Shown here: one piece after another, positions 1 through 32,646 of the stretch | Layout of the letters: each line of letters opens with the position of its first letter | How positions within the stretch are numbered: position 1 is the stretch's first letter | Assembly: GCA_017617395.1 (NCBI GenBank) | Contig: JAFZWG010000023.1 | Location: forward strand, 1 to 32,646 | Length of the DNA stretch: 32,646 bases | Reading direction: 5' to 3' | Source of the DNA: Lachnospiraceae bacterium | Lineage (GTDB): Bacteria > Bacillota > Clostridia > Lachnospirales > Lachnospiraceae | Made by a program: the position numbers and the translations under genes | The notes under the pieces: generated by a model | Told to the model about the DNA's origin: nothing | What the model saw: only the letters and a program-made list of their open reading frames with translations | Database searches by the model: none

Positions 1-1064
1 TCGTCCTCGGTGAGGCTGCCGTGGTTGGAAAGCCAGCGGTTCTCACGCGTGTAGAAGATGGAAAGGTCGCCTGTGGCGATGGCGAGATAGTCGCCGAGCA
101 TGCCGCGGAACTGCGCGTGCGGTGTGCCCGTGCCCATGAGTTGGTGCGCGATGACTTCCTCCATCGGCATCAGAAGGAAATGGTCGCCGAACTTCTCCGC
201 AAACGCTTTCTCGAAAAATTCCCTGCGGTCTTCCTTCACGAAGAGATTGAGTGTGCGGGGTTCAAGCGAAGGCACGCGAACCAGGCAATCCCACAACTCC
301 GGGTAGTCGCGAAGGTCCACGTCCTCGGTGTCGATGTGGCCGTGGTCCGCGGTGACGATTATCAAAGAATCAGTCAACTCCGAAGCGAGCTCGCTGATGG
401 CCGACTCCAGCGTCTGAAGTGTCTCGTGAACGATGTCGGAGCCGCAGCCGTAGCGGTGCAGAAAGCCGTCGGGCTGGTTCCAGTAGACGTAGATGTATTT
501 GTCGCCGGAGGCACGGCAGGCCTCCTTCACGCGGGAGCACATTTTCCGAATGTCGTCGGTCTTCGGCTCCCAGAACGGCGCGAACATGGTCGCCTTCTTG
601 CCGGTCGCGCGGATGCGGTCGATGACGCTGATGTAGGGCGTGTACGTCTCCGGCACGCGGTATTCGGCCGCCGGCTCCTCGGTGCCCTGCTCGTAGTTGA
701 AGAACACCGTAACGTTCTTGTCGACCTGCGGGTAGTAGCAATCCCAACCGAGCCAGCTGTGCTCGCAGGGCTGCAGGCCCGACATCATCGACGTGGTCGC
801 CGCAACGGTTGTTGAGAGAAATGTCGACGTGTAGATGCCCGCCAGGTGCGAGCGAAACGGCCCGTCCGGCTCCAGATGTCGCTCCAGAATCGCCTTCCCC
901 ATGCCGTCCAGCAGGAACACGATAATGTTCTTATAATTCTTTTCGAGATACGGCTCAAGCATCGGCAGCGTGTCGCCCACCGGCCCCGCGCCGAACTTCT
1001 TCAAGATTGAATTCGGCAGGTTCGCAATGCAGTTTTTGTAATCCGGCATCACCAGTTTGTTCAT
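1..1064 (-). CDS. Alkaline phosphatase-family / type I phosphodiesterase-like protein (3' end outside window)
   Basis: The reading frame is open to the left edge, so the C-terminus is missing; about 354 residues are visible. It resembles the type I phosphodiesterase/nucleotide pyrophosphatase branch of the alkaline phosphatase superfamily, which uses two metal ions to hydrolyse phosphoesters. Visible motifs are a metal-binding Asp in NIIVFLLDGMG (about residue 53), a Thr/Ser-rich nucleophile segment STTVAATTSMMSG (about 85-97) and the metal-ligand motif ADHGHID (about 249). No signal peptide is seen, so it is probably cytoplasmic. Two ATGs are possible, 1070 and 1064. AGGAGG at 1073-1078 lies 8 nt before the second and only 2 nt before the first, so 1064 is preferred. 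It follows the methyltransferase gene after 45 nt and is probably co-transcribed with it. The physiological substrate cannot be told. Confidence 0.85.
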   Translation of the reverse strand, partial: MNKLVMPDYKNCIANLPNSILKKFGAGPVGDTLPMLEPYLEKNYKNIIVFLLDGMGKAILERHLEPDGPFRSHLAGIYTSTFLSTTVAATTSMMSGLQPCEHSWLGWDCYYPQVDKNVTVFFNYEQGTEEPAAEYRVPETYTPYISVIDRIRATGKKATMFAPFWEPKTDDIRKMCSRVKEACRASGDKYIYVYWNQPDGFLHRYGCGSDIVHETLQTLESAISELASELTDSLIIVTADHGHIDTEDVDLRDYPELWDCLVRVPSLEPRTLNLFVKEDRREFFEKAFAEKFGDHFLLMPMEEVIAHQLMGTGTPHAQFRGMLGDYLAIATGDLSIFYTRENRWLSNHGSLTED

Positions 1065-1109
1065 GTTCATATCCTCCTGCGCGGCCCGTTCCGCGCCTTC
1101 TCAAATTAT

Positions 1110-1928
1110 CTAAATCTTTCGACAAATGTACAGCAGATGGCTCGACGCGCCCAAAAGTTCACGCTTTTCACACGTCGCCAAATGATACTTCAAAAATTCC
1201 TCGAACGCCTCATCGGTCATCGAAAAATCCTCCCGATCCTCGGCCAGCTCCAACACCGTATCCACAGCAACAGTTGCGCACGGTTCGACCGATTCGTCAG
1301 TGAACAATCCTTCAAACTCCGTGATGTCATACCCCGTGAACAATTGCTCCGCAAAATGCTTCGTCCGGTACGCCTCGTCGAAGTTTTCCACAAGTCCGTC
1401 ATGAAGCGTTTCCTTCAGGTAGTTGTCAAACAGGATCGCATACACGGACAAAAATGCAAACAAGAGGACGCCGCCCTTTTTGGTTACGCGTATCGCCTCA
1501 CGGATGGCTTTTCGCACCTCCGCCGGCTCATATAAGTGATACATCGGTCCGAACGAAAGCGTCACATCGTACGCCTCGTCGCCGAAACCCGAAAGGTCCG
1601 TTGCGTCCCCCTGAATTGCCTGCAACCGAACACCCCTCGCCTCCGCCGAAGCCTCCGCTGCAGCGGCCGCTGCATTTGCGCGGAGCACCTCAAGATTCTT
1701 CTCCACCAGCTCCACCGCGGTCACGTCGAAGCCCTGTTTCGCCAGCGTGACCGAATACCGGCCGGTCCCCGCGCCAAGCTCGATCATCTTCGCGCCGGGC
1801 TTCGCGTACCGGCGAATGTACTCCATCGTCGTCGCGAACTCAAGCTGCCCGTGTCGGCTTCTCTCAAGCCGCGTATCCTCGCAGCTTTCCTCGTAAAACC
1901 CCTTCACAATCGTCAAACGTTCGTCCAT
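1110..1928 (-). CDS. Class I SAM-dependent methyltransferase
   Basis: This 272-residue protein has the class I methyltransferase fold: motif I ELGAGTG at residues 50-56 for SAM binding, an acidic second strand (TAVELVEKN), a motif IV region (YDVTLSFGPMYHLYE) and a post-motif VTKKGGVLLFAF. The family (Methyltransf_25/11-like) transfers methyl groups to small molecules, proteins or RNA; the acceptor cannot be inferred. A poly-Ala stretch with AAAAAAEASAE character sits in the linker after strand 2. ATG 1928 is chosen because GGAAAGGACG lies 7 nt upstream; the frame stays open a few codons further without a better signal. The phosphodiesterase gene follows. Upstream lies a 16-bp palindrome that could be an operator (see findings). 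Confidence 0.85.
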   Translation of the reverse strand: MDERLTIVKGFYEESCEDTRLERSRHGQLEFATTMEYIRRYAKPGAKMIELGAGTGRYSVTLAKQGFDVTAVELVEKNLEVLRANAAAAAAEASAEARGVRLQAIQGDATDLSGFGDEAYDVTLSFGPMYHLYEPAEVRKAIREAIRVTKKGGVLLFAFLSVYAILFDNYLKETLHDGLVENFDEAYRTKHFAEQLFTGYDITEFEGLFTDESVEPCATVAVDTVLELAEDREDFSMTDEAFEEFLKYHLATCEKRELLGASSHLLYICRKI

Positions 1929-1954
1929 AGTTGTTCGTCCTTTCCGCACTCATT

Positions 1955-1970
1955 TTCCGAATTATCGGAA
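1955..1970. promoter_or_regulatory. Palindrome TTCCGA-N4-TCGGAA upstream of the methyltransferase (possible operator)
   Basis: A perfect 6+6 inverted repeat with a 4-nt centre lies 26 nt upstream of the methyltransferase ATG, with another TTCCGAA half-site at 1973-1979. On the minus strand it contains GATAAT, a possible -10 element, but no good -35 was found. The operator role is inferred. The 2029-1929 gap holds nothing else recognisable. Confidence 0.3.
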
Positions 1971-2028
1971 TGTTCCGAAGATTTCGACTAATCAGAACCT
2001 TCGAAATATTCTGAATTGTTTATCCCCC

Positions 2029-2436
2029 TCACGCAAGCTGCCTTGTCGTGATTTCAGCGTCCCCGCGCTGATTTTTTACCGCCACCTGGAACTCATCCTC
2101 GTACACGACTTCCCCCGGAATCTCGGTGCACTCGGAGACGTAGAACTGCAGGCCGTATTTGGCGCCCATCTCACGGTAAAATGTCATCTCCTCCCAGATG
2201 CGGTTGCCCTCGGGCGTGTCCTTGAACCACGTGATCGCCCCGTCGGGATTGCCGTCCGCGTAATACGGCGGCACCGGCAGAATCTCCTCAAAATACTCGC
2301 GATTCCGCCAATACTCCGCGATCTCCTCCTCGCTCATCGTCCCCGCGTCGACCAGCTTGGCGATTGCCGTGAAGATCCCCCTCGGCTGCTTGGTTGCCCA
2401 CGCCATGTCGGCCGTGTGAACCCGGTAATACTTCAT
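2029..2436 (-). CDS. Hypothetical protein, 135 aa
   Basis: I do not recognise this family. It is a soluble, acidic protein that starts MKYYRVHTADMAWATKQPRG and contains aromatic-rich stretches (YWRNREYFEEILPVPPYY) and a MTFYREMGAKYG segment. No membrane segment, signal peptide or cysteine motif is seen. The start is well supported: AAGGAG ends 6 nt before ATG 2436. It looks like a single gene, because a terminator-like hairpin (2486-2511) separates it from the tiny gene upstream, while the methyltransferase follows 100 nt downstream. Codon use matches the neighbouring core genes. Function unknown. Confidence 0.7.
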   Translation of the reverse strand: MKYYRVHTADMAWATKQPRGIFTAIAKLVDAGTMSEEEIAEYWRNREYFEEILPVPPYYADGNPDGAITWFKDTPEGNRIWEEMTFYREMGAKYGLQFYVSECTEIPGEVVYEDEFQVAVKNQRGDAEITTRQLA

Positions 2437-2485
2437 CCTTTGCTCCTTCCCTGCCGGCCCCCGCCCGGGTCACGGCATAAAATAA

Positions 2486-2511
2486 GCCGCTTACCCGGAT
2501 GGATAAGCGGC
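2486..2511 (-). terminator. Rho-independent terminator of the tiny gene
   Basis: GCCGCTTA and TAAGCGGC form a perfect 8-bp stem with a 10-nt loop. On the minus strand the stem is followed directly by TTATTTTATG, a U-rich tail. It lies 39 nt after the stop codon of the 28-residue ORF and before the 135-aa gene. Confidence 0.7.
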
Positions 2512-2550
2512 AAATGAACTAATACTCTGCACCTGTTCTTCGCTGCACTC

Positions 2551-2637
2551 TCATCCGCATATGAAAACCAGACCGTAGGCTTCGCGCTCCACCGTCACAG
2601 AATCATAAATGCCGTAATGAGAATTACGATTGAACAT
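2551..2637 (-). CDS. Putative 28-residue small protein
   Basis: A 28-codon ORF begins MFNRNSHYGI and ends YGLVFICG. It has all the parts of an independent gene: a near-consensus promoter (2672-2700), AAAGGAG at 2648-2654 with 10-nt spacing, an ATG start and a terminator hairpin 39 nt after the stop. The frame is open further upstream, but those codons precede or overlap the predicted transcript start, so the short form is preferred. The peptide is mixed hydrophilic with a short hydrophobic tail holding one Cys near the C-terminus. I do not recognise it. It could be a small regulatory or membrane-associated protein, or the transcript could act as a small RNA with an incidental ORF. Confidence 0.55.
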   Translation of the reverse strand: MFNRNSHYGIYDSVTVEREAYGLVFICG

Positions 2638-2671
2638 TCTTTTGGTGCTCCTTTCGGAAAATATTGGGCTA

Positions 2672-2700
2672 ACTTTACCACAGCATTTCGCGGTTGTCAA
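2672..2700 (-). promoter_or_regulatory. Sigma-A promoter of the tiny gene
   Basis: On the minus strand TTGACA (2695-2700) is separated by 17 nt from TAAAGT (2672-2677). A perfect -35 with optimal spacing and a 4/6 -10 predicts a start of transcription near 2665, giving a leader of about 27 nt before ATG 2637. Confidence 0.75.
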
Positions 2701-2721
2701 CCACTTTTTTGATGACAAAGG

Positions 2722-2750
2722 TGACAATTTGGGACGGTTCTCAGTTGTCA
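2722..2750. repeat. REP-like palindromic element, copy 1
   Basis: TGACAA and TTGTCA flank a GGGACGGTTCTC core. The same architecture recurs at 9721-9747. It lies 10 nt beyond the stop codon of the PASTA gene and just upstream of the tiny-gene promoter, so it could also act as a transcript end. From memory, elements with a GGGAC(G/A)GTTCTC core and TGACA arms are widespread between genes in Firmicutes; no transposase is present here. Confidence 0.55.
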
Positions 2751-2760
2751 TAACTGTCGT

Positions 2761-3393
2761 TTATTCGCCGTCTTCTCCATTCATTTCCTCTTTTGTGTAC
2801 CACTCGGCAGTAATTATGACATCGTTGTCAGGCATTTGAAACGAATACTCCCATCCGTCGCTGTCGCTTTTTGTCTTTTCGATTTCTTCCTCGTTTGCGT
2901 ACACATGAATATCGGCATCCTGTAAAACCTGCGTTGTGATGCTCACAATACTTCCCGGGGATACTTTTTTAATCTCGCCTTCCGGAATGTTCGTAAACAA
3001 CTGTACCATATCCCCTTCCAGTCCATAGAAAACTGTATAGTACGTATCATCCCACCCTTCTCCGATATACAAGAAAATGTGTACCTCGTCCCCGCTTGTT
3101 ACCGTCGTGCCGGCTTTCGGCTCTTGATCGTAAACCTTGAACGGTGTGTGTGAATCGATCCAGCCTTTACTGTACGTTATGTCCGTAATTCCGGCTTCGT
3201 GCAATTTGGAATCAATCTTCGCAACAGCTTCCTCATAACTCAGTCCCTTAACATCGGGAATTCTCACGCTTTCCTTTACTTCTTCAAGTGTTTGCTTTCG
3301 AAAAATGAAATAACACTCGACGCCGATGAGCACAATGATCAGAATCGGCACGATAAGCACCACAATCTTTTTTCTCTTTGTCATATTCTCCAT
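2761..3393 (-). CDS. Membrane-anchored PASTA-domain protein
   Basis: This 210-residue protein has a basic N-terminus (MTKRKK), one membrane helix (about 9-31), then an extracellular part. Residues about 44-110 form one PASTA repeat (RIPDVKGLSYEEAVAKI ... VYDQEPKAGTTVTSGDEVHIFL), the fold that in Ser/Thr kinases and penicillin-binding proteins senses or binds peptidoglycan. The C-terminal third ends MPDNDVIITAEW, like the small beta repeats of surface proteins. There is no kinase or transpeptidase domain, so it may be a stand-alone wall-sensing or scaffold protein (inference). ATG 3393 is preferred, with AAGGGGG 5 nt upstream; a GTG at 3399 overlaps that site. The zinc-ribbon gene lies 86 nt upstream on the same strand. 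Its base composition is less GC-rich than the purine operon. Confidence 0.75.
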   Translation of the reverse strand: MENMTKRKKIVVLIVPILIIVLIGVECYFIFRKQTLEEVKESVRIPDVKGLSYEEAVAKIDSKLHEAGITDITYSKGWIDSHTPFKVYDQEPKAGTTVTSGDEVHIFLYIGEGWDDTYYTVFYGLEGDMVQLFTNIPEGEIKKVSPGSIVSITTQVLQDADIHVYANEEEIEKTKSDSDGWEYSFQMPDNDVIITAEWYTKEEMNGEDGE

Positions 3394-3479
3394 CTCCACC
3401 CCCTTCAGCCGGCACGATTGCTCAGCCTTTCAACAGCCTCCGCCCACCGATCGGCGATGCGACTCTTTCATGCCGACCG

Positions 3480-4067
3480 TTAAAGATTCTCCGGTCTGCC
3501 GTTGGATGCAAGGATCGAATCGATCATTTCATCACCGTTACCGGGAATCACAAACTTTTCAAACACCTTATCGGCCACTTCGGTTCTCATGCCTGTTTTT
3601 TCCTTGAAAATCTTTATTTTCGGCGCGGAACTGTTCCTGGAACAGTACAGGCCCGCTTCCACGGGGACATATCGATATCTCTTCCCACTCATATTACGCC
3701 GGATGTCCGCTGCATAGAACGCATCTTTTTTTGTTCTGGAATAAACGAAAAATCCTATTGATGAAATCAGGGCAATACTACCGAACGCAATCAGGAATCC
3801 CGGCGTGAAGGCACGTGTATATAACGTCAGGCAAACCGCGAAAAGCAGAGAAAAACCGGTCCCCGCAAGCGCAAGCTTGTTACGTTCCTTTTTTATGCAG
3901 CTGTTGCAGATTCCGACTCTTTCAACAGTTTCATATTTCTCATATATCGAAGTTTGCGTCTTTCTGGCAACGATATACTCTTTACTCTGCGATGATATCA
4001 CCGATTCTACTACAACAAATCGGTACTCTTTCTCGGCATCTTTTTGGCAACGTACACATTGACTCAT
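3480..4067 (-). CDS. Zinc-ribbon membrane protein of unknown function, 195 aa
   Basis: The N-terminal soluble part carries two CxxC pairs, C4/C7 and C54/C57, expected to bind one zinc ion. Two membrane helices follow (about 63-83 and 90-109), then a cytoplasmic C-terminal half with RNMSGKRYRYVPVEAGLYCSR and a basic segment. No catalytic motif is seen. The start is ATG 4067, preceded by a run of six G at 6-nt spacing. It may be co-transcribed with the PASTA gene (86-nt gap). Codon use is more AT-rich than in guaA next door. I do not recognise the family beyond its zinc-ribbon/membrane layout. Confidence 0.65.
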   Translation of the reverse strand: MSQCVRCQKDAEKEYRFVVVESVISSQSKEYIVARKTQTSIYEKYETVERVGICNSCIKKERNKLALAGTGFSLLFAVCLTLYTRAFTPGFLIAFGSIALISSIGFFVYSRTKKDAFYAADIRRNMSGKRYRYVPVEAGLYCSRNSSAPKIKIFKEKTGMRTEVADKVFEKFVIPGNGDEMIDSILASNGRPENL

Positions 4068-4111
4068 AATGGTCCCCCCAATCTTTTCGTATGAGACTTG
4101 GTATTTCTCTT

Positions 4112-4120
4112 ATTGTACCA
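4112..4120 (-). promoter_or_regulatory. Possible extended -10 promoter for the zinc-ribbon membrane protein gene
   Basis: The minus strand reads TGG-TACAAT, an extended -10 element, about 45 nt upstream of ATG 4067. No convincing -35 is seen at 16-18 nt, which extended -10 promoters may lack. Confidence 0.4.
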
Positions 4121-4146
4121 TATAACAACCGTTTTGAACAGCAAAG

Positions 4147-4173
4147 AGTCCCCGGTCACGAGGATCGGGGACT
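4147..4173 (-). terminator. Terminator of the purine operon (after guaA)
   Basis: AGTCCCCG and CGGGGACT form a perfect 8-bp stem around an 11-nt loop, about 47 nt beyond the guaA stop. On the minus strand the following CTTTGCTGTTC is only moderately U-rich, so termination may be partial. Confidence 0.6.
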
Positions 4174-4219
4174 TCATCATTTCTGTTGACATTTGCCGTT
4201 TCCGGCGTCTGGCTCGTTA

Positions 4220-5788
4220 TCACTCAAACTCAATCGTTCCCGGCGGCTTGCTCGTCAGGTCGAAAAATACGCGATTGACGCCGCGGACTTCCTTGATGAT
4301 GCGGGTCATGACCGTGTCGAGCACGTCGTACGGAATGCGCGCCATCTCGGCCGTCATAAAATCGGTCGTCTTCACGGCGCGAAGCGCAACCGCATGGTCG
4401 TACGTGCGCTCATCGCCCATGACGCCGACGGAGCGAACGTTCGTGAGCGCCGCATAGTACTGGTCCGGCTTCCACGGAGCGACCTCGCCGGTCTGCTTCG
4501 TATGCTCGGCGAGCGCTTTGCCGACTTCCTCGCGGAAAATGTAATCCGCATCCTGTACGATGCGCACCTTGTCCTCCGTGATATCGCCGATGATGCGGAT
4601 TCCGAGGCCGGGGCCCGGGAACGGCTGACGCATCACGAGATTTTCCGGGATGCCGATCTGAAGGCCGGCCTTGCGAACCTCGTCCTTGAAGAGGTTGCGA
4701 AGCGGCTCGATAATTTCTTTGAAGTTGACATAATCCGGCAGACCGCCGACATTGTGGTGCGATTTGATCACCGCGGACTCGCCGCCGAGACCGGACTCCA
4801 CCACGTCGGGGTAGATCGTTCCCTGCGCAAGGAAGTCAACGGCACCGATCTTCTTCGCCTCTTCCTCGAAAACGCGGATGAATTCTTCGCCGATAATCTT
4901 TCGCTTCGTCTCGGGATCGGTCACACCCGCAAGCTTGACATAGAAACGATGCTGCGCATTCACGCGCACAAAATTCAGATCGAAGTTTCCGTTCGGTCCG
5001 AAGACCGCCTCAACCTCGTCACCCTCGTTCTTACGAAGAAGGCCGTGATCGACGAAAACGCACGTCAGCTGCTTGCCGATGGCGCGGGACAGAAGGCCTG
5101 CCGCTACCGACGAATCGACGCCGCCCGAGAGGCCGAGAAGCACTTTGCCGTCGCCGACCTTTGCGCGGATATCGCGGATCGCCGTCTCGACGAAGGCGTC
5201 CATTTTCCACGAACCGTCACAGCCGCAGACGCCGCGAACGAAGTTGTAGATCATCTTCGTTCCCTCGGGCGTATGAAGCACTTCCGGATGGAATTGAATG
5301 CCGTAGAGGTTGCTCTCTTTGTTTTCGCAGGCTGCGACCGGACAATCCTTCGAATGTGCCACGGAAGTAAAGCCCGGCGCCATTCTACTGATGTAGTCAA
5401 AGTGGCTCATCCAGCATACCGTCGACGCCGGAACGCCCGCGAAGAGCGCCGAATTCACATCGACCTCGACATCGGTTCTGCCGTACTCCTGAACGCTTGC
5501 GCGCTCAACTTTGCCGCCGAGCACCTGCTGCATCAGCTGCGCTCCGTAGCACAGTCCGAGCACCGGAACGCCGAGCTCGAACAACTCGCGGGAACACGTC
5601 GGTGCGCCCTCCTCGTAGCAGCTGTTCGGACCGCCCGTCAGGATGATGCCCTTCGGGTTCATCGCACGCACGGCGTCAAGCGCGGTGCGGTACGAATAAA
5701 TCTCGCAGTAGACATTGCACTCGCGGACGCGGCGCGCCACGAGCTGGTTGTATTGTCCGCCGAAATCGATGACCAATACTTTGTCCAT
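4220..5788 (-). CDS. guaA: GMP synthase (glutamine-hydrolysing)
   Basis: It converts XMP to GMP using ATP and ammonia released from glutamine, the last step of the GMP branch in the cytoplasm. The 522 residues match the family length. The N-terminal class I amidotransferase has catalytic C80 in LGLCYGAQ and the His/Glu pair H167/E169 in IQFHPE. The ATP pyrophosphatase domain has the P-loop SGGVDSS (221-227), and the C-terminal dimerisation domain ends in the typical [12 protein letters not shown] 5788 is chosen because AAAGGA lies 7 nt upstream and it begins at the family start, [12 protein letters not shown]. It is the last gene of the purine operon, 51 nt after purB, followed by a hairpin. 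IMP dehydrogenase, which supplies XMP, is not in the window. Confidence 0.97.
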
Positions 5789-5839
5789 GTTTATGTCCTT
5801 TCCCACCCGGTGAACCTCGGCTCACCGAAGTTACTTTGA

Positions 5840-7294
5840 TTAAACGTTGATAGTCGCGGTCAAACCAAGGCTCTCCTTGTTCGCCTCCAGAATCGGAGCG
5901 ACAACGTTCGCCAAGAACGCCTCGGTCTGCTCTGCGGAGCGGCCTACGTAGTTGGCCGGAACCATGTAGCTCTCGAGCTCTTCTCTCGTCACGTCGAAGA
6001 CGTCGTCCGCCGCAATCAGGTCGAGAAGGTTGTTCTCGAGGCCCTTCTGCTTTACGGTCACGCCGGCTTCCATCGAGAGCTTGCGGATCTCCTCGTGGAG
6101 TTCCTGACGGTTGCCGCCCTGCTTCACGGCATCCATCATGATGTTCTCGGTCGCCATGAACGGAAGCTCGCTGCGGAGGTGCTTCTCGATGACTTTCTCA
6201 TTGACCACAAGGCCGTCCGCCACGTTGAGGCAGAGGTCGAGGATACCGTCGATCGCAAGGAAGCCCTCGGAGATCGCAACACGCTTGTTCGCGGAGTCGT
6301 CGAGCGTGCGCTCAAACCACTGCGTTGCGGAGGTGATGGCCGGATTGAGCGCGTCGATGATCACGTAGCGGGACAGCGACGCGATACGCTCGGAGCGCAT
6401 CGGATTGCGCTTGTAAGCCATGGCCGAAGAACCGATCTGGTTCTTCTCAAACGGCTCCTCCACTTCCTTTAAGTGCTGCAGAAGTCGAATATCGTTGCTC
6501 ATCTTGTGCGCCGAAGCGGCGATGCCGGCAACCACGTTCATCACGCGCGTGTCAACCTTGCGCGAGTAGGTCTGGCCGGACACCGGATAGCAACCCTCGA
6601 AGCCCATCTTCGCCGCGATCATCGGATCGAGCGCATCGAGCTTCTCCTTATCGTTGTTAAAGAGCTCCTTGAACGACGCCTGCGTACCGGTCGTTCCCTT
6701 GCAGCCCAGCAGACGAAGCGTCGAGATCACATAGTCAACGTCCGCAAGGTCCATGCAGAACTCCTGAAGCCACAGCGTCGCACGCTTGCCGACCGTGGTC
6801 GGCTGCGCCGGCTGAAAATGCGTAAACGCCAGCGTCGGAAGGCTCTTATACTTATCGGCGAACTTCGCGAGCTTGTCGATCACGTTGATGAGCTTGCCGC
6901 GCACCAGATTGAGGGCGTCGCGCATCACGATGATGTCGGTGTTGTCACCCACGTAGCAGCTCGTCGCACCGAGGTGAATGATGCCTGCCGCCTTCGGGCA
7001 TTTTAAGCCGTATGCGTACACGTGGCTCATAACATCATGGCGCACCAGCTTCTCGCGCTCCTTCGCCACCGCGTAGTCGATGTCGTCGACATGCGCCTTC
7101 ATCTCGTCGATCATCTCCTGCGTGATGACCGGCTTGCCGTCCTGCGAAAGCCCTAATTCCATCTCGGTCTCCGCCAGCGCGATCCAGAGTTTTCTCCATG
7201 TGGAAAACTTCTTGTCCTGGCTGAAGATGTACTGCATCTCCGCGGAAGCGTAGCGCTCCGAGAAGGGGCTGGTGTAACGATTGGTGTCGCTCAT
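5840..7294 (-). CDS. purB: Adenylosuccinate lyase
   Basis: It removes fumarate from two purine intermediates: SAICAR to AICAR, and adenylosuccinate to AMP. The 484 residues fit the family. The fumarase/aspartase superfamily signature GSSAMAYKRNP lies at 288-298; conserved regions HDV (86-88), TSCYVGDN (111-118) and THFQPAQ (158-164) are intact. The ATG at 7294 has AAGGAG 7 nt upstream, and the frame upstream of it lacks family similarity. Both PurB substrates are products of the fused PurA-PurC enzyme encoded just upstream, so gene order reflects substrate flow. The 145-nt gap to that gene holds three hairpins. Confidence 0.97.
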   Translation of the reverse strand: MSDTNRYTSPFSERYASAEMQYIFSQDKKFSTWRKLWIALAETEMELGLSQDGKPVITQEMIDEMKAHVDDIDYAVAKEREKLVRHDVMSHVYAYGLKCPKAAGIIHLGATSCYVGDNTDIIVMRDALNLVRGKLINVIDKLAKFADKYKSLPTLAFTHFQPAQPTTVGKRATLWLQEFCMDLADVDYVISTLRLLGCKGTTGTQASFKELFNNDKEKLDALDPMIAAKMGFEGCYPVSGQTYSRKVDTRVMNVVAGIAASAHKMSNDIRLLQHLKEVEEPFEKNQIGSSAMAYKRNPMRSERIASLSRYVIIDALNPAITSATQWFERTLDDSANKRVAISEGFLAIDGILDLCLNVADGLVVNEKVIEKHLRSELPFMATENIMMDAVKQGGNRQELHEEIRKLSMEAGVTVKQKGLENNLLDLIAADDVFDVTREELESYMVPANYVGRSAEQTEAFLANVVAPILEANKESLGLTATINV

Positions 7295-7323
7295 AGTTCG
7301 TCTCCTTAACGCAAAATGTAGTC

Positions 7324-7430
7324 GGGGCAGCGTCGCGCCCCAAAGAAGAAACAGCGAATGAGGACTCCGCAAGCAGAACCCTCATTCCGTGCGGAAAATG
7401 CATTTGCCAAAAGCAAGGCTGCATTTTCCG
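7324..7430. repeat. Three successive stem-loops in the purC-purB gap
   Basis: Three inverted repeats lie between the fusion stop and purB: CGGAAAATGCA (7392-7402) with TGCATTTTCCG (7420-7430), a perfect 11-bp stem; GAATGAGG (7356-7363) with CCTCATTC (7380-7387), 8 bp; and GGGGC (7324-7328) with GCCCC (7337-7341), 5 bp. None is followed by a U-run on the minus strand, so they are not ordinary terminators. They may protect or process the transcript, or tune purB translation (inference). The first stem is built from two copies of the dispersed CGGAAAAT motif. Confidence 0.6.
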
Positions 7431-7439
7431 AAATATTCA

Positions 7440-9605
7440 TCAGATCAATTTCTTGCCGGTCAGCTTCTCGTAACCCTCAAGGTAGATGGCGATGGTCTTG
7501 TCGACAACCTCCTGCGGAAGCGTCCAGTCATCGTGCGGGTTCGCCTTGAGCCAGTCGCGTGCGAACTGCTTGTCGTACGAAGGCTCAGCGTGGCCAACCT
7601 CGTACTCAGCGAGCGGCCAGAAGCGGGACGAATCGGGCGTCAGCATCTCGTCGCCGACAACGATCTCGCCGTTCTCGTCGAGACCGAACTCGAACTTCGT
7701 GTCCGCAATGATGATGCCCTTCGTCAGAGCGTAATCGGCGCACTTCTTGTAGATTGCGATCGTGTAGTCGCGAAGCTTCGTCGCGTACTCCAGACCCTTG
7801 CCCGGGAAGCGCTTCTCGAGATACTCGATCGACTGCTCGAAGGAGATGTTCTCGTCGTGGTCGCCGATCTCGGCCTTCGTCGAAGGCGTGTAGATGGGCT
7901 CGGGCAACTTCTGCGACTCCTGCAGACCCTCGGGAAGCTTGATGCCGCATACGGTGCCGTTCTCCTGGTAACTCTTCCAGCCGGAACCGGTGATGTAGCC
8001 GCGAACGATGCACTCCACAGGGAGCATCTCAAGCTTCTTCACGAGCATGCTGTTACCGTTGAAGCGGTCCTGACGGAAGTACTCGGGCATGTCGTTCACG
8101 TCAACCGAGATCATGTGGTTCTTCACGACATCCTTCGTAAAATCAAACCAGAATTTGGACATCTGCGTCAGCACGGTGCCCTTCTTCGTAACCGTGTTGT
8201 TGAGGATGACATCGAAGCAGCTGATGCGATCGGTCGCAACCAGGATCATGTTCTCACCGATGTCATAAATCTCACGAACCTTGCCTTCCTTAACGGGACG
8301 ATACTCTTTCACAGCCGTAGCTCCTTTCGGTTCTCTCTCAATGTAAGCGTCACGCTCCGGTCCGACCGAAACGTAGCGGATGTGGCATCCGATCTCCTTC
8401 TCGATGTACTCAACGTACTTCTGTGCGTTGACCGGAAGGTCCTCCCAGCGACGAACGCCGCTGATGTCGCACTGCCAGCCGTCCATGTACGTGATGACGG
8501 GCTTGCAGGCAGCAAGCGCAGCCGGGAACGGAAAATCATCAATAATCTCGCCGTTCAGCTCGTAGTGCGCGCAGATCGGAATCTGCTTCATATAGCTCAT
8601 AACGTCCATCTTCGTAAGCGCGATGGCCGTTGCACCCTGGCACTCCACACCGTAGCGCGTCGCCACGATATCGATCGGTCCGACTCTTCTCGGACGGCCG
8701 GTCTTCGCACCATACTCGCCGCCGGCCTCACGAAGCTTGTCTGCCTCCTCGCCGAACCACTCGCACACGAACGGGCCTTCGCCGACGCACGTCGAGTACG
8801 CCTTCACAACGCCGACCACATCGTCGATCTTCGCGGACGGAAGTCCCGAGCCGACCGGCGCGTACGCCGCAATCGCATTCGAGGACGTCGTGTACGGATA
8901 GATGCCGTAGTCGAGGTCGCGCAGCGAACCGAGCTGAGCCTCGAAGAGGATGCTCTTGCCCGCCTTCGACGCCTGCTTCAGGACCTTGCCCGTATCGCAG
9001 ATGAACGGACGGAAGATCTCGCCGTACTTCGTAAACCATGCCTTCAACGATTCGTAGCTGACCGGCTCCGCACCGTACACGCCCGTGAGCGTCAGGTTCT
9101 TCCACGTCAGCAAATCCTTGATATGCTCGTCAAGCTTCTCCGGGTAGAACAACTCACCCGCGAGAATCGTCTTCTTTTGATATTTATCCGAATAGAAAGG
9201 CGCGATGCCCTGCTTCGTCGAGCCGTACTTCTTGTCCGCCAGTCTCGCCTCCTCGAGCCCGTCAAGCTGACGGTGCCACGGCAAAACCAGCGAGGCACGC
9301 TCACTGATCTTCAGGTTCTCGGGCCCGATCGGCACGCCCTGCCCGATCACGGTCTGCATTTCCTCATACAGATTCTCCAGATCGAGAGCCACGCCGTTTC
9401 CGAGGATATTCACAACACCCTTGCGGAAAATTCCCGACGGCAGCAGATGAAGTGCAAACTTGCCGTACTCATTTACCACCGTATGTCCGGCGTTGCCGCC
9501 GCCCTGATAGCGTACGACAAAGTCAAACCGCTCGGTCAGAAGGTCGACCATACGACCCTTGCCCTCATCGCCCCAGTTGATACCAACAATCGCGCAATTA
9601 CTCAT
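7440..9605 (-). CDS. Fused adenylosuccinate synthetase - SAICAR synthetase (PurA-PurC)
   Basis: One uninterrupted frame of 721 residues encodes two purine enzymes. Residues 1 to about 431 are PurA (IMP + Asp + GTP to adenylosuccinate): WGDEGKG with catalytic D13, GGGNAGHT with H41, [20 protein letters not shown] and TGRPRR. Residues 432-721 are a full-length PurC (CAIR + Asp + ATP to SAICAR), beginning [17 protein letters not shown] and carrying [13 protein letters not shown] and DTKFEFG. Both halves add aspartate, and both products go to PurB, the next gene. No stop codon separates the halves. At the junction AAAGGAG (8321-8327) lies 8 nt before GTG 8312, so separate PurC could also be made. 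The ATG at 9605 has AAAGG 10 nt upstream. Both domains look complete and active; sequencing error would need a lost stop codon, not a frameshift. Confidence 0.95.
8310..8327 (-). promoter_or_regulatory. purC: Internal ribosome binding site and GTG codon at the purA/purC junction
   Basis: On the minus strand AAAGGAG (8321-8327), then 8 nt, then GTG (8312-8310) open the PurC part in the same frame as PurA. The residues after GTG match the usual start of free-standing PurC ([15 protein letters not shown]). It is either a relic of a separate purC or an active internal start giving PurC in addition to the fusion. Confidence 0.7.
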
Positions 9606-9657
9606 AAAGACACAACCTTTCTTTGGTTGATTAGGTTGAAATAAAAACCCACGGTAT

Positions 9658-9686
9658 ACTATACAGATTTTCCGTCAAGATTACAA
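9658..9686 (-). promoter_or_regulatory. Promoter of the purine operon
   Basis: The minus strand has TTGTAA (9681-9686), 17 nt, then TATAGT (9658-9663). The predicted leader to ATG 9605 is only about 45 nt, too short for a purine riboswitch aptamer, and no PurR-box was recognised. A CGGAAAAT motif (9667-9674) sits between -35 and -10. Confidence 0.6.
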
Positions 9687-9720
9687 CAAAAAACTGCACC
9701 GAATCGCAAGTTTTTTCAAG

Positions 9721-9747
9721 GTGACAAAGGGACAGTTCTCCTGTCAC
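9721..9747. repeat. REP-like palindromic element, copy 2
   Basis: GTGACA and TGTCAC flank a GGGACAGTTCTC core, the same design as 2722-2750. It lies upstream of the purine operon promoter in the divergent gap, in the non-coding stretch 9606-9929. Confidence 0.55.
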
Positions 9748-9815
9748 ATAAAAATTCTACAACCATGCAAAAACCATGTCAATTTCTTTCGCGCTTCGCG
9801 CATAGAGAAATCTCG

Positions 9816-9837
9816 CGGAAAATGAGGGGATTTTCCG
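9816..9837. repeat. Inverted pair of the dispersed motif (hairpin CGGAAAAT-N6-ATTTTCCG)
   Basis: Two CGGAAAAT motifs face each other with 6 nt between them and form a perfect 8-bp stem in the divergent gap between purA and the plus-strand membrane genes. No U-run follows. The rest of 9748-9929 shows no convincing plus-strand promoter. Confidence 0.55.
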
Positions 9838-9929
9838 TCATAACTGCCAAAGGCCGCTTGCTTCGCACGTCCATTTGTGCTATCACTTGTAATAACGGTG
9901 TTATAAAATGCTGCGAAAGGGGACACGCC

Positions 9930-10313
9930 ATGGCGGATCTGGTAAACAATGAAATCTTCCGGTCTTACATCAGCATGATTGCGGTCAATCTTCTGCTGGT
10001 CATGATCATCGAAGTTCCGCTGGCGATCGCGCTTGGCGTGCGAAAGCGCAGAAACATCGAGACCGTCCTCTATACCAACTGCATTTCCAACCCGATTGTG
10101 GTAACAATTCTCTTCCTCATGTTGCATTTTCATGTGACATATGCAATAATGAATTTTACGGTAATCGTGATGGAGGTTATCGTAGTCCTGTGCGAGGGAC
10201 TGGTGTACCGAAAGCTCCTTCCGCGCGGACGGTGGAACCCGTTCGTGCTCTCCCTGATTCTGAACGCAGTCTCGTTCGGAACCGGAATTGTGATGGACCT
10301 TTTGGGAATTTAA
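9930..10313 (+). CDS. Small multi-pass membrane protein, 127 aa
   Basis: Four hydrophobic segments are visible (about 14-36, 51-66, 68-90 and 104-125), with a positively charged loop VRKRRN between the first two. No enzymatic motif is seen, and I do not recognise the family. ATG 9930 is preceded by GAAAGGGG at 7-nt spacing. The frame is open further upstream, but that part has no ribosome binding site and is not membrane-like. The next gene starts 19 nt after its stop on the same strand, so the two form an operon. Codon use is like the chromosomal neighbours and unlike the AT-rich ATPase gene downstream. Confidence 0.7.
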   Translation: MADLVNNEIFRSYISMIAVNLLLVMIIEVPLAIALGVRKRRNIETVLYTNCISNPIVVTILFLMLHFHVTYAIMNFTVIVMEVIVVLCEGLVYRKLLPRGRWNPFVLSLILNAVSFGTGIVMDLLGI

Positions 10314-10332
10314 ACGGGGATGGGAAACTATA

Positions 10333-10809
10333 ATGCAACGGAAAATTCACAACCAATCCGGCCGTCTTCCGGCCCGCGTCCGCTTCCGCGGAACGATTGC
10401 TCTGGCGGCTCTTCTGCTGCTTCAGATGACCGGCATCAGCCTGGCCAATCCGGTGCGAACGACAACGGAGGTAGACTTCATCTGGATGTTCTACATGGAC
10501 CTGTTGCCGGTCGCCGGCATCCTGCTTTTGGCATGGATAGTGCTGCTGTTCCGCAAGAATGAATACTTCACCATGCAGGACCGTATCGGCATTCTGGTCA
10601 TGATTCTCGCCGGCGCAGCGCTCTGCGGACTCCTGGTCGGTGTCATCTTCCTGGTTATCGCCCTGATCCGGCTGATCAAAATCGCCACCGGCAAGCCGCC
10701 GGCCAACATCGCCAAGGACCAGGCATTTGCCAAGCACACCGAAAAGCGCAACAAGAACAGCGATTTCATCGCCCAGCTTGAGAAGATGCAGGAAGCTGAG
10801 AAGAATTGA
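10333..10809 (+). CDS. Small membrane protein with signal-like N-terminus, 158 aa
   Basis: The protein has a basic N-terminus and a hydrophobic segment (IALAALLLLQMTGISLANP) like a signal peptide or first helix, then two helices (about WMFYMDLLPVAGILLLAWIV and GILVMILAGAALCGLLVGVI) and a charged cytoplasmic tail ending in KMQEAEKN. It partners the preceding 127-aa gene. Its ribosome binding site is weak (GGGGATGGGA region), so translation may depend on coupling. The AT-rich ATPase-methyltransferase gene starts 38 nt beyond its stop. Function unknown. Confidence 0.65.
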   Translation: MQRKIHNQSGRLPARVRFRGTIALAALLLLQMTGISLANPVRTTTEVDFIWMFYMDLLPVAGILLLAWIVLLFRKNEYFTMQDRIGILVMILAGAALCGLLVGVIFLVIALIRLIKIATGKPPANIAKDQAFAKHTEKRNKNSDFIAQLEKMQEAEKN

Positions 10810-10847
10810 TCATGAATCAATCTTTGGCTACGCAAAAGGAGTCAACA

Positions 10848-12671
10848 TTGAAAATCAAAGTAACCGATTTTTTATCCATAAAGTATGCAGAATTCGAAAT
10901 CCAAAAAGGAATCAGTGTTATAGCAGGCAAAAATGGGAGTGGAAAATCCCAGTTGCTTCTGGGAATTGCTCAAAAAATATCAAAATCGAATCTGGCCGAG
11001 GAGATGGGGTTCTCTAGGCGGATTGTTGATATAGACGTACCTCAAATCGAAATCGAGGAAATGCCAAAGCTCGTACTTTATAGACCTCCTATCAGAGAGC
11101 TCTGCGAGAATGACAAGTCTGTCGAATATGGCTTTTGCAGACCCCTAAACCAGTTCATCAACAGTAATGATTTGGCAGGATATACCAATCAAATTCAAAA
11201 CAGAGCCAAAAACATCTATTCTATAATCTCTAATTTTGCCATTTCGGCGACCAATGAAAAAGCCGATGAAGCGATGAAAGAAAGATGGCGCATACTTACC
11301 GACACTTTCAACAAAGTGTTTGGCAAGGAATTGCTATACGATATCAATATTTTCAATGGCATAAAAGTTGGTGTTCAAGTTGATTCTAACACTATTTCCT
11401 CCTTCAACACACTAAGCACAGGCGAGCTAGAGTTAATCGCACTAATGTGCGACCTACTGTTGGAGTATAACATTGTAAATCCAGAGGATGGTAGTGGAAA
11501 AGAAATCAATAAAATGACACAAAAAACAATAGATAAAGCAGATATGATTTTAATCGATGAACTCGATTCACACTTTCATCCAGACCTTCAACGCCGCATA
11601 CTCGGATGTATCAAAGATTTGTGTCAAGATAAATATGTGATTATCACTACTCACTCACCTTCTGTTATGCTTTCTGTATCTCCAGATAGATTATTCTATC
11701 TGCAAAAACACCAAGACAGTTTTTCGTCAAAAGGAACTTCGTGTCGAAATCAAATCACAAAGATATCCGAAGACTATACACTGTTTCAAAAGATTAGTGA
11801 ACTCTACAGCGGCTTTTCCACGGACACAAGATATGCTGAACTCTTGAAGAATTCAGAATCTTATGAGTTGATAAAATTCGCAGCAGAATGCATGAGAAAT
11901 CCCGAAGTATTTGAGGGAGAAAAAGGCAAAGAACAAGGCTCGCAAGAATTCGCCATACAAAACTTCATTCTTTCATTTGAGAATCCCGTAATTGTTGAAA
12001 TAGGCTGTGGTCTCGGAAGAACGCTGGCTGCGTTTAATTCCTTTGACCCCGATTATTTAAAAACAATCTCATATTACGGGGTAGATATAGAGCAGGATAA
12101 TGTAAACGGGATTCTAGAATATGCCGAGGAAAATCACATTTCATGTAAATTCAAGGATTTTAACGCTGGATTAAGTTTTGATAAAAAAGCTGATGTTTGC
12201 ATTTTTGCAAATGTTATCCACGAAATACCTCGCAAAGACTTAGCAAACGAACTGACGAAGTATCTAAATTACCTAAACCCCGGAGGAAAGGCTATGATTC
12301 TGGAATGTCTGGAACTTCCGGTTGGCGAGAAAGACTATGTTGTATTAAACTTTGATGCCCTGAAATTACTGCTTGATAGAAGTATTAATAAAGGTGCCTT
12401 GAGTATGCACCAATCTACTCCTAAAACTTATTCGGGAATCCCCTTGATGCACGTTGTTATTACCGTCCATTCCCCCGAAGACGTGGAAATACGTAACGAA
12501 GACGTAAGAGCCGCATTAGAATATACAGTAAAAAATGAATCTCGAAAACTGTATCAACACTTTTCGGAGAAAGAACTGCTCAAAAGCAAATCTTTTGCCC
12601 ATGTAACCCACAATTTGGCGCATGCACAGATGGCACTTTGCTATTTCCCTAACAATCCAGAACAGTTATAA
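10848..12671 (+). CDS. ATPase-methyltransferase fusion protein (AAA/ABC-type ATPase + class I SAM methyltransferase)
   Basis: A 607-residue two-domain protein. Residues 1 to about 310 are an SMC/OLD/AAA_15-like ATPase: Walker A GKNGSGKS (27-34), ABC signature LSTGE (189-193), Walker B ILIDELD (234-240) and a switch His at 269 in TTHSP. After a linker, residues about 375-560 are a class I methyltransferase: VEIGCGLGR (383-391), YYGVDIE, ADVCIFANVIHE and LNPGGKAMILEC. The motif IV region is not (N/D)PPY, so it is unlikely to be an amino-methylating DNA enzyme. No TOPRIM or other nuclease motif is seen. TTG 10848 is preferred, with AAAAGGAG ending 6 nt upstream; ATG 10812 lacks a site. The gene is clearly AT-richer than both flanks, uses AT-ending codons and lacks the dispersed CGGAAAAT motif, suggesting recent transfer. 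A defence or stress role is inferred. Confidence 0.85.
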   Translation: MKIKVTDFLSIKYAEFEIQKGISVIAGKNGSGKSQLLLGIAQKISKSNLAEEMGFSRRIVDIDVPQIEIEEMPKLVLYRPPIRELCENDKSVEYGFCRPLNQFINSNDLAGYTNQIQNRAKNIYSIISNFAISATNEKADEAMKERWRILTDTFNKVFGKELLYDINIFNGIKVGVQVDSNTISSFNTLSTGELELIALMCDLLLEYNIVNPEDGSGKEINKMTQKTIDKADMILIDELDSHFHPDLQRRILGCIKDLCQDKYVIITTHSPSVMLSVSPDRLFYLQKHQDSFSSKGTSCRNQITKISEDYTLFQKISELYSGFSTDTRYAELLKNSESYELIKFAAECMRNPEVFEGEKGKEQGSQEFAIQNFILSFENPVIVEIGCGLGRTLAAFNSFDPDYLKTISYYGVDIEQDNVNGILEYAEENHISCKFKDFNAGLSFDKKADVCIFANVIHEIPRKDLANELTKYLNYLNPGGKAMILECLELPVGEKDYVVLNFDALKLLLDRSINKGALSMHQSTPKTYSGIPLMHVVITVHSPEDVEIRNEDVRAALEYTVKNESRKLYQHFSEKELLKSKSFAHVTHNLAHAQMALCYFPNNPEQL

Positions 12672-12735
12672 CATATTTGGCATTAAGCGGCACAAAGCAA
12701 CCTTTCGCTACACCTAAACCACTAATCATAAACAA

Positions 12736-12778
12736 AACAGCCAGAACTCCTACTTAATCAGTTGAGATTCTGGCTGTT
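12736..12778. terminator. Bidirectional terminator between convergent genes
   Basis: AACAGCCAGAA (12736-12746) and TTCTGGCTGTT (12768-12778) form a perfect 11-bp stem with a 21-nt loop. The plus strand continues TATTAATC and the minus strand TTTGTTTATG, so it can end both the ATPase-methyltransferase transcript and the long minus-strand block whose last gene stops at 12834. The remaining AT-rich sequence of 12672-12833 holds no ORF. Confidence 0.85.
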
Positions 12779-12833
12779 TATTAATCTCGTGAATCATTAG
12801 AAAAACAAGTTTCTTTCTCTAACAATCTTTCAA

Positions 12834-14723
12834 TTACGTCGTCAGTGCTTCCTTGATCTCCGCGAGTTCTTCGTCGGAGCGGTCGCGGATGCGCCCTTCC
12901 TCGTCGACCTTCTTGAACTGCGTGTTGTAGAGCTCGGTGTAGACGCCGCCGAGCTTAACGAGGTCGCGGTGCTGTCCGCGCTCGACGATGTGGCCGTCCT
13001 TGACGACGAGAATCTCGTCGGCAGCGAGGATGGTCGAGAGGCGGTGGGCGATCAGGATGCTCGTGCGCTCCTCGATGATCGGGTCGATGGCTTCCTGGAT
13101 CTTGCTCTCCGAGATGGAGTCAAGCGCCGAGGTTGCCTCGTCGAAGATAAGGAGGGCCGGGTTCTTGAGAAGGACGCGCGCGATGGAGATGCGCTGCTTC
13201 TCGCCGCCGGAGAGCTTCAGGCCGCGGTTGCCGACCATCGTGTCGAGGCCGGTCTCCTGGGCCTCGATGAAGTCGTAGATGTTGGCCTTCTTGCAGGCTT
13301 CGATCATCTCCTCCTCGGTCGCATCCTCCTTCGCGTAGAGAAGGTTCTCGCGGATGGTGCCGTTGAAGAGATAGGTCTCCTGCGAAACCACGCCGACGTT
13401 TCTGCGAAGGAAGCCGAGGTCGAGCTTCTTGACGTTCACGCCGTCGAAGAGGACCTCGCCGCCCTGCACGTCGTAAAGGCGCGGGATCAGGTTGATAATC
13501 GTACTCTTGCCCGAGCCGGACGGTCCGACGATGGCGATGCTTCGGCCGCTTTCGAGGTTGAAGCTGACGTCATGTAAGATCTGCCGCTCAGGGTCGTAGG
13601 AAAAGTCGACATGCCTAAACGTGATCTCGCCGTGGGCTTCCGCGGGCGTGATTGCGTCGGATGCATTTTCAATCTCGACGGGCATATCAAAATACTCGAA
13701 GATTCGGGTGAACAATGCCATCGAGCGCATCCAGTCGACCTGAATGTTCAGCAAGTTGTTAACCGGCATGTACGTGCGGCCCAACAGCGCTACCAAAACG
13801 GTGATGTCACCGGGCGTGAGGGAGCTGTCGTACTTCATGATCAGGATGCCGCCCACGAGGTAGAGAAGCATCGGGCCGATGTTCGTCACGGTGTTGAGCA
13901 CCACGAAGAACCAGCGGCCGGCCATGCGCTCGCGGATGTTGAGGCGGATCATGCGGTTGTTGGCGTCCTTGTAACGGCCGTACTCCTTCTCTTCCTTGCC
14001 GAAGAGCTTCACCAAAAGCTGGCCGCTCACGGACATCGTCTCGTTGAGGATGCCGTTGATCTCATCGTTGCACGCCTGCGCCTCGCCCGTCAGCTTCCAT
14101 CTGGTCTTGCCGGCCTTGCGGGTCGGGATGACGAACAGCGGGATAACGCACATGCCGAGCACCGCGAGGATCCAGCTCTTCTGGAACATCATGACGATCG
14201 CCACGACGAGCGTGATCGAGTTCGAGAGAATGTTCCGGAACGTGTTCGTGATGACGGACTCCACGCCGGAGATGTCGGACGTCATGCGCGTGATGATGTC
14301 GCCCTGGTTGTTCGTCGTGAAGAAGCGCTGCGACATTTTCTGCAGGTGCGAGAACATCTGGTTTCGCATGTCGTACGTGATGTGCTGCGCAATCCACGTG
14401 TTGACGTACGCCTCCACGACGCCGATCAGGTTGGACGCAAGCGTCAGTCCGAACGACGCGAGGATGAAAATGATCAACAGGCGAAGGTTGCGGCCGATGA
14501 TACCTTCATCGAGGATTTTACCGGTCAGCACCGACGGGTACAGCGACATCGTCGAGGATATCGCGATGCACACCAGAACCAGCGTCAATTGTTTCCAGTA
14601 GGGCTTGAGGTAGGAAAATACTCGCTTCAACAACGCCTTCGTGATCTTCGGCGTTGCGGCTTTCTCTTCCTCGGTCATGTAGGCCCGCGCGAAGGGGCCT
14701 CCGTTTCTTCCTCCGGGTGGCAT
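12834..14723 (-). CDS. ABC exporter half-transporter (MsbA/LmrA-like, permease fused to ATPase)
   Basis: This 629-residue protein has the usual half-exporter layout: about 40 N-terminal residues, six membrane helices (about 40-330) and a C-terminal nucleotide-binding domain with Walker A VGPSGSGKST, signature LSGGEKQR, Walker B LLIFDEATSALD and switch His in LIAHRLS. Such proteins work as homo- or heterodimers exporting lipids, drugs or peptides. No second half-transporter is adjacent, so a homodimer is likely. No peptidase domain is present. ATG 14723 has AAAGGAG 7 nt upstream. It is the last gene of the minus block, 86 nt after the EEP gene, and is followed by a strong terminator. The substrate cannot be read from sequence. 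Confidence 0.93.
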   Translation of the reverse strand: MPPGGRNGGPFARAYMTEEEKAATPKITKALLKRVFSYLKPYWKQLTLVLVCIAISSTMSLYPSVLTGKILDEGIIGRNLRLLIIFILASFGLTLASNLIGVVEAYVNTWIAQHITYDMRNQMFSHLQKMSQRFFTTNNQGDIITRMTSDISGVESVITNTFRNILSNSITLVVAIVMMFQKSWILAVLGMCVIPLFVIPTRKAGKTRWKLTGEAQACNDEINGILNETMSVSGQLLVKLFGKEEKEYGRYKDANNRMIRLNIRERMAGRWFFVVLNTVTNIGPMLLYLVGGILIMKYDSSLTPGDITVLVALLGRTYMPVNNLLNIQVDWMRSMALFTRIFEYFDMPVEIENASDAITPAEAHGEITFRHVDFSYDPERQILHDVSFNLESGRSIAIVGPSGSGKSTIINLIPRLYDVQGGEVLFDGVNVKKLDLGFLRRNVGVVSQETYLFNGTIRENLLYAKEDATEEEMIEACKKANIYDFIEAQETGLDTMVGNRGLKLSGGEKQRISIARVLLKNPALLIFDEATSALDSISESKIQEAIDPIIEERTSILIAHRLSTILAADEILVVKDGHIVERGQHRDLVKLGGVYTELYNTQFKKVDEEGRIRDRSDEELAEIKEALTT

Positions 14724-14809
14724 AGGGCTCTCCTTTCTACAACTGTAGAATTATGTGTTTACTGCCTTTGGAACCGTTGTTGAACCGCTTTGGCGGCTCA
14801 TTTTCCGTC

Positions 14810-15970
14810 TTACTCCCCGTCCCCCTCTTCTGTCTTCAGCAGGAAGCGCATCACGACCGGATTGTGGTCCGATGCGTAGAAATCGCGCTGCAGCGTACTC
14901 ACGCTGAGCACCTTGATATTGTTTGAAACGATAAATCCATCCAGCACGTAGTACTGGAAGTTTTCGAGATCCGCCTTCGCGTACACCTGATCGAGGCTGC
15001 GGCACGTCGGGATGCTCGCGTCCATCACGAACGTGAGGTTCTCGTCGAAGTCGGCGATGTCGATCCGGCCGGCGACCCATTTGCCGTCCTGCTGCGGGTA
15101 CGCACTGATGTCCGTGTTGGAAAATGTCTGATTGAAATCGCCGCCGGCAATCACGTAGTTGCCCTTCTTAAGCTCGGTCTCGATGACTTCCTTCAAGAGC
15201 TTCGTCTGCTCGATCTTGCCCTCGCCCGAGTCGTACGCCTCGAGGTGGAGGTTGATCAGCACAAGCTCATGCTCGCTGCCCTCGACCGGAATCCGGTGCA
15301 CCGAAAGGCAGCGCTTTAAGTTCACGACACTCACCGGCCACGAGAACGGGCAGGGCAGCTTCACGCGCTCCGCCGAGGTAATCCGAAATCTCGAAAATGT
15401 CTGAATTCCGCTGTTCACACGCCCGACCGGCGGGAGCGGATACGGAACATACTTCGTCTTAAAGTTGTAGGCAAATGTGGACTGATACCCGGTGTCGGAC
15501 ACGGCGTTGAGCACGTCCGTAAACCGCTTGATCTCGTTGATCCCGTAGGTTCTCGAGCAGTCCTCGTCGATCTCCTGCACCAGCAGAATGTCCGGATTGA
15601 TCATGCAGATGTCCGAGAGGATCTCCGTCAGGTTCTCGTTCACACGGTCCTCGTCCGCGGTATACACCATGGAACCGCCGTCCATGAAGAAATCGCAGTT
15701 GTCACCAAGCGCCCCGTAACCGATGTTCCACGTCATGATCCCGATGCCGGTCTCCGTCGGGATCGCCGGCAGCTCGCTTGCGCCCTCCGCGGACGCAACC
15801 GCAGGTGTCACGGTGAGCGCCATGCGGTCATCGGGTCGGTACTCGGTGATGCTCAGCCACAGGATCAACCCTGCCGCGAAGATCAGCACCGCCCCGAGCA
15901 AAATGCCGAGCGCGATCAATATACGTTTCAAAACCTTATGCTTTTTCTTTTCTTTCCGGCTTTCGCTCAT
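14810..15970 (-). CDS. Membrane-anchored endonuclease/exonuclease/phosphatase (EEP) family protein
   Basis: The 386 residues begin with a lysine-rich cytoplasmic start and one membrane helix (about 17-38), placing the catalytic domain outside. The EEP fold is shown by MTWNIGYG (Asn), LLVQEID (metal Glu), LINLHLEAY (His), AGGDFNQTF (Asp/Asn) and ASDHNPV (Asp-His) in order. The family includes nucleases, sphingomyelinases and phosphoinositide phosphatases; an extracytoplasmic enzyme of this type more likely acts on lipids or nucleic acid outside the cell (inference). ATG 15970 follows GGAAGGA at 10-nt spacing. It starts 6 nt after the HAD gene stop, so the two are translationally linked. Confidence 0.88.
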   Translation of the reverse strand: MSESRKEKKKHKVLKRILIALGILLGAVLIFAAGLILWLSITEYRPDDRMALTVTPAVASAEGASELPAIPTETGIGIMTWNIGYGALGDNCDFFMDGGSMVYTADEDRVNENLTEILSDICMINPDILLVQEIDEDCSRTYGINEIKRFTDVLNAVSDTGYQSTFAYNFKTKYVPYPLPPVGRVNSGIQTFSRFRITSAERVKLPCPFSWPVSVVNLKRCLSVHRIPVEGSEHELVLINLHLEAYDSGEGKIEQTKLLKEVIETELKKGNYVIAGGDFNQTFSNTDISAYPQQDGKWVAGRIDIADFDENLTFVMDASIPTCRSLDQVYAKADLENFQYYVLDGFIVSNNIKVLSVSTLQRDFYASDHNPVVMRFLLKTEEGDGE

Positions 15971-15976
15971 CGAAAT

Positions 15977-16636
15977 TCAATCCTTCCCAAGCGCGATATT
16001 TACAACTTCTTGCGGTGTATTTACGATGTATGTCGCCCCGGATTCGCGAAGCTCCGGTTCGTTGCCGTAGCCGTACAGGACGCCTGCGGAATCAATGCCG
16101 ACCTCGACCGCCGCTTTGATGTCGTAGAAGCGGTCGCCGACCATCAGAATGTCGGCTGCATTCTCCGAAGAGATGCCCATCTTGCGCATCGCCTCGCGGA
16201 TCAGCACGGCCTTGTTCGGATCGCGGCCCTCCAGGGCGGGTCCGACGATGCTCTCGAAGTACTCGCGAACGCCCTCGTGCTCCGCGACAACCTCCGCCAT
16301 GTTCTGCGGTTTTGAGGTCACGATCATCATGCGGCAGCCCGCGGCTTTCAGCGCGCAGAGCATGTCCTTAACACCCGCAAACAGCGGCGCCAGGTAGACG
16401 CCCTCGCTCTCGTAGTACTCGCGGTAGACGCGGATGGCCTCGAAGCTGTCCTCGTCCGAGAGCCCGTAAAATTCATGAAACGACACATATAACGGCGGCC
16501 CGATAAAACGCTTCAAAAGGTCGCGGTTCGGTGTCTCGATGCCGAAGTGCGCGAGCGCTCTGCTCGCGGCCTCAACGATGCCGAACTCGGACTGCGTCAG
16601 CGTGCCGTCCAGATCAAAGAACACATAGCGATACAT
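15977..16636 (-). CDS. HAD-superfamily phosphatase (phosphoglycolate phosphatase-like)
   Basis: The 219 residues form a HAD subfamily I hydrolase with an alpha-helical cap. Motif I FFDLDGTLT holds the nucleophile D8 and acid D10, motif II is IVTSKPQ, and the motif III/IV region is MVGDRFYDIKAA. The 220-residue size and GPPLYVSF segment suit phosphoglycolate/sugar-phosphate phosphatases, but specificity is uncertain. ATG 16636 has AAAGGA 5-6 nt upstream; the longer open frame upstream overlaps the permease tail and is not family-like. It is downstream of the ABC-2 permease (67-nt gap) and 6 nt upstream of the EEP gene. Confidence 0.88.
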   Translation of the reverse strand: MYRYVFFDLDGTLTQSEFGIVEAASRALAHFGIETPNRDLLKRFIGPPLYVSFHEFYGLSDEDSFEAIRVYREYYESEGVYLAPLFAGVKDMLCALKAAGCRMMIVTSKPQNMAEVVAEHEGVREYFESIVGPALEGRDPNKAVLIREAMRKMGISSENAADILMVGDRFYDIKAAVEVGIDSAGVLYGYGNEPELRESGATYIVNTPQEVVNIALGKD

Positions 16637-16703
16637 TGATATCCTTTCCAACCCCGATACCGCACATTTTCCTTCTGTAAATCCCGCTCGTAGTTTACCA
16701 CAA

Positions 16704-18356
16704 TCATGCCCCCAACCGCAACAGGTCTGCGGACTGAATTCTGCGATACAACAAAACCGCGGCGACAACGACCGCGACAACCGTGGCTGCCGTCAGCAGA
16801 TTGCCGAACAGTTCCGGAAGCATCAGCGCGCCGACACCCGGCAGGATTGCGAACACCAGCGCGAGCATTCCGAGTGCCACGGAGGCGCTCTGCTTCACGA
16901 CCTCGGCCTCGGTCTCCCAGCGGAATTTGGGGAAACGAAGGTTCGTGCACATGCCCCAGACCGTCGCGAACACAAGGTACACAAGAGGCACGATCAGGAT
17001 CCACAACCGCTGCAAAACCGTGGTCCGCACCGTGAACAAAAGAATGATTTCCGAGAGCACATAAAACGGCGCGAACACGAGAATGTTAAACAAAATCTTT
17101 GCGTTTATGATGTCGCCCACCGAAACCGGCAGCGTCTTCGTGATCCACCACGTCTTCCCTTCCGCGGAGATGGAGACCGCAGTGAGCGTCATCATACTGA
17201 ACACGGCTGCCAGAAGAAACGGCAGAAACGACGTCGGGTGCATCGCAAACGGAAGCTTGACGTTGCTCCCGAGAAGCTTTTCGATGTCAACAAAGGCAAG
17301 CGCGATCGAGATCGCCACCGCGATCACCGGCCCGATGATCGTGTTCGAGACATACAATCCGGACGAAAAATACCGCCCCGCCTCCTTGCGCACCAGCGCC
17401 TCCGTCACGGACCGCGACCGAAGCTCGGTGAGTTTGTAGTCCCGGTGCAATGCCTGCGGCGTGAGCTTCGCCGATATGACGAAGAGGTTACGGCCGATGA
17501 CAAGTGCTGTCAAGGCAAACACCGCCAGCCCGAGCGCTGCGATCAGCAGAATTCCGACCGGCTTCTCGCCGTTAAAAAACGACGCCCAGGTCTTTACGAA
17601 CGGCATCTTCGTCTCGATCCGCTCGATCGCCGCGACCGCCTGCTCCGCGACGCGGTCGTTCATCTCTTTTCGGGATAATTTTCCGCCGTCCTCGCTCTGC
17701 GTGAGGCCGGTGAGATTCACGGAGACGCCGCGGCCGCCCGAGAAGTACATGGAAAGCGCCAGCATGCCGACGACCACGATCACCGCGACCAGCACCTCCA
17801 CAAGTACCTTGTGGCGCGTTCTCGCGATCAGCGCGGACACCGCGATTCCGACCCACGCGGCAAGCGCCACGGGAAGAAGCGGCAGCACCAGTATCTCCGG
17901 CACGATCATAATCCAGAACAGGACGCCCGCATGCACGGCGAGGCCGTAAATCAAAAATGTGGGAATCAAAACAACGGCGGAGATGATCACGCCGCGAATG
18001 TACATTTTCGCAAGGCGCGCCGCCGCGACCGGAGTGCTCTTCACAGGCATCGAAGAGAGAAGCTCGCGGTCCCCCGCGCGGTATAAGTTGCCGCGTGAGA
18101 GAAGGATCTCCACGAACAGGGAGATCACCATTGCAAGACAGGGATACAGCATCGGAATCACTCGCTCGATGCCGTAGAGATGAAAGGCATACGCCGACCC
18201 CGCGAGGTAGGCGACTGCCACGAGAAACAGGATGAAAAAGACAATGTAGAGAATCTTCCGACGCTTCCGCTCCGACGGGTCCTTCGTGTGCCGGTAGACA
18301 TTCAGCCCCAGAAAATTCAGCATTTCCGCTTTGAAAACCGCAACAAATGTACTCAT
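16704..18356 (-). CDS. ABC-2-type multi-pass permease
   Basis: The 550-residue protein is almost entirely hydrophobic helices with short loops, about twelve by eye, plus one larger soluble loop (about 215-260, rich in charged residues and containing SRKEMNDRVAEQ). There is no ATPase domain. The start codon overlaps the end of the ATPase gene by 4 nt (ATGA type), so the two are translationally coupled and form one transporter. The first residues, MSTFVAVFKAEML, are typical of large ABC-2 exporter subunits. The transported substrate is unknown; this type commonly exports antibiotics, lipids or peptides. Confidence 0.85.
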   Translation of the reverse strand: MSTFVAVFKAEMLNFLGLNVYRHTKDPSERKRRKILYIVFFILFLVAVAYLAGSAYAFHLYGIERVIPMLYPCLAMVISLFVEILLSRGNLYRAGDRELLSSMPVKSTPVAAARLAKMYIRGVIISAVVLIPTFLIYGLAVHAGVLFWIMIVPEILVLPLLPVALAAWVGIAVSALIARTRHKVLVEVLVAVIVVVGMLALSMYFSGGRGVSVNLTGLTQSEDGGKLSRKEMNDRVAEQAVAAIERIETKMPFVKTWASFFNGEKPVGILLIAALGLAVFALTALVIGRNLFVISAKLTPQALHRDYKLTELRSRSVTEALVRKEAGRYFSSGLYVSNTIIGPVIAVAISIALAFVDIEKLLGSNVKLPFAMHPTSFLPFLLAAVFSMMTLTAVSISAEGKTWWITKTLPVSVGDIINAKILFNILVFAPFYVLSEIILLFTVRTTVLQRLWILIVPLVYLVFATVWGMCTNLRFPKFRWETEAEVVKQSASVALGMLALVFAILPGVGALMLPELFGNLLTAATVVAVVVAAVLLYRRIQSADLLRLGA

Positions 18357-19066
18357 GCTTCCACCGTCTCCATAAAGATCGCCTCAAGGGACGACCGGTC
18401 CTTGACGACGTCGCTCATAAGGCCGGAGGTGACGAGGCGTCCCTCCTTGATGATGGCGACTTTGTTGCAGAGTTTCTCGGCGACGTCGAGGACGTGCGTC
18501 GAGAAGAAGATGGCACCGCCCGCAGCGGTCATTTCCCGCATGATCTCCTTGAGAAGGAACGACGCCTTGGGGTCGAGACCCACGAACGGTTCGTCCATGA
18601 TGAGAAGCTTCGGGGCGTGCAGAAGCGCCGAGATCAGCACGAGCTTCTGCTTCATGCCGTGCGAGTAGCCGGAGACGAGGTCGCCGAGCGAGTCGGTGAT
18701 TTCGAATTTGCCGGCGTATTCGGCGATGCGGGCCTCGCGCTCCGCCGCGGAGACACCGTAGATGTCCGCGATGAAGTTGAGGTACTGAATGCCCGTCATG
18801 AACTCGTAGATGTCCGGGTTGTCCGGCACGTACGCGATGCGCCGCTTGACTTCCTCGGGCTGCTTTGTGATGTCGAGCCCGTCGATGATGACGGCCCCGC
18901 GGTCGAACTCATGAATGCCGGTGATCGCCTTTAAAAGCGTCGTCTTGCCGGCTCCGTTATGGCCGATGAAGGCGTATATGTCACCCTTCTCCACATGGAG
19001 CGTGATGCCCGTGACGCCCTTCGTCGTCCCCTTGTAAATCTTGTCCAGATCTCGAATGACTAACAT
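18353..19066 (-). CDS. ABC transporter ATP-binding protein
   Basis: A 237-residue ATPase subunit with Walker A GHNGAGKTT, a variant signature YSHGMKQKL, Walker B LLIMDEPFVGLDP and switch His in FFSTHVLD. ATG 19066 has AAAAGGA 7 nt upstream, and the nine extra codons of open frame before it are not family-like. It powers the permease encoded immediately downstream (4-nt overlap). The glycerol kinase gene lies 38 nt upstream on the same strand, so it may share that transcript. Confidence 0.93.
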   Translation of the reverse strand: MLVIRDLDKIYKGTTKGVTGITLHVEKGDIYAFIGHNGAGKTTLLKAITGIHEFDRGAVIIDGLDITKQPEEVKRRIAYVPDNPDIYEFMTGIQYLNFIADIYGVSAAEREARIAEYAGKFEITDSLGDLVSGYSHGMKQKLVLISALLHAPKLLIMDEPFVGLDPKASFLLKEIMREMTAAGGAIFFSTHVLDVAEKLCNKVAIIKEGRLVTSGLMSDVVKDRSSLEAIFMETVEA

Positions 19067-19104
19067 ATGAATTTCCTTTTCCCAAATGCACAAGTATTAT
19101 CAAA

Positions 19105-20577
19105 TTACAAAAGCATCTTCACGGCTTCCTTCCAGCCGCGGATATGCGCCTCGCGGTCCTCTTCGCTCATCTTCGGTCGGAAAATGGTCTCTCCAGCCGA
19201 CGTCCGCACGATGTCCGCCTCGTCCTCCCAGAAGCCGGTCGCAAGGCCCGCCAGATACGCGGCTCCCATCGCCGTCGTCTCGACGCACGCCGGCCGCACC
19301 ACGGACGTGTTGCTGATGTCCGCCTGCGTCTGCATCAAATAGTTGTTAACGCTCGCGCCGCCGTCCGCGCGCAGTGCGCAAACCGGGCTGCCGGCGTCAT
19401 GCTCCATCGCGGTGACGATGTCGTTGACCTGATACACGATGGCATCCAGCGCCGCGCGGATGATGTGGAAGCGCCCAACACCTCTCGTGAGGCCCGTCAC
19501 AACGCCCTTCGCCTCGGGCTTCCAGTACGGCGCGCCCAGGCCGGTAAATGCAGGCACAATATAGCAGCCGTTAGTGTCCGGCACCTTCTGCGCAAGTTCC
19601 TCCGTCTCCGCCGCCGTCGCCACCAGACCGAGCTCGTCGCGAAGCCACTGCACGACCGCTCCGCCCATGAAGACCGAACCCTCGAGTGCGTACGTCACCT
19701 TGCCGCCGCGTCCCCACGCGATCGTGGTGACGAGCCCGTGCTCCGAGGCAATCGGCGTCTCTCCGGTGTTCATCAAAAGGAAGCACCCCGTGCCGTACGT
19801 ATTCTTGATGTCGCCGACCGACCACGCCTTCTGGCCGAACAATGCCGACTGCTGGTCGCCCGCGGCGCCCGCGATGCGGATTCGTCCGCCTAGAAACTCT
19901 GCCGCCGACTCACCGTAAACTTCGCTGTTGCCGACCGGGGTCGGGAGCATTTTCCGCGGGATTCCGAGCCAGTTGCAGATGTCCTCGTCCCACGTCAGTG
20001 TATGAATGTTAAAGAGCATCGTGCGCGACGCGTTGCTAAGGTCCGTCACGTGGCGCTTGCCCTTCGTCAGCTTCCAGATCAGCCATGTCTCGACCGTGCC
20101 GAACAACAGCTCGCCGGCCTCCGCGCGCTCCCTCGCACCCTCGACGTTATCGAGGATCCACGCGAGCTTCGTCGCCGAAAAATAAGGATCCAGCACGAGT
20201 CCGGTCTTCTCGCGAATCTTCTCCGCGTACGGTGCCAGCCGCTCGCAGTAGTCCGCGGTCCGGCGGCACTGCCACACGATGGCGCGGTACACCGGCCGCC
20301 CCGTCGCGCGGTCCCAGACAATCGTCGTCTCACGCTGGTTTGTGATGCCGATGGCGTCGATCTCCTCGGCCGAGATGCCGGCCTTGCTCATCGCCTCGAC
20401 CGCCACGCCAAGCTGCGTCGACCACAGCTCCATCGGGTCGTGCTCCACCCAGCCCGCCTGCGGATAATACTGCTTGATCTCCTTCTGCGCAACGCTCACG
20501 ATCTCGCTGTCATGATTGAAAATGATGGCTCGCTCCGATGTCGTTCCCGCATCGAAGGACATGATGTATCGCTCCAT
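19105..20577 (-). CDS. glpK: Glycerol kinase
   Basis: It phosphorylates glycerol to sn-glycerol 3-phosphate with ATP. The 490 residues match the FGGY family: N-terminal [14 protein letters not shown] phosphate loop, GITNQRETT, and [14 protein letters not shown] with catalytic D241. Most Firmicute enzymes carry a His, phosphorylated by HPr, in a Y-H-F-(F/Y)-G loop. Here the matching segment reads A-E-F-L-G, placing E227 at the His position. HPr-dependent activation is therefore probably lost, and a phosphate-mimicking Glu is possible (inference). ATG 20577 has GGAG 8 nt upstream; a GTG at 20586 overlaps that site. The lipase-like gene ends 34 nt upstream, suggesting the kinase uses glycerol freed by that hydrolase. 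Confidence 0.95.
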
Positions 20578-20611
20578 GTGATTCACTCCGGTTTATGATT
20601 TATGCGGCGTT

Positions 20612-21556
20612 TCAGCTCTTAAGAAACGCCAGAATGTCGGCCCAGACCTTCTCCTTTTCGCGCTCGCGCAAAATCTCGTGGCGCATGCCCGGATAGGTCT
20701 TGCCCTTGGTGTTTTTGTATCCCTGCTTGCGCAACAGCTTGATCGCCTCGCCGAGTTTCTCCTTCGAGATTGCGCACGGGTCGTCCGCTCCCGAGTAGAA
20801 GCGGATCGGAAGCTCCGGATTGTTCATCGCGCAGCCGCCGTCGGTGTAGCAAAGCATCGTCATGCGGATCAGGTTCTCATAGCCGTTCAGGGTAAACGTG
20901 TAGCCGCACAGCGGATCTTCCCGATAGCTGTTCACCTCTGCGGGATCGGAGTTCGTCCATGCAAACGGCGTATGCTCCTCGGCAAATCGCTTTTCAAACC
21001 CGCCGCCCACGATAGTATCGACCACCTTCGAGCGCGCGCGTCCGCCCTTCGTCGCGACCAGACCGCGGACCAGCTGAAGCCCCGGCCACATGCCGGCCGG
21101 CTTCGACGGGCACCCCAAAAGCACGAGCTTGTCAAGCTCGTCATCGTGCATGCGGATGTAGCACCGCGCAGCCAGCGTGCCCATGCTGTGCGCGATCATC
21201 ACAAACGGAAGGTCCTCGCGTCCGGTGCGCTCCGCAGCGTACGTCTTTGCCTCCAGAACCATCTCGTGAATGTCCGCTAAAAGCGCCTCGTAGCCGCCCT
21301 CGTAGAAGTAGCCGAGGTCCTCCGGCTCGCGGACGCTCTCACCGTGCCCGCGCAGATCAAAGATCGTCACGATGTAGCCCTGCTCCGCAAGGTAGTTGAC
21401 AAACGGCTCATAGCGCCCCTTGTGCTCGCACATGCCGTGCACCAAAACAGCCGAACCGCACACGTCCGTGCCGTCCGCAGGCTCCGTCCGAACGACCGCC
21501 AACGGCAGACCGTCCGTCTCCGAAATATGATTGTATCTCGTAACTCTGATTTCCAT
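20612..21556 (-). CDS. Alpha/beta hydrolase, monoacylglycerol lipase / lysophospholipase-like
   Basis: The 314 residues fit the serine aminopeptidase S33/monoglyceride lipase family: oxyanion region VLVHGMCEH, FDLRGHGES, nucleophile Ser in MIAHSMGT, an Asp in FYSGADDP and a catalytic His in GMRHEIL. There is no signal peptide, so it is probably cytoplasmic. ATG 21556 has GGAGG 8 nt upstream; a GTG three codons earlier overlaps that site. It lies 29 nt after the histidine kinase stop and 34 nt before glpK. Hydrolysis of monoacylglycerol followed by glycerol phosphorylation is a consistent role for the pair. Confidence 0.87.
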   Translation of the reverse strand: MEIRVTRYNHISETDGLPLAVVRTEPADGTDVCGSAVLVHGMCEHKGRYEPFVNYLAEQGYIVTIFDLRGHGESVREPEDLGYFYEGGYEALLADIHEMVLEAKTYAAERTGREDLPFVMIAHSMGTLAARCYIRMHDDELDKLVLLGCPSKPAGMWPGLQLVRGLVATKGGRARSKVVDTIVGGGFEKRFAEEHTPFAWTNSDPAEVNSYREDPLCGYTFTLNGYENLIRMTMLCYTDGGCAMNNPELPIRFYSGADDPCAISKEKLGEAIKLLRKQGYKNTKGKTYPGMRHEILREREKEKVWADILAFLKS

Positions 21557-21585
21557 ACTACGCACCTCCGGGATTTCTATTCATT

Positions 21586-22500
21586 TTACACCGAAAATGC
21601 ACTCTGCGCAAGCGGCAGACGTATCACTACCGAGAAGATTCCGCCCTCGAGCGCGGCCCCGATCGTGCCGCCCATGCGCTCGGTAAATTCCTTCGCAATC
21701 GCCAGTCCCAGGCCGCTCGACGCCTGCCTGTGGAAGCGGTCCGCGGTGTAGAACTGCTCGAACACGCGGCCGACCTCGATCTCCTCGGGATGCTCCACCG
21801 GATTGGAGATCACGATCTCCGCCTCGCGGTCGATGCGGTGCAGGTAGATCTTCAGGGCATTGCGACCGTGGACGACTGCATTTTTCGTGATGTTGTGGAG
21901 GATGCGCTTGACCGCGAGCTCGTTGCCCTCGATCGGAAGCACCTCGTCCGTGAGCAGGATCTCGGGCTCCACGCCCATCTCCTTCCAGGTGTCATAGTAC
22001 GAGAGCACGGTCTCCGCAGCGACGCTGCGAAGAGAAATCTGCGTCAGCTCGAGCTCGTACGCATCGTTCTTGAGCTTCGTGAACGTAAAGAGGTCCTCCA
22101 GAAGCTCCTTGAGCGTCCCGATGCGCTCCCCGATGACCGCGGTGTAGCGCGCGCGGTCCTCGTCGGTCTTCGCGTCGCGCAGAAGCTGCACGTAACCGTC
22201 GAGCGACGTAAGCGGCGTGCGGATGTCGTGCGAGAGGTTCGCGTAGGCGTCCGCAATCAACTTCTCGCGGTCGCTCATCGCGCGCTTTCGGTCACGCACA
22301 TCATCAAGCGTTTTGTTGATCTCCTCCGCGAGCTCAAGCTCACCGAGCTTCTGTGCGTTGACCGAAACCCGCATGCAGGAGTCCTCCTCCCGGATGAAGC
22401 GAAGCTGCCGGCTCACGTCACGGTTTTGCTTCCACAGCAAAACAAGCCACCCCGCGAGGGCGGCCGTCACAAGCGCCAGAATCACGACTGCGATTTTCAT
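21586..22500 (-). CDS. Sensor histidine kinase (orphan)
   Basis: The 304-residue kinase has a single N-terminal membrane helix (about 3-23), a short linker, and H91 in NLSHDIRTPLTSLDG. The catalytic domain carries an N-box (ILHNITKNAVVHG) and a G-box (SSGLGLAIAKEF). With almost no outside domain, it belongs to the intramembrane-sensing type often paired with BcrAB/lantibiotic-immunity-like ABC transporters, such as the one encoded just upstream. No response regulator is adjacent, which is unusual for this module. ATG 22500 follows GGAGG with rather long 11-nt spacing; an in-frame ATG six codons earlier overlaps that site. The 116-nt gap upstream holds a strong hairpin. Confidence 0.92.
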   Translation of the reverse strand: MKIAVVILALVTAALAGWLVLLWKQNRDVSRQLRFIREEDSCMRVSVNAQKLGELELAEEINKTLDDVRDRKRAMSDREKLIADAYANLSHDIRTPLTSLDGYVQLLRDAKTDEDRARYTAVIGERIGTLKELLEDLFTFTKLKNDAYELELTQISLRSVAAETVLSYYDTWKEMGVEPEILLTDEVLPIEGNELAVKRILHNITKNAVVHGRNALKIYLHRIDREAEIVISNPVEHPEEIEVGRVFEQFYTADRFHRQASSGLGLAIAKEFTERMGGTIGAALEGGIFSVVIRLPLAQSAFSV

Positions 22501-22545
22501 AGCTTGGGATACCTCCATAAGTTACATTTTGCGAAAAATGCATCG

Positions 22546-22572
22546 CCGGAGGCTCGGTTTCCCGACCTCCGG
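22546..22572. terminator. GC-rich hairpin between permease and histidine kinase (possible attenuator)
   Basis: CCGGAGG (22546-22552) and CCTCCGG (22566-22572) form the outer stem and TCGG/CCGA continues it, with a 4-nt loop and one bulged C at 22553. On the minus strand the stem is preceded by AAAA and followed, 6 nt later, by ATTTTT; on the plus strand TTTT follows at once. It may reduce kinase expression relative to the transporter. Confidence 0.5.
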
Positions 22573-22616
22573 TTTTGCAACATTTTCCGAATTCGCACAA
22601 GACGCGTCGAATGAAT

Positions 22617-23459
22617 TTATACCAGATCTTTCTTCGTCACACACAAGCTGCCGATTGCGAACGCAACCACTGCGAAGATTGTTGCTACTACAAGAGTAGA
22701 ACCTAGTATCTTCGAGCTGTCAATGCCGTACTGCATGATGCGGCCGCTGACCGTATAGTTCGAAATTGCCGCTTCCTTCCAGCCCAGTTTCTTAAGGCCC
22801 TTGTCCGCAAGACTGTACAATACGGTGAACACATGCATTGAGATGCAGCAGGCTACGATCATGCTGATCAGGTTGTTGCGCACGATCACGCAGAGGCTCA
22901 TGATGATCCAGCCGAACACCACGTGCAGAAGGCCCTGGATGCACAAAACTTCGAAAATCTTGCCGGCCGGATCCATGACAATCTTGTGGCCGCCGATGAA
23001 GACGCCCAGGCACGAGCTTGCGATGAACAGCGCGAAGAACATGATGGTGTAGACGAGCACTGCCGTGCCCTTCGCGGCAACCATGTGCCAACGATGTTTT
23101 ACCGCGCCTCCATAGTTCTTGATGTAGCCTGTGTTAAAATCCGCCGTCGCGAAGATGACGGTAAAGATACCGATGAACAAAGCGCACAGCATTCCCTTCG
23201 CCGCAGCGGTGATGATCTCCAGAAAGCCGTAGCTTCCGTCTTCGTTGCGCTCCATGGTAATGCTCATGCCGATATTGGAAACCGGATCGTCCTCTTTGGC
23301 CTGCGTTGCCTCGAGCGCCTGCTGCAGCTCCGGGCTGTCCATCATGACGTCGTTGAGCGAGACCGTGATCACGTTCATGACGCCGACGATGATCAGAATC
23401 ACCCAGAAACTCTTCATCCGTACCATGCGGTACAGTTCCATACGAATCATATTTAACAT
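22617..23459 (-). CDS. ABC-2-type permease (BcrB-like)
   Basis: A 280-residue protein with an N-terminal amphipathic start (MLNMIRMELYRMVRMKS), a first helix (about 18-36), a soluble loop with acidic residues, then about five more helices. This is the usual layout of ABC-2 permeases for peptide antibiotics. Several starts are possible: TTG 23480 overlaps the ATPase stop, ATG 23471 lies too close to AAAGGA, and ATG 23459 has GGTGAG nearby and matches the typical family start, so it is chosen. It pairs with the ATPase encoded immediately upstream and with the orphan kinase downstream. Confidence 0.85.
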   Translation of the reverse strand: MLNMIRMELYRMVRMKSFWVILIIVGVMNVITVSLNDVMMDSPELQQALEATQAKEDDPVSNIGMSITMERNEDGSYGFLEIITAAAKGMLCALFIGIFTVIFATADFNTGYIKNYGGAVKHRWHMVAAKGTAVLVYTIMFFALFIASSCLGVFIGGHKIVMDPAGKIFEVLCIQGLLHVVFGWIIMSLCVIVRNNLISMIVACCISMHVFTVLYSLADKGLKKLGWKEAAISNYTVSGRIMQYGIDSSKILGSTLVVATIFAVVAFAIGSLCVTKKDLV

Positions 23460-23476
23460 ATCTCTCACCATTCCTT

Positions 23477-24382
23477 TCAATCGGCCGTTCTGCTTAAGAA
23501 GAACGACTCAAGGCTCTCGTTGTTGACCGCAATCCGGCTGACCAGAACGCCCGCCGCATTCAGCTCGCGGTTGATGTGCGCCACCTCGTCGAGGTGCTCC
23601 ATAATGTTGATCGTCTCCTTGTCAACCACCTTGTAGTTGGTGATTCCGAGGCCGTCGAGCACCGTGCTCGCAAGCTCCGGCCGATCCACAACCGCCTCGA
23701 TACGGAGGCTGCATTTTTCGGAGAGCTCCTCGGCCGTCAGCTGCTCCACCAGCCGGCCCTTGCTCATGATTCCGTAGTGCGTCGCCACCTTCGAAAGCTC
23801 CTCCAGAATGTGACTGGAGATCAAAATGGTGATTCCTTTTTCCTTGCTGACCTTCGTGAGCATATCGCGGATCTCCACGATGCCCTCGGGGTCCAGTCCG
23901 TTGATCGGCTCGTCGAGAACCAGAAGATCCGGCTCACCGACCATCGCCAGCGCGATTCCGAGTCTCTGTCTCATACCGAGCGAAAAATGCTTTGCCTTCT
24001 TCTTGCCAACATCCGCCAGCCCGACGAGCGCAAGAAGATTGTTGATGTAATCGTCGCCCTTGATGCCGTAGTAGAGGCATTTGGCTTTCAAATTCTCATA
24101 TGCGGTCATGTTTCCGAACAACCCCGGATCCTCGATCAGGCTGCTCACGCGCCCTCTAACGTTCGCCAGGTCTGCGCCGCTCTTGCCGAACAATGTGAAA
24201 CTTCCGCTTGTCGGGGCCGACAGACCGCCGATCATCTTCAAAGTCGTTGTCTTGCCTGCGCCGTTCTTGCCGATCAGTCCGTAGATGGCCCCTCGCTCGA
24301 CCTTCAGGTCGATGCCGTCCACCGCAGCCTGTTTGCCGTAAACCTTCCGCAAATCATGGGTCTGCAGAATAATTTCGCTCAT
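23477..24382 (-). CDS. ABC transporter ATP-binding protein (BcrA-like)
   Basis: This 301-residue ATPase has Walker A GKNGAGKTT, signature FSLGMRQRLG, Walker B LLVLDEPINGLDP and switch His in LISSHILEEL, plus a C-terminal extension of about 80 residues typical of bacitracin/lantibiotic self-protection ATPases. GGAGG stands close before ATG 24382. It opens an operon with the permease and the histidine kinase. Regulation is suggested by tandem 11-bp repeats next to a poor -35 region upstream. Peptide-antibiotic resistance is the family's common role; the actual substrate here is unknown. Confidence 0.92.
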   Translation of the reverse strand: MSEIILQTHDLRKVYGKQAAVDGIDLKVERGAIYGLIGKNGAGKTTTLKMIGGLSAPTSGSFTLFGKSGADLANVRGRVSSLIEDPGLFGNMTAYENLKAKCLYYGIKGDDYINNLLALVGLADVGKKKAKHFSLGMRQRLGIALAMVGEPDLLVLDEPINGLDPEGIVEIRDMLTKVSKEKGITILISSHILEELSKVATHYGIMSKGRLVEQLTAEELSEKCSLRIEAVVDRPELASTVLDGLGITNYKVVDKETINIMEHLDEVAHINRELNAAGVLVSRIAVNNESLESFFLSRTAD

Positions 24383-24450
24383 CTGATTTTTCCTCCCTTT
24401 GTTTGAGTAGAACGAATTGTTTGAAGCCGTTCGCTTCGGTTTATGGCTTT

Positions 24451-24504
24451 ATCATAATCGCCACAGTTCAAGACATCGCTAAGCAAAAGTAAAGAAAAAG
24501 TAAA
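24451..24504 (-). promoter_or_regulatory. Candidate activator-dependent promoter with tandem 11-bp repeats
   Basis: On the plus strand GCAAAAGTAAA (24483-24493) and GAAAAAGTAAA (24494-24504) are head-to-tail repeats with 11-bp period, a spacing common for OmpR-type response regulators. On the minus strand they lie just upstream of where the -35 of a TATGAT -10 (24451-24456) should be; that -35 (GCGATG) is poor, as expected for an activated promoter. The regulator is not encoded nearby. Confidence 0.45.
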
Positions 24505-24611
24505 ATGCATTTGCCGCGAATCTTTACTCTTTCACCCCCACAGTATACCACGGATCGTGCGGCAAACCAACCTCCATTCGCGCGTGCGCGCGAGGGCGCA
24601 ATTAAGAAGCG

Positions 24612-24644
24612 AAAAAGAGGAGCCCTCCGTCACCGGAGAGCTCC
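24612..24644 (-). terminator. Rho-independent terminator of the zinc-ribbon membrane protein gene
   Basis: An 11-bp stem (24619-24629 with 24634-24644, one G-U pair) closes a 4-nt loop and is followed on the minus strand by TCTTTTTC. It lies 23 nt after the stop at 24667 and separates this gene from the BcrA-like operon. Confidence 0.85.
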
Positions 24645-24666
24645 CGCTGTGCAACACTACAGGCAT

Positions 24667-25353
24667 TTAAGCTTTAAACAATTTGATGGTCTTGCGAAGC
24701 AGAACCAAATCACGCAGCCAACAAAACGTATACAGTGCGAGTGCCGTAAGGGCCAGGCTCCAGCACACCGTCGTTCTGCTCTGAAACGCGATCGCAACGA
24801 AATACAGGACAGCCGCGATAATGGCCATGATGATCTCGCTCGAGAAAACTCCGCTCCACTTCGAGTACAGCTTCGGAGACTTTTCGACGGACAGTTTCGC
24901 AAAGCCTTCACAGGTATGGTAAAACGTTGCGAATAAGAATTTGCCGAGAACCATATTGGACGCGGCCTCGTAAAAGCTTTTTTGGTACGGCCCGAGCCCC
25001 TTAAGGACGAAGTACTGAAGTATGACCAACGCGATTGCCGGCACAACGGCAACCCAGGCAATCGTGCGCCAGATGCCCGCTTCCGTAGTAGCCCACAAAA
25101 TCGTACAGGACAAAAACACCACCAGCACCACATACTTGCACACATCCCACCAGAAGAATCTGGTCATCGGCTTGACAGCCTCGCGGTACGCTGCATCATG
25201 CTCCTCCGGGCTGATGACACCGTTCATCGCGTCACGCAATGCATCGTAGCTCTCCTGCTCCGCCGTTTCCGCGGCTGATCCTGCGACCGTTCCGCACGAA
25301 GGACACACCTTCGCATTGTCCGGAATGATCTCCCCACATTTTTCGCACATCAT
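24667..25353 (-). CDS. Zinc-ribbon multi-pass membrane protein, 228 aa
   Basis: The N-terminus is a classic zinc ribbon, C3-x2-C6 ... C17-x2-C20 (MCEKCGEIIPDNAKVCPSCG), followed by an acidic linker and four hydrophobic segments in two pairs (YVVLVVFLSCTILWAT, VAVVPAIALVILQYFVL, IIMAIIAAVLYFVAIAF, LALTALALYTFCWL). Between the pairs lies a soluble loop of about 60 residues. The function of such zinc-ribbon membrane proteins is unknown. ATG 25353 has GGGGGG 7 nt upstream. It is a single-gene unit with its own near-consensus promoter (25395-25423) and a strong terminator. The promoter is flanked by near-identical 15-bp repeats, so it may be controlled by a repressor. Confidence 0.75.
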   Translation of the reverse strand: MMCEKCGEIIPDNAKVCPSCGTVAGSAAETAEQESYDALRDAMNGVISPEEHDAAYREAVKPMTRFFWWDVCKYVVLVVFLSCTILWATTEAGIWRTIAWVAVVPAIALVILQYFVLKGLGPYQKSFYEAASNMVLGKFLFATFYHTCEGFAKLSVEKSPKLYSKWSGVFSSEIIMAIIAAVLYFVAIAFQSRTTVCWSLALTALALYTFCWLRDLVLLRKTIKLFKA

Positions 25354-25369
25354 AATTACACCCCCCATG

Positions 25370-25384
25370 TATTAACTGATGTTA
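25370..25384. repeat. Operator-like repeat, downstream copy
   Basis: The minus strand reads TAACATCAGTTAATA, matching 13 of 15 positions of TAATATCAGTAAATA at 25427-25441. The inner TAAC-N4-GTTA is palindromic. It lies between the -10 element and the start codon of the 228-aa gene. Confidence 0.45.
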
Positions 25385-25394
25385 TATTGGAGCT

Positions 25395-25423
25395 ATTATA
25401 CACGATAAATATCAAAAAGTCAA
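25395..25423 (-). promoter_or_regulatory. Sigma-A promoter of the 228-aa membrane protein gene
   Basis: The minus strand has TTGACT (25418-25423), 17 nt, then TATAAT (25395-25400), one mismatch from consensus. The leader to ATG 25353 is about 35 nt and includes one operator-like repeat. Confidence 0.85.
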
Positions 25424-25426
25424 TAT

Positions 25427-25441
25427 TATTTACTGATATTA
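25427..25441. repeat. Operator-like repeat, upstream copy
   Basis: The minus strand reads TAATATCAGTAAATA, 3 bp upstream of the -35 element. Centre-to-centre distance to the other copy is 57 bp, so the two bracket the promoter. Confidence 0.45.
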
Positions 25442-25511
25442 CGACAAAATCTTCGCGAAAACGCAGCTTTGGAGGTCTTTGAACTTTTTCAGAAAAAATA
25501 TGTAAATATGC

Positions 25512-25540
25512 TTGACATTTGCGGAATTGTAATTTACAAT
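25512..25540 (+). promoter_or_regulatory. Sigma-A promoter of the lipoprotein gene
   Basis: TTGACA (25512-25517), 17 nt, then TACAAT (25535-25540). Transcription would start near 25547, giving a leader of about 80 nt before ATG 25626. The promoter is divergent from that of the zinc-ribbon membrane protein gene. Confidence 0.8.
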
Positions 25541-25625
25541 AATGCACATAAAGCCGGAATTGCTAATAAGTATGCAAGAAGAGCCGTGCAATTGCGGAAA
25601 ACTATTAAGAAAAGAGGAAACAAAC

Positions 25626-27071
25626 ATGAAGAAATCAAAATGGTTGTGGATGCTTCTCGTAGTTTTGCTCGCGCTGTGCCTGACAGCGTGCGATGATGAG
25701 GACGACGATGACGAGTCCGACAAGAAGTCTCCGACGGAGGCGGTACAGGACGTAACGCCGACGGAGACTGTTGCGACTCCGACCGACGCAGCAGACGTAA
25801 CGCCAACCGGTGAAGTTACGATCGCACCGTCCGAGGCGCCCGCCAAGGAATTCATCTGGACGATCGACGAAAGCCTCGTTGCTGCGGATTACCTTCCGGC
25901 CTTCACCTCCGAAGAACTCACCGACTGTGAAGGCACAAGCTTCACCCGCCGGACCATCAAGGTCTGCGAGCCGAGAGCGGACGTGATCGCCGCGATGAAA
26001 AATGACACCTGGGTCAAGAGCCTCGGCCCTCTCACGGACTACTACTCCGAAGAGTGCAACAAGCGTCACGATGTCAGCTCGTGGAGACTCGTGTACCGGG
26101 AAGGCCTCCTCGTTGCGGCACCGTTTGAAAAGGGCAGCGACGGTCTGATCCTGCACACGCCGTTCGATCTCCGCTATGAGCACGACTACGCGAATTTTAC
26201 GGCTGAAAATGCTGCGAAAGTCACCTTCGAGGAAGTGGACATCAAAGACCCCGACGTGATAGCCAACATCGAGCGCATCGTCAAGGCCGTCTACGGCGAA
26301 GAAATCGGTAATTTCCTTCTCCGCGCGAAGAACTCCGAGGAGAACTACAATGCGGAAAAGCCTTATGAAATGCGCTACGACATCGTCGTGGGCGATATGA
26401 TATACCATTTCCAGAGATCCTTCGTCAGTGTGGATCAGCCCCTCTCCTGGGCAGCCTTCGCCTTCAGCGTTGAACCTACGCTCGCCGGCTACGAATACGT
26501 GTATTACGATGAGGGATACGACTATAAGGTTACCGATTTCGGATGCCTTCCGAACGAAGTGCTTGCGGGCGACATCGGCGGAGACAACATTCTCGATCTG
26601 GACACATTTGCCGACAAGCTGTTGACCGACCGCGACAAGGAGATCGATGCCGGCCTTCAGTATTTCACCGTGAGCCGCTACCTCTGCGAGGACGGCCGCA
26701 CGCACCATTCCATGTCCTACGAACTCGACGAATTCAAGCTTGAGTACACCGTCGGAACCGCGGGCGGCAATACCGACTACGCCAGCACGGTTGAACTGAA
26801 GCTCCGGACGCAGGCGTTCCCGAAGGCCGATGAGGCCGGCAACATCAGCGCGGAGCTGATCGCGGAGACGAACCGTCGCTTCGAGGTACTGTTCGGTTTC
26901 AACCCCGAGATCACGCTCGATCAGCTCAAGCAGATAAACGGCACGAATGAGTACTGGAACGGCAGCCTTACGTTCAAATATACGGTTCTCGGCAAGGAGA
27001 AGAGCGACTCCTTCCGCATTCAGTTCGACGGCAAGACCAAGTCCGAGAACTACGGTCACATCGCCACGTAA
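25626..27071 (+). CDS. Secreted lipoprotein of unknown function, 481 aa
   Basis: A lysine-rich start, a hydrophobic stretch and the lipobox LTAC (about 18-21) predict a lipoprotein anchored outside the membrane. After the Cys comes an acidic run (DDEDDDDESDKK) and a Thr/Pro-rich spacer with repeated (D/E)VTPT(G/E) units (to about residue 75), then a folded domain of about 400 residues with alternating strands and aromatic residues. I do not recognise that domain. ATG 25626 has GAGGA 7 nt upstream and gives the clean signal peptide, whereas the 28 codons of open frame before it do not. The long antisense frame over this gene lacks such features. It is a single gene with its own promoter and a shared terminator. 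Confidence 0.85.
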   Translation: MKKSKWLWMLLVVLLALCLTACDDEDDDDESDKKSPTEAVQDVTPTETVATPTDAADVTPTGEVTIAPSEAPAKEFIWTIDESLVAADYLPAFTSEELTDCEGTSFTRRTIKVCEPRADVIAAMKNDTWVKSLGPLTDYYSEECNKRHDVSSWRLVYREGLLVAAPFEKGSDGLILHTPFDLRYEHDYANFTAENAAKVTFEEVDIKDPDVIANIERIVKAVYGEEIGNFLLRAKNSEENYNAEKPYEMRYDIVVGDMIYHFQRSFVSVDQPLSWAAFAFSVEPTLAGYEYVYYDEGYDYKVTDFGCLPNEVLAGDIGGDNILDLDTFADKLLTDRDKEIDAGLQYFTVSRYLCEDGRTHHSMSYELDEFKLEYTVGTAGGNTDYASTVELKLRTQAFPKADEAGNISAELIAETNRRFEVLFGFNPEITLDQLKQINGTNEYWNGSLTFKYTVLGKEKSDSFRIQFDGKTKSENYGHIAT

Positions 27072-27126
27072 TGAATATCAATATAGCGTGACTCTGCGCG
27101 AAGAGGAAAAAGAGACCCCCAAACGA

Positions 27127-27169
27127 AACAGCACCCTTGCTGCCGGCACACGGCGGTAAGGGTGTTGTT
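27127..27169. terminator. Bidirectional terminator between lipoprotein and XRE-TPR genes
   Basis: AACAGCACCCTT (27127-27138) pairs with AAGGGTGTTGTT (27158-27169) with one G-U, and an inner CTGCCG/CGGCGG stem extends it. T-rich sequence (CGTTGTTGTCG) follows on the plus strand and GTTTGGGGG on the minus strand, so it is best for the plus-strand lipoprotein gene. Confidence 0.7.
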
Positions 27170-27202
27170 CGTTGTTGTCGTAAAATGCATTTGTCGTCCG
27201 CG

Positions 27203-28315
27203 CTACGCTTCCGGCTCCGCAATTCCTGCCTCCGCGGCCTCGTCCGGACTCTCCGCGATCGATTCCCACAGCTTCGTGAACCCCGGGTCCTTGAGATACC
27301 GGATCGCCTCGTCCACGGTCTCCCGCGCGGAATCGCCGAGCGTATCGTGAGTCAGAAGCGGCCCGTTGACTTCGACGATCAGTTCCGCCAGACCGTAGTT
27401 CGGCGTGGCATCAAAGCGGTGAACGTACTCTGCGGCCTTTGCAAGGGTCTTGCAGGCCTCCTCATGCTTCCCGGTCTTTTCGCACGTGTACGCAAGCAGC
27501 GCATATGCCACGGCGCTCAGTTTGTCCGTAAAATCAGCCCAGTCCTCCCCGCGGTGAATTCCCTTGATCAGGTCTCTGCCGATAATCATCAGCTTCTGCG
27601 CGTCGCTGTATTTTCCTTCGCGGCATAAAATGATCGCCTCGCCCATGAACGAATTCACAAGGCAGAACAAGCCGCGCACCAGCCCCTCGACAAGGTAAAC
27701 CTTCGCCTCCTCGACCCGGTCCGTCTGCGTCGCCAAGATGATGCCGATCGAGTCGGAGTTCATGCCGTTCGGGTTGTGCTTTGTCATAATCTCGAGGGCC
27801 TTGTCCGGCTCGTGCAGCATCTCGTGGATCATCGCCATGTCCCCAAGGATGGTGTCTTCGCTGGTCCTCGGGTCGGTGTTCTGGCTGATCAACAGCCTCG
27901 CCTGCTCCAAAAGCTCCAGCGCCCTGCGCGAGTTCTCCTCGTTGCCGTTTCCGACGCCGTAGAAGCTGTAGACCGCAGCGCAGCACCGAATCGCCTCAAA
28001 ATCGTTCGGGAACTTCTTTCGGATCTTCTCCGCCTCCGCGAGCGCCTTCGGGTCCCGCGTGCGGATCAGATCGTTCAACCGGCTCATCGCCGCCTCGAGG
28101 CGGTTGTCCCTGCTCTTATATCCGAGCAGCACGTCCACGGAGGTGTCGAAGAAATCCGCCATCTCCATAATCAGACTGATGTCCGGCACCGACATGCCCG
28201 ACTCCCATTTGTACACCGCGCCGGTCGTAACGCCCAGAACCTCAGCCAGCTGCTCCTGTGTGAGTCTTCGCTCCTTGCGAAGTTTCCTCACATTTTCCGC
28301 CAAAGTGATCTCCAT
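27203..28315 (-). CDS. XRE-family transcriptional regulator with TPR-like C-terminal domain
   Basis: The 370-residue protein begins with a helix-turn-helix of the XRE type (ENVRKLRKERRLTQEQLAEVLGVTTGAVYKWESG, about 7-42), followed by about 300 helical residues with tetratricopeptide-like repeats (for example EENSRRALELLEQARLL and HEEACKTLAKAAEYVHRF). This layout resembles RRNPP-type regulators, in which the repeat domain binds a signal peptide, though no peptide gene was found nearby. ATG 28315 is chosen from the family start; its ribosome binding site is poor, since AAGGAG lies 17 nt upstream, inside the 10-bp palindrome GGAGCGCTCC (a possible autoregulatory site). The gene lies 95 nt after the ABC exporter on the same strand and may control it. 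Confidence 0.85.
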   Translation of the reverse strand: MEITLAENVRKLRKERRLTQEQLAEVLGVTTGAVYKWESGMSVPDISLIMEMADFFDTSVDVLLGYKSRDNRLEAAMSRLNDLIRTRDPKALAEAEKIRKKFPNDFEAIRCCAAVYSFYGVGNGNEENSRRALELLEQARLLISQNTDPRTSEDTILGDMAMIHEMLHEPDKALEIMTKHNPNGMNSDSIGIILATQTDRVEEAKVYLVEGLVRGLFCLVNSFMGEAIILCREGKYSDAQKLMIIGRDLIKGIHRGEDWADFTDKLSAVAYALLAYTCEKTGKHEEACKTLAKAAEYVHRFDATPNYGLAELIVEVNGPLLTHDTLGDSARETVDEAIRYLKDPGFTKLWESIAESPDEAAEAGIAEPEA

Positions 28316-28410
28316 CGTCGTTCGCAGGAGCGCTCCTTCGCAGCGGCCCCGCTTCCTCCTTCCCGTGACAGCCCGTGTATCCCTCAAGCGGCAGTTCCGC
28401 GCCGCCTATG

Positions 28411-30129
28411 CTACTGTGAAACCGTGAATAATGCATGGAAATATCCCTTGTTCGCCATCAGTTCGTCGAAGGTTCCGAACTCTTCCGCACGGCCGTCCTT
28501 CAACACCAGGATACCGTCGTAGCGCTGCAAAATGCCCTCCTCAAGCGAGTGTGTCACGACGATTCGCGTGATCCCCTCGAGGTCCAGAATATCGTTGGAA
28601 ACCTGCCATGCCGTCTGCGCGTCCAGCGCCGCCGTCGCCTCGTCGGCCAGCAGCACCGACGACTTGCGAAGCAGGCTTCTCGCGATCGAGATTCGCTGCT
28701 TCTCGCCGCCCGATAGACCGCTTCCGTTCTCGCCGCAGAGAGTGTTCTCGCCGCGCTTGCCGATCAACTCGTCCAGATGCGCGTGGCTGATCGCCACATC
28801 AAGCTCCTCCTTCGGAAAATCCCGGAACATCGTCACGTTGTCTCTTATCGACGCATTGAAGACGAAGACGTTTTGCTGGATGACCGAGACGCACTCGTAC
28901 AACGACTCCGGCCTGATATCGCGAATCTCCGTGCCGTCCATGCGAATCTCGCCGCCGTAGTTTGCGCTGGCGGACATCAGAAGGTTCAGTAGTGTGGACT
29001 TGCCGCTGCCGCTCGCACCCACGATCGCGTATGCCTTGCCGGCTTCGAACGAGGCATTGATGCCGTGCAGGATCTCCTTCTCCTCGTCGTAGCCGAAGCG
29101 CACGTCGCGGAGAGTGATTGCATTTTCCAAAGAAGTGAGTGTCTCGGTGCCGCCCGCCTCGCTGTTTGCCTCCAAGGCATCCGACAACTTTTTGATCAGC
29201 CCGAGCGACGCCTTGCAGCCCGCGAGCAGACCGGGCAGCTCGGAGATCGGCTGAATCATGAAGTTCATCAGGTTTACAAACATCATGACCGTACCGGTGG
29301 TGAGGTCGCGGCCGCTCAGGATTAAGTACGTGCCGGCCACGAAGACGCCGAGCTGTGCGAGCATGCCGGCAAATGCACCGATCATGCCGACCACGGTCTT
29401 GATGCGCTCTCTTGAGAATTTGGAGTCCTCGAGCTCGCGGTTTCTCGCCGCGAACAGCCTGTAGATCTCGCGCTCCGCCTGGAAGCTTTTGATTACGGAG
29501 AAGCCGCCGAGGCAGTCCGTGAGGATCGCCGTGAAGCTTCCGTTTTTGTCCGACACGGTCTTCTCGGCCGGGACCATTTTACTTCCGGTCAGGATCGACG
29601 CGATCAACGGAAGCAGCGTGACGCCCACCGCAACCGCCGTCAACAACGGCGAATACCACAGCATGAGCGTGATCGACCCGAAGAACATGACCGACATCGT
29701 GAACAGCGACAAAAGCTTCGTGAGGTAGTTCGTCTCGATGCTCGCCGCGTCGTTCGTGAGCGCCGAGAGGTATGTCGCGGTGCTCTCGTCGCGGAACGTC
29801 GAGATGCCCTTGTCCATCAGCCGCTCAAACGCATAATCGCGGTACTGCCGCATCGCCCGCCGCAGAAAGCGCGGTCTGGTCGCGTAGTCGAGCATAAACG
29901 AAAGAAACATCAACCCCATGAAAATCGCGATCAAAATGAGGTCTGTCCGGAACGACATCGCGCCCGGCTCCTTCGCCGCGGTGTCGATCAACTCCTTGAG
30001 GATCCACGAGACGATCAATCCCCCGAATCCCGAGAACAGCGCCGAGAACGCCGCCAGTCCGAACACCGTCCTGTTTTTGTGAAAAAATCTCCCGCACAGC
30101 TGCTTGTACAATGATTTTTCTCTTGCCAT
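28411..30129 (-). CDS. ABC exporter half-transporter (permease fused to ATPase)
   Basis: The 572-residue protein has six membrane helices (about 20-300) and a C-terminal ATPase with Walker A GASGSGKST, signature LSGGEKQR and Walker B VLLADEATAALD. The switch His lies in VVTHSLEEG. It differs clearly from the exporter at 12,834. No partner half is adjacent, so it probably forms a homodimer. ATG 30129 has GGGGGAA 8 nt upstream. A promoter with a perfect TATAAT lies about 100 nt upstream, within a terminator-like hairpin. The XRE-TPR regulator follows in the same direction, so the exporter may be regulated by it or may export its signal (inference). Confidence 0.92.
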   Translation of the reverse strand: MAREKSLYKQLCGRFFHKNRTVFGLAAFSALFSGFGGLIVSWILKELIDTAAKEPGAMSFRTDLILIAIFMGLMFLSFMLDYATRPRFLRRAMRQYRDYAFERLMDKGISTFRDESTATYLSALTNDAASIETNYLTKLLSLFTMSVMFFGSITLMLWYSPLLTAVAVGVTLLPLIASILTGSKMVPAEKTVSDKNGSFTAILTDCLGGFSVIKSFQAEREIYRLFAARNRELEDSKFSRERIKTVVGMIGAFAGMLAQLGVFVAGTYLILSGRDLTTGTVMMFVNLMNFMIQPISELPGLLAGCKASLGLIKKLSDALEANSEAGGTETLTSLENAITLRDVRFGYDEEKEILHGINASFEAGKAYAIVGASGSGKSTLLNLLMSASANYGGEIRMDGTEIRDIRPESLYECVSVIQQNVFVFNASIRDNVTMFRDFPKEELDVAISHAHLDELIGKRGENTLCGENGSGLSGGEKQRISIARSLLRKSSVLLADEATAALDAQTAWQVSNDILDLEGITRIVVTHSLEEGILQRYDGILVLKDGRAEEFGTFDELMANKGYFHALFTVSQ

Positions 30130-30232
30130 TGGTAATTCCCCCTTCGGATCATCCCGCTTTTCGTTCTGAGCTCATTGTACCGCTTCTCCCCGGGGAAATC
30201 CACTCACTGTTAGTACAAGCAGGATATAGAAT

Positions 30233-30262
30233 ATTATACTGCCGGTATGGGTTTTCGGTCAA
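30233..30262 (-). promoter_or_regulatory. Promoter of the ABC exporter / XRE-TPR unit
   Basis: The minus strand has TTGACC (30257-30262), 18 nt, then TATAAT (30233-30238). It overlaps the stem and loop of the hairpin at 30238-30294, with the -10 element directly at the stem foot. Confidence 0.7.
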
Positions 30263-30300
30263 TACGGAAAATGACACGAGCCCATGCCGGCAGTTTTTTT
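30238..30300. terminator. Large terminator-like hairpin overlapping a promoter
   Basis: ACTGCCGGTATGGG (30238-30251) pairs with CCCATGCCGGCAGT (30281-30294) with one G-U over 14 bp. On the plus strand the stem runs straight into T7 (30294-30300); on the minus strand TATAATATTC follows. It can end the GNAT transcript on the minus strand and block plus-strand transcription. The rest of 30130-30362 shows no ORF. Confidence 0.7.
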
Positions 30301-30362
30301 GTTGTATTCGGTTGTCTTTCGCGCTGTATTCAGGTCATTTTTCGGGTCGGATCGCCCGCACA

Positions 30363-30908
30363 TTACCGGGCCTGCTTTTTGGCCTCGTACTCGTCCCTGG
30401 TCATCTCCAGCTCAATGACCTTCCACTTCTCCCCGTCAATCTCGACTTCCTTGTCGTGTGTGCTCGTCGAGGCGCGGAACCCTACCGACGTGTAGCAGCG
30501 GTACGCCTTCGGATTGTTCTCGTACACACCGAGAGTCACGGACTGCACGCCGAGCACCTCAAACGCATACAACAGCCCGAGCGAGAGCATTTCTCTGCCG
30601 TAGCCGCGGCCGCGCTTCGCGTCGTCCACCACAACCCAGCCGAACCGCAGCATCGTGTTGTCCCCGTGCAGGTAGCGCATGATGAAATGCCCGACCGGCC
30701 CGTCCTCGTCAAATGCCACCACCGGGTAGAAATTGTCCGGCTCCTCGCAGCCGCCGTTCTTCGCAATATACTTGTCGTTTAAGCTCTCCTCCGTGAGCGG
30801 GTATTCGCCGCAATACTGTCCGCCCCAGCGGAAGAACACATCCCGGTCGGCAAGCCACGAAACAATCTTCGCGGCGTCGCAGGGTTTGTAAGGTCGTAAA
30901 CGTAACAT
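30363..30908 (-). CDS. GNAT-family N-acetyltransferase (RimJ/RimL-like)
   Basis: The 181 residues show the GNAT fold: N-terminal LRLRPYKPCDAAKIVSWL, central strand GHFIMRYL, acetyl-CoA motif A VVVDDAKRGRGYGREML (pyrophosphate loop RGRGYG) and the C-terminal NPKAYRCYTSVGF motif B. The family acetylates ribosomal protein N-termini, antibiotics or metabolites; the acceptor is unknown. ATG 30908 has GGAGGAG 6-7 nt upstream. It follows the C-GCAxxG-C-C gene after 13 nt and is followed by a large hairpin, so the two form a short operon. Confidence 0.9.
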   Translation of the reverse strand: MLRLRPYKPCDAAKIVSWLADRDVFFRWGGQYCGEYPLTEESLNDKYIAKNGGCEEPDNFYPVVAFDEDGPVGHFIMRYLHGDNTMLRFGWVVVDDAKRGRGYGREMLSLGLLYAFEVLGVQSVTLGVYENNPKAYRCYTSVGFRASTSTHDKEVEIDGEKWKVIELEMTRDEYEAKKQAR

Positions 30909-30921
30909 TTTCAGCTCCTCC

Positions 30922-31416
30922 TTATTCGGTCACCTTTGTCTCTTTCTTAATCTCTGCCTCGGTCTCGCGGATGATCTTCGAAAGGATCTCCGCCGCGCTC
31001 GCCACCATCTTCGGGCAGTACTCCGTGAACAGCTTCCTGCTCCTCGCCTCCGCGACGCCCTCCTCGGTCGAGACATCGACGCCCAGCAAATCATTGCAGA
31101 TGCACGTTCCGTTCGCAGCGGCAAATCCTTCCATCATCGCGTCGTTCACCCGGTTCGCGCGCATCCGGCTCTCCAGGTCCTCCCGGTCACTCTGCCCGTA
31201 CATCGCGCCGAGCACCATCAAAGCGCCCGTGCACGCACCGCACACGTTGCCCTTGCGCATACCGCTTCCGAAACACGCGCCAAGCTTGAGCGCCTGCTCC
31301 TCCGTGAGCCCGCACAGATCGGCGTACGCCGCCAGCACGGACTGCGAGCAGTGGAATTTGCACGCAAAATACTCCAATGCTTTTTCTTTTCTCTCCTCCC
31401 AGCTCATAGTCTCCAT
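30922..31416 (-). CDS. C-GCAxxG-C-C family protein (probable redox/metal protein)
   Basis: The 164-residue protein shows the family's conserved cysteines: HCSQSVLAAYADLCGL, CFGSGMRKGNVCGACTGALMVLG, ICNDLLG and YCPKMV. The family is common in anaerobes and thought to bind metal or iron-sulfur clusters or serve redox reactions, but its function is not settled. There is no signal peptide. ATG 31416 has AAAGGA about 10 nt upstream; an in-frame ATG three codons later is less well placed. The GNAT gene starts 13 nt after its stop. A hairpin (31444-31466) separates it from the response regulator gene upstream. Confidence 0.9.
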   Translation of the reverse strand: METMSWEERKEKALEYFACKFHCSQSVLAAYADLCGLTEEQALKLGACFGSGMRKGNVCGACTGALMVLGAMYGQSDREDLESRMRANRVNDAMMEGFAAANGTCICNDLLGVDVSTEEGVAEARSRKLFTEYCPKMVASAAEILSKIIRETEAEIKKETKVTE

Positions 31417-31443
31417 GGTTGCATTTTCCTTTCGAATATTGTA

Positions 31444-31466
31444 ACAGCCGGGCATCTCCCGGCTGT
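31444..31466 (-). terminator. Hairpin after the response regulator gene
   Basis: ACAGCCGGG and CCCGGCTGT form a perfect 9-bp stem with a 5-nt loop, 29 nt beyond the response regulator stop. On the minus strand TTACAATATTC follows, a weakly U-rich tail. The C-GCAxxG-C-C gene starts 27 nt later. Confidence 0.65.
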
Positions 31467-31495
31467 GTGTCTGTCTTTATTTGTTTTACCCGCAA

Positions 31496-32173
31496 TCATT
31501 TCTTCATGCGGTAGCCGATGCCCCAGATCGTCTCGATGTAGTCCCGCTCGCTCGCGGCCTTTAACTTCTTTCTGAGGTTGCTCATGTGCACGTCGAGCGT
31601 CTTCGTCTCGCCGATGTACGGCTCCTGCCACGCGTACTCGTAGATCGCGTCCTTGGAAAAAACGCGCGTCGGGTGCTGCACCAAAAGCTCGAGTATGCGG
31701 TACTCCTGCCTCGTCAGCGTCGGCACCTCCGTGCCGTCCGCCGTCACCGTAAAATGCTCCCGGTCAATCTCCAGCCCCCCGAACGAGAGCACGCTGCTCG
31801 TCTCCTGCTCGCTCCCGCGCTTTCGCAGCTGCACGCGGATGCGCGCCACGACCTCCTTGATCTCGAACGGCTTCGTCACGTAGTCGTCCGCGCCGAGGCT
31901 TAGGACGTCAACCTTCGAGTCGAGGTCGTCCTTCGCGCTCACGACGATCACCGGAAGTCCGCCCTTGCCGCGGATCGTGCGAAGCACTTCCTCACCGCTC
32001 ATGCCCGGCAGCGCCAGATCGAGAAGTACCAGGTCGTAGTGCTCCATCGACAATAAAAGCGTCGCCTCCGAGCCGGAGTACGCCTGCCCGCAGGCAAAGC
32101 CCTCGCGCTCGAGCGCCTCCTTCATCATGCGGTTGATATTTCCGTCGTCATCGACGATCAAAATCCTCTCCAC
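31496..32173 (-). CDS. OmpR/PhoB-family response regulator
   Basis: The 225 residues hold an N-terminal receiver domain (acidic pocket DDD at 8-10, phosphoacceptor D52 in VLLDLALPG, Ser/Thr in VSAKDD, Lys in YVTKPF) and a C-terminal winged helix (LTRQEYRILELLVQHPTRVF ... VHMSNLRKKL ... IWGIGYRM) that binds direct-repeat DNA. The start is GTG 32173: GGAGAGGAG stands 6 nt before it and overlaps the stop of the gene upstream. No kinase follows; the upstream neighbour is a membrane-anchored protein whose start is outside the window, so the cognate kinase may lie beyond the edge or elsewhere. Confidence 0.93.
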   Translation of the reverse strand: MERILIVDDDGNINRMMKEALEREGFACGQAYSGSEATLLLSMEHYDLVLLDLALPGMSGEEVLRTIRGKGGLPVIVVSAKDDLDSKVDVLSLGADDYVTKPFEIKEVVARIRVQLRKRGSEQETSSVLSFGGLEIDREHFTVTADGTEVPTLTRQEYRILELLVQHPTRVFSKDAIYEYAWQEPYIGETKTLDVHMSNLRKKLKAASERDYIETIWGIGYRMKK

Positions 32174-32176
32174 GCG

Positions 32177-32646
32177 CTACTCCTCTCCGTCGGCCTTCTG
32201 TCCTTCCCAGCGAACCTCGACTGTTTCGTTGTACTTTTGCACAAACTCCGTCAGCCCCTGCAGGCTCGCGCGGTCCGGCAGCACGAACGTGCGCTTGGCA
32301 TGCTGGATCACCGGAAGTCTCGAGGCGGTATAATACTTGCCGCTCAGCAGATGCCCGTCGCGTCCCAGGATGCGAAACGCGTAGTATTCGGTATTTTTCT
32401 CCTCACCCGTGCGAAGCAAAATGCATCCCACGTCGGAGAGCTTCCACACCTTGTAACCGATCTCGCGGGTGGTCGTCACCTCCCAGATCAGCTCATCCTT
32501 GTTCGAAACGTGCATCCCCAGATACGTATCCACGTACGGGTGGTCCGTCTCAAACCTCGCGATGAACCGGTCCCCGTTGTGACGGTCGGCGATCACGCAG
32601 AAGATAAACAACACCGTAAACACGGCAATCAAAATCAAAGAAACCA
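32177..32646 (-). CDS. Membrane-anchored protein of unknown function (5' end outside window)
   Basis: The frame is open to the right edge, with about 156 codons visible. A hydrophobic helix (LILIAVFTVLFIFCVIADRHNG) at the visible start anchors a soluble domain of about 130 residues ending VRWEGQKADGEE. Segments such as YKVWKLSDVGCILLRTGEEKNTEYYAFRILGRDGHLLSGKYY suggest a small beta-rich domain; I do not recognise it. The stop codon is 3 nt before the response regulator GTG, so the genes are translationally linked and may work together, for example as an accessory sensor (inference). The true start is probably just beyond the edge. Confidence 0.65.
   Translation of the reverse strand, partial: VSLILIAVFTVLFIFCVIADRHNGDRFIARFETDHPYVDTYLGMHVSNKDELIWEVTTTREIGYKVWKLSDVGCILLRTGEEKNTEYYAFRILGRDGHLLSGKYYTASRLPVIQHAKRTFVLPDRASLQGLTEFVQKYNETVEVRWEGQKADGEE

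What the first reader, a model, noticed from the sequence alone, without database searches (positions are those of the whole stretch)
7440..9605. In-frame fusion of PurA and PurC in one 721-codon gene
Adenylosuccinate synthetase (residues 1-431) and SAICAR synthetase (432-721) are both complete and joined without a stop or linker. The families are normally separate, and I know of no established PurA-PurC fusion. Each half consumes aspartate and makes a substrate for PurB, so the fusion could coordinate aspartate use or pass both products to PurB.
Basis: partly seen in the sequence, partly recalled or inferred. Interest (0 to 1): 0.85.

Follow-up and report, generated by a model that had tools for sequence, protein, structure and literature searches.

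The report
Fused PurA-PurC gene with internal start
In a group of uncultured gut bacteria, two enzymes that make purines have been joined into one gene, and the second enzyme's old ribosome-binding site and start codon survive inside it, so the gene probably makes both the joined protein and the second enzyme alone.

Summary
The fusion is real. On the minus strand (9605 to 7440) one 721-codon frame holds a full-length PurA (PF00709) and PurC (PF01259), the only PurA and PurC found in the window's genome (85% complete). In the genus, 10 of 22 genomes carry the uninterrupted frame, 1 more reads through the junction to its contig end, and 6 have the two genes adjacent but separated by a stop. Both halves are under strong purifying selection, so this is no assembly error. 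PurA of the ten forms one clade: one origin.

The 'linker' is purC's old translation start: AAAGGAG, 8 nt, GTG, where unfused relatives have an AGGAG-type site and ATG. All ten keep it (G008 as AAGGGAG), with the best Shine-Dalgarno pairing of all in-frame internal starts in each, while linker residues vary.

Best explanation: one gene, two products, an 81-kDa PurA-PurC and a 33-kDa free PurC, in an operon with purB. Delivery to PurB is unsupported, and selection for the fusion itself is not shown. No PurA-PurC fusion turned up outside this genus in the samples searched, nor in the paper searches. Nothing was tested at protein level.

The parts
7440..9605 (-). purA::purC fused reading frame, 721 codons plus stop, about 81 kDa
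8334..9605 (-). PurA (adenylosuccinate synthetase) part, codons 1-424
   Evidence: PF00709 residues 5-422; homologous end point of PurA in unfused relatives
8313..8333 (-). junction, codons 425-431 (EPKGATA); 21 nt in 10 of 10 fused species
   Evidence: six unfused relatives have 40, 41, 42, 87, 91 and 110 nt between codon 424 and the purC start codon
8321..8327 (-). retained Shine-Dalgarno sequence AAAGGAG of purC, read in frame as part of PKGA
8310..8312 (-). retained purC start codon, GTG (codon 432, read as Val in the fusion); ATG in unfused relatives
7440..8312 (-). PurC (SAICAR synthetase) part; would be a free 290-aa, 33-kDa protein if started at the internal GTG
   Evidence: PF01259, NF010568
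5840..7294 (-). purB (adenylosuccinate lyase), 484 aa from the ATG at 7294, 145 nt downstream, same strand

Best explanation
A deletion in the purA-purC intergenic region of an ancestral purA-purC-purB operon removed the purA stop codon and left the two genes in one frame, while purC's own ribosome-binding site and start codon (now GTG) stayed. Ribosomes that start at purA make an 81-kDa PurA-PurC enzyme; ribosomes that bind the internal AAAGGAG start at GTG 8312 and make free 33-kDa PurC. So every PurA carries a PurC and the cell has extra PurC. purB, next in the operon, acts on the products of both halves. Shown: the open frame, its conservation, the single origin of the fused purA allele, the conserved internal start signals, the gene order. 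Inferred: the deletion, actual use of the internal start, activity of both halves, any co-assembly of fusion and free PurC.
For: Open frame in 10 of 22 genus genomes; that search found no other PurA or PurC in these ten, apart from PurA-like partial hits of E 5e-9 to 3e-8 in three. Median dN/dS 0.049 (PurA, 45 pairs), 0.036 (PurC, 45 pairs), 0.51 (codons 425-436, 42 pairs). PurA from ten fused genomes is one clade at 100/100, PurC one clade at 76/82. All 6 unfused relatives with both genes adjacent show a stop, an AGGAG-type site and ATG at the homologous place. GTG432 in 10 of 10, AAA427 in 9 of 10, GGA428 in 10 of 10, while residues 430 and 431 take 4 and 5 identities. Codon 432 ranks first in SD pairing among the 22-39 in-frame start codons (codon 9 on) in 10 of 10 species, and first of 15 columns that are start-capable in all ten. 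With the protein kept and synonymous codons of 426-432 redrawn, a start plus pairing of -7.0 or better has chance 0.052 per species, and at most 4 of 10 species had it in 2000 draws. RNA around the start is weakly folded (percentile 0.01-0.31).
Against: No protein or ribosome-profiling data. The ten species are related, so per-species chances are not independent. A general sliding-window test of synonymous constraint ranks the junction high but never first: best junction window 39th of 676 (5 codons), 15th of 713 (7), 10th of 712 (9), 7th of 711 (11), 18th of 709 (13). SD-like stretches without a start also occur: codon 432's upstream window ranks 15th of 712 by pairing alone. G008 has AAGGGAG, one base off. 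The anti-SD was assumed; an exact 14-base 16S end was found in 0 of 22 assemblies. GTG is usually a weaker start than ATG (recalled).
Confidence: 0.7

Rival explanations
1. The gene makes only the PurA-PurC fusion; the internal start is a relic that is no longer used.
For: The frame is open in all ten full-length fused genes. GTG stands where unfused relatives have ATG, which could mark weakening. SD-like stretches occur elsewhere in the gene.
Against: A relic should have drifted: median dS is 0.70-0.78, only 3 of 45 invariant Val columns are GTG in all ten and only 2 of 63 invariant Gly columns are GGA in all ten, yet GTG and an SD with pairing of -7.9 or better persist in 10 of 10.
Confidence: 0.17
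2. The internal SD-like sequence slows elongating ribosomes between two folding domains rather than starting translation.
For: It lies between the two domains.
Against: A pause site does not need a start codon 8 nt downstream, yet GTG and the following AAA are invariant in the ten; the site is homologous to the purC start of unfused relatives.
Confidence: 0.07
3. The fusion was selected as a device for aspartate use or for channelling succinyl products to PurB. This can hold together with the two-product reading.
For: Both halves use aspartate and make PurB substrates (established pathway knowledge); purB is the next gene; junction length is 21 nt in 10 of 10 fused species against six lengths in six unfused ones.
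Against: Gene order predates the fusion. Absence of stops is compatible with neutrality (P 0.50 or 0.24). SAICAR and adenylosuccinate are made at distant points of the pathway. If free PurC is made, part of the PurC is not tethered.
Confidence: 0.15
4. Assembly or sequencing error.
For: The genomes are drafts in many contigs; raw reads were not available here.
Against: Ten different species with about 0.7-0.8 synonymous changes per site share the junction.
Confidence: 0.01

Closest known systems
PAICS (PurC-PurE type fusion of vertebrates)
   Same: A bifunctional purine-pathway enzyme that contains SAICAR synthetase (PMC10912719, passages seen).
   Different: The partner there is the carboxylase that feeds PurC directly; here it is PurA, several steps later, fused to PurC's N-terminus.
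PurN-PurH1 fusion of Halobacteria and PurH itself
   Same: In-frame fusions of purine enzymes in prokaryotes (PMC3261824, passages seen).
   Different: Different enzymes; no retained internal start was mentioned in the passages seen.
LysIME-EF1 endolysin of an Enterococcus faecalis phage
   Same: One gene, two in-frame products, through an internal AAGGAGA site and start codon in the linker region, present in 36 related endolysins (PMC7098653, abstract and passages seen).
   Different: There the short product is a binding domain that joins the full-length chain in a tetramer; here it would be a whole enzyme, and the internal start is the former start of a separate gene.
Cas11 made from cas8 or cas10
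   Same: An internal in-frame start gives a separate small subunit (PMC11899642, abstract and passages seen).
   Different: Non-metabolic; in the passages seen the small product is not described as a formerly separate gene of close relatives.
Aspartokinase alpha/beta (lysC) of Bacillus and Corynebacterium
   Same: Recalled only: a metabolic enzyme gene with an in-frame internal start. The listing showed no paper on it by title.
   Different: Recalled: the short product is a regulatory part, not a second enzyme.

Membership tests
Adenylosuccinate synthetase (PurA) | Full-length family match above curated cut-off | tested here: met
   PF00709 1-416/416, 534.8 bits vs 27; TIGR00184 420.9 vs 395.55, NF002223 484 vs 402
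Adenylosuccinate synthetase (PurA) | P-loop WGDEGKG with Asp13/Lys16 and His41 (residue roles recalled) | tested here: met
   D13, K16, H41 present; this stretch aligns without gaps to 3hid
Adenylosuccinate synthetase (PurA) | Enzyme activity | not testable with these tools
   no assay
SAICAR synthetase (PurC) | Family match above curated cut-off | tested here: met
   PF01259 2-221/233, 251.6 bits vs 20; NF010568 405.6 vs 251, TIGR00081 238.5 vs 189.9; solved relative 1obg E 4.4e-87
SAICAR synthetase (PurC) | Enzyme activity with a fused N-terminus | not testable with these tools
Bifunctional purine enzyme fusion | Two complete domains in one conserved frame | tested here: met
Genes with internal in-frame translation start | In-frame start codon with SD at proper spacing, conserved in relatives | tested here: met
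   window: AAAGGAG, 8 nt, GTG; 10 of 10 species with GTG and pairing of -7.9 or better
Genes with internal in-frame translation start | Short product observed and lost when the start is changed | not testable with these tools
   needs protein work

The most novel reading that the evidence does not exclude
A natural gene fusion caught keeping both states at once: the joined PurA-PurC enzyme and free PurC come from one frame and assemble together, with PurA dimers carrying tethered PurC that pairs with free PurC, so that internal initiation sets the PurC:PurA ratio. This would be a route by which enzyme fusions become established without losing control of dose.
Probability: 0.3. Interest if true: 0.7.

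Novelty: new variant of a known kind. Interest (0 to 1): 0.5.

Why it matters
Fusions of biosynthetic enzymes are common, but I know of few cases (recalled) where the intermediate state, with the downstream gene's ribosome-binding site still in place inside the fused frame, can be seen beside the unfused state in close relatives. Here one genus holds both, so one can test whether retained internal initiation is what makes a fusion tolerable. It also warns that annotating the longest frame alone would miss a likely second product of a purine-pathway gene.

Tried and rejected
Channelling to PurB: no support beyond gene order, which predates the fusion. Selection on the fusion from absence of stops: not significant (HKY model with assumed kappa 3); the comparison of junction lengths is suggestive only and was not turned into a test. 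Reverse-order or other PurA fusions: of 137 loci with a PurA N-terminus, the frames that run more than 63 codons beyond PurA's matched end are 22 loci, all of fused genomes (several loci repeat one genome), and none runs more than 110 codons upstream; the 63-codon case, L022 of G012, is a PurA that breaks off in its match and was not examined further. Phage records: 162 match, 0 cover 80% of the query in one place. Riboswitch: no Rfam match in the window at gathering threshold. A first rpoB tree took wrong-strand frames for G014 and G020; it was discarded and redone. A first protein alignment misplaced 10 PurC-only rows; a second left those out along with ten PurA rows; no result here rests on either. 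The PF01259 class search (391 genomes) lists only its best matches; among those listed none lies in a frame over 343 codons, so it is partial evidence. Paper searches were used for precedents and gave listings only, except the papers named.

Full report
OBSERVATION. The 721-codon frame is on the minus strand, 9605 to 7440. Its product matches PF00709 from residue 5 to 422 (the whole model) and PF01259 from 438 to 688, and purA and purC equivalog models of NCBIfam above their cut-offs. The window's genome (2.34 Mb, 97 contigs, 85% complete) has one PurA and one PurC match, both here.

HOW WIDESPREAD. In the genus search (22 genomes): 10 have the frame open from end to end (G000, G002, G003, G005, G007, G008, G009, G010, G014, G019). 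G013 reads through the junction until its contig ends. Six have purA and purC adjacent with a stop between them (G001, G004, G012, G016, G018, G021). Four have a PurA about 50% identical, on another contig than any purC match (G006, G011, G015, G017). G020 has only a PurA-like partial hit of E 5e-9 (82% complete, 380 contigs). In the 61 nearest genomes and in the family sample (397 genomes, E limit 1e-190) every match that spans both halves without a stop was from the genus; the family sample held two genus members. In a phylum sample (398 genomes, E limit 1e-100) only the window's genome did; that list is ordered by E-value and cut at about 1e-106.

ANATOMY OF THE JUNCTION. The six unfused relatives end PurA 0 to 2 codons after the shared codon 424 and have 40-110 nt between codon 424 and the purC start, with an AGGAG-type site and ATG AAA GAG TA. 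The fused genes have, after codon 424, GAA CCG AAAGGAG CTACGGCT GTG AAA GAG TA in the window, and 21 nt before the GTG in all ten. So the linker is the old ribosome-binding site, and Val432 is the old start codon. The window's SD is at 8327-8321, the GTG at 8312-8310, spacing 8 nt.

IS THE INTERNAL START KEPT BY SELECTION? Across the ten, CCG426 is 10/10, AAA427 9/10 (G008 has AAG, giving AAGGGAG), GGA428 10/10, GTG432 10/10, AAA433 10/10, although in these genes AAA is 15% of Lys codons, GGA 15% of Gly and GTG 31% of Val. Residues 430 and 431 vary freely. Shares of same-residue invariant columns at least as conserved for that codon: Lys 0.064 and 0.021, Gly 0.032, Val 0.067, Pro 0.30, Glu 0.47; the product of these is post hoc and is not used as a probability. 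Pairing with the anti-SD is -7.9 kcal/mol or better in all ten, the best among the in-frame start codons of each; the other columns that are start-capable in all ten reach at most -6.74 on average. With the protein kept and synonymous codons redrawn, a start codon plus pairing of -7.0 arises with chance 0.052 per species and in at most 4 of 10 species in 2000 draws. Weaker results, told equally: windows of synonymous constraint put the junction 39th of 676, 15th of 713, 10th of 712, 7th of 711 and 18th of 709 for 5, 7, 9, 11 and 13 codons, behind the gene's beginning among others; and by SD pairing alone, without a start, the site is 15th of 712. The 16S 3' end was not found by an exact pattern in any of the 22 assemblies, so the standard anti-SD is assumed. 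The purC sites of 4 unfused relatives pair at -8.2 to -8.8, the ten fused internal sites at -7.9 to -8.4: slightly weaker. RNA folding around the start is weaker than the gene's median in all ten.

ORIGIN. PurA of the ten fused genomes is one clade (100/100) against five unfused and three outside rows. PurC agrees with weaker support (76/82). On rpoB (20 of 22 genomes had it), all fused genomes but G008 lie in one clade (100/100), which also holds G020; G008 sits with unfused G016 and G018 (100/100). G008's purB and rpoB resemble G016/G018 (up to 0.95 and 0.94), while two of six stretches of its purA resemble the fused group clearly more. I infer that the fused allele entered G008's lineage by recombination. 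This PurA type is 74-80% identical to PurA of Oscillospiraceae and other Clostridia-labelled records and 66-77% to that of 13 other genomes of the family sample, but about 50% to the PurA of most family members seen, which suggests an earlier transfer. In 8 of 8 outside loci checked such a purA is followed by purB. In our genus purA-purC-purB is the order in 8 fused and 6 unfused loci checked and in the window.

FUNCTION. Purifying selection is strong on both halves (dN/dS 0.049 and 0.036) and loose over codons 425-436 (0.51). PF01808, the transformylase part of PurH, has a match in 22 of 22 genomes of the genus, some fragmentary, consistent with a working de novo pathway. PurA makes adenylosuccinate and PurC makes SAICAR; PurB cleaves both (established knowledge). 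The most likely working is dual expression: the fusion from the purA start, free PurC from the GTG. Extra PurC fits a pathway in which all de novo purine passes PurC but only the AMP branch needs PurA (inference). Whether the tether itself helps is open: simulated neutral evolution leaves all ten junctions free of stops with probability 0.50 (SD bases held fixed) or 0.24 (none fixed).

PRIOR WORK. Full-text searches of the held open-access library showed no PurA-PurC fusion; most subscription papers are not in it, one search listed 15 of 46 papers, and I read passages of only two of the papers listed. Purine-enzyme fusions in those passages are PAICS and PurH (PMC10912719), PurN-PurH1, PurE-PurE' and a radical-SAM-PurC protein (PMC3261824). 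An internal in-frame start with a conserved SD at a domain linker is established in LysIME-EF1 (PMC7098653, passages), and internal starts for Cas11 (PMC11899642, passages).

VERDICT. A true, conserved, single-origin fusion, apparently undescribed, with a second and more telling feature: a preserved internal start. A new variant of a known kind; moderate interest.

Noticed in passing
window 10806-12671 (+): A 621-aa frame joins an AAA-type ATPase domain (PF13304; best PADLOC hits PtuA-like) to a class I methyltransferase domain (PF08242 and others) in one protein; possibly a defence-related or modifying gene.
   Followed up: partly
L186 (G008): Mosaic operon: rpoB and purB like unfused G016/G018, parts of purA like the fused group, suggesting that the fused allele moved by recombination.
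   Followed up: partly
L116, L123, L124 (G020, G005, G014; also G010): Frames of 438-489 codons with a PurA-like N-terminal P-loop region (about 40-45% identity over 60-80 residues), a divergent PurA-like paralogue of unknown role.
   Followed up: partly
L037-L112, purA loci: This PurA type is shared with Oscillospiraceae and some genera of the window's family but stands where other family members have a PurA only about 50% identical, so purA itself seems to have been transferred.
   Followed up: partly
L044, L050: In these two outside loci a different, short PurC lies just upstream of purA-purB (purC-purA-purB), another order than here.
   Followed up: no
genus genomes, PF01808 matches: Most matches to the PurH transformylase domain lie in frames of about 400 codons, shorter than the usual bifunctional PurH as I recall it; the cyclohydrolase part was not looked for.
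   Followed up: no
window 7389-9644 (+): A 751-codon antisense frame covers the whole fused gene; no family search was made on it, and it is probably a by-product of codon bias.
   Followed up: no
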